A program made the position numbers and the translations under genes. A stretch of DNA of 64,000 nucleotides, from assembly GCA_002699025.1 (NCBI GenBank), contig PABA01000098.1, forward strand, positions 1 through 64,000. The letters run 5' to 3'. The notes beneath the pieces are model-generated. The model did not search any database, was not told the DNA's origin, and saw only the letters and a program-made list of their open reading frames with translations. This document shows positions 1 through 64,000 of this stretch, in pieces. This DNA is from Sandaracinus sp. (GTDB taxonomy: Bacteria; Myxococcota_A; Polyangia; Polyangiales; Houyiibacteriaceae). The stretch's first letter is position 1. Every line of letters starts with the position of its first letter.

Positions 1-82
1 CAGCGCGAGCGACAGCGCGAGCGACAGCGCGAGCGACAGCGCGAGCGACAGCGCGAGCGACAGCGCGAGCGACAGCGCGAGC
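1..82. repeat. 12-bp tandem repeat, cut by the left edge
   Basis: About seven near-perfect copies of the 12-mer cagcgcgagcga run from the first base to about position 82. The array must continue to the left of the window. The unit is a multiple of 3 but no start codon, RBS or flanking domain supports a gene here. A related 18-bp unit with the same gcgagc/cagc core lies at 52033-52165. Confidence 0.85.
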
Positions 83-148
83 CACGCCCGCGCCCCGAGC
101 CGTCGTGGTCGCGGAGCAGACGACGACGCGAGACTCCCGAGGGGCGAG

Positions 149-321
149 AGAGCGGGCGAGGGAGGCGTCAGCCGACCTCGAACGCGCCCCGAGACGGGAC
201 GCGCCGAAACACGCGCCGTCGCGCCCGACCGAGGTCGGACGCGCCCTCGCTCGTCGCGCCCGAAGAGCGGGCGAGGGAGGCGTCAGCCGACCTCGAACGC
301 GCCCCGAGACGGGACGCGCCG
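149..321. repeat. 58-bp perfect direct repeat (two copies, 115-bp period)
   Basis: Positions 149-206 and 264-321 are identical over 58 bases by eye, separated by 57 bp of different sequence. The period (115) is not a multiple of 3, which argues against a coding repeat. I see no transposase or attachment-site signature around it. Confidence 0.8.
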
Positions 322-894
322 CGCAGCCTCGTCGTCGCGAAGTCGACGGCGAGGCGAAGGAGGTCGCGGGGACGGGCGACGCGAAGCGGCGCGCGCCCCC
401 GCATCGGGATCGCCGTGGACAGGCGAAGGCCGCGGACGGCGTCAGCCGGACGGGGCCGAGAGAAACACGGGCATCAGGAGCCAGGGCTCGTCGCCTCTTC
501 GGCTATCGACGAGGCGGCGGGGTGCCGGGGGCCGACGACGCGCGAACGAGACGGAGGCCGTCGGAGTCGCTGGCAAGGCACGCGACCGAAGGAGTAGCAA
601 CGCTACTTCGAGGGAACGCAACGCCGCCAGCGGCTTCGACGGGCCCGTATCGTCGCGTGACGTCGGCTCACGGCACCCCCATCGCCCCCGAGCCACTCAC
701 CTCCCGCGCGAGGCACGGGGACCACGGAGGGGGGAGGGGACGGGGCCCGCGGGACCGTCGAAGCCGTCCAGGGCGGCGGCGAAGCCGACGTCCTGGGCGA
801 GCCTTCGTCAGCGCAGGCGGAGCGTCCCGCGACAGCGGGGCGCGAGCCGGAGCGAGGTCCGGCGGGCCCCGTCCCCTCCCCCCGTGCCCGAGGT

Positions 895-976
895 GCCTGC
901 CCGAAGTGGCTGCCAGGAGTGCCCGCCCGAAGTGGCTGCCAGGAGTGCCTGCCCGGAGTGCCTGCCCGAAGAACCT
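895..976. repeat. 26-bp imperfect tandem repeat
   Basis: Copies at 895-920 and 921-946 differ by one base. Two shortened copies follow (947-959 and 960 onward), all built on gcctgcccgaagtggctg. The array lies just beyond the 3' end of the glutaredoxin fusion gene. No function can be assigned. Confidence 0.7.
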
Positions 977-1035
977 ACCCGACGACCTCGGTGACCTGCG
1001 GGCAAGGGCACGGGCACGGGCACGGGTTCGAGGGA

Positions 1036-1953
1036 TCAGTACCGCGGAACCGAAGAATCCACCTCGCGCGACCACGCATCGATCCCGCCCGCGAGGTTGA
1101 ACACATCCGTGAACCCCATCGCGATCGCCTGCTCCGCCGCCCGCTGACTCCGCATCCCGCTGTGGCAGTAGAACACCAGCGTGTGCGTCTTCTCGAGCTC
1201 CTCGAGCATGTGCCGCGCCTCGTCGTCGAGCAGCCGCGTCCCTTCGATCTTCGCCGTCGCCCGCTCCTCCGGCGTGCGCACGTCGATGACCTCCATCGGC
1301 TTGCCCTCCTCCATCCAGGCCGCGAGCTGCTTCGGCTCGAGCAGCTTCACCCGCGGCGGCTCGTTCGGGTTCTCGATCTTGAACCCCTCGCCGCCCGGCC
1401 CCTTCACGTAGTCGATGGTCATCCCGTCGGCCTTCTTCGCCGACGTCCGGTTCATCACCACGATCCACTTCGGCCCCTCGACCTTCACGTCGCCCGGCCG
1501 CTCCTGGTCGAAGTCCATCCCGTACTGCCACCGCGACGTGATCTCGAGGCGCACCACCGGCTTGCCCGGCCCGTCGTGGAAGCCCGCGAGCGCCTCCACG
1601 GCCCCATCCGTCACGAAGACCTCCGGCGGCCGCAGCTCGGGCCGCTTCACCCCGAGCACGTCGTCCAGCTCCCCGGTCGACGCCATCTCGAGCACGATGT
1701 CACAGCCCCCGACGAACTCCCCCTTCACGTAGAGCTGCGGGATCGTCGGCCAGCTCGAGTACTCCTTGATGCCCGAGCGCACCGCCGGCTCCGCGAGCAC
1801 GTTCACCGTCACGTACTCGGGCAGGTACTCGTCCAGCACGTCCACGACCTTCGCGGAGAAGCCGCACTGGGGCGCCTGCCGGGTGCCCTTCATGAAGAGG
1901 ACCACGCCCTCCTTCTTCACGAGCTCGTCGATCTGCCGCTGCGTCTCGTCCAT
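1036..1953 (-). CDS. Monothiol glutaredoxin / degenerate HesB-IscA / rhodanese three-domain fusion
   Basis: 305 aa. Residues 1-105 form a Grx4-type monothiol glutaredoxin with the CGFS site at 30-33 and the TIPQLYVKGEFVGGCD glutathione-binding stretch at 70-85. Grx4 proteins carry and transfer [2Fe-2S] clusters. Residues 110-200 have the spacing of an A-type (HesB/IscA) Fe-S carrier, ending in GGEGFKIENPN, but the three cluster-binding cysteines of that family are absent. Residues 205-300 are a rhodanese domain with active-site Cys263 in the loop YCHSGMRS. The ATG at 1953 is chosen because a good RBS (aggaggg) precedes it; an upstream in-frame ATG at 2055 has none. A role in Fe-S or sulfur trafficking is likely. 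The degenerate middle domain suggests scaffolding rather than cluster binding (inference). Confidence 0.9.
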   Translation of the reverse strand: MDETQRQIDELVKKEGVVLFMKGTRQAPQCGFSAKVVDVLDEYLPEYVTVNVLAEPAVRSGIKEYSSWPTIPQLYVKGEFVGGCDIVLEMASTGELDDVLGVKRPELRPPEVFVTDGAVEALAGFHDGPGKPVVRLEITSRWQYGMDFDQERPGDVKVEGPKWIVVMNRTSAKKADGMTIDYVKGPGGEGFKIENPNEPPRVKLLEPKQLAAWMEEGKPMEVIDVRTPEERATAKIEGTRLLDDEARHMLEELEKTHTLVFYCHSGMRSQRAAEQAIAMGFTDVFNLAGGIDAWSREVDSSVPRY

Positions 1954-2418
1954 GGGCCCTCCTATGCGGTGCACACCCCGCCCCCGCAAGCCTCGACGGG
2001 CCCCGCGCGCGCTCCCCTTGGGGCTCCGCGAGCCCGCCTGATACGCTCCCCCCATGCGAGGGGGCCGAGTCCGACCCCTGGTCCTGCGCGGTCATGCCGC
2101 GGAGCCCGGGGCGCGGTGCGGGATCCGACCCACGGACGAGGTCCGGCTCCAGCCGATCGGCGACCCGGCCGCGCCCCGATTGTCTCGGCGCTCGCCGCCG
2201 CGCGCGAGCGGCGCTACGACGGAGGCCGGGCCGTCCCTCAGCGCGCCCCCCGCTCCGGCTCTTCGGGCGGCGATTCGACCCGGGGGCTGGCACCATGAGT
2301 CCTCCGCCCGTGAGGCTTCTCTCGCCCACCGCCTGAGCCCAGGCTCCGGGCGCGCGCGGGCCCGCAGCGAAGATCTCGCCCGCCCGCGCCGTCCCATCCT
2401 CGAAGGAACACGACACCC
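1954..2418. other. Divergent intergenic region upstream of the ketosynthase locus
   Basis: 465 bp between the divergently transcribed glutaredoxin fusion and the first ketosynthase. It must hold both promoters, but no convincing -35/-10 or -24/-12 pair is visible to me. No RNA gene or repeat was recognised. Confidence 0.5.
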
Positions 2419-3621
2419 TTGGCCGAACGCACGCCCCACCCCATCACCGCCTACGCCCTGAGCTGCGGCCTCGGGCGGACCACAGACGAGGTCTTCCAGG
2501 CCCTCCGCGACAAGCGCCGCGGCCTCCGCGAGGTCCCCTTCGAGATCCCCTTCGAGGCGATCACCGGCACGGTCCCCGGCGGGCCCCTCCCGCCGCTCCC
2601 GGAGCCCTTCCGCGACCGCGAGTCCCGCACGGCGCGCCTCACCGCCCTCGGCTTCCGCGGCATCGAGGCCGACGTCCTCGCCGCCCGGGAGCACTGGGGC
2701 CCCGAGCGCGTCGCCATCGTCCTCGGCACGAGCACCGGCGGCATCGATCGCACGGAGTACGCCCACTTCGACTGGTTCGGCCGCGGCGCCCCCGAGCCCC
2801 CCGCGCTCCCGGCGGACTACGACTACCCCAAGCAGCACCCCTTCCACGCCTTCGAGGATCTCGTCGCCGAGATGGCCGGCCTCGAGGGCCCGCGCTTCGT
2901 CGTGAGCACCGCCTGCTCGTCGAGCGCCAAGGTCTTCTCCTCGGCCCGGCGCCTGCTCGAGCTCGGCCTCGCGGACGCCGTGCTCGTCGGCGGCGTGGAC
3001 GGCCTCTGCAACACCACCGTCCGCGGCTTCAACAGCCTCGGCGTGATGGCGAGCGAGCCCTGCCGCCCCTTCGGCGCCGAGCGCCCCGGCATGAACGTCG
3101 GGGAGGGCGCCGCCTTCCTCCTCCTCGAGCGCCCCGGCCGCGCCCCGGCCCGGGCCTGGCTCCGCGGCGTCGGCGAGACCTCGGACGCCTACCACATGTC
3201 CTCGCCCGAGCCCGAGGGGCGCGGCGCCCTCGCCGCCATGGAGCAGGCCCTCGCGGAGGGCGGCGTCCGCCCCGAGCAGATCGGCTACGTGAACGCCCAC
3301 GGCACGGGCACCAAGTACAACGACGCCGCCGAGTCCAAGGCCCTCCACACGCTCTTCGGCGACGGCACCCCCGTCGTCTCGACCAAGGCCTACACGGGGC
3401 ACACGCTCGGAGCCTGCGGCGCCGTCGAGGCCATCTTCTCCATCCTCGCCCTCGAGGAGGGCTGGATCCCCGCCGGCCTCGGCGCGACCCCCCGCGATCC
3501 GGAGGTCCACATCGCCATCCCCGACGACATCCTGCGCCAGGACATGCGCTTCGTGCTGAGCAACGCCTTCGCCTTCGGCGGCAACAACGCCAGCCTCCTG
3601 CTCGAGCGAGGTGAGTCGTGA
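2419..3621 (+). CDS. Beta-ketoacyl-ACP synthase (KAS), first of the locus
   Basis: 400 aa, the usual length for a KAS I/II-type condensing enzyme. It would extend an acyl-ACP by decarboxylative condensation with malonyl-ACP. The full Cys-His-His triad is visible: Cys166 in VVSTACSSSA, His294 in VNAHGTGT and His328 in AYTGHTLGACG. The start is a TTG with gaaggaa about 10 bases upstream; no better start lies nearby. Its stop overlaps the GTG start of the next gene by 4 bases, so the two are probably translationally coupled. Together with the following CLF-like protein and second KAS it resembles the ketosynthase set of aryl-polyene/xanthomonadin-type pathways. Substrate unknown. Confidence 0.9.
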   Translation: MAERTPHPITAYALSCGLGRTTDEVFQALRDKRRGLREVPFEIPFEAITGTVPGGPLPPLPEPFRDRESRTARLTALGFRGIEADVLAAREHWGPERVAIVLGTSTGGIDRTEYAHFDWFGRGAPEPPALPADYDYPKQHPFHAFEDLVAEMAGLEGPRFVVSTACSSSAKVFSSARRLLELGLADAVLVGGVDGLCNTTVRGFNSLGVMASEPCRPFGAERPGMNVGEGAAFLLLERPGRAPARAWLRGVGETSDAYHMSSPEPEGRGALAAMEQALAEGGVRPEQIGYVNAHGTGTKYNDAAESKALHTLFGDGTPVVSTKAYTGHTLGACGAVEAIFSILALEEGWIPAGLGATPRDPEVHIAIPDDILRQDMRFVLSNAFAFGGNNASLLLERGES

Positions 3622-4421
3622 GCGAGACGCACGAGAGCGCCCTTCCCGTGCACGTCGTCGGCGTCGGCCTCTGGAGCCCCGGCTTCCCGGACGCCCCGCG
3701 CTTCCTCGCCGGCGAGCCCGACCCCGAGGTGAAGAAGCCGCCCTGCGCGCTGGTGAAGTCGCGCATGAAGCGCGCCACCAGCGTGCTCACCCGCTCCGCG
3801 GTCGAGGTGACGACCCAGGCCATCGAGGCCGCGGGCTGGCCCCTCGACGAGGTGGCGACGGTCTTCGGCTCCCAGCACGGCGAGATCCAGATCGCCGTCG
3901 AGCAGATGCAGATGATGCAGGAGGGCAGCGGCGTGGTCTCGCCCGCCCGCTTCAAGAACAGCGTGCACAACACGGCCGCCGGCCTCTTCTCCATCGCCGC
4001 GACGAACAAGCGCTTCACCACCGCCATCGCCGCCGGCGCGCACACCTTCGCCATGTGCCTGCTCGAGGCCTGGGGGCTGATGCTCGCGGGCGAGGCCGAG
4101 CGCGTGGTCGTGACCGTCGGCGAGGAGCCCCTGCCCGCGCCCATCACCCACTTCTCCCCGCACCGCGCCCTCGCCCTGAGCTTCGCCCTCGCCCGGGACG
4201 CGGCGCCCGAGCGCAGCCTCGGCCTCATCGGCCGGCCCGAGCGCGGCGAGGGGGAGGCGACGCCGGTGGACGCGGGCTTCGAGGGACACACGGCGGCGGG
4301 CGGGCTGCGGCTGCTCCGCGCGCTTCACGGCGGCCACGAGGGCGCTCTCGCGCTCTCGCCGGGCTGGCAGCTCCCCATGCGCGCGGCCCGGGCCCGCGCC
4401 GCGACCGGGGCCGCGGAGTAG
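3618..4421 (+). CDS. Ketosynthase-like 'chain length factor' (Ketoacyl-synt_2 type)
   Basis: 267 aa, only two thirds of a normal KAS. It matches the short ketosynthase N-terminal-like family found in aryl-polyene clusters (ApeC-type), whose members pair with an active KAS. The hallmark FKNSVHNTAAGLFSIA replaces the catalytic-Cys region, and neither active-site His motif is present. It should therefore be non-catalytic and shape the chain or the dimer interface of a partner KAS. The GTG start sits in a GTGA overlap with the upstream KAS gene; the next KAS gene begins 4 bases after the stop. Family assignment is by remembered motif, not by alignment. Confidence 0.82.
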   Translation: MSETHESALPVHVVGVGLWSPGFPDAPRFLAGEPDPEVKKPPCALVKSRMKRATSVLTRSAVEVTTQAIEAAGWPLDEVATVFGSQHGEIQIAVEQMQMMQEGSGVVSPARFKNSVHNTAAGLFSIAATNKRFTTAIAAGAHTFAMCLLEAWGLMLAGEAERVVVTVGEEPLPAPITHFSPHRALALSFALARDAAPERSLGLIGRPERGEGEATPVDAGFEGHTAAGGLRLLRALHGGHEGALALSPGWQLPMRAARARAATGAAE

Positions 4422-4425
4422 GTCC

Positions 4426-5649
4426 GTGCGCCGGGTCGCGATCACGGGCGTCGGCCTCGCCACGCCCATCGGGCACGATCTCGCCGCCGTCACCGAGGCG
4501 CTCCAGGGCGATCGGCACGGCGTGCGGGTCATGCACGAGTGGGACCGGCACCCGGAGATGCTCACGCGCCTCGGCGCGCCCGTCGACGACCTCGATCTCC
4601 GCCGCTGGCCCCGCAAGGTCACGCGCACCATGGGCCGCGTCGCCCGCCTCGCGCTCCACGCCTCCGAGGCCGCGCTCCAGCAGAGCGGCCTGGAGGAGGA
4701 CGCGCTTCACGGTGGGCGCGTCGGCCTGGCCTACGGCTCCACGGACGGCTCCACCTCCGTCTGGGAGAAGTTCGCGCTCACGCTCGAGCAGCCGAACGCC
4801 CTCCTCGGCCTCGGCTCGAACGCCTACCTGAAGTTCTCGACGCACACCTGCGCCGCGAACCTCGCCGTCCACTTCGGCATCCGCGGCCGCGTCCTCAGCA
4901 CCTGCGCCGCCTGCGTCTCCGCGAGCCAGGCCATCGGCTTCGGCTACGAGCAGATCAAGCACGGCATGCAGGACGCGATGATCTGCGGCGGCGCCGAGGA
5001 GCTCCACTACATCTCCACGGGCGTCTTCGACGTCCTCCAGGCGACCAGCACCCGCTACAACGACCGGCCCGACGAGAGCCCGCGCCCCTTCGACGCGGAG
5101 CGCGACGGCCTCGTCGTCGGCGAAGGCGCCGGCACGCTCGTCCTCGAGGAGTGGGAGCGGGCCGTCGCGCGCGGGGCGCCGATCCTCGCGGAGCTCGTCG
5201 GCTTCGGCACGAGCTGCGATGGGACGCACATCACCGCTCCCTCCGCCGCCGGCATGGAGACCGCCATGCGCCTCGCCCTCGAAGACGCGGGCCTCGCCCC
5301 CGGCGACCTCGACTACGTGAACGCCCACGCCACGGCCACGCAGGTCGGCGACCTCGGCGAGGCGCGCGCCACCTGGGCCGTCTTCCGCGACGCGGTCCCC
5401 GTGAGCAGCACCAAGGGCTTCACGGGGCACACGCTCGGGGCCTGCGGCGCCATCGAGGCGGCCTTCTGCCTCGCCATGCTCCGCGAGGGCTTCGTGGCCC
5501 CGAACCGGAACCTCCGCCTTGTCGACCCCGAGTGCCCACCCCTACCGTTGGTGAGCGGGGCCTGCCGCGAGGCGGACTTGCGCCAGGTGATGACCAACAA
5601 TTTCGCGTTCGGGGGGATCAACACCTCGATCGTGCTGAGGCGAGCATGA
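4426..5649 (+). CDS. Beta-ketoacyl-ACP synthase (FabF-like), second of the locus
   Basis: 407 aa. The N-terminus RRVAITGVGLATPIG is typical of FabF/KAS II. The predicted nucleophile is Cys163 in STCAACVSASQAIG: the spacing to AIG fits the standard alignment, although the residues just before it (TCAAC) are unusual. His301 (NAHATATQVGD) and His335 (FTGHTLGACG) complete the triad. GTG start. The stop overlaps the flavoprotein start in an ATGA junction, so four genes from 2419 to 6890 form one tight operon. It may pair with the CLF-like protein upstream; which of the two KAS enzymes is the partner cannot be told from sequence. Confidence 0.9.
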   Translation: MRRVAITGVGLATPIGHDLAAVTEALQGDRHGVRVMHEWDRHPEMLTRLGAPVDDLDLRRWPRKVTRTMGRVARLALHASEAALQQSGLEEDALHGGRVGLAYGSTDGSTSVWEKFALTLEQPNALLGLGSNAYLKFSTHTCAANLAVHFGIRGRVLSTCAACVSASQAIGFGYEQIKHGMQDAMICGGAEELHYISTGVFDVLQATSTRYNDRPDESPRPFDAERDGLVVGEGAGTLVLEEWERAVARGAPILAELVGFGTSCDGTHITAPSAAGMETAMRLALEDAGLAPGDLDYVNAHATATQVGDLGEARATWAVFRDAVPVSSTKGFTGHTLGACGAIEAAFCLAMLREGFVAPNRNLRLVDPECPPLPLVSGACREADLRQVMTNNFAFGGINTSIVLRRA

Positions 5650-6890
5650 GTGAGCAGGAGTCGTTCGACGTCATCGTGATCGGAGCCGGTCCGGCCGGGT
5701 CCACCACCGCCGCGCTGCTGGCCAAGGCCGGGCACCGCGTGGTCGTCTTGGAGCGCGCCCGCTTCCCGCGCTTCCACATCGGCGAGTCGCTCCTCCCCGC
5801 CGAGCTCCCCGTCTTCGACGCGCTCGGCTTCGATCCGGAGGGGCTCCCGGCCGTGTACAAGGCCGGCGCCGACTTCCTCGACGAGAGCACCGGCGACTAC
5901 GCCCGCTTCGACTTCTGTGACGCCCTCGAGGGCACGGGCGGGCACGCCTGGCAGGTCGACCGGGCGACCTTCGACGAGCGCCTGGCGGCGCGGGCCCGCG
6001 CGCTCGGCGCCGAGGTGCGCTTCGGCGTGCGCGCCACGGCCGTGCGCACGCCGGAGGATCGAGCAGGGGATCGGGCCGAGGTCGAGCTCGAGGGTGGCGA
6101 GGTGCTGCAGGCCCGCTACGTGGTCGACGCGACCGGCCGCGATCGGCTGCTCTGCAAACAGAACCGGAGCTTCGAGCGCATCGACGGCTTCGGCGTGGCG
6201 GCGGTCTGGGCCCACTTCGACGCGCTGAGCGACGCCGCCGTGGAGCGGCTCACGGAGTCCGGGAACATCACCGTGCTCATCCTCGACAAGGGCTGGGGCT
6301 GGGTGATCCCCCTGCCGAAGGGGCGGCTCAGCGTCGGCTTCGTCTCGTCCGAGCGCGGCGTGGTCAGCGAGGCCTGGTTCGAGGAGCAGTACGCGAAGAG
6401 CGCCTTCCTCCAGGAGCTCACGGCCGGCGCCCGCCGGAGCGAGCTCTCCGTCATCGGCGACTACAGCTTCAAGAACACGCAGCCCTTCGGCCCGCGCTAT
6501 GGCTGCGTGGGGGACGCGAGCGCCTTCCTCGACCCGGTCTTCTCGTCCGGCGTGGCCTTCGCCATGGACAGCGCCCACGCGCTCGTCGAGCTGCTCGAGC
6601 CGGCGCTCCGCGAAGGGCGGGAGGCCGCGCCGGACCTGCTCGAACCCCTCGCGGCGAAGATGAACCGGGCCTACGAGGTCTTCGGGGCGCTGATCCACAG
6701 CTTCTATCACACCAACCTGGTGAAGAATCTCTTCTTCTACGACGACCCGGACCCGCAGCTCCGCGCCGGCCTGATCAGCATCCTCGCCGGCGACGTCTGG
6801 CGCGACGACAACCCCTTCCAGGACATGGTCATGCGCTCGGCGCGCCGCCGGGCTCGCCGGGGCGCGAACCCGAGCGCCGCCGCGAGCTGA
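5646..6890 (+). CDS. FAD-dependent oxidoreductase, halogenase/geranylgeranyl-reductase-like
   Basis: 414 aa. The N-terminal dinucleotide-binding motif GAGPAG (13-18) is followed by the halogenase-family signature RFHIGESLLP. The C-terminal half contains GDASAFLDPVFSSGV, the second FAD contact of this superfamily. Single-component flavin monooxygenases and tryptophan-halogenase-like proteins of this type sit in several polyene pigment clusters. The two-lysine/WxWxIP features of true halogenases are only partly present (a GWGWVIPL stretch is visible), so hydroxylation, desaturation or halogenation are all possible. The ATG overlaps the preceding KAS stop (ATGA). A much longer in-frame open stretch upstream is a shadow of the KAS gene. 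Confidence 0.85.
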   Translation: MSEQESFDVIVIGAGPAGSTTAALLAKAGHRVVVLERARFPRFHIGESLLPAELPVFDALGFDPEGLPAVYKAGADFLDESTGDYARFDFCDALEGTGGHAWQVDRATFDERLAARARALGAEVRFGVRATAVRTPEDRAGDRAEVELEGGEVLQARYVVDATGRDRLLCKQNRSFERIDGFGVAAVWAHFDALSDAAVERLTESGNITVLILDKGWGWVIPLPKGRLSVGFVSSERGVVSEAWFEEQYAKSAFLQELTAGARRSELSVIGDYSFKNTQPFGPRYGCVGDASAFLDPVFSSGVAFAMDSAHALVELLEPALREGREAAPDLLEPLAAKMNRAYEVFGALIHSFYHTNLVKNLFFYDDPDPQLRAGLISILAGDVWRDDNPFQDMVMRSARRRARRGANPSAAAS

Positions 6891-6930
6891 GCGCAGCGCG
6901 CTGAGCGCAGCGCGCGCGGAGCGGGGCCGC

Positions 6931-7713
6931 TCAGAGGCTCTTGGAGAGCCCGAGGAAGCGCAGCATGAAGAGCCGCGCGAAGAGCAGGCTGACGAGCGCG
7001 TTGTCCGTGAACGCGAGGAAGTGGCTCACGCCCCCCTCCTCCTCCGGCACGTAGCGCACCTTCGTCGGCACGTGCACGACCGGGCACCCGCGCCAGACCA
7101 GCCGCACGGCGATCTCCGGGTCGAAGTCCATCCGGTCGCCGCAGCGGTCCATCACGGCCACCGCGTCCGCGATCGGATAGACCCGATAGCCGCACATCGG
7201 ATCGGCGATGCGACCCCGGTCGAGGGCCGTCGCCACGTTCACCCAGAAGATGCTCAGCTTCCGCGCCACGCGTCGATGGCCCGGGGCCGACTCGTCGAAG
7301 ACCGGCTGCCCGAGCACCAGGGCGCCGGGGGCCTCCCGCGCCGCCACTAGGAGCCGCGGCACGTCCCCGAGGTCGTGCTGTCCATCCGCGTCGACCTGGA
7401 GCGCGTGCGTGTACCCGGCCTCCGCCGCCCAGCGCAGCCCGTCCTTCACCGCGGCGCCCTTCCCGCCGTTCGTCGCGCGATGCAGGACCGTGACGCCCTC
7501 GTGCGCCGCGAGCCGCTGGAGCGCCTCCTGCGCCGCCGGACCGCCGCCGTCGTCCACGACGATCACCCCCGGCACGTGCTCGCGGGCCTCGAGGGCGACC
7601 CGCTCGATCGTGAGCGGGTTGTCATAGGTCGGAACGACGACGACCGGACGGAACGGGCGCCGCTGCAGATCGCGGCCCGCGGCCCGGCCGCGCCACTCGA
7701 GCTCGACGCCCAC
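6931..7713 (-). CDS. Family 2 glycosyltransferase (dolichyl-phosphate-mannose-synthase-like)
   Basis: 260 aa GT-A fold enzyme. VVVPTYDNPLTIERV begins the nucleotide-sugar domain, VIVVDDGGG supplies the first acidic site, and DADGQHD is the metal-binding motif. A hydrophobic C-terminal segment (about 225-255) may anchor it to the membrane. The GTG start lies 8 bases after the stop of the ACP gene on the same strand, so the two are co-transcribed and convergent with the KAS operon. Similar GT2/acyltransferase proteins modify or transfer the finished acyl chain in aryl-polyene clusters. Sugar donor and acceptor are unknown. Confidence 0.87.
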   Translation of the reverse strand: MGVELEWRGRAAGRDLQRRPFRPVVVVPTYDNPLTIERVALEAREHVPGVIVVDDGGGPAAQEALQRLAAHEGVTVLHRATNGGKGAAVKDGLRWAAEAGYTHALQVDADGQHDLGDVPRLLVAAREAPGALVLGQPVFDESAPGHRRVARKLSIFWVNVATALDRGRIADPMCGYRVYPIADAVAVMDRCGDRMDFDPEIAVRLVWRGCPVVHVPTKVRYVPEEEGGVSHFLAFTDNALVSLLFARLFMLRFLGLSKSL

Positions 7714-7721
7714 GCGCCCGC

Positions 7722-7985
7722 TCAGGCGCGCTGCGCGGCGACGTGCGCCGCGAGGTTCTTCACGTTGCGGAAGATCTCGCGGGTGTTCTCGTCCTCCGCC
7801 TTGATCTTCACGCCGTACTTCTTGTCGATGGCGATCGCGAGCTCGAGCGCGTCGATCGAGTCGAGGCCGAGCCCTTCCACGAAGAGGGGCGCCTCGGCGT
7901 CGATCTCGCCGGGGGTCACGTCGTCGAGCATCAACGCGTCGACGATCAGCTCCTTGATCTCCTGCTCGAGTGCTTCTTCAGCCAT
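7722..7985 (-). CDS. Acyl carrier protein
   Basis: 87 aa acidic helical protein with the phosphopantetheine site LGLDSIDALEL; Ser43 is the attachment residue. Length and composition are those of a dedicated type II ACP. It is the first gene of a two-gene unit with the GT2 and faces the KAS/CLF/flavoprotein operon, so it is the obvious carrier for that pathway. A housekeeping FAS ACP would normally sit beside fabG/fabF/fabD, which are not here. Confidence 0.93.
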   Translation of the reverse strand: MAEEALEQEIKELIVDALMLDDVTPGEIDAEAPLFVEGLGLDSIDALELAIAIDKKYGVKIKAEDENTREIFRNVKNLAAHVAAQRA

Positions 7986-8304
7986 CCCGTGATGTCCCCA
8001 TGCGGCTCCCGGCCGCCAGCGGCGTGCCCGCTCCCGACCCTAGGGTCGGTCGAACGGTCGAGCACGTTTGCCACGCCCTCCCCCGCGCTGCAAGGGGTGA
8101 ACGCTCCGTTCCCGGGCCTCGCGCGCCGACGTCGCCAGCGACCCGGCGGCGCCTCCCCGCGCCACCTCCCCACGCCAGGCCGGCAGCGCCACGCCCGCCC
8201 CGGAGGGACGCCTCCCCGAGCCAAGCCCGGCGCCCCAGCCCGGGCCCGACGCGTCGACGCCCGGAGCCCCCAGGCCCCGGGCGTCACGCGGACGAGCGAC
8301 CGCT
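7986..8304. other. Intergenic region upstream of the ACP gene
   Basis: 319 bp between the end of aconitase and the start of the ACP, all transcription being on the - strand. It presumably contains the ACP promoter and the aconitase 3' end. No hairpin plus T-run and no clear promoter hexamers were found. Confidence 0.5.
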
Positions 8305-11013
<2,709 letters not shown>

Positions 11014-11282
11014 GCGCGCTCGATACCACGTCCATCGCGGTGGCGGTAGGAGGTCCCTCGCGAGGCGGCGAGGTCGCGGTGAGCGTCCTCGACTGGGGGC
11101 GTCGACTCCCCGCGCGTTTCGGGCCCGGAGGCTCCTCGTGGTCATGGCCCATAGCCACGCGAAACGCTCGAGCAGGGGCCGCGCGATCTCCTCCCGATCG
11201 CCTGCGCTTCGCCTCCCGGGTGCGGAAGCGCGGCCGAGGTGTGGTCTGCCGTGCTTGTTCCGTCGCTTCTACCGAAACTCTC

Positions 11283-11311
11283 TTGGACTTCTAACCCAAA
11301 TGTCGTAGAAC
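11283..11311 (+). promoter_or_regulatory. Putative sigma70-type promoter for the Lys-rich protein gene
   Basis: TTGGAC at 11283-11288, a 17-base spacer, then TAGAAC at 11306-11311, in a local island of lower GC content. The implied transcript would start near 11318 and have a leader of almost 290 bases before the ATG at 11606. Confidence 0.5.
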
Positions 11312-11488
11312 GCTTCCCAAACGGGGGAGCAGCGTATCGCTCGACTCCGGACCGAGTCTCCACCGGGTTCCACGGCTGGACTCGGCTGCCATGGTTCTTC
11401 TGGCGCACCTCTCCGGTTGCCTCGCGCAGGCCCGGGAGAGCGAACCTCACCCGCGAAGACCACCTTCGCTTCCACCCTAGACAGAACC

Positions 11489-11525
11489 CGAACCCCACCG
11501 CATCGAACCCCACCGCATCGAACCC
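11489..11525. repeat. 15-bp tandem repeat in the leader
   Basis: cgaaccccaccgcat occurs at 11489-11503 and 11504-11518, with a third partial copy at 11519-11525. It lies in the predicted 5' leader of the Lys-rich protein gene. It may be a simple slippage repeat. Confidence 0.7.
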
Positions 11526-11605
11526 AATGCCTCCCCGCCGGCGCCGCCCCATCCCGGGCGCCGCGCGCCGGCGCGCGAGGCTACGCAAGACGAAGGAAAC
11601 GACCG

Positions 11606-12100
11606 ATGGCCAAGGCCCGAAAGACGAGCTCGAAGAAGTCGACCAAGAAGTCCTCCGGGGGACGCGGCAGCAAGGAGGCGATCGAGAAGCGCCGCGTGGC
11701 GCGCCAGCTGAACGCGCTCCTCACGGGGGGAAGCTCGAAGAAGCCCAAGCTCGACGGCCGCACCGAGGCGCGCCGGAAGCGGCTCGTGAAGGAGCTCAAG
11801 GAGGGCAAGCGCGGCAAGGCGCTCGATCCGATCAAGGTCGTCCAGCACACGAACGACCTCCTCGAGATCGGCGAGACGATCTCCTCGCTCAAGAAGCAGG
11901 GCGTCAAGCCGCGCAAGACCGAGATCAACGACGAGATCGCGGAGATCGTGAAGCGCGCGCAGAGCGCCTACGAGTTCCACCCGAACGCCTGGCGCATGCT
12001 GGGTCTGCGGGTCGACGCCGAGGGCGAGATCCAGAAGCGGACCCGCCGGCGCACGGCCGCGAAGAAGACGCGGAAGACGACCAAGAAGAAGAAGAGCTGA
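11606..12100 (+). CDS. Lysine-rich hypothetical protein (164 aa)
   Basis: Unrecognised. Residues 1-20 (AKARKTSSKKSTKKSS) and the C-terminus (KKTRKTTKKKKS) are highly basic, as in histone-H1-like or ribosome-associated tails. The central part (about 40-140) is predicted helical, with alternating charged residues and a relatively conserved-looking KTEINDEIAEIVKRAQSAY stretch. The ATG at 11606 has gaaggaaac upstream; a longer frame starting at 11417 lacks such support. It is followed about 165 bp later by tRNA-Cys. Nucleic-acid binding is a reasonable guess from charge only. Confidence 0.75.
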   Translation: MAKARKTSSKKSTKKSSGGRGSKEAIEKRRVARQLNALLTGGSSKKPKLDGRTEARRKRLVKELKEGKRGKALDPIKVVQHTNDLLEIGETISSLKKQGVKPRKTEINDEIAEIVKRAQSAYEFHPNAWRMLGLRVDAEGEIQKRTRRRTAAKKTRKTTKKKKS

Positions 12101-12265
12101 ACCGCCGGCGGAGCGGAGCGCGTCGTCGGCCACCGACCCGCCCCCACCTCGGGGCCGGGGCCCGGTCCCTCGGCGGCGCCGCTCCGCCCGTCGGACGCCG
12201 CCGGGTCCGCACGCGAAATTTCTTCTTGCGAACTCGGCGCCCCGATGGCACGACAACGTCCCTTC

Positions 12266-12340
12266 GGCGCCGTGGCCAAGTGGTAAGGCAGAGGTTTGCA
12301 AAACCTCCATTCACCGGTTCGAATCCGGTCGGCGCCTCCA
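12266..12340 (+). tRNA. tRNA-Cys (GCA)
   Basis: Acceptor stem GGCGCCG (12266-12272) pairs with CGGCGCC (12330-12336). The discriminator is T at 12337, as expected for tRNA-Cys, followed by an encoded CCA (12338-12340). The anticodon stem gaggt/acctc encloses the loop ttGCAaa, with anticodon GCA at 12298-12300. The T arm is ccggTTCGAATccgg. A terminator follows at once, so it appears to be the last or only product of its transcript. Confidence 0.97.
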
Positions 12341-12373
12341 AAAACGCGGCTGCATCATGCAGCCGCGTTTTTT
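12341..12373 (+). terminator. Rho-independent terminator after tRNA-Cys
   Basis: An 11-bp perfect stem (acgcggctgca / tgcagccgcgt, 12344-12354 and 12358-12368) with a 3-base loop and a run of six T from 12368 to 12373. Confidence 0.95.
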
Positions 12374-12581
12374 CGTTCTGCCCCCCGACCCGCGGACCTG
12401 TACGGCGAAGGATGGCCCGGGCTGAGCGCGAGGCATCCGGGCACGCCGGGTTCCCGCGAGGCTTCGCGGTGCGGAGGCCACGGCGTCGCCACGAAGCGCC
12501 CTTCCCGGGCGCAGCGCGCCGCCTGCCCGCCGAAGACCCGCGCCGGCTCGAACTCCCAGGCAGCGGTACTAATCTCCGTGG

Positions 12582-15083
12582 ATGCCCGCCCCGGACCGTC
12601 CCCCTGCGCCCGCGGCTGCGCGCCGGGCCGCGCGCTGGGTGCTCGGCGGGATCGTCGCCGGCGGCGCGCTCGCCCTGGCGGACTACGGCGCGCTCTGGCT
12701 CTGGCTGAGCGGCTGGGACCTCCGGCTCGACGCGCTCTGGCGGCTGGGGGCGCTCCTCCTCGCCGCCGGCGCCGCCCTCGGCGCCCTCGGCGCGGCGCTG
12801 GACCACGTCGCCACGCGCCTGCCCCCGCGGCTCCGCGCCCTCCCCTTCGCGCTCGCCGCGGCACCCGCGCTGGCGGCCCTCGTCCAGGCGGCCCTCGGGA
12901 CCCGGCTCCTCGGCGGGCTCGGCCGCCCCGCGGCCCTCGCGCTCCACGCCGGCGCTCAGCTCGGCCTCGTCGGCGCCCTCGCGCTCCTCGCGCACACCGG
13001 CGGACCGCGCCGCCCCCTCCCCCGCCGCCTGGCCCTCGCCTCGCTGCTGGTCGCCCTCGTCCTGCTCACGAAGCTCGACCAGCGCCTCTTCCCACGCCTC
13101 TACGCGCCCTTCCACGCGGCCCTCGCCGCCGCCGCCTTCCTCGCCGCCGCCGGCGCCCTCGTCCTCGCCGCCCGCGAGTGGCCTCGCCTCGCCCGGGCGG
13201 CCACCCCCCGCCGCGCCGCCGCCGCGGGCGCCGTCCTCGCGCTCCTCCTCGCCCTCGACCTCGCCACGCTCCCCGGCTCGCACGACGTCCGCGTCGCCCT
13301 GCAGGACCCCCACGCCTCCACCACCCGCTCGCTCATGCACGCCCTGGCGCCGCTCGTGCGCCCGGCGCCCCCACGCGCCGCGCCCATCGACGCCGGCGCC
13401 GCGAGCGCCCGCTGGGCCGAAGGCCCCGCCCTGCCCGGCGCCCACCTCGTGCTCGTGACGATCGACGCGCTCCGCGCCGACCACCTCGGCGCCTACGGAG
13501 ACCGTCGGGAGCTCACCCCCGCCATGGACGCCCTGGCGGGCCGCGGCCTCCTCTTCGAGCGCGCCTACGCTCCGGCGCCCCACAGCAGCCACTCGCTCGC
13601 CGGCCTCATGCTCGGCGTCCACGTGCAGCCCCGGCTCCGGCAGGGCCTCTCCCTCCCCCGGACGACCCTGACGGCGCGCCTGAACGACGCCGGCTACCAC
13701 ACGGCCGGCTTCTACCCCGACGCCATCTTCCACACCGACGGCGACGCGCTCGCCCCCCTCCGCGAGCGCGAGCTCGACTTCGTCCGCCGCGAGCGCCGCC
13801 CCTTCGACGCGCCCCGACTGACCGACGCCGTGCTGCGCGAGGCCGACCGGGTCGCGGCGCGGGGGGAGCCGCCGACCTTCTTCTGGGTCCACTACTTCGA
13901 CGTCCACGAGCCCTACCGGGCCGACGAGCTCGGGGACACGCCGGCGCTCCGCTACGCCTCCGAGGTCGCCCGCGTGGACCGCGCCCTCGCCCGCCTCCTC
14001 GAGGGGCTCGAGGCGCGGCTGGAGCGCCCGCTCGTGATCGGGCTGAGCGCCGACCACGGCGAGGAGCTCCGCGACCACGGCGGCGTCTACCACGGCTCCA
14101 CCCTCTACGAGGAGCAGGTCCGCGTGCCCCTCCTCCTCGTCGCCCCCGGCCTCGCGCCCCGCCGCGTGACCGAGCCCGTCGAGCTCATCGACCTCGGCCC
14201 GAGCCTCCTGGCGCTCGTCGGCGTGGCGCCCGGGCCGCGGATGGAGGGCGCCGACCTCCGGGTCGCCGCCGCGGGGGGCGGGCTGCCGGGCCGCGCCCGC
14301 GCCGCCCTGGAGGACCAGCGCATGTGGGTGGAGGGCGACGACAAGCTGATCGTCGATCTCCGGCGGGGCACGCTCGAGCTCTACGACCTCGCCGCGGATC
14401 CGGGCGAGCGGCGGAGCCGCGCCGACGCCGAGCCCGCGCTGGCCGAGGCGCTCCACGCCCGCGTCCGCGGCTGGCTCGCGAGCCTCGAGCGGGGCGATCC
14501 GCGCGAGCGGGTGCTGGCCCTGGCGCGCGCCGGCGACCGGCATGCGGCCGGAGCGCTCGCCGAGCGCGTCGCCCGGGAGGGGCCCCGGCCCGAGTGGGTG
14601 CGCCTCCTCGGTGAGCTGGGCGACGACGCCGCGCTCGAGACGCTCCGCGCCCAGCGCGCAGAGGGCCGCGCCGGCGCCGAGCTCGCGATCGCGCGGGGGC
14701 GGCTCGGCGATCGCGCCGTGCGACCCGCGCTCGAGCGCCTCCTCCGCGCCGAGACGCCGACGCTCCGCTGGCGGGCCGCGGCGGCCCTCCGCGCCCTCGG
14801 CGAGCGCCCGCCGGCGAGCGCGCTCCTGCTCGGCGCGCGGCGCGCGAGCTCCCTGGAGGAGCGGCGCGCCTTCGTCACGGCCCTCGGCGAGAGCGAGGAT
14901 CCCCGCGCGACCGGCGCCCTCCTGGCGCTCCTGCCGGACCTCCGCCTGCGCGTCTCCGTCATCGAGGCGCTCGGCGCCCGCGGCGACCGGCGCGCCCAGC
15001 CGGCCCTCGCGCGCCTCGCCCGCGGCACCTCCCGACAGGACGTACGGGGCGCGCTCGACGCCGCCCTCCCCCGCCTCCAGTGA
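12582..15083 (+). CDS. Membrane-anchored sulfatase-like hydrolase with C-terminal HEAT-like repeats
   Basis: 833 aa. Residues 18-225 hold about six hydrophobic segments. Residues 285-600 form a sulfatase/alkaline-phosphatase-fold domain: metal site LVTIDALRADHLGAYG (Asp295, Asp300), WVHYFDVHEPY, and SADHGEELRDHG. The position of the nucleophile reads SSHSL from Ser335, so a Ser stands where Cys or Ser is normal, but the Arg of CxPxR is replaced by Leu. That casts doubt on classic sulfatase chemistry; phosphatase, phosphotransferase or phosphodiesterase activity is possible. Residues 640-833 are Ala/Arg/Leu-rich helical repeats of about 30 residues resembling HEAT/PBS repeats. ATG at 12582 with a weak RBS. 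The gene stands alone, between the tRNA terminator and a convergent flavoprotein gene. Confidence 0.85.
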   Translation: MPAPDRPPAPAAARRAARWVLGGIVAGGALALADYGALWLWLSGWDLRLDALWRLGALLLAAGAALGALGAALDHVATRLPPRLRALPFALAAAPALAALVQAALGTRLLGGLGRPAALALHAGAQLGLVGALALLAHTGGPRRPLPRRLALASLLVALVLLTKLDQRLFPRLYAPFHAALAAAAFLAAAGALVLAAREWPRLARAATPRRAAAAGAVLALLLALDLATLPGSHDVRVALQDPHASTTRSLMHALAPLVRPAPPRAAPIDAGAASARWAEGPALPGAHLVLVTIDALRADHLGAYGDRRELTPAMDALAGRGLLFERAYAPAPHSSHSLAGLMLGVHVQPRLRQGLSLPRTTLTARLNDAGYHTAGFYPDAIFHTDGDALAPLRERELDFVRRERRPFDAPRLTDAVLREADRVAARGEPPTFFWVHYFDVHEPYRADELGDTPALRYASEVARVDRALARLLEGLEARLERPLVIGLSADHGEELRDHGGVYHGSTLYEEQVRVPLLLVAPGLAPRRVTEPVELIDLGPSLLALVGVAPGPRMEGADLRVAAAGGGLPGRARAALEDQRMWVEGDDKLIVDLRRGTLELYDLAADPGERRSRADAEPALAEALHARVRGWLASLERGDPRERVLALARAGDRHAAGALAERVAREGPRPEWVRLLGELGDDAALETLRAQRAEGRAGAELAIARGRLGDRAVRPALERLLRAETPTLRWRAAAALRALGERPPASALLLGARRASSLEERRAFVTALGESEDPRATGALLALLPDLRLRVSVIEALGARGDRRAQPALARLARGTSRQDVRGALDAALPRLQ

Positions 15084-15126
15084 GGGGCCGCCGAGCCGTC
15101 GCCCGTCGCGCCCCGGCGAGGCTCCT

Positions 15127-16406
<1,280 letters not shown>

Positions 16407-16407
<1 letters not shown>

Positions 16408-17153
16408 CACTCGCCTCCCGCGTCGACGCCGGCGTCCGTCCCCGCGTCTTCCACGCCCGCGTCCTCCGGACCGGCGTCCTCCGCGCCCGCGTCCTCCGCG
16501 CCCGCGTCCTCCACGAAGCGCGGCACGCAGTCCCCGTCCACGCAGCTCTCCCGGAAATCGCAGCTCCGGTTGCACTCGCCGCAGTGGGCCCGGTCACTCG
16601 TCAGATCCACGCACTCGGTCGCGAAGTCCCCGACGCAGCAGGTCGAGCTCGCCGTGCCCTCGCAGGGCTCCCGCGCGTCGCCGCAGCGGCAGCGACCGCC
16701 ATCGCAGCGGTCCGCCTGGAGCGGGTCGCAGGCCTCCCCGCAGGCGCCACAATCGTTCGCGTCGAGCTCGAGGTTCGCGCAGTAGCGGTCGTTCCGCTCG
16801 GGCGGGTTCGCCGGACAGCAGAAGCTCTCCGAGTCGCCACCGCAGCCGAGCTCGAAGTCCCCGCAGACGCAGCTCCCGCGCACGCACTCGGTCCCCCGCC
16901 CGTCGGCGCAGACGATGCCGCAGCCGCCGCAGTTCTCGTCGTCCGCGAGCACGTCGATGCAGCGCAGCTCCCCCTCCACCTCGCAGCACGCCTCGCTCGC
17001 GGCGCAACTCATGGGGCAGGTCGGCCCGGAGTCGCGCTCTCCGCCGGCGTCCTCGGCGCCGGCGTCGGAGCCCGCGTCCACGGCGGCTCCGTCGTCGTCT
17101 CCGCAAGCCAGCACGAACGCTCCCGCGAGGAGCAGCACCGCGACGCGCGTCAT
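16407..17153 (-). CDS. Cys-rich lipoprotein with C-terminal Asp-Ala-Gly tail
   Basis: 248 aa. Signal peptide [17 protein letters not shown] with a lipobox ending at Cys17, then a CGDDDG anchor. The middle has four or five repeats of about 45 residues rich in Cys (patterns such as [29 protein letters not shown]), probably disulfide-bonded. The C-terminus is a run of EDAG/DAG units. Such surface lipoproteins are common in Myxococcota; their function is unknown. It starts at ATG 17153 and its stop overlaps the flavoprotein start. Membrane attachment is expected from the lipobox. Confidence 0.88.
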
Positions 17154-17327
17154 GGTCTCGACGATAGCAGCCCGCGCGCGCGGCGCATGGCCCACGCGCG
17201 CCTCCCGCTCCTGCACGCGGGTCGGGGCGTCGGCGCGCCCGGTCGACGAGGCGAGGATCGCCCGACCGAGGGGAGCCCGGCCGAGGCCCGGGCCTGGCGG
17301 GCGAGCTCCACGGAACCGGCTCCGGCG

Positions 17328-18224
17328 TCAGGGCCGCGGGAACCCGCGCACGACCTGGAGCCCTCGCTCGCCCGGCCGCACCACCGCGATCAGCTCACCG
17401 CCCCGCACCAGCGCGCTCTCCGCCGCCTCGACGTCCCCCTCCACGGCCGCCGGATCCACCGGCCGCCCATGGCGCGCGTCCACCTCCGCCGCCTCCGTGG
17501 CCTCGAGCCGCGGGAGCACCCGCCCCGCCGCCTCCGCCAGCGAGAGGAGCGGCGGCCCTGGCGGCCCCCCGAGCGCCGCCAACGCGACCGCCTCGTCCAG
17601 CCCGAACGCGCCGCTCGCCGTGCGCCGGAGCGCCGTCAGGTGCCCCACCGTCCCGAGCGCCTCCGCGAGGTCCCGCCCGAGCGAACGCACGTAGTAGCCC
17701 TTCCCGCAGCGGAGCCGGAGCTCGAGCGTGTCCCCGTCGAGCGCCAGCACCTCGAGCGCGTCGAGCCGCACCTCGCGCACGGGCGCCTCGACCGCCTCGC
17801 CCTTCCGCACCTTCGCGTGGAGCCGCTCCCCGCCCACCTTGATCGCGCTCACCTTCGGGGCCCGCTGCGGGTGCGTACCGACGAAGCGCGCCGCCACCTC
17901 CCGCACCGCCTCCAGCGCGAGCGTCGGCACCGCCGCCTCGCCCACGACCTCGCCGTCTGCGTCCAGGCTCGCCGTCGCCACGCCGAGCTTCAGCGTCGCC
18001 TCGTAGGCCTTGTCCGCGGCCGTCAACCAGGGCACGAGCTTGGTCGCCCGCCCCACGGCGAGCACGAGCACCCCGGTCGCCATCGGATCCAGCGTGCCCG
18101 CGTGGCCCACCTGCCGCGTGCCGAAGGCCTTCCGCCCGCGCGCGACCACGTCGTGCGAGGTCGGCCCGCGCGGCTTGTCCACGATCGCGACCCCGTGCAC
18201 GGGGCTCGGCTTGCGGCGTCCCAC
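17328..18224 (-). CDS. truB: tRNA pseudouridine(55) synthase
   Basis: 298 aa. Makes pseudouridine at position 55 in the T loop of tRNAs. The catalytic motif GHAGTLDPMATGVL contains the essential Asp, and the family motif KPRGPTSHD lies near the N-terminus, with YVRSLGRDLAEALG later. The C-terminus ends with a small PUA-like segment (about 245-298). The GTG start is 6 bases after the nrnA stop. It is the last gene of the rimP-nusA-ylxR-infB-ylxP-rbfA-nrnA-truB cluster. Confidence 0.97.
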   Translation of the reverse strand: MGRRKPSPVHGVAIVDKPRGPTSHDVVARGRKAFGTRQVGHAGTLDPMATGVLVLAVGRATKLVPWLTAADKAYEATLKLGVATASLDADGEVVGEAAVPTLALEAVREVAARFVGTHPQRAPKVSAIKVGGERLHAKVRKGEAVEAPVREVRLDALEVLALDGDTLELRLRCGKGYYVRSLGRDLAEALGTVGHLTALRRTASGAFGLDEAVALAALGGPPGPPLLSLAEAAGRVLPRLEATEAAEVDARHGRPVDPAAVEGDVEAAESALVRGGELIAVVRPGERGLQVVRGFPRP

Positions 18225-18230
18225 CTGCGC

Positions 18231-19208
18231 TCAGCCCGCGAGGAGGTCGCGGATCACACCCCGCGCCTTCGCCTCGGTCTCCTCGAGGCTCGCGTCCACC
18301 TGCGCGCCGGCCGCGGCCCGATGACCGCCGCCGTTCAGCGCCACGGCCACCTTCGATACGTCCACGTCGCCGCTCGAGCGCAGGCTCACCTTCGTCTCGA
18401 TGCGCTGCCCATCGTCCGAGGGGTACTCCCAGAGCAGGAGCGCCACCTCCACGCCGCGGAGCATGCGTCCGTAGTTCACCATGCCCTCGACCATGTCGTC
18501 GTCCGCGCCGTGCCGTTCGAGCATCGCGCGTGTCACCCGCAGCACGGCGAGCTGGCCGTCGCAGTCCATCTCGAGCGTCTCGAGGATCGCGCCGAGCAGC
18601 GCCAGGCGCTCCTGCGGCCACCCCTCGAAGAGCTCGTAGGCGGTCACCCACGGATCGGCGCCCCGCTCGAGCAGCTCGGCGCCGAGGCGCAGCGTCTTCG
18701 GCCGGGTGGTGCCGTAGCGGAAGCCCCCCGTGTCGGCGACGATGGCCGCGTAGAGCGGCGTCGCGGCCGCCTCGGGGACGGGGCGGAGCTCGAGCTCCTC
18801 GGCGAGGTCCATCACCACCTCGCCCGTCGCGCAGGCCTCGATGTCGCGCACCACCACGTCCCCGACGTCGTCGTGCGCCGCGTGGTGGTCGATGACGACG
18901 AGCGGCCCGCGCACGTCCTGGCCGGGGAGGCCCCGCGGCAGGAGCGCCTTCGCCGCCGTGTCCATCACCCAGGTCGCGTCGTAGCGCGCCCCCTCGGGGA
19001 TCGTGTCGACGGGCTCGCTCCCCGCCAGGAACTGCAGGTTCAGGGCGAGCGGCTCGGGCACCCAGACGAGCACGTCCTTGCCGAGCGCGCGGAAGATGGC
19101 GGCCAGCCCGAGGGCGCTCCCGAGCGCGTCGGCGTCCGGGCGACGGTGACAGGTGATGAGGAAGGACTGGCCCTCCTTCAGCAGCTCGAGGGCGCGCTCA
19201 CGGCTCAT
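18231..19208 (-). CDS. nrnA: DHH-family phosphoesterase, NrnA-like oligoribonuclease / pAp phosphatase
   Basis: 325 aa. The DHH domain has the metal-binding motifs CHRRPDADALGS, VMDTA and VVIDHH. The DHHA1 domain ends with NGGGHRAAAGA. NrnA degrades short RNA oligomers and 3'-phosphoadenosine 5'-phosphate in bacteria lacking Orn. The position between rbfA and truB is conserved in many phyla. The ATG start overlaps the rbfA end by 11 bases. Confidence 0.94.
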   Translation of the reverse strand: MSRERALELLKEGQSFLITCHRRPDADALGSALGLAAIFRALGKDVLVWVPEPLALNLQFLAGSEPVDTIPEGARYDATWVMDTAAKALLPRGLPGQDVRGPLVVIDHHAAHDDVGDVVVRDIEACATGEVVMDLAEELELRPVPEAAATPLYAAIVADTGGFRYGTTRPKTLRLGAELLERGADPWVTAYELFEGWPQERLALLGAILETLEMDCDGQLAVLRVTRAMLERHGADDDMVEGMVNYGRMLRGVEVALLLWEYPSDDGQRIETKVSLRSSGDVDVSKVAVALNGGGHRAAAGAQVDASLEETEAKARGVIRDLLAG

Positions 19209-19602
19209 GCGCCGCCTCCTCTTCCTCGGGCGCGTCCTGCGCGTCCCGCTCCTCGGAGAGCTCGTCGAAGATGCGCTCGAGGCGCTCGACGCGATCGACC
19301 TGCTCGTCCCAGAAGAACTCGAGGTCCACGGCCCGCCGGAGCTTCAGCTTCGCGGCCAGCTCCCGACGCAGGAACCCGCTGGCCCGCGTGAGCGCCGCCA
19401 CCACGCGCTGCTTCCGGCGGGCGTCCGCCTCCTGCAGCACGCGCACGTAGACGCGCGCGAGCGAGAGGTCGTCGGTGACGCGCACGGCGCTGACGACCAC
19501 GTCCTTCGCGCCCGGATCCCGCACGCGGCCGCGCAGCAAGAGCTCGGAGAGCTCGGCCCGCAGCCGCTCGGCCACCCGATCGGCGCGCCTCGGCTCGCTC
19601 AC
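19198..19602 (-). CDS. rbfA: Ribosome-binding factor A
   Basis: 134 aa, typical for RbfA, which binds immature 30S subunits and helps 16S rRNA 5'-end maturation. KH-like fold signatures include RRADRVAERLRAELSELL at the N-terminus and VVVSAVRVTDDLSLARVYV in the core. The acidic C-terminus (EEEEAAHEP) is an extension. GTG start in a GTGA overlap with the preceding DUF503 gene. Confidence 0.95.
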   Translation of the reverse strand: MSEPRRADRVAERLRAELSELLLRGRVRDPGAKDVVVSAVRVTDDLSLARVYVRVLQEADARRKQRVVAALTRASGFLRRELAAKLKLRRAVDLEFFWDEQVDRVERLERIFDELSEERDAQDAPEEEEAAHEP

Positions 19603-19976
19603 GCGCCCTCCTCGGCGAAGGCGTCCCAGTCCCCGAGCACGGGGCCGGCCTCCCCGGCGGCCCGGGGGACGGTCGCGTCCTCGAAGGGCCCCGCGTGGAG
19701 CCGCTGCGTGGCCCGTCGCGTCACGGGCGCCAGCCCGAGCGACTCGACGTACTGCGCGACCCGCTCGAGCATCGCGTCCACCTGCGCGCCATCGTTCGAC
19801 ACCATCGCGAAGGCGACCACGCTTTCGTCATGGCTGTCCAGCGAGCCCACCTCGGCGGCCGAGACCGGGAAGCGCTGGCGCGTGCGCTCGAGGACGCGAC
19901 GCACGACGCCACGCTTCTCCTTCAAGGAGTTCACGCCCGGAAGGGCGAGGGCGAGACGACACACCCCGACGACCAT
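19599..19976 (-). CDS. DUF503 family protein (YlxP-like)
   Basis: 125 aa small protein of the DUF503/YlxP family that regularly lies between infB and rbfA. Recognised from VGVCRLALALPGVNSLKEKR and SHDESVVAFAMVSND. Its role is not established; a part in ribosome or RNA function is suggested by the operon. An adjacent GTG at 19979 is an alternative start. The RBS (gggag) is 8 bases from the GTG and 11 from the ATG. A C-terminal extension beyond residue 100 is not typical of the family. Confidence 0.9.
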   Translation of the reverse strand: MVVGVCRLALALPGVNSLKEKRGVVRRVLERTRQRFPVSAAEVGSLDSHDESVVAFAMVSNDGAQVDAMLERVAQYVESLGLAPVTRRATQRLHAGPFEDATVPRAAGEAGPVLGDWDAFAEEGA

Positions 19977-19992
19977 CACCTGGCGTTCTCCC

Positions 19993-22830
19993 TCAGGCGT
20001 CCTCGAGCGTCGCCGCGACCTCCTCGACCTCGTAGCACTCGATCACGTCGCCTTCCTTGATGTCGTTGAAGTTCTCGAGGCCGATGCCGCACTCGAAACC
20101 GTTCGCGACCTCACGGACGTCGTCCTTGACGCGCTTGAGGGAGGAAATCTTGCCGTCCCAGACGACCACGCCGTCCCGGACCAGGCGCGCCTTCGCGGAG
20201 CGCACGACCTTGCCTTCGGTGACCATGCAGCCGGCGATGGTGCCGACCTTGGGGATGCCGAAGGTCGCCCGCACCTCGGCCTGACCGAGGTCCTTCTCGA
20301 CGAGCTTCGGGGCGAGGAGGCCGGCCATGGCGGCCTTCACCTCGTCGATGGCCTCGTAGATCACGCTGTAGGTGCGGATCTCGACGCCGTTCTTCTTCGC
20401 CATCGAGTTCGCCTTGCCCTGAGGCCGGACGTTGAACCCGATGATGATGCAGAGGCCCTCGGAGGCGCTCGCGAGCATCACGTCGTTCTCCGTGATGCCA
20501 CCGACGCCCGAGTGCACGATCTTCACGCGCACCTTGTCCGTGCTCAGGTCCTCGAGGCTCTTGTTGAGGGCCTCGATGGAGCCGTGCACATCGGCCTTCA
20601 CGACGAGCTGGAGCTCCTCCTGCTCGCCGCTCTGCATCATCTGCTGGAAGTGCTCGAGGCCGCGCGGCGCCGACACCGTCGGCGTCGACGTGTCCTTCTG
20701 GTTGGCCTCGGCGACCTCCTGGGCACGCTTGGCGTTCGTGACCTTGTAGAGCTTGTCGCCCGCGTCGGGGAGCGAGTCCAGGCCGAGCAGCTCGACGGGC
20801 GTCGCCGGGCCGGCCTGCTTGACCTGCTTGCCCCGGTCGTCGGTGAGCGCGCGGACGCGGCCCCAGCTCGAGCCGGCCACCACGTAGTCGCCGGTCGCGA
20901 CCGAGCCGTCCTGGATGAGGACGTTCGCCACGACGCCGCGGCCCCGGTCGAGGCGCGCCTCGAGGACCACGCCCTCGGCGGGGATCTTCGAGTTCGCCGT
21001 GAGCTCCATGACCTCGGCCTGGAGCAGGATGGAGTCGAGGAGCTCGTCGATGCCCTGGCCGGTGATGGCGGAGGTCGACACGTACATGGTGTCGCCGCCC
21101 CAGTCCTCCGGCGTGAGCCCGAGCGAAGCCAGCTCGTTCATCACGCTCTCGGCGTTGGCGTCCGGCTTGTCGATCTTGTTGACCGCGACGATGATCGGCA
21201 CCCCAGCCGCCTGCGAGTGGCTGATCGCCTCCTTCGTCTGCGGCATGGCGCCGTCGTCGGCCGCCACCACGAGGATGACGATGTCCGTCGAGTTCGCGCC
21301 GCGAGCGCGCATGGCCGTGAAGGCCTCGTGGCCCGGCGTGTCGAGGAAGACGACCGTGCCCTTGTCCGTGTCGACACGGAAGGAGCTGATGTGCTGCGTG
21401 ATGCCGCCGGCCTCGCCCTCGGCGACCTTCGCCGAGCGGATCTTGTCGAGGAGCGAGGTCTTGCCGTGGTCGACGTGACCCATGATGGTCACGACGGGCG
21501 GGCGGCCCTCCTGGTCCTCGTCGAGGTTCTCGAAGTCGCCGCGGGCGTCCTCGACGACCTCCTCGGCGGAGCGGGCGACGTTCTCGACCTCGTAGTTGAA
21601 CTCCTCGGCGATGATCGCCGCGGTGTCCGCGTCGAGCGTGCTGTTGATGTGCACGCCCTGCACGCCCATCTGCATGAGCTTCATGAGCAGGTCCGTCGCC
21701 TTGATGCTCATGCCCTGGGCGAGCGTCTGCAGCGCGACCTGATCCTCGATCTGGATCTTGCGCTTGTGCGCGCTCGGCACCGTGATCTCGGTCTGCTTCG
21801 GCTTGATGCCGCGCTGGCTGCGCCGCTTGCCGCGACCGTGGGGGCGCGCCTGGGGACCGATGCTCGACCGGCTGCGGATCTGGCGCCGCGGGCGGGACGC
21901 CTGGTGCTGCTCGACGATGCGCCGACGCTCCTCGGGCGTGAGCTCCTTGCGCCGACCGCCCACGCCGGGCGGGGGCGCGATGGTGTTGCCGCGCTTCTTC
22001 ACGCCGGGGGGCAGGCCCGTGAGGCGCTCCTCGGCGGGGGGCGGCTCGGCGCGGCGGGCTCGGCTCGCCGCGTCCGGGAGGGCCTCGGCGGCCTTCTTCT
22101 CGGCTTCCGCCTTCTCGGCCGCCGCCTTCTCCTCGGCCGCCTTCTCGGCTGCGGCCTTCTCCTCGGCAGCGATGGCCTCGGCTTCGGCCTTCTCGGCCGC
22201 CGCCTTCTCCTCGGCGGCCTTCTCTTCTGCCGCCTTGGCCTCCGCCTCGGCCTTCTCGGCCTCCGCCTTCTCCTCGGCGGCCTTTTCGGCTGCGGCCTTC
22301 TCCTCGGCAGCAGTGGCCTCGGCGGCCTCCGCCTTCGCGGCCGTCTCCGCAGCGGCCGTCTCGGCGGCCTTCTCCTCGGAGGCGCTCTCGCCGGCGGCCG
22401 CCTTCTCCTCGGCAGCCTCCGCCTCCGCGGCCTTCCGCTCGGCCTCCGCCTGCTCGGCGGCCGCCTTCTCCTCGGCGGCGCGCTTGCGCGCGGCGGCCCG
22501 CTCGGCGGCAGCCCGCGACTCGATCGCGGCCTTCGCGGCGGCCTCCGCCGGCGACTCGCTCGACTCCTCGGGCGCGCTCGCGGCGGGCTCCTCGGCGACC
22601 GGCTTCTTCTTCCGGCGGCGTCGACGCGTGACGGTCGGGCGGATCTGCTCCTCGACCTTCGCCTCGGCGCGATCCTTCTCGAGCGCCCGCTTGACGCGGT
22701 CGACCTCGGCGGGGTCCAGCACGCTCATGTGGTTGCGAACCTGGATACCCAGCGCACCAATCCGCTGGATCAGCTCCCGATTCGGCAGCCCCAGCTCCCG
22801 TGCAACCTCGTATACCCGAACCTTACTCAT
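19993..22830 (-). CDS. infB: Translation initiation factor IF-2
   Basis: 945 aa. Residues 1-50 are the IF2 N-terminal helix domain ([18 protein letters not shown]). Residues 95-250 are a long Ala/Glu/Lys coiled region with repeated AEEKAAAEK units. The linker 255-345 is basic. A second IF2_N-type domain occupies about 350-430. The GTPase domain starts at [15 protein letters not shown] (451-465) and includes DTPGHEAF and NKIDKPDA. Domains II-IV complete the protein. IF-2 brings fMet-tRNA to the 30S P site. The start overlaps the end of ylxR by 8 bases, consistent with coupling. Confidence 0.98.
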
Positions 22831-23626
22831 GTTCGCTTCCGGTCCTCCGACCTGCGGCGCTCGGCGCCTCGCGCGCCTCGTGCCCCGTCACCGCCGGGTC
22901 TTCCCGGTCGTCGGCGACGTGTGATTCCAATGCTTCCCGATGCCCTGGGCGCGCTCTGCGCGTGCCGTTATGAGGGGACGCCCCCCCACCACGCAAGCCC
23001 TCTTGCTCACGCAGGCTCGAAAGCTGTTCCGTGACGCCTCGGAGGGCCTCCGCGAGGCCCTCGTCTTCCACGGCGCAGACGGCGACGGCCTCCCGCCCGA
23101 ACAGCTCTCCGAGGGTGTCCCGCGTGCCCCAAACGAGACACGCGGAACCAAGGCGCTGCGCCTGATGCTCCAGATCATGGCGCCGCCCGGCGTCCTCCGC
23201 CACCCAGAGGAGCCGCGTCTTTCCCTCGCGGACGCTCGTCTTGGCTGCTTCGGTGCCGATCGCGAGGTGTCCGCCGCGGCGCGCGCCGAGCACGAGCCCC
23301 TGGAGCCGCTCGCGCAGGCCGCGCTCGATCGCGTCGGCGAGGGCGGCCGGATCGACCGTCACCTTCCGGCGGAGCGAGCGGGCGAAGCCGCCCTTTCGCG
23401 CCGCGGCCTGAAGGCAAGCGGGCCGCGGGTGGACCCAGACGCCCCGACCCCCGAGCCGCCCCTTCGGGTCGGGCACGAGCCAGGGCGCCTCGGGCACCAC
23501 CGCCAGCCGCACCATCGCGGCGGCGGGCTGAGCGCTCCGGCACCCGGCGCACGTCCGCACGGGCCCCCGGGGGGCGTCTTCCCCCCGGGGCATGCGATCG
23601 TGGTCCTGGGCCGGAGCGCGGGTCAT
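22823..23626 (-). CDS. YlxR (DUF448) RNA-binding protein fused to an L7Ae-like domain
   Basis: 267 aa. Residues 22-105 are the YlxR domain, identified by RTCAGCRSAQP and GRGVWVHPRPACL. Residues about 110-200 have the L7Ae/YlxQ character (GHLAIGTEAAKTSVREGKTRLLWVAEDA). In many Gram-positives these two are separate genes in the same position; here they form one protein. The C-terminal 65 residues are low-complexity and charged. Presumed RNA binding linked to the nusA-infB operon. The ATG at 23626 is 4 bases downstream of the nusA stop. Confidence 0.88.
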   Translation of the reverse strand: MTRAPAQDHDRMPRGEDAPRGPVRTCAGCRSAQPAAAMVRLAVVPEAPWLVPDPKGRLGGRGVWVHPRPACLQAAARKGGFARSLRRKVTVDPAALADAIERGLRERLQGLVLGARRGGHLAIGTEAAKTSVREGKTRLLWVAEDAGRRHDLEHQAQRLGSACLVWGTRDTLGELFGREAVAVCAVEDEGLAEALRGVTEQLSSLREQEGLRGGGASPHNGTRRARPGHREALESHVADDREDPAVTGHEAREAPSAAGRRTGSEHE

Positions 23627-23630
23627 GGCC

Positions 23631-25466
<1,836 letters not shown>

Positions 25467-25548
25467 GGGCCTCACCGTGTGTGCGGGACGCGGCCCGCGA
25501 TCGTGTTCGGGTCGGGGAACGACGCCCCGAGGAGTGGGTCTGTGCCGC

Positions 25549-26109
25549 TCAACGGCGCGGCGGTTCGAATCGGTACACCAGGTGCGCGCGCACGATGGCG
25601 GCGTGGGGGATGCGCACGAGCGTTCCGTCGAGATCGAGCTCGACCTCCTCGCCGTGCACGCCCTTGAGGAGCCCCTGGAAGCTCTTCCGGGAACGCTTCG
25701 CGCGCGCCTTCTTCCCCCCCGTCTCCTCGGAGACCGGCGGTTCGATGGGCTCGCGCGTCTTGAGCTTGATCTCCTTGCCGGAGAAACGCTCGAAGTCCTT
25801 CAGCTTCACGAGCGGCCGCTCGAGGCCGGGCGAGCTCACCTCGAGGTGATACTTCGCCGGCATGTCCTCCTCGTGGAGGTCGAGGGCCGTCGAGAGGTCC
25901 CGGCTCACGCCCTTGCAGTCCTCGAGGGTGACGCCGCTGCCGGGCGTCGGATCCGAGGCCGGTCGCTCGCGGTCGATGGTGACGCGGATCGTCGTGCCGC
26001 CATGGCCACGGGCCTGCCGGATCTCGACGAGCTCGACGCCGTGGGCGGCGCAGACGGGCTCGGCGAGCTCTTCGAGGAGCTGCTGGCGGCGGTTGGACGA
26101 GGCGTTCAT
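25549..26109 (-). CDS. rimP: Ribosome maturation factor RimP
   Basis: 186 aa. Required for 30S maturation. The motifs VELVEI and RVTIDRE are followed by the central [14 protein letters not shown] and the conserved [28 protein letters not shown]. An insertion rich in Lys/Arg (about 137-150, [11 protein letters not shown]) interrupts the C-terminal Sm-like domain. The ATG at 26109 begins [11 protein letters not shown]; the open frame upstream is nonconserved. First gene of the operon, with about 80 bp to nusA. Confidence 0.94.
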
Positions 26110-26246
26110 CGGGAGCGGGCGGGGATCGAATGGGGAACGAGGGTCGGGATCGTGCGCCGCGAGCGGCGCCCCCGGGCGGGAGCGACCCCCCGGGAGCACT
26201 CCGGGTGGCGCCCGCCTCCGACCGTCGAAACCGAGCGGGAGAGACG

Positions 26247-26273
26247 AAAAAAGGCAGGCCCGGGGGCCTACCT
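26247..26273 (-). terminator. Hairpin plus T-run between the YbjN-like gene and rimP
   Basis: On the - strand a 10-bp stem with one mismatch (aggtaggccc / gggcctgcct, 26252-26273) is followed by six T (26252-26247). It either ends the YbjN-like transcript or acts as an attenuator in the leader of the rimP operon, which begins about 140 bases further on. Confidence 0.7.
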
Positions 26274-26319
26274 CGTTGGCGCTACCTACGAAGTGTGGGC
26301 GGTAGATAACACGGCCCTC

Positions 26320-26355
26320 GGGGGCGAGCAAGGGGGCGAGCAAGGGGGCGAGCGA
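26320..26355. repeat. Three 12-bp tandem copies
   Basis: gggggcgagcaa at 26320-26331 and 26332-26343, and gggggcgagcga at 26344-26355. Together with 26110-26442 this forms a noncoding interval of 333 bp whose only other recognisable content is the terminator hairpin at 26247-26273. Confidence 0.75.
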
Positions 26356-26442
26356 GGGCCCGAACCCTGGGCTCGCTCCCGTCGGTGGCGGCGCGTCCGA
26401 GGTCGCCGCGTCCGGGCGGCTGCCAGCCGGGCGGCTGCCGAC

Positions 26443-27111
26443 TCAGCCGTGCGCGGCGATCTCCGCCAGCTCCTCGTAGTGCGCGTCCGCGTAGTAGACG
26501 AGCACGTCGAGGCAATCGCAGAACTCGCTCTCGTCCAGCTCCTCCACCGGGTACTCGACCGAGAGCACGACGTCGAGATCGTCGTCGATCGAGAACTTGG
26601 CCATGTAGAGGACCTGGTTGAGCTGGAGGAGCCGATCGTAGAGGGCGTGCGCCTTGATGCGCTCCTCCGGCGAACGCAGGAAGGGCACGACGGCGAAGGT
26701 GAGGTAACCCTCCGGATCGAGGCGCACCATGAAGGGGAGCTTGCGGCCGGCGCCGCGGAAGCGACCGCGCCAGGTGTCCTCGGTGATGCGCACGCACTTC
26801 CAGGCGCCCTGCCCCAGGAGCCGCTCGACGGTGTCGACGTCGACCTTCAGGTGCCCGTCCTCCGAGATCACCACGGCGTCGGCGTTCGCGGCGTCGGCCT
26901 CCGCGGCGTCCGCTTCCGCAGCGTCGGCTTCCGCAGCGTCGGCTTCCGCGACGTCGGCTTCCGCGGCGTCGGCCTCGGCTTGCGGGCCGTCCGTATCCGC
27001 GGCGTCGGCTTCGGAGGTCTGGGCCTCCAGCTCCCGCTTCTCGGGGGCCTGCTCGGGCGCCTCCTTCGGCGTCTCGGGCGGGCGCTCTTCGTCGGTCGAG
27101 GTGTCGCTCAT
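26443..27111 (-). CDS. YbjN-like domain protein with an N-terminal AEADA repeat
   Basis: 222 aa. The N-terminal 85 residues are acidic low complexity, with eight or so copies of the pentapeptide AEADA/AEADV encoded by a 15-bp tandem repeat. Residues 85-222 resemble the YbjN/'sensory transduction regulator' fold related to type III secretion chaperones: WRGRFRG, FMVRLDPEGYLTFAVVPFL, then LNQVLYMAKFSIDDDLDVVLSVEYP. The function of YbjN proteins is uncertain; they are often chaperone-like. ATG at 27111. The gene lies upstream of rimP on the same strand but is separated from it by a hairpin terminator. Confidence 0.72.
   Translation of the reverse strand: MSDTSTDEERPPETPKEAPEQAPEKRELEAQTSEADAADTDGPQAEADAAEADVAEADAAEADAAEADAAEADAANADAVVISEDGHLKVDVDTVERLLGQGAWKCVRITEDTWRGRFRGAGRKLPFMVRLDPEGYLTFAVVPFLRSPEERIKAHALYDRLLQLNQVLYMAKFSIDDDLDVVLSVEYPVEELDESEFCDCLDVLVYYADAHYEELAEIAAHG
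26875..26977. repeat. 15-bp in-frame tandem repeat encoding AEADA units
   Basis: Seven or so 15-bp units of the form gcgtcggcttccgcg lie inside the YbjN-like gene. The length is a multiple of three, so copy-number change would lengthen or shorten the acidic linker without a frameshift. Confidence 0.8.
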
Positions 27112-27350
27112 CGGGCCGGTCGCGGCCGATGATGGCCGGGAGCCCGCCCCCGGACAAGCGCCGAGGGACACAAACCCCTTCCCGCGGCTCCGGCGCGCGC
27201 GTCGCGAAAGGCCGCCGGGCGCGGACCGCGTTGACCGGCCCCCACCGCTTTGGTACTCCCGGCTTTGCTCGTGATTTCGCCGGGTCCCGTCGGGCCCGGG
27301 CGACGTGACCGCGCCGGCGAGATGCGCCGGGCGGAACGATGGAGGGTGTG

Positions 27351-28259
27351 ATGAGGGGTATCCAGGGAACCGTCGGGCTCCTGATGCTGATGCTCGCTGC
27401 GTGCGGGGGTGGTCGAGAAGCGGCCTGGGACACGACCTCGAACGACGAGGCGCAAGAGGGCACGCAGGTCTCGACCGAGGAACGGCAGACCGTGCTCGAG
27501 CAGGCCAACGAGGCCTGGGCCGGCCGCGACGAAGAGGCCAACGTTCGGCGCGCGATCGAGCTCTATACGCAGGCCACGCAGGCGGACCGAAGCGACTACG
27601 ACGCCTGGGTGATGCTCTCGCGGAGCCAGTACTTCCTCGCCGACTGCCACCTGCGCTTCGACGAGAGCAAGCAGGAGGAGTTCCTGCAGAGCTTCGAACA
27701 GGGCACGCGGGCCGCGGAGAACGCGCTCATCGCGAACAACAGCGACTTCGCCGAGCGTATGCGCGCCGGCACGCGGATCGAGGAGGCCCTCGACGTGCTC
27801 GATGCGAGCGCCGTGCCGGCCCTCTACTGGCGCGCCTCGAACCTGGGCAAGTGGGCCTCGGCGGACGGCTTCGCGACGCTCCTCTCCTACAAGGACGAGA
27901 TCCGCGCCGTCATGGGCGCCTGCCTCGAGCTCGACCAGGAGTACTACTACTACGGCCCGGACCGGTACTTCGGCGTCTTCTACGGGCGCGCGCCCTCCTT
28001 CGCCGGCGGCGACACGGACCGGAGCCGGGAGCACTTCGAGACCTCGCTGCGGGAGCACCCGAACTACTTCGCGACGCACGTCCTGATGGCTCAGGACTAC
28101 GCGGTGAAGGCGCAGGACCGGGCGACCTTCGACGAGCACATCAACTTCGTGCTGCAGGGCGACCCCGAGGCCGGCGGCCCGGAGATCGCCCCGGAGAACC
28201 GCTGCGAGGTGCGCAAGGCGCGCCTGCTGCAGGAAGAGGCCGACTCGCTCTTCGAGTGA
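27351..28259 (+). CDS. TatT-like lipoprotein (TRAP-transporter-associated TPR protein)
   Basis: 302 aa. Signal peptide with lipobox LAAC ending at Cys18, then helical TPR-like repeats to the end (RAIELYTQATQADRSDYDAW; YWRASNLGKWA; HFETSLREHPNYFATHVLMAQDY). The family is TatT, first described from Treponema pallidum, where the TPR lipoprotein forms a ring that docks the DctP-like TatP. The next gene is indeed a DctP-type binding protein. The ATG at 27351 has ggaggg 4-5 bases upstream; an earlier in-frame ATG at 27339 does not. Probably anchored to the membrane, facing the periplasm. Confidence 0.87.
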   Translation: MRGIQGTVGLLMLMLAACGGGREAAWDTTSNDEAQEGTQVSTEERQTVLEQANEAWAGRDEEANVRRAIELYTQATQADRSDYDAWVMLSRSQYFLADCHLRFDESKQEEFLQSFEQGTRAAENALIANNSDFAERMRAGTRIEEALDVLDASAVPALYWRASNLGKWASADGFATLLSYKDEIRAVMGACLELDQEYYYYGPDRYFGVFYGRAPSFAGGDTDRSREHFETSLREHPNYFATHVLMAQDYAVKAQDRATFDEHINFVLQGDPEAGGPEIAPENRCEVRKARLLQEEADSLFE

Positions 28260-28461
28260 GCCGGACGGCGGCCCGGTCGGCGCGATGAATACGCGCCGCC
28301 GGGCTCCGTCACTCTGACGGCCGAGCCCCACGAGCGGCGCGCGTCTCTGCGGAGAGCGGGCCCCCTCCTCGGTGGAGCCGGCTCGGGTGGACGCGACTCG
28401 GTGGCAGACGACTCGGTGGACGACGACTCGGTGCAGACGAGAGAAGGGTGAAGGAAGGACC

Positions 28462-29520
28462 ATGGTCATGAAGCGACGGACGAGCCCCACGCGCCGGGCG
28501 CCGCGGCGAATCGCCCTCTGGGCGACGACGCTCTCGGCCCTGTGCTCGCTCGCCTTCGTGCTCGCCGCGGGCGACTCGAGCGCGGGCGCGCAGAGCACGA
28601 TCGAGATGAAGATCGCCACGGTGGCCCCGGAGGGCACGCCCTGGGAGAAGCAGCTCAGGAGCTTCCGCCGGTACGTGCAGGAGAACACGAACGGGCGCGT
28701 GCAGGTGAAGATGTTCATGGGCGGCTCGCTCGGCGGCGAGAAGGCCCTCGTGCGGCGCACGGCCCAGGGCAGCATCCAGGTCTTCGGTGGCTCCACGGCG
28801 GCGCTCGGATCGCTCGTGCCGGAGCTGAACGTCATCGAGGCGCCCTACCTCTTCGACGACGCGCAGGAGGCCGACCGGGCCCTCGACAACGACGCGGTGC
28901 GCTCGCAGGTGGCGAGCCTGGTGAGCGCGCGCGGCTTCCAGATGGGCTTCTGGGCCGAGAACGGCTTCCGGAGCTGGTTCACGAAGGACCGCGCCATCCG
29001 GCAGCCGAGCGATCTCCAGGGGCTGCGCATGCGCTCGCAGGAGGCGCGCATCCACCTGGCGACCTACCGCTCGCTCGGCGCCAACCCCGTGCCCATCGAC
29101 GTGACCAACGTGCTGACGAGCCTTCAGACCAACGTGGTCGACGGCTTCGACAACACGCCGCTCTTCGCCTTCGCGACGAGCTGGTACCAGGCCGCGCGGC
29201 ACCTGAACTTGAGCGAGCACAGCTACCAGCCGGGCATCATCGTCTACTCGAAGCGCTGGTTCGACGGCTTGCCCGACGACATCAAGCAGGTGCTGACGAA
29301 CGTCCCGGGCGACATGGAGCGGAGCGGACGTCGGAACGTTCGGCGCATGGACCCGATCCTCGTCCGGAACCTCGAGCGCTACGGCATCCAGGTGCACCGG
29401 CCGAGCGCGTCCGAGCGCCAGGCCTTCGCGCAGGCGACGAGCAGCGTGGCCAACCGGACCGCGAGCAAGATCGGCTCGGGCGCCCGGAACCTGCTGCGGG
29501 CGATTCGCGCGGCGAACTGA
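28462..29520 (+). CDS. DctP-type TRAP solute-binding protein (TatP-like)
   Basis: 352 aa. A basic N-terminus and a hydrophobic segment (about 15-38) ending SSAGAQS make a signal peptide. The mature part follows the DctP pattern: IEMKIATVAPEGTPWEKQLR, MFMGGSLGGEK, NVIEAPYLFDDAQEAD, LQGLRMRSQEARIH, VDGFDNTPL. The Arg in the LRMRSQ segment corresponds to the carboxylate-binding Arg of the family. The ATG at 28462 has gaaggaaggac directly upstream. It lies 202 bp after the TatT-like gene on the same strand. No DctQ/DctM membrane genes follow, so the permease must be elsewhere or absent. Ligand unknown. Confidence 0.9.
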   Translation: MVMKRRTSPTRRAPRRIALWATTLSALCSLAFVLAAGDSSAGAQSTIEMKIATVAPEGTPWEKQLRSFRRYVQENTNGRVQVKMFMGGSLGGEKALVRRTAQGSIQVFGGSTAALGSLVPELNVIEAPYLFDDAQEADRALDNDAVRSQVASLVSARGFQMGFWAENGFRSWFTKDRAIRQPSDLQGLRMRSQEARIHLATYRSLGANPVPIDVTNVLTSLQTNVVDGFDNTPLFAFATSWYQAARHLNLSEHSYQPGIIVYSKRWFDGLPDDIKQVLTNVPGDMERSGRRNVRRMDPILVRNLERYGIQVHRPSASERQAFAQATSSVANRTASKIGSGARNLLRAIRAAN

Positions 29521-29544
29521 GCGCGCGAGCGTGAGCCAGAGAGA

Positions 29545-29573
29545 GGGCGCGGCCAGCCGGTCGCGCCCTTTTT
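29545..29573 (+). terminator. Rho-independent terminator after the TatT/TatP pair
   Basis: Stem gggcgcg / cgcgccc (29545-29551 and 29562-29568) followed by five T (29569-29573), 25 bases after the stop of the solute-binding protein gene. It shows that the transcript ends without permease genes. Confidence 0.88.
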
Positions 29574-29584
29574 CGTGCCCGGCG

Positions 29585-29690
29585 CTCTCTCGCGCCCGGC
29601 GGTCTCTCGCGCCGCGGTCTCTCGCGCGGCGGTCTCTCGCGCGCGGTCTCTCGCGCGCGGTCTCTCGCGCGCGGTCTCTCACGCCCGCGG
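29585..29690. repeat. 14-bp simple tandem repeat (tctctcgcgcgcgg)
   Basis: Seven or eight imperfect copies of tctctcgcgcgcgg or shorter variants lie between the TatP terminator and the next gene. The rest of the interval to 29895 shows no gene. The opposite strand reads as gagag-rich Arg/Glu codons without start signals. Confidence 0.75.
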
Positions 29691-29895
29691 CGCGCGGCGA
29701 TCTCGTGTTCGGTGCTCTCCTCGCGCCACCCGTCTCCGCTCCGCCCCGCTGCTCGGCCACGGGGCGCTCCGCTGAAACGTCCTGCGACGCCGCGCCGTCT
29801 CGCGCGTTTCACCGGGAGGCCTCCGTTGCACGAGCCGCTGCGGGGCCGAGCTGCGGGGCCGAGGGGCCGGCCGGCCGTGGGCGGGGGCCCTCGAA

Positions 29896-29931
29896 CGAAA
29901 AGAGGGGAACGCGATCGCCCGCGTTCCCCTC
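29896..29931 (-). terminator. Terminator for the inositol-phosphate synthase gene
   Basis: A 12-bp perfect stem (gaggggaacgcg / cgcgttcccctc, 29902-29913 and 29920-29931) with a 6-base loop and a short T-run on the - strand (29900-29897), 38 bases past the stop codon. Confidence 0.85.
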
Positions 29932-29968
29932 GTTCACGATCCCCCCACGCGCGGCGTGGGCGCCGCGC

Positions 29969-31285
29969 TCACTCCGGGTAGTACTCGGTCCCCAGGTGCG
30001 TGATGAGGTCCTCCCCCTTCATCCAGCGGAGCGTGTTCTTGAGCTTGCTCAGCTGCACGAAGAGGTTGTTCTCCGGGTAGACGGCGGGCGCGTGGGCCGG
30101 GCTCTTGTAGTAGAAGCTCAGCCACTCCTGGATGCCGCTCATCCCCGCACGCTGCGCGAGGTCCATGAAGAGCGCCAGGTCGAGCACCAGCGGCGCCGCG
30201 AGGATGCTGTCTCGGCAGAGGAAATCGACCTTGATCTGCATCGGATAACCGAGCCACCCGAAGATGTCGATGTTGTCCCAGCCTTCCTTCTGGTCCCCCC
30301 GCGGCGGGTAATAGTTGATGCGCACCTTGTGGTACATCTCGCCGTAGAGCTCGGGCTGGAGCTCCGGCTGGAGGATGGTCTCGAGGACGCCGAGCTTGCT
30401 GACCTCCTTGGTCTTGAAGCTCTCCGGATCGTCGAGGACCTCGCCGTCCCGATTGCCGAGGATGTTGGTGGAGAACCAGCCCCGAATCCCCAGCACGCGG
30501 GCGCGGAGCCCGGGCGCGAGGATGGTCTTCATCAGCGTCTGACCGGTCTTGAAATCCTTGCCGGAGAGAGGCGCCCCCGTCTCGCGGGAGAGCTCGACCA
30601 TGCAGGGCAGATCCTCGGTCAGGTTCGGCGCGCCGTTGGCGTAGCCGACCTGCTCCTTGAGGCAGGCGTAGCAGTAGACCTGCGAGGGGCTGATCGCCGG
30701 ATCGCTGTTTCGCAGCCCCTCCTCGAAGGCGGCGAGGCTCTGGTGCACATCCGTCGGCTCGCGGTGTACTTCCGTGCTGCCGCACCAGATGGCGACGGCG
30801 CGGTCGAGGCCGTTGTCCTTCTTGAAGCGCCGGATGTCCTCGCGGACCGCCTCCGCGAGCTCCATCTTGTTCGTCTGCTCCTTCACGTTCTCACCGCGAA
30901 GTCGCTTCACGAACTCGGGGAAGAAGACCGCCTTCATGGGCTCGATCGCCGCGAGCTCGTCGGCGATGGCGTCCAGGTGATCGCGGCTCAGCACGTCGGC
31001 GTTCCGGGCGGCCTCGAGGGCGTTGTCCGAGAAGAGATCCCACCCGCCGAAGACCAGATCGTCGAGCCCGGCCAAGGGCACGAAGTCCTTCACCGCGGGC
31101 GAGGTGCCCTCGGTGCGCTTGCCCACGCGGATCGTGCCCATCTGGGTCAGCGATCCGATGGGTCGGGCGATGCCCTTCCGCGCCAGCAAGCAGCCGGCGA
31201 TGAAGGTGGTTCCCACGGCGCCCATTCCGGGCAGCAACACGCCCAGCTTGCCGGAAGCGGGCTGAATCTCGACGGGTCGTTCCAT
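29969..31285 (-). CDS. ino1: Inositol-3-phosphate (myo-inositol-1-phosphate) synthase
   Basis: 438 aa. Converts glucose-6-phosphate to L-myo-inositol-1-phosphate using NAD. The Rossmann motif is GVLLPGMGAVGTTF near the N-terminus. The family motifs LSGKDFKTGQTLMKT and WFSTNILGNRDG, and the Lys-bearing stretch MQIKVDFLCRDSILAAPLVLD in the C-terminal part, are present. An RBS (aggag) sits 5 bases before the ATG at 31285 and only 2 before the adjacent ATG at 31288, so the inner start is preferred. Divergent from a CTP:inositol-1-phosphate cytidylyltransferase-like gene, which would use its product. Confidence 0.94.
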   Translation of the reverse strand: MERPVEIQPASGKLGVLLPGMGAVGTTFIAGCLLARKGIARPIGSLTQMGTIRVGKRTEGTSPAVKDFVPLAGLDDLVFGGWDLFSDNALEAARNADVLSRDHLDAIADELAAIEPMKAVFFPEFVKRLRGENVKEQTNKMELAEAVREDIRRFKKDNGLDRAVAIWCGSTEVHREPTDVHQSLAAFEEGLRNSDPAISPSQVYCYACLKEQVGYANGAPNLTEDLPCMVELSRETGAPLSGKDFKTGQTLMKTILAPGLRARVLGIRGWFSTNILGNRDGEVLDDPESFKTKEVSKLGVLETILQPELQPELYGEMYHKVRINYYPPRGDQKEGWDNIDIFGWLGYPMQIKVDFLCRDSILAAPLVLDLALFMDLAQRAGMSGIQEWLSFYYKSPAHAPAVYPENNLFVQLSKLKNTLRWMKGEDLITHLGTEYYPE

Positions 31286-31288
31286 CAT

Positions 31289-31791
31289 CTCTCCTGGGCG
31301 CCACCGGGGGCCGCACCTGGTCGCTGGGTCGCGCCCGCGCGGCTTCCGTAACGCTCGCGCCGCCGGTTCGCGGAGCGCAGCGGGTAGCAGGTGGGCTCAG
31401 GGCGCGCAACGCGCTCGCGGCGGGCTCGAGGTGGCTAGCCGAGGCGCCGCCGGTGGCGCCCGGATCCGCCGACTTCTGGTGGAAAGGGCGAGCGAGACGG
31501 TACACACGTCGCCCATGAGCGCCGCGCGACGCCCCGTTTCGCCGCCATCCGTCGGCCCGTCGGGCTGGCGAGCGCCCGAGGGTCGCCCCCGAACGCGGGC
31601 CGCCCACCGACCGCATGTGCGGCACGGACGATGCATGGTCCGCCGGCCGATGCCGACGCTCGGGCAACGTTTCGACCACTGCTGCGACGAAACCCCCGAG
31701 AACGCCGGCCAAGGCACCGTGGCTGAGCTTCACAGTGTGACCCCACGCTGACACTCCGACGCCACACCCCGCTCTCACGGAAAGACCCCCC
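31289..31791. other. Divergent intergenic region of the inositol genes
   Basis: 503 bp that must contain the promoters of both inositol genes. A short inverted repeat gtttcg/cgaaac (31669-31674 and 31688-31693) may be an operator. No clear hexamers or RNA gene were recognised, and short open frames on both strands look spurious. Confidence 0.5.
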
Positions 31792-32559
31792 ATGACTCGA
31801 GCCATCATTCTCGCCGCCGGAAAGGGCACCCGCCTCGTCAGCGGCCGGCCCTACCCCAAGCCGCTCCAGGAGGTCGCCGGCGTCCCGCTCATCGTGCGGG
31901 TCATCCGAGCCCTCGAGCGCTCCGGCGTCGACGAGGTCGGTGTGGTGATCGGGCATCTCGGCGACGTGCTCCGCGACGCCCTCGAGGCGACGCCCTTCGC
32001 CGCGAAGCTCTCCTTCTTCGAGAACGACGAGGTCGACAAGCCGAACGGGACCTCGCTCCTCAAGGCCGCCGACTTCGTCACGGGCCCCACCTACCTGCTG
32101 ATGAGTGACCACCTCTGGTCGCCCTCGCTCGTGCGCTCGGTCTCGCGCTTCCCGCTCGCTCACGACGAGGCGGTGCTCGGCGTAGACTACGACATCCCGG
32201 GCTGCTTCGACCTCGACGACGCGACCAAGGTGCGGGTCCGCGGCGACCGGATCGTCGAGATCGGCAAGGAGCTCCCGAGCTACGACTGCCTCGACACGGG
32301 CGTCTTCCGGATCACGCCGGCGCTCATCGAGGCGCTGCGGGACGCCGAGGGCCCCGAAGGCTGCTCGCTCTCCCACGGGGTCGGCGCCCTCGCCGCGCGC
32401 GGCAAGATGCGCGTGGTCGACGTGGGCGACGCGACCTGGATCGACGTCGACACGCCCGAGGCGCACGCGCAGGCCGAGCGCCTGATCCGTCGCTACGGGG
32501 ACGACCTCCGGCGCCCCGCGCCCATGGTCGCCGCGGCGCCCGCCGCCGCCGCGCTCTGA
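31792..32559 (+). CDS. CTP:L-myo-inositol-1-phosphate cytidylyltransferase-like nucleotidyltransferase
   Basis: 255 aa GT-A nucleotidyltransferase. The N-terminal IILAAGKGTRL (5-15) binds the NTP. Several stretches match the archaeal IPCT domain: NGTSLL (85-90), MSDHLWS (104-110), DATKVRVRGDRIVEIGKEL (143-161), YDCLDTGVF (164-172) and WIDVDTPEA (216-224). IPCT makes CDP-inositol. In hyperthermophiles it is fused to a CDP-alcohol phosphotransferase (DIPPS) that makes di-inositol phosphodiesters; that domain is absent here. The divergent neighbour makes the substrate. A general sugar-1-phosphate nucleotidyltransferase is the fallback annotation. RBS is weak (ggaaaga). Confidence 0.82.
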   Translation: MTRAIILAAGKGTRLVSGRPYPKPLQEVAGVPLIVRVIRALERSGVDEVGVVIGHLGDVLRDALEATPFAAKLSFFENDEVDKPNGTSLLKAADFVTGPTYLLMSDHLWSPSLVRSVSRFPLAHDEAVLGVDYDIPGCFDLDDATKVRVRGDRIVEIGKELPSYDCLDTGVFRITPALIEALRDAEGPEGCSLSHGVGALAARGKMRVVDVGDATWIDVDTPEAHAQAERLIRRYGDDLRRPAPMVAAAPAAAAL

Positions 32560-32726
32560 ACGAGCCGGTCGCTCGAGCCGAGGCCCGCCGTGCAGCAGCC
32601 GGTGGGCCTCGCGCAATTCGAGGCGCGCCGACCCCGCGGGCGGCCACGCGTCGGGCGGGCGCGTCGGCCCAGAGCGAGGCGCCCTCCTCCCGAGAGGAGC
32701 GAGGCGAGCCAGGCGAAGCCGCGCGC

Positions 32727-33233
32727 TCAGGAGCGGGCGAGGGCCCGGCGCGCCTCGGCGAGGACCTCCTCGGGCGAGCCCTCCGCGTCCAGGACCAGGA
32801 CGTCCCCCTCGTCCTCGCCGGGCGCCTCGAGGGTCGCGAGCTGGCTCGGGAGGAGCGAGGCGCCCGCGTAGTGGCCGCGCCGGCTCCGCAGGCGCCGCGC
32901 GAGCTCCGCCTCGCCGACGTGGAGGTGCAGGAAGCGCAGCTCCCCCGCCTCCCGTAGCCGATCGCGATGCGCGCGGCGGAGCGCGGAGCAGGCGAGGACC
33001 ACCGCCTCGCCCCGGCCCGCGGCTTCCTCGAGGTGCGCAACGAGCGCGTCGAGCCAGCCCGCCCGGTCGGCCTCGTCGAGCCCCTCTCCGCGGGCCATCT
33101 TCGCGACGTTGGCCGGCGGATGGAAGGCGTCTGCGTCCACGAAGCGCGCGCCCGTCGCGGCCGCCAGGGCGCGACCGAGCGTGGTCTTGCCGGCGCCGGA
33201 TGGGCCCGTGACGACGACGGCGTCCCCGCTCAC
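32727..33233 (-). CDS. gntK: Gluconokinase
   Basis: 168 aa, the size of the GntK shikimate-kinase-like family. P-loop GPSGAGKTT (10-18), and the gluconate-binding region DADAFHPPANVAKMARGEGL, which is diagnostic. ALRRAHRDRLRE and HLHVGEAEL complete the fold. Makes 6-phosphogluconate from gluconate. GTG start in a GTGA overlap with the cyclase gene upstream, so the two are co-translated. Confidence 0.9.
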   Translation of the reverse strand: MSGDAVVVTGPSGAGKTTLGRALAAATGARFVDADAFHPPANVAKMARGEGLDEADRAGWLDALVAHLEEAAGRGEAVVLACSALRRAHRDRLREAGELRFLHLHVGEAELARRLRSRRGHYAGASLLPSQLATLEAPGEDEGDVLVLDAEGSPEEVLAEARRALARS

Positions 33234-33874
33234 GCCGTGCCCGGCCAGCGACGAAGCGCCGCGCGCGCCGGTGCGCCGTCCGCGCCCACCAGCTTCAGCG
33301 GGAGGCAGGCGAGCTCCCAGCGCCCCGCGGAGACGGCGGAGAGGTCGAGGCCCTCGATGATCCAGATGCCCGCCTTCAGGAGCGCGTGGTGCGTCTCGAC
33401 GCCGTCGGCGTGGAAGCCGCCGACTGAGAGGTAGTCCACGCCGACCGTACGCACGCCGGCCTCGGCGAGGAGCGCCGCGGCGTGGCGATCGATGTAGACG
33501 AAGCCCTCGTCGAAGGGCTCGCGCGCCCAGTCCCGGGACGAGTTGCGGGTCTTGAAGAGGAGCCGCTCGCCGGGCTGGGGGTCGAGCTCACGCACCGCCT
33601 CCGCGCGGATGGCGACCGGATCCTCGACCTCGACCACGCGCGCGAGACCGAGGGTCGCGTCGAGGGGCATCGCGTCCATGGCCGGCGTGCCCTCGAGGAA
33701 GTGCACGGGGGCGTCCATGTGCGTCCCCGTGTGCACGCCGAGGTAGAGGCGCGAGACGTTGGCCACGGCGCCGCAGGCGATGGCCTCCGTCCGCTCGACC
33801 TCCACCCCCGGGTTGCCGGGCCAGACCGGCATGTCGGCGTGGATGGGCACGGAGACGTCGATCCAGTCGCTCAT
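33230..33874 (-). CDS. Cyclase-family metal hydrolase (kynurenine-formamidase-like)
   Basis: 214 aa. The cyclase signature HTGTHMDAPVHF (48-59) supplies the metal ligands, and VGVDYLSVGG lies in the C-terminal half. Family members hydrolyse cyclic or amide substrates, including N-formylkynurenine, but no kynurenine-pathway genes are nearby. The overlap with gntK suggests a link to sugar-acid or lactone metabolism (inference only). ATG at 33874; the upstream sequence has no clear RBS. Confidence 0.85.
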   Translation of the reverse strand: MSDWIDVSVPIHADMPVWPGNPGVEVERTEAIACGAVANVSRLYLGVHTGTHMDAPVHFLEGTPAMDAMPLDATLGLARVVEVEDPVAIRAEAVRELDPQPGERLLFKTRNSSRDWAREPFDEGFVYIDRHAAALLAEAGVRTVGVDYLSVGGFHADGVETHHALLKAGIWIIEGLDLSAVSAGRWELACLPLKLVGADGAPARAALRRWPGTA

Positions 33875-33941
33875 GGGAGGACTGTCTCGACGGCGCGCCC
33901 GCGGCGCAAGGCCCTCCCGCGCGCAGCGCAGAGCGCCGAGG

Positions 33942-35918
33942 TCAGCGGCGGGGCGTCTCGCCGTGCACGTGGATGAAGGTCCCGGGGTTCTCCTCGGTCG
34001 GGTAGACCGAGTGCCAGCCCTCGGGGAGCTGCGGGTCCGCCCACTCGAAGACCCAGCGGGCGTCGCGGGGCGTGAGGTTCACGCAGCCGTGGCTCCGCGG
34101 GCGGCCGAAGCCGTTGTGCCAGAAGGCCGAGTGGAGCGCGTAGGCGAGCTCGAAGTACATGACGTAGGGGACGTCGTCGACCGAGTAGGGGCCGTCCACG
34201 GCCGTGTCGCCGTCCATCGTGTCCGTGAGGTGCTTCGACTTCACGCGGAAGAGGCCCGTGAGCGTCTCCCAGGTCTCCTCCGGGTTCTCCGGGTTCCGGA
34301 CCGGCTTGCCGGTCGAGGTGAGCGTCGCGTAGATGGGCGTGTCGCCGCGGTAGAGCACGACCACCTGGTTCGTGAGGTCCACGTCGATCCACTTGTCCTC
34401 GGGGCCGACGCCGTCCGGCCGCTCGCGCTGGCGGGCGACGCGCACGTCGGCGTCGCGGAACCAGCGCCCGTCGGGGGAGCGGAGGTAGGTGCGGCGGCCG
34501 TCCTCGACCTCCTCCACGACCGGGAAGCCCTCGTGGTAGGCGACGCGGCCGCGGCGGCGGAAGCGCCCCCGCTCGGTGCGCTGGTAGTGGTGGTTGCGGC
34601 TCGAGAGGTTCCAGGCGTAGGGGAGCCGGGGCCGCATGTCGGGCTCGGCCTCGGCCTCCGCGTCCTCGTCTCCCTCCGCGACGTCGGTGGCCTCGGGGTC
34701 CGCGGCGGGCGCTTCTCCTTCGGCGCTGGCCTCCGGCGCCGGGAAGTCCACGGCCGAGAGCGGCCCCTCTTCGCCCTCGGGGGGCGGCGGCGCGTCCTCG
34801 GTGGCGGCGAGCTGGACGCCCTGGAACTCGCTCCCGGTCCGCTTCATGACGGCCGGGTACGGCACGAAGCCGTTGCTCTGCGTGCGCCAGTAGCGGCGAC
34901 CGTCGCGCCGGAAGTCTCGGTCGAGGCTCACGAAGAAGCCGCGCATCAGCCAGCGGGAGAGGATCGAGTCCGGGTCCCCCTGGAGCGACTCGAGCGTGGG
35001 CCCCGCGTCCGGCTCCGCGTCCTCGGCGGTCTCGAGGTTCGTCCCCGTCTCGCCCTCGGCGGGCTCCGGATCGACCCGCATGGCCGAGACCGTCTCCATC
35101 GACGCGCCCATGCCCGGCGCCATGGGCGAGGGCGTGTCGGTCGCCATGGCCGCGACCATCGACGCGCCGTCCATCGCGGCCGCCATGGCGCCCTCGCTCA
35201 TGCCCGCCCCGCCGGCCGTCGCCTCCATCACCGCGCCCATGGCGGTCGCGGCCATGCCCTCCATGCCCGCGGCGACCATGGCGGCCTCCATCATCGAGCC
35301 GGCCTCGCCCATGCCCGCGGCCATGCCACCTTCCATGGCGCTCGGCGGCGGCTCCTGCCCCGGCAGGCGGAACCCCTCGTGCTCGGCGGCCTGCTCGAGG
35401 GAGGGCACGTTCCGGTACATCGGCACGCGCCGGCGGATGAAGCCGTACTCGTAGGGGAGCGGATCCTGGCGGCGGGGCTGGCGGCCGCGCACCTGTGGGA
35501 GGCGCTCGCCCTCGAAGGCCGTGACGTGGAGTCGATTGCAGACGAACCCGCCCGTCGTAAGCTCGTACCAGCCGCCTCGGCACCCCTCGCGACCCACGGG
35601 CTCGGCGGTCGTGGCCATGAGCACCGCGCCACCCCTGAGATACCCGATGCGATCCGACTCCCGATTGGGCTCCGAGCGGACCGGCACCACGAAGCGCCGG
35701 GCGAAGATGCGCTTGGGCGGGCCCTGCGGCTCGGGCTCGGGCTCGTCCTCGGTCGACTCGGGCCCCTCGGCCTCGACCGTCTCCTCCTGGCCGCGCGGCG
35801 CGCGATCGACGGAACCGGGCGGCTCGACGGTCTCCGCGCCCTCCTCCCCTCCACAGCCGAGGGCGCACACCGCGAGAGCCAGGGCCCAGCGGTGGGTGGT
35901 GCGTGCGACGTGCTTCAT
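33942..35918 (-). CDS. L,D-transpeptidase (YkuD) lipoprotein with a Met-rich insert
   Basis: 658 aa. Signal peptide with lipobox ALGC ending at Cys22, so probably membrane-anchored in the periplasm. Residues 70-135 resemble an SH3-like cell-wall domain (RFVVPVRSEPNRESDRIGYL). Residues 195-280 are a low-complexity segment with about 19 Met. The C-terminal YkuD domain (about 515-640) carries HSAFWHNGFGRPRSHGCVNL with nucleophile Cys612. YkuD enzymes form 3-3 peptidoglycan crosslinks or attach lipoproteins. The ATG at 35918 is chosen because it starts the lipoprotein signal; a start 32 codons upstream would bury it. Confidence 0.87.
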   Translation of the reverse strand: MKHVARTTHRWALALAVCALGCGGEEGAETVEPPGSVDRAPRGQEETVEAEGPESTEDEPEPEPQGPPKRIFARRFVVPVRSEPNRESDRIGYLRGGAVLMATTAEPVGREGCRGGWYELTTGGFVCNRLHVTAFEGERLPQVRGRQPRRQDPLPYEYGFIRRRVPMYRNVPSLEQAAEHEGFRLPGQEPPPSAMEGGMAAGMGEAGSMMEAAMVAAGMEGMAATAMGAVMEATAGGAGMSEGAMAAAMDGASMVAAMATDTPSPMAPGMGASMETVSAMRVDPEPAEGETGTNLETAEDAEPDAGPTLESLQGDPDSILSRWLMRGFFVSLDRDFRRDGRRYWRTQSNGFVPYPAVMKRTGSEFQGVQLAATEDAPPPPEGEEGPLSAVDFPAPEASAEGEAPAADPEATDVAEGDEDAEAEAEPDMRPRLPYAWNLSSRNHHYQRTERGRFRRRGRVAYHEGFPVVEEVEDGRRTYLRSPDGRWFRDADVRVARQRERPDGVGPEDKWIDVDLTNQVVVLYRGDTPIYATLTSTGKPVRNPENPEETWETLTGLFRVKSKHLTDTMDGDTAVDGPYSVDDVPYVMYFELAYALHSAFWHNGFGRPRSHGCVNLTPRDARWVFEWADPQLPEGWHSVYPTEENPGTFIHVHGETPRR

Positions 35919-36071
35919 CGGCGGCTTCCCCGTGCTCCCCCCACCTCGACGACGAGCGCGACCCGCGGACGGGGGTCCGGGCGCGCGGGGCGGGAGCGTC
36001 GGGTGTGATTTCACGCCGGGTCGCCTCCGTCAAACGCCCGTCGGCCGCTTCCCCCCGGCCGCCGCCCTCCC

Positions 36072-37544
36072 ATGTTCGGACTTCCGTCGACGGAGCGCCT
36101 CGTGAGCGCCGCCTCCCACACGCGCCTCGCCGGACGCGCGACGGCGCTCGGGGTCGGGCTCTCCCTGGCGCTCCACGCGGCGCTCTGGTGGATGGCGGGC
36201 TCGGCGGCCAGCGCCGGGCCGGAGCTGGACCTCGAGTTCGAGCTGCCGGAGGAGATCGAGTTCGGGCTGACCGAGGAGATGGCCGCGGCGAGCGGGGCCA
36301 GCGCTCCGCCCGAGAGCGCGCCGCCGGCGTCGGCGGAGGACCCGCTGGCGGGAGGCCCGGGCGAGGGCGTCGGGCTCGACGCCGGGCTCCTCGACGCGGG
36401 CGTGCCCGACGCGGGTGTCGACGCGGGCCCCGCCGACGCGGGCGTCGACGCCGGACCGCTCGTCGCCGAGGCCGAGGCGGACCCGGCGGACGACGTGCCG
36501 GAGGAGGAGACGCCGGCCGCGGAGATCCCGGGGGAGGACGCGGAGGACGGCGAGGGCGTGGAGGGCGGCGAGGGCGAGGGCCGCATCCCGCCGGGCGCCC
36601 AGCTCGCGCTCCGCCTCGACATGGCGCGGGTGCGCGCCTCGCCGGTGGCCGGCGCGGTGCGGGATCTGCTGGCGGCGATCCCGGACTGGCAGCTCATCCT
36701 CGAGGGGAGCGGCATCCAGCCGCTCGAGGACCTCGATCGGCTGATGATCGCCTCGCCGAACCTGCAGCGCTCGCGGCTCATCATGGCGGGCCGGCACGCG
36801 CATGCGAACGAGGACGGCGACGGCCGGGCCTACGTGCGGGAGGTGGTCGCGCGCTTCGGGGAGGCCCGCGGCGCGCCCACGCCGTGGAGCACGCGCCACG
36901 GCGTGCCGGTGGCTCCCTGGCCAAACGAGGACCGCACGGAGCGGGTGATCGCGATCATCGGGCCCGCGCACTTCTCCATCACGCGGCCGGAGGACCTCCA
37001 GCGCCTGCTCTCGGTGGCGCGGGCCCGCGAGGAGGGCGCGGGAGACGACGAGGACGACGAGGATCTCGAGGACGCGAGCGGCCCGGACGCGCTGCTCTCC
37101 ATGGGGGAAGAGGACGCCGCGACGCTCGAGATCGAAGGGGCGCGGCAATTCCTGCGGCGTGGGGACGCGACCATCGTGCCCGTGCGGGCGCGCGCGGCGA
37201 TCCGCCAGGACGGGCCGGGGCACGTGGTGCTGCGGGCCCGGGCCCACTACGAGAGCGCCGAGGAGGCGGAGCGGGCGCACGCCTTCTGGGACGCCAAGCG
37301 CGCGGAGGCCGCCGGCGACTGGCGCACGCAGCTCGTCGGCATGGCCGGCCCGCTCCGCGACGGCACGCTCGCCCTCGAGGAGGACGCGCTGCGCGTCGAG
37401 ATGCGCCTCAGCGTGCCCCAGGCGCGCCTGCTCCTCGGCTACCTCGAGGGCATGGTCGGCGCCCGCCGTCGGCGCCCTCGCCGCCCCCCTCCCCCGCGCC
37501 CCGACGAGCCCCCGGACATGGCCCCCGTCACCCCGGAGCCCTGA
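36072..37544 (+). CDS. Hypothetical membrane protein with DAG repeats
   Basis: 490 aa, unrecognised. A single hydrophobic segment (about 25-45, ALGVGLSLALHAALWWMAG) suggests a signal anchor like that of TonB-type proteins. Residues 95-130 contain LDAGVPDAGVDAGPADAGVDAG-like units; the next 40 residues are acidic. Residues 170-460 form a globular domain with alternating strands and helices (LALRLDMARVRASPVAGAVRDLL; ARAHYESAEEAERAHAFWD), ending in a Pro/Arg tail. Divergent from the L,D-transpeptidase gene (153 bp between). Position and anchor suggest an envelope role, but nothing more can be said. Confidence 0.75.
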   Translation: MFGLPSTERLVSAASHTRLAGRATALGVGLSLALHAALWWMAGSAASAGPELDLEFELPEEIEFGLTEEMAAASGASAPPESAPPASAEDPLAGGPGEGVGLDAGLLDAGVPDAGVDAGPADAGVDAGPLVAEAEADPADDVPEEETPAAEIPGEDAEDGEGVEGGEGEGRIPPGAQLALRLDMARVRASPVAGAVRDLLAAIPDWQLILEGSGIQPLEDLDRLMIASPNLQRSRLIMAGRHAHANEDGDGRAYVREVVARFGEARGAPTPWSTRHGVPVAPWPNEDRTERVIAIIGPAHFSITRPEDLQRLLSVARAREEGAGDDEDDEDLEDASGPDALLSMGEEDAATLEIEGARQFLRRGDATIVPVRARAAIRQDGPGHVVLRARAHYESAEEAERAHAFWDAKRAEAAGDWRTQLVGMAGPLRDGTLALEEDALRVEMRLSVPQARLLLGYLEGMVGARRRRPRRPPPPRPDEPPDMAPVTPEP

Positions 37545-37633
37545 CGGCGCGCCGGCCGTTGCCTCCGCCGCTCACTCCCTCCGCTCGCTCCAGCCTCCCG
37601 CGCTCCGGCCTCCCGCGCTCCGGCCTTCCTCCC

Positions 37634-37681
37634 GAAAACGAAAAGAGCGCGTGACTCGCGTCACGCGCTCTCTTCGTTTTC
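37634..37681. terminator. Bidirectional terminator between convergent genes
   Basis: Stem gagcgcgtga / tcacgcgctc (37645-37654 and 37661-37670), flanked by gaaaacgaaaa on the left and tcttcgtttt on the right. It therefore gives a T-run in both directions. It separates the hypothetical membrane protein gene from the convergent HU gene. Confidence 0.93.
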
Positions 37682-37711
37682 CGGCTCACGGCGTGAGCTC
37701 GGCCACTCCGC

Positions 37712-38023
37712 TCAGAGGACGAGGTCCTTGAGCTTCTTGAGCGGGGTCGCGCGAAGCTTCTTCGACTTCGGCACGTCCTTGTAGAAGATCTCACCGGTAC
37801 CCGGGTTGCGGAACTTCTTGTTCTTCTGCGCCGGGACTTCCTTCAGCTTCAGCTTGATCAGGTCCGGAACGACGAATTCCTTCGGACCGCGCTTGCCGAG
37901 CTCACGCTTGATGAGCTCCCGCATCCCCTCGAAGACGGACGCGACTTCGCGCTTGGTGAGCCCGGTCTTCTCCGCGAGCTCGCCGATGATCTGAGCCTTG
38001 GTCATACGCTTGGTAGCTGCCAT
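37712..38023 (-). CDS. HU-family DNA-binding protein
   Basis: 103 aa, basic. KAQIIGELAEKTGLTKREVASVFEGM is the helix-turn-helix base of the HU/IHF fold. The DNA-wrapping arm is represented by KNKKFRNPGTGEIFYKDVPKSKK, which departs from the usual 'GRNPxTG' by RNPGTG. Expected to bend and compact DNA. The ATG at 38023 has a perfect ggaggg RBS; the longer frame upstream includes promoter DNA and was rejected. Confidence 0.93.
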   Translation of the reverse strand: MAATKRMTKAQIIGELAEKTGLTKREVASVFEGMRELIKRELGKRGPKEFVVPDLIKLKLKEVPAQKNKKFRNPGTGEIFYKDVPKSKKLRATPLKKLKDLVL

Positions 38024-38103
38024 CGCTCCCTCCAATTCGCATCTTCGGATCCCCCGCGTTTTGTGGGGGTTTGGGCACCATCGGCCCCCCGAAGGACGGC
38101 GCA

Positions 38104-38132
38104 TCTATGCACGGGCTTTTCGCTGCTGACAA
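38104..38132 (-). promoter_or_regulatory. Sigma70-type promoter for the HU-like gene
   Basis: On the - strand TTGTCA (38132-38127), a 17-base spacer and CATAGA(T) (38109-38104). It implies transcription starting near 38097, about 75 bases before the HU-like ATG. Confidence 0.6.
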
Positions 38133-38283
38133 GCAGAATTCGTCGGCGGCAGCGATAAAAAACGCGTTCTGGACGGGGTCGCGGGCCCCCTCCCGTCGCG
38201 CGGCCCGGCTCCTCGCGCAGGGGCGCGCGCACCGCTCCCCCCATCCCCGGAACGCCCATGGATCACAGCTGATCCCGGCTTCT

Positions 38284-38400
38284 GGGGAAAACCCTGTGGA
38301 CGCCTGGGCCTGCCGCCTCGAGCCGCAAGCGCACGAAAACTAAGCGGTTTTCCCGCCACCCGGTCCGCGCCCGGCCCCCCACGTCCCGGTTTTCCCGGGT

Positions 38401-38409
<9 letters not shown>
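38284..38409. promoter_or_regulatory. Three GGTTTTCCC 9-mers and a perfect DnaA-box match
   Basis: GGTTTTCCC occurs inverted at 38285-38293 and direct at 38346-38354 and 38388-38396. TTATCCACA, the exact DnaA-box consensus, is at 38401-38409; a weaker inverted TGTGGAcgc is at 38296-38304. The DnaA-box match overlaps the last codons of ybeY. The remainder of 38133-38400 holds no gene that I can support. Confidence 0.45.
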
Positions 38410-40393
<1,984 letters not shown>

Positions 40394-40394
<1 letters not shown>

Positions 40395-41794
40395 TGTTCC
40401 AGAAGGTCCTCATCGCGCGGCGGGGCGAAGCGGCCGCCCGCGTCGCTCGCACGTGCAAGCGCCTCGGCATCGACGCCGTCGCCCTCTTCAGCGAGGCCGC
40501 CGAGAGCGTGCACGTGGAGGCCTGCGACGTCGCCAAGGAGGTCCAGGCCGAGGACGGTCGGGTCGCCACGGCGGACGTGCTCGCGGCGGCCCGCGAGGCC
40601 GGGGTGGACGCGGTCTACCCGGGCTACGCCTCCTACACGGCGCACCAGGAGCTCGCCCGCCTCTTCGAGGCCGAGGGCCTGCCCTTCGTCGGCCTCGATC
40701 CGGACCTGCTCGACCTGGTGCGCGACCGGATCCGCTTCCGCGAGGTCTGCGACGCGGCGGGCGTGCAGCCCGTACCGGGGGGCCCCGCCGAGAGCCTCTC
40801 GGACGCCTACGACCTCGCGCACCAGATCGGCTTCCCGGTGCTCGTGAAGGGGCCGCTCGCGTCGATGGGCGTGGGGCTGCACCTCGCGCGCGACGAGGAA
40901 GAGCTGAAGCCCGCGTGGGAGGCCGCCCGCGCGAAGGTCGCCGAGGGCCCGCTGGTGGTGGAGCGCCGCATCGACCGGGCGCGGGACATCGAAGTGCTCG
41001 TGGCCGCCGACTCGCACGGCGAGGAGAGCGCCTTCACCGAGTGCGAGACCTCCATCGTCTCCGAGGGGCGCGGCCTGCTCCGGGAGTGCCCCTCGCCGGA
41101 GCTCGTCTTCCGCACGGACGGCGAGGCGCTGCGCGAGATGATGTACGACCTGGCCATCCGGCTGACGCGGCAGCTCGCGCACATCGGCGTGCTCGGCGTG
41201 CGCATGCTGGTGGACCCGGACGGACGCATCTACGTGCGCGGCGCGCGGCTCGGCCTGCCGAACCTGCACGGGGCGCCGGAGATGGTCACGCAGCTCGACC
41301 TCGTGGAGCTGCAGCTTCGCCTGGCCTCGGGCGAGCCCGTGCCGGATGAGGTGCGGCAGCTCCAGCCCTCGGGGCATGCGGTGACCGTGCAGGTGCTGGC
41401 CGAGGAGGACGCGCAGCGCCGCGAGAGCGTCGAGGTGCTCCGCTTCCCCTCGCTTCCGCAGCGCACGACGCGGGTCGAGCCCTCGGTGGCGGAGGGGACG
41501 AACGTGCCCCCGGACGACTGGCCGCGCCTCGCGAAGATCACCTGCTTCGCGCCGATCCGGCACCAGTCGATCCTCACGCTCGATCGGGTGCTCGCGGCGA
41601 CGCAGGCCCCGCCGATGAAGACCAACGTGCCGACGCTCCGGCGGGTGCTCATCCACGAGGGCTTCCGCGCTGGGCAGTACGACTGCGACCTCGTCGACGC
41701 GCTCATGGCGGAGCAGGAGAAGCCGAAGCCGGCGCCCGAGTCGAAGCCGAAGCCGAGGTCGCGCTCGCGGTCGCGCTCGAAGCCGAAGCGCTGA
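40394..41794 (+). CDS. Biotin-carboxylase-like protein lacking catalytic residues (pseudoenzyme candidate)
   Basis: 466 aa. The fold is that of the biotin carboxylase ATP-grasp subunit: FQKVLIARRGEAAARVARTC, DAVYPGYAS, GHAVTVQVLAEED and PEMVTQLDLVELQLRLASGEP align with BC. However, the Gly-rich ATP loop (GGGGRG) is GPLASMGVG at 153-161. The QRRHQK segment is SIVSEGRGLL, the NxRxQVEHxVTE catalytic strand is RGARLGLPNLHGAPE, and the catalytic Arg of RINAED is Gln. Carboxylation is therefore unlikely. A basic tail (SKPKPRSRSRSRSKPKR) ends the protein. Tight coupling to eno suggests a regulatory or binding role. Longer in-frame upstream reading is a shadow of eno. Confidence 0.85.
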
Positions 41795-41852
41795 GCGGCG
41801 CGCGACGCGGCGGAGAGGCATGCCGCGGGCCCGCTCCCGTATGCTCGCGTCG

Positions 41853-43508
41853 ATGCGCCCCTCCCGCCTCCTCCTCGCGCTGATGCTCGGCTGCGGGCCC
41901 GCCACCACGCCCGCGCCGCCCGCCACGCCCGTGTCGCCCGCTCCGCCCCCGGCGACGCCGGAGGCGCTGCGGGTGGCTGGTGACGACGCGCTCTTCACGC
42001 TCTTCCTGCGACCGGAGCGCTGGGAGGAGGTGCGCGCGAGCACCCGCCCGCTCCTGCAGCTTCCCTTGCCGCGCGAGCTGCACGGCCTCCTCGCGGCGCC
42101 GACGCCCGCCGACGCGGGCCGCGCGCTGCTCCCGCGCGAGCTCCGCGGGCTCTTCGAAGAGCTCCCGGGCCTCGACCCGGCCCGGCCGGTCGTGATCCGC
42201 ATCGGCGAGGTCGGCGCACCGGGCCTCGCGCAGGCCGTCGCGGTGAGCCGGATGGACGCTCGAAGCTCCCTGCGTCACGTGATCGCGCTTCCGGCGCGCG
42301 ATGGAGCCGCGCTCGAGGCCGCGCTCCAGCGCGAGCTGGCGGCGGCGCCCGGCGCGGGCGCCACCACCGCGCTCCACCGCAGCCACGGCCACGTCTTCGT
42401 CGTCTTCTCCCCCGGTGGGGCGCCGTCCACCGACGGGCTCGTGGGTGACGGCCCTGCGGAGCCGACGGCCGCCGCGCGCCACGCCGCGGACGACGCGCAC
42501 CCGCTCGCCATGCTCGTCCGACCGGGGCGGGCCCAGGCGTGGAGCACGGCGTCTGGCGCGAGCCACATCGCCCTCGCCCTGGCGATGGTCGCCGACCGCC
42601 AGGAGGAGCTCCGGCTCGCGGGCCTCGCGGACGTCGCCCGGGCCCACCTCCACACCGAGTCGGCCGGCGACGAGCTGGCGGCGATCGGCGTCGCCCTCGC
42701 GCCCCCGGAGACGCCCGAGGCGCGCGCGGCCCTCACCTTCGTCGCCAGCCTCGGGGAGCGAGGGCGAGGGCTCGTGGCAGCGGGCGCGTCGCCCTCCCCG
42801 ACCGCGTCCGGGGGCCCGCCTTCCGCGTTGACGTTCCGGAGCGCCCTCGACCTCGGCGCCATGCGCGACGCGGCCGGGCCGCCACCCAGCTTCGCCGAGC
42901 TGGGCTCGCCGGGGCGGATCGCGCGGAGCTTCCAGGCCTGCGGGTACGGCTGCCTCGTCGCCGCGGCCAGCGACCCCTTCGCCCACGCGGCCCTGGCGGA
43001 GAGCCTCGGCGCGCTCCCCAGCGCTCGGAGCGAGGGGCTGCTCGCGAGCGTCGTCGATCCGGCGTTGCCGCCCGGGGCGGTCGAAGGGCGCCTGGACGTC
43101 GCCCTGCTCGGCGAGCGCGTCGGGGAGCGGGAGATCGCCGCGCTCGCGGAGGTGGTGCCGGCGCTCACGCTCCGGAGCCGGGTGGTGGACGGCGCCTGGG
43201 TCGGCGTCTTCGGCGGCGAGCGCGCGGCCGAGCGACGGCTGGACGACCTCGTCGCGCGAGCCCGGGGGACGCGGCCGGTCGCGTCGGGCGCGCGCGAGAA
43301 CGACGCCGCCCGCGCGTGCCTCCGGCGCTTCGGGCATGCCGTCGTCGACGGGCTGGAGGTCTTCACCGCGGCCGCCCCGGAGGAGCGCGAGCGCCTCGTC
43401 GCGGCGGCGCGCGCCGAAGCCGCCCCGCACCGCGCCTGCGCGGCGGCCGACCCGACGCTCGCGGACGCGCTGGCGGGCTGGGACGCGGTCCTCGCCGAGC
43501 TCCCCTGA
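41853..43508 (+). CDS. Hypothetical lipoprotein
   Basis: 551 aa, unrecognised. With the ATG at 41853 the N-terminus is a lipoprotein signal, LLLALMLGC, with Cys14, followed by a Pro/Thr/Ala linker (about 15-35). The rest is a globular domain of mixed composition with few Cys. It contains repeated segments that look like paralogous halves (HVIALPARDGAALEAALQREL; SALDLGAMRDAAG), as in other large periplasmic proteins of Myxococcota. Alternative in-frame ATGs lie at 41820 and 41841. No RBS is convincing for any of them. The neighbours do not suggest a function. Confidence 0.7.
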   Translation: MRPSRLLLALMLGCGPATTPAPPATPVSPAPPPATPEALRVAGDDALFTLFLRPERWEEVRASTRPLLQLPLPRELHGLLAAPTPADAGRALLPRELRGLFEELPGLDPARPVVIRIGEVGAPGLAQAVAVSRMDARSSLRHVIALPARDGAALEAALQRELAAAPGAGATTALHRSHGHVFVVFSPGGAPSTDGLVGDGPAEPTAAARHAADDAHPLAMLVRPGRAQAWSTASGASHIALALAMVADRQEELRLAGLADVARAHLHTESAGDELAAIGVALAPPETPEARAALTFVASLGERGRGLVAAGASPSPTASGGPPSALTFRSALDLGAMRDAAGPPPSFAELGSPGRIARSFQACGYGCLVAAASDPFAHAALAESLGALPSARSEGLLASVVDPALPPGAVEGRLDVALLGERVGEREIAALAEVVPALTLRSRVVDGAWVGVFGGERAAERRLDDLVARARGTRPVASGARENDAARACLRRFGHAVVDGLEVFTAAAPEERERLVAAARAEAAPHRACAAADPTLADALAGWDAVLAELP

Positions 43509-43578
43509 CGGCGCCTCCGAGGGGGGGCCCTTCCCCCTCGTGGCGGCGCGGAGTATCGTCGCGTCCGTGCCGGGGGGG

Positions 43579-44175
43579 ATGGTACGGGTGGAGGAGTCCG
43601 GGCTCACGGAGCGCGCGCGGGAGGCGATCCGCCAGGCCGCTCCCCCGAAGAGCGTGGCGCACAGCGAGACGGCCGGCACCGCGTTCCTCATCGGCCTCGT
43701 GGGCTTCATCGCCACCGTCATGAACGTCGGGAGCATCGCGCGCGGCGAGGCCGACTGGGTGAACTACGTCGGCGCCGTGATCGGGCTCGGGCTGCTCTGG
43801 CTCGGCGTCTCGATGTTCCGCCAGCGGCTGGGCTCGACGATCGGCGAGTTCGAGCTGCTCTGCCCGGCCTTCTACGTGCGCTCACAGGGGATGGGTCACG
43901 TCGAGGTCTACCCCTGGGGCGCCTGCCGGGACGTCTCCTTCACCGAGGTGAAGACGAAGGGCGTCGTCTACAACCACACGGTGATGCGTTGCCACTTCGA
44001 GGGGGGCGCGGTCGACTTCATCGCCGTGCTGGAGACGCCCCACCGCGCGCACCCGGCCGCTTCGCCCGCCTTCGCCCCGAAGATCCAGCTGATCGAGCAG
44101 GCCCGCCTCGCGCTGGCCCAGGGGCGCTACGCCGCATTGCCCGGCGCCGACCTCTTCCCGTCCGCGCTGCCCTGA
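43579..44175 (+). CDS. Hypothetical two-helix membrane protein
   Basis: 198 aa, unrecognised. Two hydrophobic segments near residues 33-50 (AFLIGLVGFIATVMNVG) and 62-80 (YVGAVIGLGLLWLGVSMF) make a helical hairpin. The C-terminal 115 residues form a soluble beta-rich domain (FELLCPAFYVRSQGMGHVEV). ATG at 43579, with a GTG at 43567 as an alternative. Convergent with the next gene, and the two 3' ends overlap by 49 bases. Confidence 0.65.
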   Translation: MVRVEESGLTERAREAIRQAAPPKSVAHSETAGTAFLIGLVGFIATVMNVGSIARGEADWVNYVGAVIGLGLLWLGVSMFRQRLGSTIGEFELLCPAFYVRSQGMGHVEVYPWGACRDVSFTEVKTKGVVYNHTVMRCHFEGGAVDFIAVLETPHRAHPAASPAFAPKIQLIEQARLALAQGRYAALPGADLFPSALP

Positions 44176-44699
44176 ACGGGCAAGGCGCTCCGGGCCACCT
44201 CCTCGAGCGCGGCGACGAGCTCGCGCGATCCGCGGGACGTGAAGGCGCTCGTGAGGAGGACGAGGGGGAGGCCCCCGGCGAAGACGCCGACGAGGGCGAA
44301 GACGGCGAGCCGGAGCTTGAAGGGCCAGTCCCCCGGGAGCTGCGGACCGAGGAAGACGAGCGCGGCCCCGGTGCCGAGGACCATGCCCAGCACGCCGATG
44401 GCGAAGGCGGCGCGCGACTCGGCGACCACCCGCACGTCCACGACCCGCTCGCGCCGATCGCCCGCGAGCGAGAGCGTGGCCCCGGCCATGAGCCCGCGGG
44501 CAAAGGCGATCTGCATGACGGCGTGCTTCCCGTCGGCGGCGTGCGCGACCCGGCCGGGGGGCAGCCGAGGGTCACGGCTCGCCGCGTCCAGCACGCGCTC
44601 GGCGATGCGCTGGAGAGAGGTCATGGACGCCGCGGGCGCGATGCCCCGCGGATCGAGGCTGGCCTCGTTTACCCGGAGCTCCACCGGTCGTCCCCCCAT
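44127..44699 (-). CDS. Hypothetical membrane protein
   Basis: 190 aa, unrecognised. Two hydrophobic segments (about 102-122 AIGVLGMVLGTGAALVFLG and 132-155 AVFALVGVFAGGLPLVLLTSAF). The N-terminal half is soluble, with HAVMQIAFARGLMAGATLSLAG. The ATG at 44699 or the inner ATG at 44624 could start translation; I prefer the first only because it retains the whole conserved-looking frame. The 3' end overlaps the convergent gene at 43579-44175 by 49 bases, so at least one end may be misplaced. Confidence 0.55.
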   Translation of the reverse strand: MGGRPVELRVNEASLDPRGIAPAASMTSLQRIAERVLDAASRDPRLPPGRVAHAADGKHAVMQIAFARGLMAGATLSLAGDRRERVVDVRVVAESRAAFAIGVLGMVLGTGAALVFLGPQLPGDWPFKLRLAVFALVGVFAGGLPLVLLTSAFTSRGSRELVAALEEVARSALPVQGSADGKRSAPGNAA

Positions 44700-44934
44700 G
44701 CGCTTGGGTAGCTCGCCCCGCGAGCGGGGGTCAAGGCCGCCTCGGCCGGAGCAGGAGGGTGGGCCCGGCACGCGCGACTTCGCCTCCAGGCCCCCCCCGG
44801 CGACGCGGTCGAGGTCGGGGTCGGGCCCCCCTTCGGCGGACGCGAGGTCGCCGCGCGCTCCGACCCGACGCCCGGCAGGCGCGCCGCCTCCCTACCGGCG
44901 CCGTCCCGGGCCTCCCCCGGGGCTCGGCGCGCGC

Positions 44935-46383
<1,449 letters not shown>

Positions 46384-46430
46384 CGGCAGGCCCAGCATAG
46401 CGCGGGCCGCCGGGACCTCGGCCGCCCCCT

Positions 46431-47291
46431 TCACGCGGCCCGCCGACCCCGCGCCGGGAGGTGGATCGCGCGCCCCTCGCGCGCCGCCTCGCAGGAGGGG
46501 AAGAGGGCCCGGGCGCGCTCCTCGATGGCCGCGACGCCGGCGTCGTCCCGGCCCGGGTCGTGGTGGAAGAGCACCAGGTGCCCGACGCCCGCCGCCGCCG
46601 CGAGCTCGGCGCCGGCCTCGAAGGTGGAGTGGCCCCAGCCCGTCTTCGCCATGCCCACCTCGCCCCGGTACTCCTCGGGCGTGTACTGGCTGTCGTAGAT
46701 GAGCACGTCGGCGCCCTGGGCGAGGCGCGCGAGGGTGGGGTCGATGCAGGCGTAGTGCTCGGTGTCCGTGGCGTAGACGACGCTCCGGCCGCCGGCCTCG
46801 AGGCGGAAGGCGAAGACGCCGCCGCCCGGGTGGTTGAGCTTGGCCGCGCGCACCTCGACCTCGCCCTGGCGGAAGCGTTGACCGTGCCGGAGCTCGCGGT
46901 ACTCGCGGTGCGAAGGGAGCTCCTCCCAGGCGACCGGGAAGGTGGGCTCGCGCATCTGGAGGGCGAGGGCCTCGCGGAGGCTCCGGTCGCGCGTGCCCTG
47001 GCCGGCGAAGCGGAGGCGGGTCGGGCCGAGGTAGAGGGGCGCGAAGAAGGGGAGCCCCTGGATGTGGTCCCAGTGGAGGTGAGAGAGGAGGATCGTCGCG
47101 TCCACCGGCTGCCCCTCCGCCATGAGCGCGTCGCCGAGACCGCGGAGGCCCGTGCCGGCGTCGAGGATCAGGCGCGTGTCGCCGAAGCGCACCTCCACGC
47201 AGCTCGTGTTCCCGCCCACGCCCAGGGTCCGCTCGCCCGGCGTCGCGATGCTCCCGCGCACGCCCCAGAATCGAATGGTCATCTCGTCCAT
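46431..47291 (-). CDS. MBL-fold metal-dependent hydrolase
   Basis: 286 aa. The metallo-beta-lactamase metal site HLHWDHIQGLPFF is intact. Further ligands are probably the His in LNHPGGGVF, Asp in YATDTEHY and His in LFHHDPGRDD, so the enzyme resembles RNase Z/phosphodiesterase-type members with the motif RGSIATPGERT near the N-terminus. Good RBS (ggaaggag) before the ATG at 47291; a longer frame upstream reads through the promoter. Substrate unknown. Downstream is a sigma54 activator 48 bp away, so the two genes are probably one transcription unit. Confidence 0.87.
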   Translation of the reverse strand: MDEMTIRFWGVRGSIATPGERTLGVGGNTSCVEVRFGDTRLILDAGTGLRGLGDALMAEGQPVDATILLSHLHWDHIQGLPFFAPLYLGPTRLRFAGQGTRDRSLREALALQMREPTFPVAWEELPSHREYRELRHGQRFRQGEVEVRAAKLNHPGGGVFAFRLEAGGRSVVYATDTEHYACIDPTLARLAQGADVLIYDSQYTPEEYRGEVGMAKTGWGHSTFEAGAELAAAAGVGHLVLFHHDPGRDDAGVAAIEERARALFPSCEAAREGRAIHLPARGRRAA

Positions 47292-47340
47292 GCTGGCTCT
47301 CCTTCCGCCCCGCCACGTCGCGGGGCACGGAGCAGGTAGA

Positions 47341-47355
47341 GCGAAGCCCGTGCCA
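47341..47355 (-). promoter_or_regulatory. Putative sigma54 -24/-12 promoter
   Basis: On the - strand TGGCACgggctTCGC has the GG-N10-GC spacing required for sigma54. It lies 50 bases upstream of the MBL-fold hydrolase ATG. The only departure from consensus is C for T in the -12 element. The second gene of the unit encodes a sigma54 activator, so autoregulation is plausible. Confidence 0.65.
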
Positions 47356-47515
47356 CGCCTCACGAAGCTGGAATCATTCGACTTTCGCGCGGCACGCCCC
47401 TCGCGGATCGCACTGTTTTGGTGCACCCTGCCCGAGCGTGGAGCGCCTCGGAGGCCCGCCCGAACGGGCCGCGGGCCCGCTGGCGAGCCCCGGGCTGCGG
47501 CGCTAGGACGCCCCC

Positions 47516-48130
47516 ATGACGAAGCCCAAGGGCACGAACCTGACCTGGCACTCGGGCGAGGTGGACGCGGCGGCGCGCGCGAAGGCGCATGGGCACCAGG
47601 GCGTCGTGCTCTGGCTGACGGGGCTGAGCGGCTCCGGCAAGAGCACGCTCTCGCACCGGGTCGAGCGTCGGCTGATCGAGCGCGGCTGCTTCGCCTACGT
47701 GCTCGACGGGGACAACGTCCGCCACGGGCTGAACGCGGACCTCGGCTTCGCGCCCGAGGAGCGCAAGGAGAACATCCGGCGCGTCGGCGAGGTGGCGCGG
47801 CTCTTCGCGGACGCGGGGGCGATCGTGCTGACGGCGTTCATCTCGCCCTACCGCGCGGACCGGCAGCGCGTGCGCGAGCTGCTCGCGCCGCGGCAGTTCG
47901 TGGAGGTCCACGTGGCGGCCGATCTCGCGACCTGCGAGGCGCGCGATCCGAAGGGGCTCTACGCGAAGGCGCGGAAGGGGGAGATCCCGCAGTTCACGGG
48001 GATCAGCGCGCCCTACGAGGCGCCCGAGAGCCCGGAGCTCCGCGTGGACACGGGCGCCGAGAACGTGGACGCGAGCGCGCAGCGGGTGGTCGACTGGCTG
48101 GAGGCGGAGGGGTACCTCTCGGGGGGTTGA
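47516..48130 (+). CDS. cysC: Adenylyl-sulfate kinase
   Basis: 204 aa, the standard CysC size. Phosphorylates APS to PAPS in sulfate assimilation. P-loop GLSGSGKST, APS-binding LDGDNVRHGLNADLGF, and FISPYRADRQRVRELL with KGLYAKARKGEIPQFTGISAPYE are diagnostic. The Ser/Asp catalytic pattern is normal. It stands alone here: cysD and cysN are not adjacent. ATG at 47516. Confidence 0.95.
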   Translation: MTKPKGTNLTWHSGEVDAAARAKAHGHQGVVLWLTGLSGSGKSTLSHRVERRLIERGCFAYVLDGDNVRHGLNADLGFAPEERKENIRRVGEVARLFADAGAIVLTAFISPYRADRQRVRELLAPRQFVEVHVAADLATCEARDPKGLYAKARKGEIPQFTGISAPYEAPESPELRVDTGAENVDASAQRVVDWLEAEGYLSGG

Positions 48131-48215
48131 GCGGCGGCGATGGGGCGACGTGCCATCCCGCTCGGGCTCCTCGCCTCCCGGCGCCCGAACGGGCATGGGT
48201 GAGCGTCGCCGCGCG

Positions 48216-49187
48216 TCAGCGCGTCGCCAGGCGGTCGGCCAGCGCGATCACCGTCAGCGGTGACGACCCCTCCGCCTTGTTGTTCGCGATGATCCACGCG
48301 TCCACGTCGGCCTCCCCGGCCGCGTCGATCAGCTCCACCACCTCGTCGCGCATCGCCGGCTGCGGCGCGACCAGGCGATCGAAGGGGTCGAAGGCCTTCT
48401 TCAGGTCCGCGTAGCGCTTGCCCGGCGGGATCATCAGCCGCGCCACGAGCGCCACGCCCGGGACGCTCCCCCCGGCCGCCTCGAGCTGCGCCGCGAGGCC
48501 GGGCATGCGCTCCCAGTAGTTGAAGACGTGCGCGCCGCCGAGGTCGCGGAGCACGTCGAAGTAGCGCGGCGTCATCAGCCGCCGGTCGCGGAGCTCGAAG
48601 GCGTAGGTGTGATGCCGCGGCGCGTTCGCGAGGAAGCGCGCGACGGCGTCGGCGAAGCCCTTCGGGTTCACCGGCCCCGGCGCAGGCGGGATCTCGAGCA
48701 CGAAGGGGCCCTGGTGCTCCGCGAAGGCGGCGTCGATGGGCCCGAGCACCGCGTCCTCGAAGAGGGCCACGTCGAGGAAGCGGCGGTTGAAGGTGCCGGC
48801 GCGCTCCCGGTCCTGCTTCGGGAAGACGCGCGTCGTGATCTCCTTCCAGACCTTCGCCACGCAGCGAAAGCCCGGCGGGAGCTGCTCGGCGTAGCGCCGG
48901 AGGTCCTTCTCGGGGATGGGGCCGTAGTAGCTGCGGTCGATGCCGACCGTGCGGAAGAGCGGGAAGCGCGCGTACTCCTCGAGGCTCTCGCGGACGAAGG
49001 CCTGCTGGTTGCGGTAGGCCCGGTGGTAGACGACGCCGGCCCAGCCCGGGAAGGTCCAGCTCGAGGTGCCGAAGCGGACGTGCGCCGGGAGCGCGGCGGC
49101 GAGGCGGGCCCAGCGCTCCAGGGGCGGCACGCTCGGGCGGGCGCCGAAGAGGCCGAGCTGGCCGTCGCCGTAGAGCTCGTCGCTCAT
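48216..49187 (-). CDS. DUF72 family protein (TIM-barrel-like)
   Basis: 323 aa. DUF72 hallmarks: VRFGTSSWTFPGWAG, IDRSYYGPI, VAKVWKEITTRVFPK, VLEIPPAPG, FELRDRRLMT and HVFNYWERMP. The family is widespread and uncharacterised; a TIM-barrel fold is known. ATG in an ATGA overlap with the mltG stop, so the three genes ruvX-mltG-DUF72 form one unit. The last 60 residues include AWIIANNKAEGSSPL, which is also typical. Confidence 0.9.
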   Translation of the reverse strand: MSDELYGDGQLGLFGARPSVPPLERWARLAAALPAHVRFGTSSWTFPGWAGVVYHRAYRNQQAFVRESLEEYARFPLFRTVGIDRSYYGPIPEKDLRRYAEQLPPGFRCVAKVWKEITTRVFPKQDRERAGTFNRRFLDVALFEDAVLGPIDAAFAEHQGPFVLEIPPAPGPVNPKGFADAVARFLANAPRHHTYAFELRDRRLMTPRYFDVLRDLGGAHVFNYWERMPGLAAQLEAAGGSVPGVALVARLMIPPGKRYADLKKAFDPFDRLVAPQPAMRDEVVELIDAAGEADVDAWIIANNKAEGSSPLTVIALADRLATR

Positions 49188-50407
49188 GGGGCGTCCGGCC
49201 CGTCGTGCTCGGTGGCGCCGGGCTGCGTGGTGTCGAGCTCCGTGGCGTCGCCCTCCCCTTCGTCGCCGTCGCCCTCCTCGTCGCCCTCACCGAGGATGTA
49301 GCGGTCGACGGCCGCGTTGTGATCCTCGAGCTCGGCGCTGAAGGCATGCCGGCCCCCGCCACGGGCGACGAAGTAGAGGTAGTCGTGCGCGTCCGGGGTG
49401 AGCACGGCCTCGATGGCGGCGAGCCCGGGGTTGGCGATGGGCCCGGGCGGGAGCCCGCCGTGGCGGTAGGTGCTGTAGCGGTTGGCCGGGTCCTCGAGCA
49501 TGGCGCGCGTGATGCGCCCGTCGAAGGCCGCGCAGCTCGGCGCGCGCTCGGGCTCGGCGAGGCAGCCGTAGCTCACGGTCGGGTCGGCCTGCAGGCAACC
49601 GCAGCGCTCGCGCGGCCCGTCCGGGCCCCGGGGGCAGCCGCCGGTGCGCTGCGGGAGGAAGGTCGCGGAGCGGATCCGGTTGAGGAAGACGCCGGCGATG
49701 CGCGGGCGCTCGTCCGCGACGGCGGCCTCCTTCTCGACGATGGAGGCGAGGGTGAGGATCTCGGCGGTCCCCCAGCCGAGCTCCGCCTCGAGCTCGGCGA
49801 CGCGCTCGGCATGCTCGGCGAAGAGCGCCTCCCGGCGGCGGGCGCCGTTCGTGACCATGCGCTCGGCCACGCGGGCGGCGCGATCGCCTTTGCGGAAGTC
49901 GTAGGTGTCCGGGAAGAGGAAGCCCTCGGCGCTCGGCGCGTCCACGCCCTCGGGCGGCTCGGCCGTGGCCTCGAGGAAGGGGCCGGCCTCGCAGACGCCC
50001 AGGGCCTCGAGGCGGGCGGCGATGTCGAAGCGCGTGTAACCCTCGGGCACGGTCACGCGCACCGGGACGCGGTCCGAGCGGCGGGAGAGGCGGCGGGCGA
50101 CCTCGCTCGGCGCGAGGTCGCCGCTGAGCAGGACCGGGCCGGCGCGGAGCTCCTGATCGACCCCGATGACGCGCAGGTAGAAGCCGAAGACGCGGGCGCT
50201 CTCGACCACGCCGCGCTCCTCGAGGAGCCCCGCGACGCGGCGGGCGTTGGCCCCGCGCGGCACCTCGACGACGAAGGCCTCGCCGCTCCCGCTGGCGCGC
50301 TCCTTCGGGTAGACGAGGAGGAGCCAGCTCGCGGCCCCGAGCGCCGCCGCGACCACCAGCGCGAGGGCCGCGACGAGCCAGCGCCCGCGCCGCCGTCGCC
50401 GGCTCAA
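49184..50407 (-). CDS. mltG: Endolytic murein transglycosylase MltG
   Basis: 407 aa from TTG 50407. One transmembrane segment near the N-terminus (about 10-33), LysM-like segment (VEVPRGANARRVAGLLEERGVV), and the YceG catalytic core with LTLASIVEKEA (Glu nucleophile/acid) and LQADPTVSYG. A 26-residue insert with three Cys (TGGCPRGPDGPRERCGC) is unusual. MltG releases glycan chains to end peptidoglycan polymerisation. The TTG is preferred because it overlaps the ruvX stop by 3-4 bases (TTGA) after a gaggg RBS; an ATG at 50500 would overlap ruvX by 97 bases. Confidence 0.88.
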   Translation of the reverse strand: MSRRRRRGRWLVAALALVVAAALGAASWLLLVYPKERASGSGEAFVVEVPRGANARRVAGLLEERGVVESARVFGFYLRVIGVDQELRAGPVLLSGDLAPSEVARRLSRRSDRVPVRVTVPEGYTRFDIAARLEALGVCEAGPFLEATAEPPEGVDAPSAEGFLFPDTYDFRKGDRAARVAERMVTNGARRREALFAEHAERVAELEAELGWGTAEILTLASIVEKEAAVADERPRIAGVFLNRIRSATFLPQRTGGCPRGPDGPRERCGCLQADPTVSYGCLAEPERAPSCAAFDGRITRAMLEDPANRYSTYRHGGLPPGPIANPGLAAIEAVLTPDAHDYLYFVARGGGRHAFSAELEDHNAAVDRYILGEGDEEGDGDEGEGDATELDTTQPGATEHDGPDAP

Positions 50408-50973
50408 GGCCCCTCGCCTTCCCGGCCGTCTCCGTCCGGACCACCCGCTCCCGGACCGTCGCTCGCCTCGCTTGCCCTCGCCTCGCTTCGGCCCGGCCAT
50501 CCCGCGCCGCCCTCCAACGGGCCGCCGTCCGCCTCGGATTCCCGCTCGCGCCGAAAGCGCTCCGCGTCGAGCCAGCCCTGGAGGATCAGCGCCGCCGCGG
50601 CCTGGTCGACGACCCGGCGTTGGGCCTGGCCGCGGACGCCCATCGCGCGCAGGCCCCGCTCGGCGCTCACGGTCGTGAGGCGCTCGTCCCAGTACACGAT
50701 GTCGACGCCCAGCGCCGCCCGGAGGGCCTCGCCGAAGCGCCGGGCCCGCCGCGCCGCCTCGCCCTCGGAGCCGTCGAGGCGCAGGGGGAGGCCCACGACG
50801 GCGGTCTGGACCGGCTGCCCCGCGAGCGCGACGCGCACCTTCTCCGCCGCCTTCGCGTCATCGCGCCCGCGATCGACCGTCGCGAAGGGCAAGGCCATGC
50901 GCCCCTCGGCTTCGTCCGAGAGCGCGAGGCCGACCCGCCGCCGGCCCGGGTCGACCCCGAGGATGCGTCCCAT
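50404..50973 (-). CDS. ruvX: YqgF/RuvX-family putative Holliday junction resolvase / pre-16S rRNA nuclease
   Basis: 189 aa. RNase H-like fold: RILGVDPGRRRVGLALSD supplies the first Asp, VVGLPLRLDGSEG the second element, and WDERLTTVSAE plus VDQAAAALILQGWLD the last acidic residues. YqgF in E. coli trims the 5' end of pre-16S rRNA. The C-terminal 45 residues are a Gly/Glu/Asp-rich tail with no fold. ATG at 50973. Followed immediately by mltG, an arrangement seen in several proteobacteria-like genomes. Confidence 0.9.
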   Translation of the reverse strand: MGRILGVDPGRRRVGLALSDEAEGRMALPFATVDRGRDDAKAAEKVRVALAGQPVQTAVVGLPLRLDGSEGEAARRARRFGEALRAALGVDIVYWDERLTTVSAERGLRAMGVRGQAQRRVVDQAAAALILQGWLDAERFRRERESEADGGPLEGGAGWPGRSEARASEASDGPGAGGPDGDGREGEGP

Positions 50974-51056
50974 CGACGCCGGTCTATCAGCGCGCCGGGG
51001 CGCGGGCCAGCGCGGGGCCCTTGCGGTCGGCGGCGCGGCCGGGGAGGCTCGGCGCC

Positions 51057-52010
51057 ATGCGCGTGTTGGCAGGCGACATCGGCGGCACCAAGACCTGGCT
51101 CGGCCTCTTCGAGGACGGGCGCGAGCTGCGGGAGGCGGCCCTCCCCTCGGCGGAGTACGACGGGCTCGGCGAGGCGGTGGCGGAGTTCCTCGGGGGCGAG
51201 CGGGTGGACGCGGCGGCCTTTGGCATCGCCGGCCCCGTGCAAGGGCGCGTCGTGCGGACGACGAACCTGCCGTGGGTGATCGACGCGGACGCGCTCGAGG
51301 CGGCCCACGCGCTCGGACCGGTGCGCCTGCTCAACGACTTCCACGCGCTGGCGCTCGGGCTCGACCGGCTCGGCGAGGGCGCGCGGGTCGTGCTGCAGGA
51401 GGGCGAGGTGGACCCGGGCGGCCCCGTCGTGGTGATCGGCGCGGGGACGGGGCTCGGCAAGGCGGTGATCGTGCCGACGGGCGAGGCGGAGCCGCGGGTG
51501 CTCTCGTCGGAGGGCGGGCACCGGGACTTCGCGCCGCGGGACGCGCTCGACGCGGAGCTGCTGACCTGGCTGCGCGCGGAGCTCGGCGGTCGCGTGTCGG
51601 TCGAGCGGGTGGTCTCCGGGCTCGGCCTCGCGTCGCTCTATCGGTTCCTCGTGGAGGAGGGGCATGCGGAGGGCGCCCTCGAGGCGCCGGACGGGGCGGA
51701 GATCGCGGCGGCGCGGGAGACGGACCTGGCCGCCCGGATGGCGCTCGAGCGCTTCGTCTCGCTCTACGGGGCCGAGGCCGGGAACCTCGCGCTCGAGGTG
51801 CTGGCGAAGGGTGGCCTCTACGTCGCCGGAGGGATCGCGCCGAAGCTCCACGACGACCTCGGCGAGGGCTTCGGCGTGCGGTTTCTGGAGGCCTTCGCCG
51901 ACAAGGGCCGCATGCGCCCGCTCCTCGAGAAGACCCGGGTGACGCTCGTGACCGAGCCGAAGGTCGGCCTCCTCGGCGCCGCCCGAGCAGCCGGCGCGAC
52001 CCCGGGCTGA
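51057..52010 (+). CDS. glk: Glucokinase (ROK-unrelated Glk family)
   Basis: 317 aa. Phosphorylates glucose with ATP. Phosphate-1 motif LAGDIGGTKTWLG at the N-terminus, NLPWVID and LLNDFHALALGL in the sugar site, GAGTGLGKAVIV for the phosphate-2 motif, and EGGHRDFAP, the family signature. ATG at 51057 with ggggagg 10 bases upstream; a start 12 codons earlier has no RBS. Divergent from ruvX (84 bp). Gluconate kinase lies about 18 kb away, so this is a separate entry point into central metabolism. Confidence 0.94.
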   Translation: MRVLAGDIGGTKTWLGLFEDGRELREAALPSAEYDGLGEAVAEFLGGERVDAAAFGIAGPVQGRVVRTTNLPWVIDADALEAAHALGPVRLLNDFHALALGLDRLGEGARVVLQEGEVDPGGPVVVIGAGTGLGKAVIVPTGEAEPRVLSSEGGHRDFAPRDALDAELLTWLRAELGGRVSVERVVSGLGLASLYRFLVEEGHAEGALEAPDGAEIAAARETDLAARMALERFVSLYGAEAGNLALEVLAKGGLYVAGGIAPKLHDDLGEGFGVRFLEAFADKGRMRPLLEKTRVTLVTEPKVGLLGAARAAGATPG

Positions 52011-52032
52011 GGGGCCGGGAGCGTGGGCTCGA

Positions 52033-52165
52033 GCCACGGCGCGAGCTCCAGCCACAGCGCGAGCTCCAGCGGCAGCGCGAGCACGAGCCACAGCGCAAGC
52101 TCCAGCCACAGCGCAAGCGCCAGCCACAGCGCAAGCGCCAGCCACGACGCGAGCGCCAGCCACGA
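52033..52165. repeat. 18-bp tandem repeat array
   Basis: Seven copies plus a partial eighth of gccacagcgcgagctcca (variants gccacagcgcaagcgcca and others), starting 23 bases after the glk stop. Read in frame it would give Ser/His/Ala repeats, but no start, RBS or continuing domain supports a protein. Confidence 0.85.
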
Positions 52166-52620
52166 CCGCGCCACCCAAGCGACCTCGCGTCCGACGCGAA
52201 GCCCCGCCGCTACCCGTCGTCCCCTCGGTCCGGCCGGGGGAGCGCCGCAGCGTCCGCCCCGCCAGCACGGCCCCACGGACCCCCGGTCCCGGCCGCTGGC
52301 TGCCGCCTCCGCTCCCCCGAAGCGCCACCGGGACGTGCCACCCGAGCGACCTCCCACCCGACGCGAAGCTCCCCGGCCGCCCGTCGCCGCCCCGCTTCGG
52401 CCGGGGGAGCGCCGCCGCGTCCGCCCCGCGAGCACGGCCCCACGGAGCCCCGCTCCCGGCCACTGGCTTCGCGCCCCCGCTCCCCGTAGCGCCCCCGGGA
52501 CGTGCAGTCCGAGCGACCTCGCGCCCTCTGCGGAGCCACCGGGCCGCCCGTTGCCGGCTCGGCCCGGCCGGGGGAGCGCAACAGCGTCCGCCCCGCCCGC
52601 ACGGCCCCACGGAGCCGCAC
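52165..52620. repeat. 167-bp tandem repeat, nearly three copies
   Basis: Landmarks recur exactly 167 bases apart: gacctc at 52181, 52348 and 52515, and cacggccccacgga at 52266, 52433 and 52600. Similarity is about three quarters by eye. The period is not a multiple of 3, so the units cannot encode a repeated protein in one frame. No gene is supported in this interval. Confidence 0.88.
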
Positions 52621-52648
52621 CTCGCCTTGACTCGAAGAACCGCGCCCC

Positions 52649-52845
52649 GTGACGCGGCGGCCACGCCGCGCCGAGCGCCCGCAGGGCGCGCTGGTAAGCC
52701 CGTCCGCGCAGCGGACGGAGATCGACGACGTGACGCGGCGGCCACGCCGCGCCGAGCGCCCGCAGGGCGCGCTGGTAAGCCCGTCCGCGCAGCGGACGGA
52801 GATCGACGACGCGCGCTGGCAAGCCCGTCCGCGCAGCGGACGGAA
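52649..52845. repeat. 81-bp repeat with three hairpins per unit (REP-like)
   Basis: Two full copies (52649-52729 and 52730-52810) are nearly identical, followed by a truncated third copy from 52811. Each unit contains three consecutive palindromes: gcggcg-gcca-cgccgc, gcgccc-gca-gggcgc and gtccgc-gca-gcggac. The last copy ends about 10 bases before the stop codon of the convergent AgmX/PglI-type gene. Confidence 0.9.
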
Positions 52846-54273
52846 TCACTGACGCTGGAAGATGAAGGGCCAGGCGAACACCGCCGGCCGATCCGGCGGC
52901 TCGCGGAAACGGATGGAGCTCAAGGTCCGCTCGAGGCAACCCTCGAGCGGGAGGTTGCCCGTGGAGTTCCGCCGAACGTGCGCGACCACGTTGCCGGCCG
53001 GCATGACCCTCAGCTCGACCTCCACGCGCCCCTGCAGCCCCGGATGATGTGCGAGCTGGTTCTCGTAGCAGTGGGTCAGCCGACGCCGGAGCGCGCGCAC
53101 GCGCCGCGTCAGGAGCGCCGGGTCGAAATCGCCGGCCTCGTCCCAGCCGTCCTCGATCACCACGTCGCCGGGCGGCACCTCCCGCTCCTCGAGCGGCCCG
53201 GTGGCGATCTCGTCCCGCCGCCCGGGCTCGGTCGAGTCGCAGCACGTCGGGCCGAAGCTCTCACCGGAGCCGCGCGTGTCGCGCTCGCGGAGGCGGTCCG
53301 CCCGCGCCGAAGCGACCGTCGGGCCGGCCGGCACCTCCTCCAGGGCCTCCGTCAGCGACCCGGTGCGCGCCCCCTCCATGAGCCGGTCGAGGGCCGAGCC
53401 GCCCTCGCCGATGCGGCCGAGGAGGAGCTGCTCCACCCGCTCGATGGCGGCCTCGGTGGCGGCATCCGGATCGAGGCTCGGCGCCGCGTCGGGCCGCGTC
53501 GGCCGCGCGTCCGAGCCCAGCCGGCCGCGGCTCGGGCTCGGCGTCGTCGGAGCGGGCGCGACCTCCGTGCGCTCGGGCGACGCCGGCGACTCGGGCTCCG
53601 GCGCCGCGCGCCGCGCCCAGGTCGCCGCGGGGGCCGGTGGGGGCAGCGGCTCCTCGAACACCAGCCGCGCGAGCTGGCCGTCGTCGACGATGGCCGTGCG
53701 CACCGGCCAATCCGCCCCCTCGAGCGCGACGAGCCCGCCGAAGCAGAGCACGAAAGCCGCCGCCAGCGTCGCCGTGAAGGCCGCGTCCACGTGCCCCAAG
53801 AGGCCCCGGCGGAGCGGCGCGGGGAGACCCGGCGCCGGAGCCTCCTCCTCCAGCCCGACGAGCTGGAAGAGGACGGCCTCGCCCCCCGGGAGCCGGACGC
53901 GGCCGCGGTCGCGCGCCCCCAGCACCCGCTCGCCGCGGAGCTCCTCGCGCCGCCCCGTCCCGTCGCCGACCCGCGCCGTCGCGCCCGCGGGCAGGACGAG
54001 CCGCCAGGCCCCGGCCTCCCACCGGAAGAGCTCGTGCGCTCCTCGGAGGCCGAGCAGCGGGAGGTCCGCGCCCTCCCCGTCGCCCACGCGCAGCGACCGA
54101 CGCACGCGCCGCTCGGCTTCGATGCGCCCGCCGCGCAGGACCGCGGCGCGGAGCACACGCCCCGGCTCCGGCTCGCGCGCGACGGCATCCATGGCGCGGG
54201 TCATCGCCCCAGGGCGCGTCCCCTGGAGACGCACGTCTCCCTCGCGCCGCGGCGGCGGCGGGCTCTTCGGCAT
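52846..54273 (-). CDS. AgmX/PglI C-terminal domain protein (TonB-like energiser component)
   Basis: 475 aa. Residues 40-160 are a beta-rich domain that may be FHA-like (LRVGDGEGADLPLLG; ELFRWEAGAWRLVLPAGATARVG). One hydrophobic segment at about 165-185 (ATLAAAFVLCFGGLVALEG). A long Pro/Ala/Arg linker follows. The C-terminal 95 residues carry the AgmX/PglI-type domain with CYENQLAHHPGLQGRVEVEL and LEGCLERTLSSIRF, known from gliding-motility and TonB-like proteins of Myxococcota. ATG at 54273 has a strong gaggaggag RBS. No ExbB/ExbD partner genes are in the window. Confidence 0.85.
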   Translation of the reverse strand: MPKSPPPPRREGDVRLQGTRPGAMTRAMDAVAREPEPGRVLRAAVLRGGRIEAERRVRRSLRVGDGEGADLPLLGLRGAHELFRWEAGAWRLVLPAGATARVGDGTGRREELRGERVLGARDRGRVRLPGGEAVLFQLVGLEEEAPAPGLPAPLRRGLLGHVDAAFTATLAAAFVLCFGGLVALEGADWPVRTAIVDDGQLARLVFEEPLPPPAPAATWARRAAPEPESPASPERTEVAPAPTTPSPSRGRLGSDARPTRPDAAPSLDPDAATEAAIERVEQLLLGRIGEGGSALDRLMEGARTGSLTEALEEVPAGPTVASARADRLRERDTRGSGESFGPTCCDSTEPGRRDEIATGPLEEREVPPGDVVIEDGWDEAGDFDPALLTRRVRALRRRLTHCYENQLAHHPGLQGRVEVELRVMPAGNVVAHVRRNSTGNLPLEGCLERTLSSIRFREPPDRPAVFAWPFIFQRQ

Positions 54274-54351
54274 CGTTCGCTCCTCCTCGCGGGGCGCTCG
54301 CCTCCGCGCTCCAAGCTCCGACACCGGAGGAGCGCTCAGGTTCCGATCGCA

Positions 54352-54399
54352 CTGCTTCGGGAGGTCGCTGCTTCGGGAGGTCGCCGCTTCGGGATGACA
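54352..54399. repeat. 16-bp tandem repeat
   Basis: ctgcttcgggaggtcg at 54352-54367 and 54368-54383, with a third degenerate copy to about 54399. It lies in the noncoding gap (54274-54503) between the AgmX-type gene and the UbiB-like gene; the gap is otherwise featureless to me. Confidence 0.7.
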
Positions 54400-54503
54400 C
54401 CCGCTCGCGATCGCAGAGTGTCCCGATCACACAGCTCCCCGGCGGCGAACGGGGAGGCTCGTCCCCCTCCCGCTCGGCCCTTCACCCGATCGCCGACGCT
54501 CGC

Positions 54504-55973
54504 TCAGGCGGGCGCCACGGGCGGGCTCGCCTCGACGTCGGCCTCCCCCCTCGCGTCGTCCGACGCCTTCGCCGCTTCCGCCGCTTCCGCCGCCGCCTTC
54601 TGCGTTCGCTCGGCCAGGAGCGGGAGCACGTAGGGGAAGCCCACCGAGAGCGTGTCGAGGTCCGGCGCGATCTGCCCCACGAGCCAGAACATCAGCACGC
54701 TCGCCCGCTCCACGTAGAACCAGCCCTCGGGGTAGACGACCGAGCGCATCAGCTGCCGCAGCTCGTTCCGCTGCACCTCCGGGTCCGCCAGCTCCCCGAG
54801 CTCCTCCTCCGTCGCTCGCATGATCGCCCCGGCCGTCCGCTCCACCTTCAGGAGCTTCTGGAAGTACGTCTTCACGGTCTGCTCGAGCAGCGCCCGATCC
54901 CCATCCGGCGCCACGAAGCCGATCTCCTCGATGCCCTCGAGCACCAGGTCGTCCCGCCCCTCGAAGAAGCCGCGGAGCACGTCGACCATGCCGTCGACCA
55001 TCCCCTGCTTCACCTCGCTGATGGCCCCGAAGTCGAGCACCACGATCCGCGGCGCGTCCGCCCTCGGCCCCGCCTGCACGAGGAAGTTCCCCGGGTGCGG
55101 ATCCGCGTGGAAGAAGCGGTCCACGAAGAGCTGCTTGTAGAAGGACTGCACGAGCCGCTTCGCCACCGCCTCCCGGTCCACGCCGGCCTCCTCCATGGCC
55201 TCGAAGCTCGTGATCTTGAACCCCTCCATGAAGGTCATCGTCAGCACGTCCGTGCTGCTCGCCCCCTCGACGACCTCCGGGAAGAGGATGTCCTCCTCGT
55301 CGGCGAAGTTCGCGGCCATCCGCGTCATGCACGCCGCCTCGTGCGTGTAGTCGGTCTCGCGCTTCAGGAGATCGACGAGCGAGCTGTGCACGCGCTCGAT
55401 CCCCTGCACCGGCACGAAGAGCTCGTAAGCCCGGATGGCCAGCCGCACGACCCGCATGTCGGTCCGGATGACGCCGCGGATGCCCGGGTAGAGCACCTTC
55501 ACGGCGAGCTCCCGCCCGGTGCCCCTCTCGACGGCCCGGTGCACCTGCCCCAGCGACGCGGCCGCGAGCGGCTCCTCCTCGATCGACTCGTAGAGCTCCT
55601 CCGGGGCCTTGCCGAGCGTCTCCTGGAAGACGGGCCGGAGCTCCGAGAAGGGCCGCGGCGGCACCGCGTCCTGGAGCGACTCGAGCTCCTTCGCGTACAC
55701 GCGCGGGAGGAAGCCGCCCATGATCGAGAGCACCTGCCCGAGCTTGATGTAGACGCCGCGCAGCCGGAGCATGCCGTGGAGCAGGCGCCGCGCGTTCAGC
55801 CGATCGATGCGGCTCTTGTAGGCGTGGACCCAGCCCGGGTCCCGCGGCACGTCCCGCCCCTGCTCGTCCTTCCGCCACCGCCGGAAGATCTTCCGGACCA
55901 TCAGCCAGAAGACGTAGCTGTTGAAGATCAGCCCGAAGACCCAGACGGCCCGGACCAGGCGGACGAAGAGCAT
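54504..55973 (-). CDS. ABC1/UbiB-family atypical protein kinase-like ATPase
   Basis: 489 aa. Family-specific motifs are intact: IKLGQ (76-80, the KxGQ signature), AAASLGQVHRA (the Ala-rich P-loop equivalent), LAVKVLYPG (catalytic Lys), FFHADPHPGNFLV (catalytic HADPHPGN) and VVLDFGAIS (metal-binding DFG). The UbiB family supports ubiquinone or lipid homeostasis through a poorly understood ATPase activity. A hydrophobic N-terminus (about 3-25) could be a membrane anchor, and the C-terminus is Ala-rich. Divergent from the cNMP-binding protein gene (95 bp between). Confidence 0.92.
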   Translation of the reverse strand: MLFVRLVRAVWVFGLIFNSYVFWLMVRKIFRRWRKDEQGRDVPRDPGWVHAYKSRIDRLNARRLLHGMLRLRGVYIKLGQVLSIMGGFLPRVYAKELESLQDAVPPRPFSELRPVFQETLGKAPEELYESIEEEPLAAASLGQVHRAVERGTGRELAVKVLYPGIRGVIRTDMRVVRLAIRAYELFVPVQGIERVHSSLVDLLKRETDYTHEAACMTRMAANFADEEDILFPEVVEGASSTDVLTMTFMEGFKITSFEAMEEAGVDREAVAKRLVQSFYKQLFVDRFFHADPHPGNFLVQAGPRADAPRIVVLDFGAISEVKQGMVDGMVDVLRGFFEGRDDLVLEGIEEIGFVAPDGDRALLEQTVKTYFQKLLKVERTAGAIMRATEEELGELADPEVQRNELRQLMRSVVYPEGWFYVERASVLMFWLVGQIAPDLDTLSVGFPYVLPLLAERTQKAAAEAAEAAKASDDARGEADVEASPPVAPA

Positions 55974-56068
55974 GCGACCCCGAGCATAGTGCTCCGGACG
56001 CCCGACGGGAACGCGAGCGCCCCCGGCGAGGAGTTCGTCGTCGGCGCCCGCCCCTGTATGCTCTGCCC

Positions 56069-57523
56069 ATGGCGTCCGTTCGCCGCCTCCGCTCCAAGCT
56101 CAACGACGCGATCCGCAAGGGCAAGAAGGCCCAGGCGCTGGAGCTCTATGCCGCCCTCGAGGAGGCCGAGCCGACGGAGCCGCGCTGGCCGCATCGCCGC
56201 GGCGACCTCCTCCGGCGCATGGACCGCGATCAGGGGGCCATCGGCTGCTACATGCGCGCCGTCCGCGCCTACGCGGAGCTCGGCTTCGTCGCCCGCGCCG
56301 CCGCCCTCGCCAAGCTGATCGTCTCCATCGACCCCTCGCGCATCGACGTGCTCGCCCGCGTCGACCCCGAGGCCGCCCGGCGGCTCCATCGCGCGCAGCG
56401 GACCAGCGTCGCCGAGGCTCGGCCGGACGACGTCGAGGCCCCGAGAGCTGCCCGCGGGGAGAGTGCCGCCGCGGACGACGACGCGGCGCCCCCTCGTGAG
56501 CGCCGCCGCAAGAGCTTCGAGGCGGACGCCATCGCCCTCGCCCCCGCGGCGGACGCGGACGACGACGAAGTCCGCTTCGTGGACGTGGCCGAGGACGACG
56601 ACGGCATCGAGATCGAGATCACCGAGCTCGAGCTCGAGCCGCGCGAGGCCCCCGCGCGCACCACGCTGGAGCTCGACGCGGACGACCTCCTGATCCTCGA
56701 GGAGGACGAGGAGCCCGCGCGCCCGGCCGCCGACCGGCTCGCGCAGCTCCCGGCCATGCCCCTCTTCGCCGAGCTCCCGAAGGACGTCTTCAAGCGCCTC
56801 CTCGAGCTCTCCGAGCTGGTCGAGGTCCCGGCCGGCGAGACCCTGGTGGCCGCCGGCGATCCGAGCGACGCCCTCTACGTGCTCACGGAGGGGAGCGTCT
56901 CCGTGCACGTCCCCGGCCGCGCGGGCCCGCCGATCCTCCTCGGCGAGGGCGACGTGGTCGGCGAGAGCTGCCTCCTCGACGACGTCGCGCGCCGCGCGGA
57001 CGTGCGCGTCCCCGCCGGCGGCGTCCGCGCGCTGAAGCTCCCCAAGGCCATGCTCGACGCGCTCGTCACGGCCTACCCGCCGCTCGGCGACCTCCTCCTC
57101 GAGCTCCTCGCGCGGCGCCTCATCTCGAACCTCCTCGTCACCTCGCCGCTCTTCGCCGGCTTCGCGCCCGAGACGCGCAAGGAGCTCGCTTCGCTCTTCG
57201 AGCTCCGGCGCGCCGAGGAGGGCACGCGGCTGGTCGCCAAGGGCAAGCGGAGCGACGCGCTCTACTGCCTGCTCCTCGGCAAGCTCGAGGTGGAGACACC
57301 CGAAGACGTGCGCGTCGAGGTCGGCCCGGGCGCCGTGCTCGGTCAGCGCACGCTGCTCACCCAGGCGCCCTCGGAGGTCGAGGTCGACTGCAAGAGCGAC
57401 GCCCTCCTGCTCCGCCTCCCGGCCGCCCGCTTCACCGAGCTCGCGGCGCTCTACCCGACCGCCCTCGCCTACCTGAGCGAGCTCGCGACGCAGCCCGACT
57501 TCGTCGAGAGCGTCCTCCGATGA
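56069..57523 (+). CDS. Protein with TPR-like N-terminus and two cyclic-nucleotide-binding domains
   Basis: 484 aa. Residues 1-100 are helical and TPR-like (LNDAIRKGKKAQALELYAALEEAEP; DQGAIGCYMRAVRAYAELG). Residues 105-225 are an acidic low-complexity linker. Residues about 231-345 and 357-470 each follow the CAP_ED fold; the first contains PAGETLVAAGDPSDALYVLTEGSVSV and LGEGDVVGESCLLDD, where the cAMP-contacting Glu/Arg pair is only partly kept. No HTH follows, so it is not a CRP regulator; it resembles the tandem cNMP-binding proteins abundant in Myxococcota. The stop overlaps the GT2 gene (ATGA), so the two are co-translated. Confidence 0.87.
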   Translation: MASVRRLRSKLNDAIRKGKKAQALELYAALEEAEPTEPRWPHRRGDLLRRMDRDQGAIGCYMRAVRAYAELGFVARAAALAKLIVSIDPSRIDVLARVDPEAARRLHRAQRTSVAEARPDDVEAPRAARGESAAADDDAAPPRERRRKSFEADAIALAPAADADDDEVRFVDVAEDDDGIEIEITELELEPREAPARTTLELDADDLLILEEDEEPARPAADRLAQLPAMPLFAELPKDVFKRLLELSELVEVPAGETLVAAGDPSDALYVLTEGSVSVHVPGRAGPPILLGEGDVVGESCLLDDVARRADVRVPAGGVRALKLPKAMLDALVTAYPPLGDLLLELLARRLISNLLVTSPLFAGFAPETRKELASLFELRRAEEGTRLVAKGKRSDALYCLLLGKLEVETPEDVRVEVGPGAVLGQRTLLTQAPSEVEVDCKSDALLLRLPAARFTELAALYPTALAYLSELATQPDFVESVLR

Positions 57524-58545
57524 GCCCGGCGCGCCCCGCTCGCGCGCCCGAGGTCTCGGTCCTGCTCCCCTACCGCGACGCCGCGGAGACGCTGGGGGAG
57601 GCGCTCGAGAGCACGCTCGCGGACTCCTCGGCGCGGATCGAGCTCCTGGCGGTCGACGACGGCAGCGAGGACGCGGGGCCGGCGCTCGTGGCCGAGCTCG
57701 CCCGCCGCGACGCGCGCGTGCGCCCATCGCGCACCGGGGGCGTGGGCATCGTCGGCGCCCTCGAGCACGCCCGCCGCCAGGCCCGCGCCCCGCTCCTCGC
57801 GCGCATGGACGGCGACGACGTCACGCTCCCCGGCCGCTTCGGCGCGCAGCGGCGCGCCCTCGAGGCGAACGACCGGCTCGGCGCGGTCGGCGCGCGCGTG
57901 GAGGCCTTCGCGGAGGGCGGCGCGCTGGGGGGCGGGATGCGCGCCTACGTGGCCTGGCAGAACGGGCTCGAGGGGGCGCGCGCGCATCGGGACGCGCTCT
58001 TCGTCGAGGCGCCGCTCTGCCACCCCTCGACCATGATCCGCGCCGACGCGCTCGAGGCCGTGGGGGGCTACCGGCACGGCGACTTCCCGGAGGACTACGA
58101 GCTCTGGCTGCGCCTCGACGCGGGCGGCTGGGCGCTCGACAAGGTCGGGGAGCGGCTCGTGCGCTGGCGGCACACGGCGGGTCGGGCGACCTTCACGGAC
58201 CCGCGCTACCGGCCCGACGCGATGCGCGATGTGAAGGGGCCCTATCTGGCCGAGCGGCTCCGCGGGGAGGCGCGACCGCTCGCGGTCTGGGGCGCCGGGC
58301 GCACCGGGCGGCGGGCCATGCGGGCCTTCGAGGCGCATGGGCTCGCGGCGGCGAAGTGGGTGGACATCGATCCGCGGAAGATCGGACGGACGGCGCGCGG
58401 GGCGCCCATCGTCGGGCGGGAGGCGCTCACGCGGGACGAGTTCACGCTGGTGGCGGTCGGGGCGCGGGGCGCGCGGGACGAGGTGCGGCGCTGGCTCCTC
58501 GGGCGCGGCTTCGTCGAGGGCGACGACTTCCTCTGCGTGTCCTGA
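57520..58545 (+). CDS. Family 2 glycosyltransferase with a C-terminal Rossmann-like domain
   Basis: 341 aa. The GT-A domain (1-235) starts VSVLLPYRDAAETLGEAL, has VDDGSEDAG and MDGDD (metal/nucleotide-sugar site), and FPEDYELWLRL in the acceptor region. Residues 245-341 form an extra domain beginning LAVWGAGRTGRRAM, which looks like a nucleotide- or sugar-binding Rossmann segment (WVDIDPRKIGRTARGAPI). That combination is known in a subset of bacterial GT2 proteins. Donor and acceptor unknown. Translationally coupled to the cNMP-binding protein gene. Confidence 0.88.
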   Translation: MSPARPARAPEVSVLLPYRDAAETLGEALESTLADSSARIELLAVDDGSEDAGPALVAELARRDARVRPSRTGGVGIVGALEHARRQARAPLLARMDGDDVTLPGRFGAQRRALEANDRLGAVGARVEAFAEGGALGGGMRAYVAWQNGLEGARAHRDALFVEAPLCHPSTMIRADALEAVGGYRHGDFPEDYELWLRLDAGGWALDKVGERLVRWRHTAGRATFTDPRYRPDAMRDVKGPYLAERLRGEARPLAVWGAGRTGRRAMRAFEAHGLAAAKWVDIDPRKIGRTARGAPIVGREALTRDEFTLVAVGARGARDEVRRWLLGRGFVEGDDFLCVS

Positions 58546-58565
58546 CGGGTCCCTCGCTCCGGTTG

Positions 58566-59026
58566 GGATGCGGTCCGCCATCCGCTCTCCGCGGTCCGTG
58601 CTGGCGCTCGACTTCCGCGGTCCATGCCGCTCCGCGGAGGGGCCAGGGTGTGGGCTGCCGCGAGCTCGGATGGGGAGCCCGACCATCGCCTCACGATCCT
58701 CGAGCGCATCGTCCTCGTGCACGTGCACGTCGACGAGGACGAGGACGGCGAACGACACACGCGGAATCCTTCCTTCGGTCGGATGCGGTCCGCCGTCCGC
58801 TCTCCGCGGTCCGTGCTGGCGCTCGGCTTCCGCGGTCCATGCCGCTCCGCGGAGGGGCCAGGGTGGGGGCTGCCGCGAGCTCGGATGGGGAGCCCGACCA
58901 TCGCCTCACGATGCTCGAGTGCATCGTCCTCGTGCACGTGCACGTCGACGAGGGCGAGGACGGCGAACGACACACGCGGAATCCTTCCTTCGGTCGGATG
59001 CGGTCCGCCGTCCGCTCTCCGCGTGC
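58566..59026. repeat. 215-bp tandem repeat, two copies plus a partial third
   Basis: The landmark ggatgcggtccgcc starts at 58566, 58781 and 58996, exactly 215 bases apart. Copies 1 and 2 are very similar throughout, each including cacgtgcacgtcgacgag and ccgctccgcggagg. The period is not a multiple of 3. All long open frames that cross this array look like base-composition artefacts. The array lies between the GT2 gene and the small lipoprotein gene. Confidence 0.9.
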
Positions 59027-59083
59027 TGCTCGAAGAGGGTGGCTTGGAGGAGGGCTGCTCGGTGGAGGCTGCTCGGACGCCGC

Positions 59084-59350
59084 TCAGAAGCCGCCGTCGA
59101 AGCCCGCGCCGGGCCCTTCGATGCACGGCGCGTCGGCGCTGGGGCAGCCGGTGCAGGTGCCGCCCGTGCAGTCGTAGCCCTCGCAGCAGGGCGTCTCTTC
59201 GGAGCAAGCGACCCGGTCGTCGATGGAGCTCGGCGCCACGCACATCACGCTGCCCCCGTCGACGCCGCCGTCCCCGGTCTCCGCGCCGTCGTCGTCGCCG
59301 CAGCCGAGCGCGAGCGCGCCCACGAGAAAGAGCCAGCCGAGTCCACGCAT
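59084..59350 (-). CDS. Small Cys-rich lipoprotein
   Basis: 88 aa. Signal peptide MRGLGWLFLVGALALGC with a lipobox ending at Cys17, then GDDDGAETGDGG. The mature chain contains seven Cys in about 35 residues (CSEETPCCEGYDCTGGTCTGC), suggesting several disulfide bonds. No known domain. Divergent from the cytochrome c-NnrU gene with 76 bp between. Small lipoproteins of this composition are frequent in Myxococcota. Confidence 0.8.
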   Translation of the reverse strand: MRGLGWLFLVGALALGCGDDDGAETGDGGVDGGSVMCVAPSSIDDRVACSEETPCCEGYDCTGGTCTGCPSADAPCIEGPGAGFDGGF

Positions 59351-59426
59351 GGGGCAAGCCTACCAGGCCGCCCCCCCGCGCGGGCGTCCGTAACGGGCCC
59401 CGGCGTGTCCCGACGAAGGCCCCGAC

Positions 59427-60497
59427 GTGCGCCCCCTCGCGACGCTCTCCTTCGCCTTCGTCCTCGCGCTCAGCGCGCGCGCCGCTGCCGATCCCCCCGC
59501 CGACGAAGCCCTCTTCGAGCGCCACGGCTGCACCGCCTGCCACTCCCTCGACGGCGCCCCGCACCTCGGCCCCACGCTCGCCGGCCTCGCGGGCCGGGAG
59601 CGTCCGCTCGCCGACGGGACCACCGCCCGCGCCGACGCCGCTTACCTCCGCGCCGCCCTCCTGGCCCCGCGTCAGCAGGTCGTCCGCGGCTGGGAGGGCG
59701 TCCCCATGCCCGCCTACGGCCACCTCGAAGGCCCCGAGCTCGACCGGATCGTCGCCGCCATCCAGGCCCTCCCCTCCGTCGACGCCCCGCCGGAGAAGGC
59801 CCTCTGGCCCCTCGCCCTTTCCGTCGGGCTCTTCGTCCTGCTCCACTTCCTCCTCTCGTCGCGCCCGATCCGCGGCCCGCTCGCGCGCCGGCTCGGCGAG
59901 GGCGGCTTCATGGGCCTCTACGCGCTCGCCACCGGCGCCCCCTTCGCGGCCATCTTCTTCACCTGGGGCATGGCCCCCATCGTGCCCGTCTACACCCCGC
60001 CGAGCTGGGGCGCGCATCTCACGCTCACGCTCATGGCGGTCGCCTTCTTCTTCCTCGTCGCCGGCTTCACCACGCCCTCCCCGACGCTCGCGGGGATGCA
60101 GCGCCAGGTCGAGAACGCGCCCCGCGGCATCCTCACGGTCACGCGCCACCCGGGCCTCTGGGGCTTCGCGCTCTGGGCCGTCGCGCACCTCGTCGCGAAC
60201 GGGGACCTCCGCACTCTGGTGCTCGCGGGCGGCATCCTCGTCCTCGCGCTCGGCGGGATGGTGCACATCGATGCCCGACGTCAGCGCGAGCTCGGCGCGG
60301 ACTGGGAGCGCTTCGCCCGGCAGACCTCGCGCACGCCCTTCCTCGCCGTGCTCCGCGGGCGCACGCGGCTCGACGTGAGGGGCTGGGGCTGGCGCCTCCT
60401 CGTCGCGCTCGCGCTCACGGCCCTGGTCGCGCTCTTCCTGCACCGCTGGCTGATCGGCGTCCCCGCCCTGCCGCCCGGCTGGGCCCCCGCCTGGTAG
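59427..60497 (+). CDS. Cytochrome c - NnrU/Z-ISO-like membrane fusion protein
   Basis: 356 aa. A cleavable signal (1-22) precedes a c-type cytochrome domain of about 90 residues. It has the heme motif CTACH (Cys35, Cys38, His39) and a likely axial Met94 in GVPMPAYGHL; the sequence DAAYLRAALLAPRQQVV resembles the C-terminal cytochrome domain of caa3 oxidase subunit II. Residues 125-345 are a five- or six-helix NnrU-type domain with VTRHPGLWGFALWAVAHLV (His241, His254) and SWGAHLTL. NnrU relatives include denitrification proteins and the heme-dependent zeta-carotene isomerase. A fusion is unusual. It lies 23 bp upstream of the ether-lipid gene. Confidence 0.85.
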   Translation: MRPLATLSFAFVLALSARAAADPPADEALFERHGCTACHSLDGAPHLGPTLAGLAGRERPLADGTTARADAAYLRAALLAPRQQVVRGWEGVPMPAYGHLEGPELDRIVAAIQALPSVDAPPEKALWPLALSVGLFVLLHFLLSSRPIRGPLARRLGEGGFMGLYALATGAPFAAIFFTWGMAPIVPVYTPPSWGAHLTLTLMAVAFFFLVAGFTTPSPTLAGMQRQVENAPRGILTVTRHPGLWGFALWAVAHLVANGDLRTLVLAGGILVLALGGMVHIDARRQRELGADWERFARQTSRTPFLAVLRGRTRLDVRGWGWRLLVALALTALVALFLHRWLIGVPALPPGWAPAW

Positions 60498-60520
60498 CGC
60501 GAAGCGTGTACGCTCCGCCC

Positions 60521-62134
60521 ATGAGCGAGACGCGCGAGCGGAGCTTCTGGGGGTGGGGCTGGGCCGACCAGTTCCAGGATCGGGAGACGCGGAAGGGCTT
60601 CGGCCAGCAGGTGCAGGGCATGCTGGGCTTCGCGCCGCAGGAGGTGCTCGACCCGCCGGCGCTCGAGGCCATCGAGCTCGACGCGCCGCGCGCGAAGCCG
60701 CCGGCGAGCCTCGGCTTCTGCACGGACGCGCCGGAGGCCCGCATCCGCCACACCTACGGGCGGGCCTACCGCGACATCGTCCGTGGCTTCTACGGCGACT
60801 TCCGCGCCGCGCCCGATCTCGTCGCCACCCCTTCGTCCGAGGACGAGGTGCGCGCGGCGCTCGAGTGGGCGAGCGACGAGGGCGTCATCGTCGTGCCCTA
60901 CGGAGGCGGCACGAGCGTGGTCGGGGGCATCGAGATGGCGCGCGAGGAGGACGGTCGCGCCGTGCTCTCGCTCGACCTGAAGCGCCTCGACCGGGTGCTC
61001 GAGGTCGAGCCCGTCTCGCGGACGGCGCGCATCCAGGCTGGCGCCACCGGGCCCGTCCTCGAGCAGCAGCTCGCCGAGCACGGGCTCACGCTCCGCTGCT
61101 TCCCGCAGAGCTTCGAGTTCTCCACGCTCGGCGGCTGGCTCGCGACGCGCGCCGGCGGCCACTTCGCGACCGTCTACACGCACGTCGACGACCTGACGGC
61201 GTCCGTCCGGGCGCTCACGCCGCGCGGCCCCTGGGAGTCCTGGCGCCTCCCCGGCTCCGGCGCCGGCCCGAGCCCGGACCGCATGCTCCTCGGCTCCGAG
61301 GGCATCCTCGGCGTGATCACCGAGGCCTGGATGCGCGTGCGCCCGCGCCCCGTCTTCCGCGCGACGGCCACCGTGCACTTCCGCGAGTGGGACGACGCCG
61401 TGGCGGCCACGCGCGCGCTGAGCCAGTCCGGCCTCCACCCGACGAACTGCCGGCTCCTCGACCGGCGCGAGGCGGCGCTGAACTTCGTCACCGGCGACGG
61501 AACGCACGTGCTGATCCTCGGCTTCGAGGGCGCCGACCACCCGCTCGAGCCGTGGATGGTGCGCGCGCTGGAGCTCGCGGCGGACCACGGGGGGACCTGC
61601 CCGAAGGGGCCGGTCTACCGGGAGCATGGCGAGAAGAGCGGCGAGAGCGGGAGCGCGGGCGCGTGGAAGGCCGCGTTCGTGCAGGCGCCCTATCTGATGA
61701 ACGTGCTCGTGAGCCTCGGGCTGCTGGTCGACACCTTCGAGACGGCGATCCCCTGGGATCGCTTCGACGCGCTGCACGCGGACGTCGTGAAGAGCGTGCG
61801 GGGGGCGATGAAGGAGCACTGCGGCGGGGGCTTTCTGAGCTGCCGCTTCACGCACGTCTATCCGGACGGGCCGGCGCCCTACTTCACGTGGATCGCGCCG
61901 GCACGGCGGGGCGCCGAGGTCCGGCAGTGGGACGCGATCAAGGCCGCCGCCGGCGAGGCGCTCGCGCGGCACGGGGCGACGATCACGCACCACCACGCCG
62001 TCGGGCGGACGCACCGGCCCTGGTACGACCGGCAGCGGCCGGAGCCCTTCGCGATGGCGCTCCGGGCGGCGAAGCGCGAGCTCGACCCGGCGGGGATCCT
62101 CAACCCGGGCGTGCTGGTGGACCCGGAGGGCTGA
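60521..62134 (+). CDS. FAD-dependent alkyl-dihydroxyacetone-phosphate-synthase-like oxidase
   Basis: 537 aa. FAD_binding_4 (PP-loop) fold: VVPYGGGTSVVGG (124-136) for the pyrophosphate of FAD, then PQSFEFSTLGGWLATRAGGH and YTHVDDLTASV, both characteristic of alkylglycerone-phosphate synthase (AGPS). The C-terminal motif HHHAVGRTHRPW (490-501) contains the active-site His cluster of AGPS. AGPS replaces the acyl group of acyl-DHAP with a fatty alcohol to start ether-lipid synthesis, and myxobacteria make ether lipids. ATG at 60521, 23 bp after the cytochrome c-NnrU gene. The acyl-DHAP synthase partner is not in the window. Longer in-frame reading upstream is a shadow of the previous gene. Confidence 0.88.
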   Translation: MSETRERSFWGWGWADQFQDRETRKGFGQQVQGMLGFAPQEVLDPPALEAIELDAPRAKPPASLGFCTDAPEARIRHTYGRAYRDIVRGFYGDFRAAPDLVATPSSEDEVRAALEWASDEGVIVVPYGGGTSVVGGIEMAREEDGRAVLSLDLKRLDRVLEVEPVSRTARIQAGATGPVLEQQLAEHGLTLRCFPQSFEFSTLGGWLATRAGGHFATVYTHVDDLTASVRALTPRGPWESWRLPGSGAGPSPDRMLLGSEGILGVITEAWMRVRPRPVFRATATVHFREWDDAVAATRALSQSGLHPTNCRLLDRREAALNFVTGDGTHVLILGFEGADHPLEPWMVRALELAADHGGTCPKGPVYREHGEKSGESGSAGAWKAAFVQAPYLMNVLVSLGLLVDTFETAIPWDRFDALHADVVKSVRGAMKEHCGGGFLSCRFTHVYPDGPAPYFTWIAPARRGAEVRQWDAIKAAAGEALARHGATITHHHAVGRTHRPWYDRQRPEPFAMALRAAKRELDPAGILNPGVLVDPEG

Positions 62135-62206
62135 GGGCTGAGGGCTGAGGGTCTGCGCATCCTCGCCGCGTCGTGCGCGGGCACGGACGGGAAGCTGGCC
62201 GGCGCG

Positions 62207-62458
62207 TCAGTCGGCCAGGGACTCGAGGTAGAGCCGGTCCTCGCGGCGGAGGTTGATCATCCGCATGCGCACGCGGAAGCGGTCGTCCTCCTGGCGCTTG
62301 CTGCCGAGGCTCTTGGCCTGCAGGGCGCGGCCATCGACCTCGAGGGCGAGGGGCGCGCCGGGAGCGAAGGGCGCCGGCGAGACCACCTCCAGTACGCCCT
62401 TGTCGAACGCGACGAAGGCGCCCTCCCCCTCCGCGATACGGACCGCGGGCGCGCTCAT
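62207..62458 (-). CDS. Small hypothetical protein, possibly PilZ-like
   Basis: 83 aa. The chain is beta-rich: VRIAEGEGAFVAFDKGVLEVVSP, LALEVDGRALQAKSLGSK, then DRFRVRMRMINLRREDRLYLESL. The last segment loosely recalls the end of PilZ domains, but the RxxxR and DxSxxG c-di-GMP motifs are not visible, so this label is weak. The ATG overlaps the smpB stop (ATGA), indicating co-translation with smpB. Confidence 0.6.
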   Translation of the reverse strand: MSAPAVRIAEGEGAFVAFDKGVLEVVSPAPFAPGAPLALEVDGRALQAKSLGSKRQEDDRFRVRMRMINLRREDRLYLESLAD

Positions 62459-62940
62459 CGCCGCCTCATCGCGTCGCGGGCCTCCCGGAGATCCTGCTTG
62501 CGCCGGATGCTCTCGCGGTCGTCGTGGAGCTTCTTGCCCTTGCCGAGGCCGAGCTGGATCTTGGCGACGCCGTTCTTGAAGTAGACCTGCAGCGGGACGA
62601 GCGTGTAGCCGCGCGTCGTCAGGCGCCCGCGCAGCTTCTCGATCTCGCGCTTGTGGGCGAGCAGCTTCCGGGAGCGCTTGGGCTCGTGGTTGTTGTGCTT
62701 GCCGCCCTGCTCGTAGGGGGCGATGTGCATCTTGTGCAGGAAGAGCTCGCCGTCGTGGACGTCGGCGTAGGACCCCTCGAGATCGGCGCGGCGCTGGCGG
62801 AGGCTCTTCACCTCCGAGCCCTGCAGCACCATCCCGCACTCGATCGTCTCCTCGATCTCGTAGCGCTTGGCCGCCTTGGGGTTTCGGCACACGAGGAGCT
62901 CCATCCCCGGCACCCCCTTGTCGACGCGCTTCTTGCTCAT
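62455..62940 (-). CDS. smpB: SsrA-binding protein
   Basis: 161 aa, the normal SmpB length. Binds tmRNA and delivers it to stalled ribosomes. RNPKAAKRYEIEETIECGMVLQGSEVKSLR and ADVHDGELFLHKMHIAPYE are diagnostic; the C-terminal helix (KGKKLHDDRESIRRKQDLREAR) that enters the mRNA channel is complete. ATG at 62940. The tmRNA gene itself was not recognised near it. Confidence 0.97.
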   Translation of the reverse strand: MSKKRVDKGVPGMELLVCRNPKAAKRYEIEETIECGMVLQGSEVKSLRQRRADLEGSYADVHDGELFLHKMHIAPYEQGGKHNNHEPKRSRKLLAHKREIEKLRGRLTTRGYTLVPLQVYFKNGVAKIQLGLGKGKKLHDDRESIRRKQDLREARDAMRRR

Positions 62941-63010
62941 GGACCGTCCGAAGTAGCACGGATGCCCGCGCCGCGCCCCGCCCCATGAGCTCGGGGCGCG
63001 GGTCCAGCCC

Positions 63011-64000
63011 TCAGCGCCCCTCGGCCTCGCCGGACCGCGGCAGCACGCCGGCCCCCGCCCCCTCGACCACGGCGTCCGGGCCCGCCGGATTCCCGGCGGG
63101 AGCGCCCTCGGCGGCGTCTTCCTCCCGCATCGGCACGGCGTCCCGCCAGCCCCGCGCCACGAAGGCCCGCGCGTGCTCCCGGGCGAGCTGCGCGCCGGGC
63201 GCGAGCTCGAGGCCGGCGAAGGCGCCGTCGAAGGCCGCGAGCTGCGCGTCCCCGTCGGCGCCGCGCACCCACGCCAGCGCCGCGAGCTCGACGGCCAGCC
63301 GATGCACGGCGTCGTGGTCGCCGCCCTGCCGCGCCTCCTCGAGCGCCGCCCGCCGCCCTCGCTCCTCGTCCCGGTAGAAGGCCGCGCTCGCCGGCCCGAC
63401 GCGGGCCCAGCCCTCGCCCCCGAAGAGGAGAGCCACCGCCGGCGCCGTGCCCCGCGCCAACTCGGGAAAGCGCACGACGACGAGCGCCTCCGGCCGAGCG
63501 TCCCCGACCACGTCCCGGAGCCCTTCGACGCAGGGCTCTCCGCCGAGCCCCTCCTCCACGGGCGTGACCTCGCGGAGCGCCCCGCCCGCCTCGACCCGCA
63601 GGAGCGCCACGCAACGCCGCGCCGCCGCCACGTCGACCGCGTAGAGGGCGACCTCCGGCCGACCGTCGCCGTCCGGGTCGCTCGGCTCGACCTCGAGGAG
63701 CCCCACCTCCGCGCGATCGAGCCCCTCCGTGGGCGCCGAGACGGCGAGCGCCACCCCCCGCTCGGTGATGACCCGGACGAGCGTCTCCCCTTCGCGCCCC
63801 ATCGCGAACGCGCTCACGCCGGGGGCCTCCACGCGTGCGCGGAGCGTGAAGCCGTCCTCCGCGAAGCGCGCACGGAGGGCCGCCGCCTCCTGCGCCGGGT
63901 CGAGGCCGACCCGCAGGTACACCGTCGGGTCGTAGGGCGGCGGCGACTCGCGCGCGCAGGCCGCCAGCGCCAGGACGAGCGCGAGGGGCGCGAGCGGTTG
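63011..64000 (-). CDS. Hypothetical lipoprotein, 5' end beyond the window
   Basis: Partial gene, at least 330 codons. The frame stays open to the edge of the window, and the last bases encode LAPLALVLALAAC, an apparent lipobox signal peptide, so only the first few codons are missing. An internal GTG at 63922 is therefore not the start. The mature part is unrecognised: mixed alpha/beta with EVGLLEVEPSDPDGDGRPEVALYAV in the middle, similar to FG-GAP/VCBS-like calcium-repeat style DPDGDG motifs, although only one such unit is present. Located on the same strand as smpB, 70 bp away. Confidence 0.78.
   Translation of the reverse strand, partial: QPLAPLALVLALAACARESPPPYDPTVYLRVGLDPAQEAAALRARFAEDGFTLRARVEAPGVSAFAMGREGETLVRVITERGVALAVSAPTEGLDRAEVGLLEVEPSDPDGDGRPEVALYAVDVAAARRCVALLRVEAGGALREVTPVEEGLGGEPCVEGLRDVVGDARPEALVVVRFPELARGTAPAVALLFGGEGWARVGPASAAFYRDEERGRRAALEEARQGGDHDAVHRLAVELAALAWVRGADGDAQLAAFDGAFAGLELAPGAQLAREHARAFVARGWRDAVPMREEDAAEGAPAGNPAGPDAVVEGAGAGVLPRSGEAEGR

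Follow-up and report, generated by a model that had tools for sequence, protein, structure and literature searches.

Six genes at one end of a contig of Sandaracinus sp. resemble the condensing core of a polyene synthase, with most of the remaining pathway missing from their surroundings. They may be a fragment of a larger cluster, a core which depends on housekeeping fatty acid synthesis, or one part of a pathway encoded at several sites. The stretch of DNA analysed, 64,000 nucleotides in length, is here called the window; its genome is G000, its contig C109, and C130 and C170 are other contigs of the same genome. The window set is not a fragment, nor does it need housekeeping enzymes. It very probably belongs to an aryl-polyene (APE) type pathway scattered over three loci, in which the known priming step appears to have been lost.

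The set opens with KS1 (2419..3621, plus strand, TTG start), an ApeO-type catalytic ketosynthase scoring 433.2 bits against PRK09185 (cut-off 407), with 6qsp_A as its best PDB match and a phmmer match to E. coli ApeO of 4e-77. KS1 overlaps by 4 nt with CLF (3618..4421, plus strand; PF13723), an ApeC-type chain-length factor that is short and non-catalytic. The best PDB match of CLF is 6qsp_B both by sequence (E 4.1e-07) and by predicted fold (E 1.9e-12, TM 0.65/0.72), 6kxe and 6kxd also being among the fold matches. Sequence similarity between CLF and ApeC is weak (E 4e-7). The Cys/His/His active site, which we take to be catalytic, is retained in KS1 and in the second ketosynthase KS2, and CLF is without the Cys. 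The nearest solved structures of KS1 and CLF are thus the two chains of one complex, and in 4 of 30 relatives' loci the two genes share a single open frame. A heterodimer of a catalytic and a non-catalytic ketosynthase, proposed in an earlier note on this DNA, fits these data, with KS1 as the likely partner of CLF.

KS2 (4426..5649, plus strand) is a catalytic ketosynthase of the ApeR type (504 bits against PRK09116, cut-off 470), whose best PDB matches are 4ewg and 7f27. The former is named as an ApeR protein in the available text of PMC8358021, and the latter is probably AbApeR, as its Tyr135 and Phe202 lie at the positions given there. On the opposite strand are GT2 (6931..7713, minus strand; PF00535), which corresponds to the glycosyltransferase half of ApeJ (phmmer with the E. 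coli protein, 5e-56), and the ApeE-type acyl carrier protein ACP (7722..7985, minus strand), with 107.7 bits against PRK09184 (cut-off 70) and 2e-26 against E. coli ApeE. GT2 has a best match of at least 254 bits in every one of the 14 genomes searched.

Overlapping KS2 by 4 nt is FLV (5646..6890, plus strand; PF04820), with fold matches to 3nix, ChlB4, PltA and Mpy16. Lys72, the W, W, I and P of WxWxIP, and FLDPxFSSG are invariant in 12 of 12 aligned sequences; the roles of the Lys and of the WxWxIP and FxPxFSSG motifs are presumed to be those of halogenases. Judged by the catalytic Lys, both motifs and the fold, FLV would qualify as a halogenase of the carrier-protein or phenol type; flavin monooxygenases and reductases match as well, less closely in both sequence and fold. 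We regard it as a putative flavin-dependent halogenase-like enzyme. Coordinates and family matches confirm all six genes of the earlier description (two ketosynthases, short CLF, halogenase-like flavoprotein, ACP and GT2), and family and structure matches bear out the aryl-polyene type of the ketosynthase core.

Upstream of KS1 lies a gene for a glutaredoxin-rhodanese protein (1036..1953, minus strand), which adjoins KS1 or is one gene off in G006, G007, G008, G010 and G014. Downstream, an aconitase gene (8305..11013, minus strand) is a recurrent neighbour of the ACP-GT2 pair, accompanying it in G003, G006, G007, G008, G010 and G014. Since these genes recur at the same places in relatives, the ends of the set look like true borders. 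Base 1 of the window is also the first base of its contig, which leaves 2.4 kb between this contig end and the operon. This proximity would suit a cluster truncated by the end of the contig, with the missing genes formerly adjacent. Such a cut is highly improbable, as the glutaredoxin-rhodanese border recurs in the five relatives named, where the contigs continue, and the missing parts are intact on C170 and C130.

The reductase, dehydratase, ligase, thioesterase and outer-membrane parts had been noted as missing from the window, and this holds for the whole of C109, where no ketoreductase (KR), dehydratase (DH), ligase, thioesterase (TE), LolA or exporter was detected among 82 called genes (phmmer, E 1e-5, with the pathway's own proteins and E. 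coli proteins as queries). A location further along C109 was considered and rejected, the remaining 37.6 kb being without any of them. C170 carries the KR, ApeG, an acyltransferase, TE, LolA and an MMPL exporter. C130 carries a second ApeR-type ketosynthase (KSx), a second acyl carrier protein (ACPx), an ApeP-like DH (PF22817, 34.3 bits, cut-off 27), an ApeD-like acyltransferase and the flavoproteins FLx1 and FLx2. KSx and KS2 are both above the PRK09116 cut-off, and the two dedicated acyl carrier proteins are ApeE-like in the window and ApeF-like on C130. With E. coli CFT073 queries in phmmer, the three loci hold counterparts of ApeC, D, E, F, G, K, L, M, O, P and Q, with that of ApeJ in two halves and that of ApeR in two copies; the letters were assigned by gene order, consistently with the functions in the available text of PMC8253772. 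No counterpart of ApeH, ApeI, ApeN, ApeA or ApeB was found in the three loci. The set for lipid attachment and export (acyltransferases, GT2, TE, LolA, MMPL) is spread over the window, C170 and C130.

The absence of KR and DH from the entire window contig would be expected of a self-standing core borrowing both activities from housekeeping fatty acid synthesis, one of the options in the earlier note. This is very unlikely: the C170 KR, the ApeQ counterpart, is 65% identical to the KR within the operon of G008, the next match in G000 reaching 44%, and KR also lies within the operon in G034, G053 and G046. Dedicated counterparts of KR, DH, TE and exporter on C170 and C130, and relatives with the parts in one cluster, speak against borrowing. 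Searching the genome for the missing parts, as had been suggested, recovered the reductase and dehydratase counterparts but not the starter ligase.

The three gene groups belong to one pathway, since all are found on a single contig of G003, as KS2-FLV-KS1-CLF, the KSx group, MMPL-LolA-TE-acyltransferase-ApeG-KR and GT2-ACP-aconitase. In G013 a contiguous run reads KR-ACP-ApeG-LIG-GT2-AT-HAL-TE-LolA-MMPL-DH-ACPx-FLx2-FLx1-KSx-acyltransferase. ApeR-type ketosynthase matches above 400 bits occur in 17 of 57 genomes, all of them within the 19 of 57 which bear CLF (G006 and G013 being counted through CLF fragments at contig ends). The six window genes are not consistently kept together, which counts against the scattered-pathway explanation: among mapped genomes the ACP-GT2 pair is beside the ketosynthase operon solely in the window and G006, and elsewhere in G007, G008, G009, G010 and G014. 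In the fetched loci, ApeG, acyltransferase, TE and LolA were not found in G008 and G009, the KSx group and an FLV beside KS2 were not found in G009, and TE was not called in G007 and G014. As most genomes are drafts, some of these absences could be gaps.

Of the starter genes, an ApeH-type ligase is present in 26 of the 37 CLF-bearing genomes identified among 183 searched. Nine of the eleven without it come from the host's family. A tree of 30 of the 37 (all except G006, G013, G098, G107, G136, G138 and G166) includes eight of these nine, which group as a single clade with 100/100 support. G080 and G148, outside this clade, are likewise without the ligase. With all first-look candidates scored, no match in the nine family genomes exceeds 51.3 bits, the score of the best of all 44 candidates in G000; intact ligases in the same search score 296-988 bits. 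A profile search, limited to 8 first-look candidates per genome (of 93 in G000), gave 69.3 bits in G000, near-full-length ligases scoring 253-799 bits. In gene order, ApeG-LIG-GT2-AT-HAL-TE in G013 and G005 corresponds to ApeG-AT-TE in G000, G003, G006, G010 and G015. A pathway-type aromatic ammonia lyase occurs in 21 of 26 ligase-bearing and in none of 11 ligase-less genomes; since it is missing from 5 of the 26 too, its absence alone is not special. We infer that the ancestral cluster had both a starter AMP-ligase and an aromatic ammonia lyase and that the host's lineage has lost the two, rather than that other lineages gained them.

Two ancestral genes gone and the remainder scattered could also describe a decaying remnant without function. 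This is extremely unlikely, as the six reading frames are intact, no catalytic residue varies among the aligned relatives, and 9 genomes from 7 genera of the host's family retain the core (in G006 as pieces on separate contigs).

Both the E. coli and the Azoarcus pathways begin with a dedicated ligase activating an aromatic acid, according to the available text of PMC8253772 and PMC3949708. With ligase and lyase lost, priming in the host's lineage would have to differ from this known route, and the earlier suggestion of a different product survives in this narrower form. Within the scattered-pathway explanation there are two ways in which this could come about. An unrelated, unlinked AMP- or CoA-ligase may load an aromatic acid, giving an ordinary aryl polyene in which only the priming differs; we give this nearly an even chance. 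Twelve other weak ligase-query matches in G000, some sharing a reading frame, indicate that adenylate-forming enzymes are present, and a halogenase-like flavoprotein would suit an aromatic substrate. Against it, no recurrent new neighbour resembling a loading enzyme was found near the modules in the ligase-less clade (fetched stretches, families in at least 3 genomes), the recurrent neighbours lying past the glutaredoxin-rhodanese or aconitase border, and no pathway-type lyase occurs in the clade. Chorismate lyase was not detected in any of 27 genomes, the E. coli positive control being detected; being absent from ligase-bearing and ligase-less genomes alike, it does not separate the two groups. 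A PF00756 esterase was rejected as a substitute for the ligase: close homologues occur also in ligase-bearing genomes, are pathway-linked in G039 and G021, and G006 has no such esterase.

The other way is a switch to a putative non-aromatic starter, an acyl-ACP or acyl-CoA supplied by fatty acid metabolism, leading to a polyene lipid without aryl head, to which we give somewhat less than an even chance. It would account for ligase and pathway-type lyase both being gone from all nine ligase-less family genomes, eight of them one clade, with KS1, CLF, KS2 and GT2 retained. Set against it are the lyase missing from the five ligase-bearing genomes and the retained aryl-stacking residues, which in turn speak for an aromatic starter. 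In AbApeR, Tyr135 and Phe202 stack the aryl group (available text of PMC8358021). The residue matching Tyr135 is Tyr in 31 of 34 ApeR-type sequences, with Phe in KS2 of G003 and in KSx of G005 and G013, and that matching Phe202 is Phe in 34 of 34. FabB-type synthases also carry the Tyr, so its conservation is not diagnostic, and these residues were set aside as a starter test.

On the scattered-pathway explanation, the window genes would form the condensing core of an APE-type polyene synthase, a type II system of the highly reducing kind. KS1 and CLF would act as the elongating ApeO-ApeC heterodimer, KS2 as an auxiliary ApeR-type ketosynthase, and ACP would carry the chain. GT2 and the C170 acyltransferase would represent a split ApeJ, helping to attach the polyene acid to lipid, and FLV may act on the chain or on the head group. 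Reduction, dehydration, release and export would be performed by the dedicated enzymes of C170 and C130. Tentatively, and with more doubt than confidence, we propose that in a whole lineage of myxobacteria-like bacteria the APE machinery no longer depends on an aryl starter and uses a different, possibly non-aromatic acyl primer, that up to three halogenase-like flavoproteins decorate the chain, and that the product belongs to a hitherto undescribed class of outer-membrane polyene lipids. A lineage keeping the chain-building core without the ligase, and in G000 also the attachment and export genes, is a natural test of the share of the ketosynthases in starter choice. Software built to detect single contiguous clusters can misjudge pathways of this kind, as here, where each piece looks incomplete by itself.

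With the APE clusters of E. coli CFT073, Xenorhabdus doucetiae and Acinetobacter baumannii (gene set compared with the E. coli cluster, the others through solved structures), G000 has in common the ApeO-ApeC pair, ApeR, two ACPs, KR, ApeP-like DH, TE, acyltransferases, GT2, LolA and MMPL exporter. It differs in its three loci, in the absence from them of the ApeH ligase and the four further Ape proteins named above, in an ApeJ made of two genes and in three additional halogenase-like flavoproteins. According to the available text of PMC3949708 and PMC3691225, the polyene core of xanthomonadin (Xanthomonas) and arcuflavin (Azoarcus sp. BH72) loci is accompanied by genes for a halogenase and a glycosyltransferase, as in G000, and the arcuflavin genes also occupy two unlinked loci. 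Both systems include an AMP-ligase, which was not found in G000. They also include a chorismatase of the XanB2 type, the source of hydroxybenzoate in xanthomonadin clusters; a search with its family PF21168 gave no match in 36 genomes and none in the controls either. Flexirubin clusters of Bacteroidetes join a polyene core to an aromatic ammonia lyase, like the ligase-bearing relatives and unlike the host's lineage, and the C170 KR resembles flexirubin FlxB at 308.2 bits, below the cut-off of 340. The ishigamide-type highly reducing type II PKS of Streptomyces is also a KS-CLF polyene synthase, to which the 6kxe and 6kxd fold matches of CLF point, and its polyene is not known to be aryl-primed. 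In comparison with this type, the short ApeC-type CLF and the genes for lipid attachment and export of G000 are APE features.

Contig C109, a 101,606-base contig of the 9.24-Mb draft Sandaracinus genome G000 at whose first base the window starts, carries six intact genes at 2419-7985. The plus strand holds, overlapping by 4 nt or set a few bases apart, an ApeO-type ketosynthase (KS1), an ApeC-type chain length factor (CLF), an ApeR-type ketosynthase (KS2) and a halogenase-like flavoprotein (FLV), and the minus strand GT2, the counterpart of the glycosyltransferase half of ApeJ, and an ApeE-type ACP. KS1, KS2 and ACP match the NCBIfam families PRK09185, PRK09116 and PRK09184, each over the curated cut-off. 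The best solved relatives of KS1 and CLF are the two chains of one complex, 6qsp, and the AlphaFold model of CLF (mean pLDDT 82.9; 11 sequences) again had as top match 6qsp_B, titled ApeO with chain length factor ApeC. Independently of these structure matches, KS1 is identified as the partner of CLF by the occurrence of both in a single open frame in four of the 30 CLF loci returned (G005, G080, G083 and G137). These natural fusions, of about 640-690 aa as called (L055 gene 12, L206 gene 1, L207 gene 8, L209 gene 6), lend themselves to structural studies of the heterodimer. The solved relatives found for KS2 are 4ewg, named an ApeR protein in an excerpt of PMC8358021, and 7f27, which we take to be AbApeR.

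Genes were called with a small codon-usage caller, first on stretches of 15 genomes and four named records and later on more. Counterparts of the ketoreductase and of a dehydratase, which the earlier note described as absent from the window, were located elsewhere in G000; the starter ligase was not found in that genome. The closest ketoreductase (KR) homologue lies on C170, accompanied on the same strand by ApeG-like, acyltransferase, thioesterase and LolA genes, with an MMPL exporter on the opposite strand and a lipoprotein-like esterase. C130 carries an ApeD-like acyltransferase, a second ApeR-type ketosynthase (KSx; 515.1 bits against PRK09116), two flavoproteins, an ApeF-like ACP (ACPx) and an ApeP-like dehydratase. 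By phmmer against the aryl polyene (APE) cluster of E. coli CFT073, genes in the three loci correspond to ApeC, D, E, F, G, J, K, L, M, O, P, Q and R, with J split into two halves and R in two copies; ApeA, B, H, I and N had no match there. Among all 82 genes called on C109 there are no additional pathway counterparts.

The C130 flavoproteins FLx1 and FLx2 (L045:2877-6677) are divergently transcribed, halogenase-like and longer at the C-terminal end than FLV; they adjoin KSx, ACPx and the dehydratase in a set which recurs in several relatives, and which in G013 sits inside a cluster also carrying ligase and lyase. Seven ligase-less genomes (G000, G003, G007, G009, G010, G014, G015) have the PF00756 esterase (L141:12058-13005) adjacent or close to the KR group; in G039 it is close to the KSx group and in G021 to the cluster. 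It perhaps serves an extra lipid-attachment step. L052 gene 11 and its relatives (L060, L061, L155, L160, L194, L207), which code for about 200-320 aa, lie no more than about 500 bases from a pathway gene across seven genomes and may represent the ApeN counterpart. On contig C141 of G000 (8084-10356, L004) another ketosynthase adjoins a ketosynthase-like stretch, an 805-aa open frame with a weak CLF-profile match; the two may form another type II synthase pair.

The loci on C109, C130 and C170 are assigned to one pathway by their linkage in relatives and by the co-occurrence of ApeR-type ketosynthase with CLF. In G003 a single contig carries, one after another, KS2-FLV-KS1-CLF, the KSx group, the genes from exporter to KR, and GT2-ACP-aconitase (its GT2, missed by the gene caller, was placed from a separate search); in G013 the KR-to-MMPL group is directly followed by the KSx group; and G021 has core, ligase, lyase and exporter genes in a single cluster. 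An ApeR-type ketosynthase above 400 bits is present in 17 of 57 genomes, all within the 19 counted as CLF-bearing, where the CLFs of G006 and G013 are contig-end fragments; G012 and G021 have CLF without such a match.

Profile searches for the starter ligase and CLF covered 183 genomes of the order. Thirty-seven were counted with a pathway-type CLF: 34 at >80 bits, the contig-end fragments of G006 (74.6 bits) and G013 (22.3 bits), and the weak case G098 (42.6 bits). The ligase was matched in 26 of these (E below 1e-50; G053 and G179 partial) and, with eight candidates scored per genome, not in the other 11, nine of the window's family (G000, G003, G006, G007, G008, G009, G010, G014, G015) and two of another (G080, G148). 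A partial ligase match without CLF was seen in G037. In a single-protein search of 14 genomes with every candidate scored, the nine family genomes reached at most 51.3 bits; most genomes are drafts, and the absence rests on these nine concordant genomes. A tree built from KS1 and CLF for 30 of those 37 genomes and two outsiders groups the eight placeable ligase-less genomes of the family as one clade (100/100); ligase presence needs three changes on the tree, one fork near the clade being weak (86/87). Because ligase-bearing groups flank the clade on both sides and E. coli has the ligase, we infer loss in this clade and not gains elsewhere. Gene order agrees with loss: G013 and G005 have ApeG-LIG-GT2-AT-HAL-TE, whereas G000, G003, G006, G010 and G015 have ApeG-AT-TE (in G007 and G014 no TE was called between acyltransferase and LolA; the stretches covered in G008 and G009 did not include this group). 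Of the 26 ligase-bearing genomes, 21 carry a pathway-type ammonia lyase (all except G053, G102, G138, G177 and G178; those of G083 and G137 were each counted from two separate pieces); none of the 11 ligase-less CLF-bearing genomes does.

The proposed steps follow by homology the APE scheme as excerpted from PMC8253772 and PMC8358021. KS1-CLF would condense malonyl units on an ACP, with the help of KS2 or KSx, each double bond being made by KR and the ApeP-like dehydratase; the thioesterase would set the acid free, acyltransferases and GT2 would join it to lipid, and MMPL and LolA would move the product outward.

How the chain is primed admits two possible readings, which we rate about equal: a starter loaded by an unlinked ligase, or a non-aryl starter. 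Residues matching the two aryl-stacking positions of ApeR are retained in the ligase-less clade, except that KS2 of G003 has Phe in place of Tyr. Their retention mildly favours an aryl group; the Tyr of this pair occurs in FabB too. Chorismate lyase was found in none of 27 genomes, ligase-bearing and ligase-less, and a search for chorismatase (PF21168) matched neither the 36 genomes covered nor its positive controls.

FLV likely halogenates: Lys72, WxWxIP and FLDPxFSSG are present in 12/12 aligned sequences, its fold resembles ChlB4, PltA, Mpy16 and 3nix, and halogenase genes are also reported in xanthomonadin (PMC3691225) and arcuflavin clusters (PMC3949708). We put it no more firmly, since other flavin monooxygenases have the same fold. 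In G009 KS2 has no adjoining FLV.

The aconitase gene is the neighbour of ACP and GT2 (window 6931-11013) in seven ligase-less genomes (G000, G003, G006, G007, G008, G010, G014), as if the pair had moved once to this housekeeping site. Adjoining aconitase is a small Lys/Arg-rich protein (11606-12100), with relatives at the same site in seven ligase-less genomes.

APE clusters in Polyangiales bins have been reported via antiSMASH (excerpt of PMC11821767); a literature search of titles and abstract openings found no account of a ligase-less APE lineage. The starter ligase is a defining feature of APE clusters and was searched for in G000 and not found, and we therefore do not file its system as an APE cluster proper. 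Split polyene clusters are already known: the arcuflavin cluster of Azoarcus occupies two unlinked loci (PMC3949708).

What the first reader, a model, noticed from the sequence alone, without database searches (positions are those of the whole stretch)
59427..60497. Cytochrome c fused to an NnrU/Z-ISO-like membrane domain
A single CTACH heme domain that looks like the oxidase-subunit-II cytochrome is joined to an NnrU-type domain, whose relatives bind heme b and isomerise zeta-carotene or act in NO metabolism. The fusion suggests electrons being passed from a periplasmic c-heme to a membrane heme. It lies 23 bp upstream of an ether-lipid synthase gene.
Basis: partly seen in the sequence, partly recalled or inferred. 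Interest (0 to 1): 0.68.

Follow-up and report, generated by a model that had tools for sequence, protein, structure and literature searches.

The report
Cytochrome c fused to NnrU protein
This gene makes a heme-carrying electron-transfer protein fused to a membrane enzyme related to the plant carotenoid isomerase; the same fusion recurs across the bacterial phylum Myxococcota, which suggests that this poorly understood enzyme family is wired to an electron-transport chain, although its reaction is still unknown.

Summary
One ORF (59427-60497, +) encodes a signal peptide, a CoxB-type monoheme cytochrome c (CTACH, axial Met94) and a complete NnrU domain. It is no sequencing accident: I recovered 20 distinct full-length fusions across Myxococcota, and none in 349 Pseudomonadota genomes or 239 plasmid NnrU hits. 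All 20 keep CxxCH and a Met. The residues matching the proposed heme-b ligands of Z-ISO (H254, H339) and its essential His (H140) are invariant in all 45 NnrU domains aligned. The NnrU model resembles steroid reductases and ICMT. Both candidate heme ligands sit near the periplasmic helix ends, under the cytochrome. Electron exchange between c-heme and a membrane heme b is the best reading, but heme b is untested. Carotenoid and denitrification roles are not supported: no zeta-carotene desaturase in 21 genomes, the Z-ISO Cys/Ser positions are Ala here, nitrite reductase in 3 of 21. The ether-lipid (AGPS) neighbour is real, but relatives show GT2 directly beside AGPS, so the fusion was inserted later; a different, short NnrU does sit upstream of AGPS in another genus. 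New domain architecture of a known family; interest moderate.

The parts
59427..60497 (+). cytochrome c-NnrU fusion gene, 356 aa, GTG start
   Evidence: 20 full-length fusion proteins in all
59427..59492 (+). signal peptide region, residues 1-22 (hydrophobic 3-21, ARAAA before DPP)
   Evidence: hydropathy; helix 4-18 in model; inference
59490..59774 (+). CoxB-type cytochrome c domain, residues 22-116
   Evidence: PDB profile match 1w2l 5.8e-19; Z 14.9
59529..59543 (+). CTACH heme c attachment site, residues 35-39
   Evidence: CxxCH in 20 of 20 fusions
59706..59708 (+). Met94, axial heme c ligand (MP motif)
   Evidence: Met conserved in 20 of 20 fusions
59805..60464 (+). NnrU membrane domain, residues 127-346, six membrane helices
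   Evidence: PF07298 2.6e-45; model pLDDT 96.3
59844..59846 (+). His140, equivalent of essential Z-ISO His150
   Evidence: invariant in 45 of 45 NnrU domains
59922..59924 (+). Ala166, at the position matching Z-ISO Ser177 (Ser in 41 of 45)
   Evidence: Z-ISO residue from PMC9505123
60144..60152 (+). Arg240-His241-Pro242 motif (Z-ISO R252-H253)
   Evidence: R and H invariant in 45 of 45
60186..60188 (+). His254, candidate heme b ligand (Z-ISO H266)
   Evidence: invariant in 45 of 45; numbering offset 12, same as for R252, H253 and D294
60441..60443 (+). His339, candidate second heme b ligand (Z-ISO H354)
   Evidence: invariant in 45 of 45
60521..62134 (+). AGPS-like alkyldihydroxyacetonephosphate synthase, 23 bp downstream (neighbour)
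   Evidence: ancestral neighbour of GT2, not of the fusion
57520..58545 (+). GT2 glycosyltransferase, ancestral upstream neighbour of AGPS
58546..60520 (.). insert between GT2 and AGPS: 215-bp tandem repeat, small ORF on the minus strand, fusion gene
   Evidence: GT2 and AGPS abut in G007 and G034

Best explanation
The protein is exported so that a His/Met c-heme sits in the periplasm, held by a short linker to the six-helix NnrU domain. That domain most likely holds a bis-His heme b between H254 and H339 near its periplasmic face. The c-heme is a built-in electron port: it exchanges electrons between the respiratory chain (a soluble cytochrome c or a caa3-type oxidase) and this heme b. The redox state of heme b drives or gates a reaction on a hydrophobic (lipid or isoprenoid) substrate in the bundle, around H140, R240 and H241. 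Shown: domains, conserved ligands, recurrence, predicted topology. Inferred: heme b, electron transfer, its direction. Unknown: the substrate.
For: Recurrent fusion in nine family-level groups. CxxCH and a Met kept in 20 of 20, and the distance from that Met to His140 is 43-52 residues in 18 of 20. H140, R240, H241, H254 and H339 invariant in 45 of 45 NnrU domains. The pair H266/H354 is the heme b site proposed for Z-ISO from models, docking and mutants (PMC9505123). In the model H254 (helix 242-258) and H339 (helix 318-343) are each four residues from the helix end that positive-inside charges place in the periplasm; H140 is near the cytoplasmic end of helix 127-144. Closest folds are membrane steroid reductases and ICMT, which act on lipids; the match stops at residue 307, so the helix bearing H339 lies outside the part aligned to them.
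Against: No heme b was or could be measured. No coordinates were available, so the H254-H339 distance is untested here. The ligand assignment in Z-ISO is itself disputed (H150/H266 was proposed first). 28 of the 45 NnrU domains do without a fused cytochrome, and no cytochrome c gene adjoins the alphaproteobacterial singles.
Confidence: 0.45

Rival explanations
1. The NnrU domain has no heme b; it is a steroid-reductase/ICMT-like membrane enzyme using a nucleotide cofactor on the cytoplasmic side, and the cytochrome c only anchors it to, or senses, the respiratory chain.
For: The top five structural matches are sterol reductase 4quv, steroid 5-alpha-reductases 7bw1 and 7c83, and ICMTs 4a2n and 5v7p, which use NADPH or SAM (own knowledge); the RHP motif is invariant in the fusions and also found in ICMT (own knowledge).
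Against: H254 and H339 are invariant in 45 of 45 and lie on the side away from a cytoplasmic cofactor site; the one biochemically studied NnrU-family enzyme, Z-ISO, contains heme b (PMC9505123, PMC8622272). Z values of 7-10 are modest for helical bundles.
Confidence: 0.2
2. Ether-lipid enzyme: the fusion acts with the AGPS next door, for example oxidising or isomerising an alkyl-ether lipid.
For: Same strand, 23 bp apart. A different, short NnrU lies just upstream of AGPS in three genomes of another genus, so the pairing arose at least twice; 48 of 282 genomes have both families, and roughly 0.01 such pairs would be expected by chance (my own rough estimate).
Against: In G007 and G034 GT2 abuts AGPS directly in the same gene order, so the fusion was inserted later. 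Other fusions have unrelated neighbours. G106, G134, G151, G181 and G226 carry the fusion but no AGPS hit at 1e-60.
Confidence: 0.12
3. Nitric-oxide or denitrification protein, as for classical NnrU.
For: Family name and NO-induced nnrU in rhizobia (PMC4064527); a short NnrU in G247 is followed by an NnrS-like ORF, judged by eye.
Against: Cu nitrite reductase over cut-off in only 3 of 21 genomes, not in the window's. The NirS search had no ringing control, so it says nothing.
Confidence: 0.1
4. A zeta-carotene isomerase (Z-ISO) with its own redox switch.
For: Same family; Z-ISO activity depends on reduced heme b (PMC8622272); H150, H266, H354 and D294 equivalents present.
Against: No zeta-carotene desaturase in 21 genomes while the control cyanobacterium rings; CrtI-type desaturase over cut-off in 17 of 21 and not in four genomes that have the fusion; Cys263 position is Ala, Gly or Ser in 45 of 45 and the Ser177 position is Ala here.
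Confidence: 0.05
5. Chance or neutral fusion without shared function.
For: The cytochrome half is variable in sequence; a broken copy exists in G039.
Against: Heme c ligands kept in 20 of 20 fusions across nine family-level groups, with identities of only about 35-43% to the window.
Confidence: 0.08

Closest known systems
NnrU family (PF07298), including stand-alone alphaproteobacterial NnrU
   Same: Complete domain, same invariant residues; the window domain is up to 53% identical to a Kiloniellales NnrU
   Different: Those have no cytochrome; their neighbours include folD and argG
[quoted passage not shown]
   Same: Equivalents of H150, R252, H253, H266, D294 and H354
   Different: No Cys263 or Ser177 equivalent; no poly-cis carotene pathway; extra periplasmic cytochrome c
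caa3-type cytochrome oxidase subunit II (CoxB), cytochrome c domain (PDB 1w2l)
   Same: Cytochrome c fold and sequence
   Different: No CuA domain and no helical hairpin; attached to NnrU instead
ICMT, steroid 5-alpha-reductase and delta14-sterol reductase fold
   Same: Predicted core fold (Z about 7-10), lipid-acting membrane enzymes
   Different: Extra C-terminal helix with H339; low sequence identity (9-15%)

Membership tests
NnrU (PF07298) | match to the curated model over its length | tested here: met
   154.8 bits against cut-off 24.7, profile 2-187 of 188
NnrU (PF07298) | tie to denitrification or NO metabolism | tested here: inconclusive
   NirK absent from the own genome and from 18 of 21 at the cut-off; NirS search uninformative
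Z-ISO | His150, His266 and His354 equivalents | tested here: met
   H140, H254, H339 invariant; mapped by numbering offset and motif, no Z-ISO sequence aligned
Z-ISO | Cys263 alternate ligand and Ser177 | tested here: not met
   A251 and A166
Z-ISO | zeta-carotene pathway (ZDS) in the genome | tested here: not met
   0 of 21 genomes, control rings
Z-ISO | heme b and isomerase activity | not testable with these tools
   needs purified protein
Class I cytochrome c (CoxB type) | CxxCH, axial Met and cytochrome c fold | tested here: met
CoxB (oxidase subunit II) | CuA cupredoxin domain and TM hairpin | tested here: not met
   only Cytochrom_C and NnrU over the Pfam cut-offs; single domain before the NnrU helices
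ICMT/steroid reductase fold | shared membrane fold | tested here: inconclusive
   Z 9.2, 8.2, 7.7, 7.0, 6.8 for 4quv, 7bw1, 7c83, 4a2n, 5v7p, ahead of unrelated chains but below the helical-bundle threshold
AGPS (neighbour gene) | closer to AGPS than to other FAD oxidases | tested here: met
   2uuu 1.4e-68 versus 7.2e-24 for glycolate oxidase

The most novel reading that the evidence does not exclude
NnrU proteins are a general class of heme-b membrane lipid oxidoreductases wired to periplasmic cytochromes, and in Myxococcota this enzyme modifies ether lipids or other membrane lipids in response to respiratory redox state; the cytochrome fusion may even have arisen more than once (a single origin is not rejected, AU p 0.365).
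Probability: 0.15. Interest if true: 0.75.

Novelty: new variant of a known kind. Interest (0 to 1): 0.45.

Why it matters
The NnrU family is widespread, but outside plant and cyanobacterial Z-ISO its chemistry is unknown. A conserved fusion to an electron-transfer domain is a direct clue that the family exchanges electrons at the periplasmic face, and it gives a single-gene test object. The conserved residues name the mutants to make. The open dispute over which histidines bind heme b in Z-ISO (H150/H266 or H266/H354) becomes testable in a protein where a second heme should sit within electron-transfer distance.

Tried and rejected
An ether-lipid operon as an ancestral unit: rejected by the gene order in G007 and G034, though a second NnrU-AGPS pair in another genus keeps a weak lead. 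A split-partner idea (stand-alone 139-aa cytochrome in G007 as partner of its stand-alone NnrU): that cytochrome lies on another contig beside a glycosyltransferase-like ORF and groups with a CoxB-like copy of the own genome; no support. Cytochrome genes beside alphaproteobacterial NnrU: none found; the CxxCH hits of type CRFCH lie in what look like radical-SAM RlmN proteins. One or several fusion events: the NnrU tree puts the window with Reyranella-type singles (89/87) and the cytochrome tree puts it on the CoxB side (98/89), but one origin is not rejected. Foldseek alone gave no significant NnrU match. The first 8-row alignment was too diverse for the collection scan. The NirS search had no ringing control. 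No Rfam family in 58300-64000. Papers: NnrU with cytochrome c and fusion returned three, none evidently about this architecture from title and abstract; NnrU with myxobacteria returned none. The Beltran et al. 2015 paper was not held, nor could I list InterPro architectures, so prior mention in databases is not excluded.

Full report
OBSERVATION. The ORF at 59427-60497 (+) encodes 356 residues from a GTG with a GAAGG motif just upstream. Residues 1-22 look like a signal peptide. Residues 22-116 are a monoheme cytochrome c with CTACH (35-39) and Met94, and residues 127-346 are a complete NnrU domain (PF07298, E 2.6e-45; PF00034, E 6.6e-4). A profile of eight fusions finds 1w2l, the cytochrome c domain of caa3 oxidase subunit II, as best solved relative (E 5.8e-19, next 1.4e-10), and the structure model agrees (Z 14.9). 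Stop 60497 and ATG 60521 leave 23 bp before an AGPS-like gene, whose best solved relatives are AGPS (2uuu, E 1.4e-68).

IS THE FUSION REAL AND RECURRENT? Yes. The profile of 13 fusions (A4) matched over its full length in 17 of 377 genomes of the window's phylum, in nine family-level groups (f1, f3, f12, f14, f23, f27, f36, f38, f62), while 75 of 377 had some NnrU-type match at 1e-25. A second collection added three: Labilithrix (L071) and two Sandaracinaceae (L070, L074), making 20 distinct fusion proteins. The named relatives point to phylum Myxococcota. None of 33 NnrU-positive genomes among 349 Pseudomonadota had the fusion, nor did any of 239 plasmid records. A broken copy, with the cytochrome start and the NnrU end in different frames, lies in G039; it may be an assembly error.

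EVOLUTION. On the NnrU-domain tree the fusions are clustered (4 changes against 17.7 in shuffles) but are not one clade; the window groups with Reyranella-type alphaproteobacterial NnrU at 89/87. On the cytochrome tree the other 19 fusions are separated from the window plus the CoxB-type cytochromes at 98/89. A single origin is not rejected (AU p 0.365). One old fusion and several are both open.

ANATOMY AND HEME SITES. CxxCH and an axial-type Met are present in 20 of 20 fusions. Counted from the Met of the MP-type motif, the distance to H140 is 43-52 residues in 18 of 20 and 55 and 65 in the other two (contexts; where the script took a later Met I counted from the motif). In 45 NnrU domains, fused or not, H140, R240, H241, H254 and H339 are invariant. 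Work on Z-ISO names H150 and H266 as the only histidines needed in the maize enzyme and C263 as a possible alternate ligand; AlphaFold models, docking and spectra of mutants then suggested H266/H354 as the heme b ligands and H150/S177 as a possible catalytic pair (PMC9505123). R252, H253, H266 and D294 map to R240, H241, H254 and D282 at a constant offset of 12; H354 maps to H339 and H150 to H140. This mapping rests on motifs and numbering; I had no Z-ISO sequence to align. At the C263 position all 45 have Ala, Gly or Ser, and at the S177 position the window has Ala where 41 of 45 have Ser. H280 is invariant in the 17 fusions of that alignment but present in only 12 of 28 singles.

STRUCTURE. 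The full model has pLDDT 86.8, the NnrU domain alone 96.3. Foldseek gives no significant match for NnrU. The second-look aligner puts five members of one known fold first: sterol reductase 4quv (Z 9.2), steroid 5-alpha-reductases 7bw1 (8.2) and 7c83 (7.7), ICMT 4a2n (7.0) and 5v7p (6.8). These values are modest for helical proteins, but the set is coherent and stands ahead of unrelated chains. The matches end at residue 307, so the last helix (318-343), which carries H339, is outside the aligned part. With the cytochrome exported, and Arg-rich loops 146-155, 226-240 and 284-323 inside, H254 and H339 come to lie about four residues from the periplasmic ends of their helices, and H140 near the cytoplasmic end of its helix. 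This is inference from secondary structure and charge; no coordinates were available.

MECHANISM. I take the cytochrome c as an electron port to a bis-His heme b under it, which drives or gates a reaction on a hydrophobic substrate deeper in the bundle. Shown: domain order, ligand conservation, recurrence, predicted topology. Inferred: heme b, electron exchange and direction, lipid-type substrate. In Z-ISO the heme must be reduced for activity (PMC8622272), so gating is as possible as turnover.

PATHWAY TESTS. In 21 genomes (20 handles with the fusion plus G007), none has zeta-carotene desaturase while the cyanobacterial control rings. Seventeen have a CrtI-family desaturase over the cut-off; the four without are G374 (96% complete), G064 (97%), G226 (80%) and G403 (completeness not given). 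Cu nitrite reductase is over cut-off in three and absent from the window's genome. A carotenoid or denitrification role is therefore not supported, though NO handling in general is not excluded.

NEIGHBOURHOOD. The window order is cNMP-binding protein, GT2, [insert with 215-bp tandem repeat, small minus-strand ORF, fusion], AGPS, SmpB. In G007 (same family) and G034 (another family of the order) the same genes occur but GT2 lies directly beside AGPS. The fusion is thus best read as a later insertion, and its place beside AGPS is not ancestral. Other fusions share no neighbour with it, and five fusion genomes lack an AGPS hit at 1e-60. Against a complete dismissal, a short NnrU of a different subfamily lies directly upstream of AGPS in G061, G314 and G270, one genus. 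By my rough estimate about 0.01 such pairs would be expected among the 48 genomes with both families. The link stays a weak lead.

VERDICT. A real, recurrent and, as far as I could find, undescribed domain architecture of a known family, with a testable electron-transfer hypothesis and an unknown substrate. The paper searches returned no description of it that I could see, but architecture databases could not be searched.

Noticed in passing
58566-59023: 215-bp tandem repeat (2.1 copies, 97% identical) with a palindrome-like core; about 95 related matches in the whole genome, so a dispersed intergenic repeat family.
   Followed up: partly
58546-60520: Insert of about 2 kb between GT2 and AGPS, which abut in relatives; holds the repeat, a small cysteine-rich lipoprotein-like ORF on the minus strand (59084-59350) and the fusion.
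   Followed up: yes
L106 1848-4136, L107 1866-4146, L108 1660-2579: Short NnrU gene directly upstream of AGPS in three genomes of another genus of the phylum, an independent NnrU-AGPS pairing.
   Followed up: partly
L049, downstream of the NnrU ORF ending at 2052: Short NnrU followed by an ORF that looks like NnrS, judged by eye only.
   Followed up: no
L005 and L110 (G039): Copy of the fusion with a large internal deletion and frame change; pseudogene or assembly error.
   Followed up: no
L076-L095 (alphaproteobacterial loci): Stand-alone NnrU commonly near folD and argG in Kiloniellales-type genomes, with no cytochrome c gene beside it.
   Followed up: partly
60264-60266 (His280 of the window protein): His280 is invariant in 17 of 17 fusions but found in only 12 of 28 single NnrU domains; it may matter for the fused form.
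   Followed up: no
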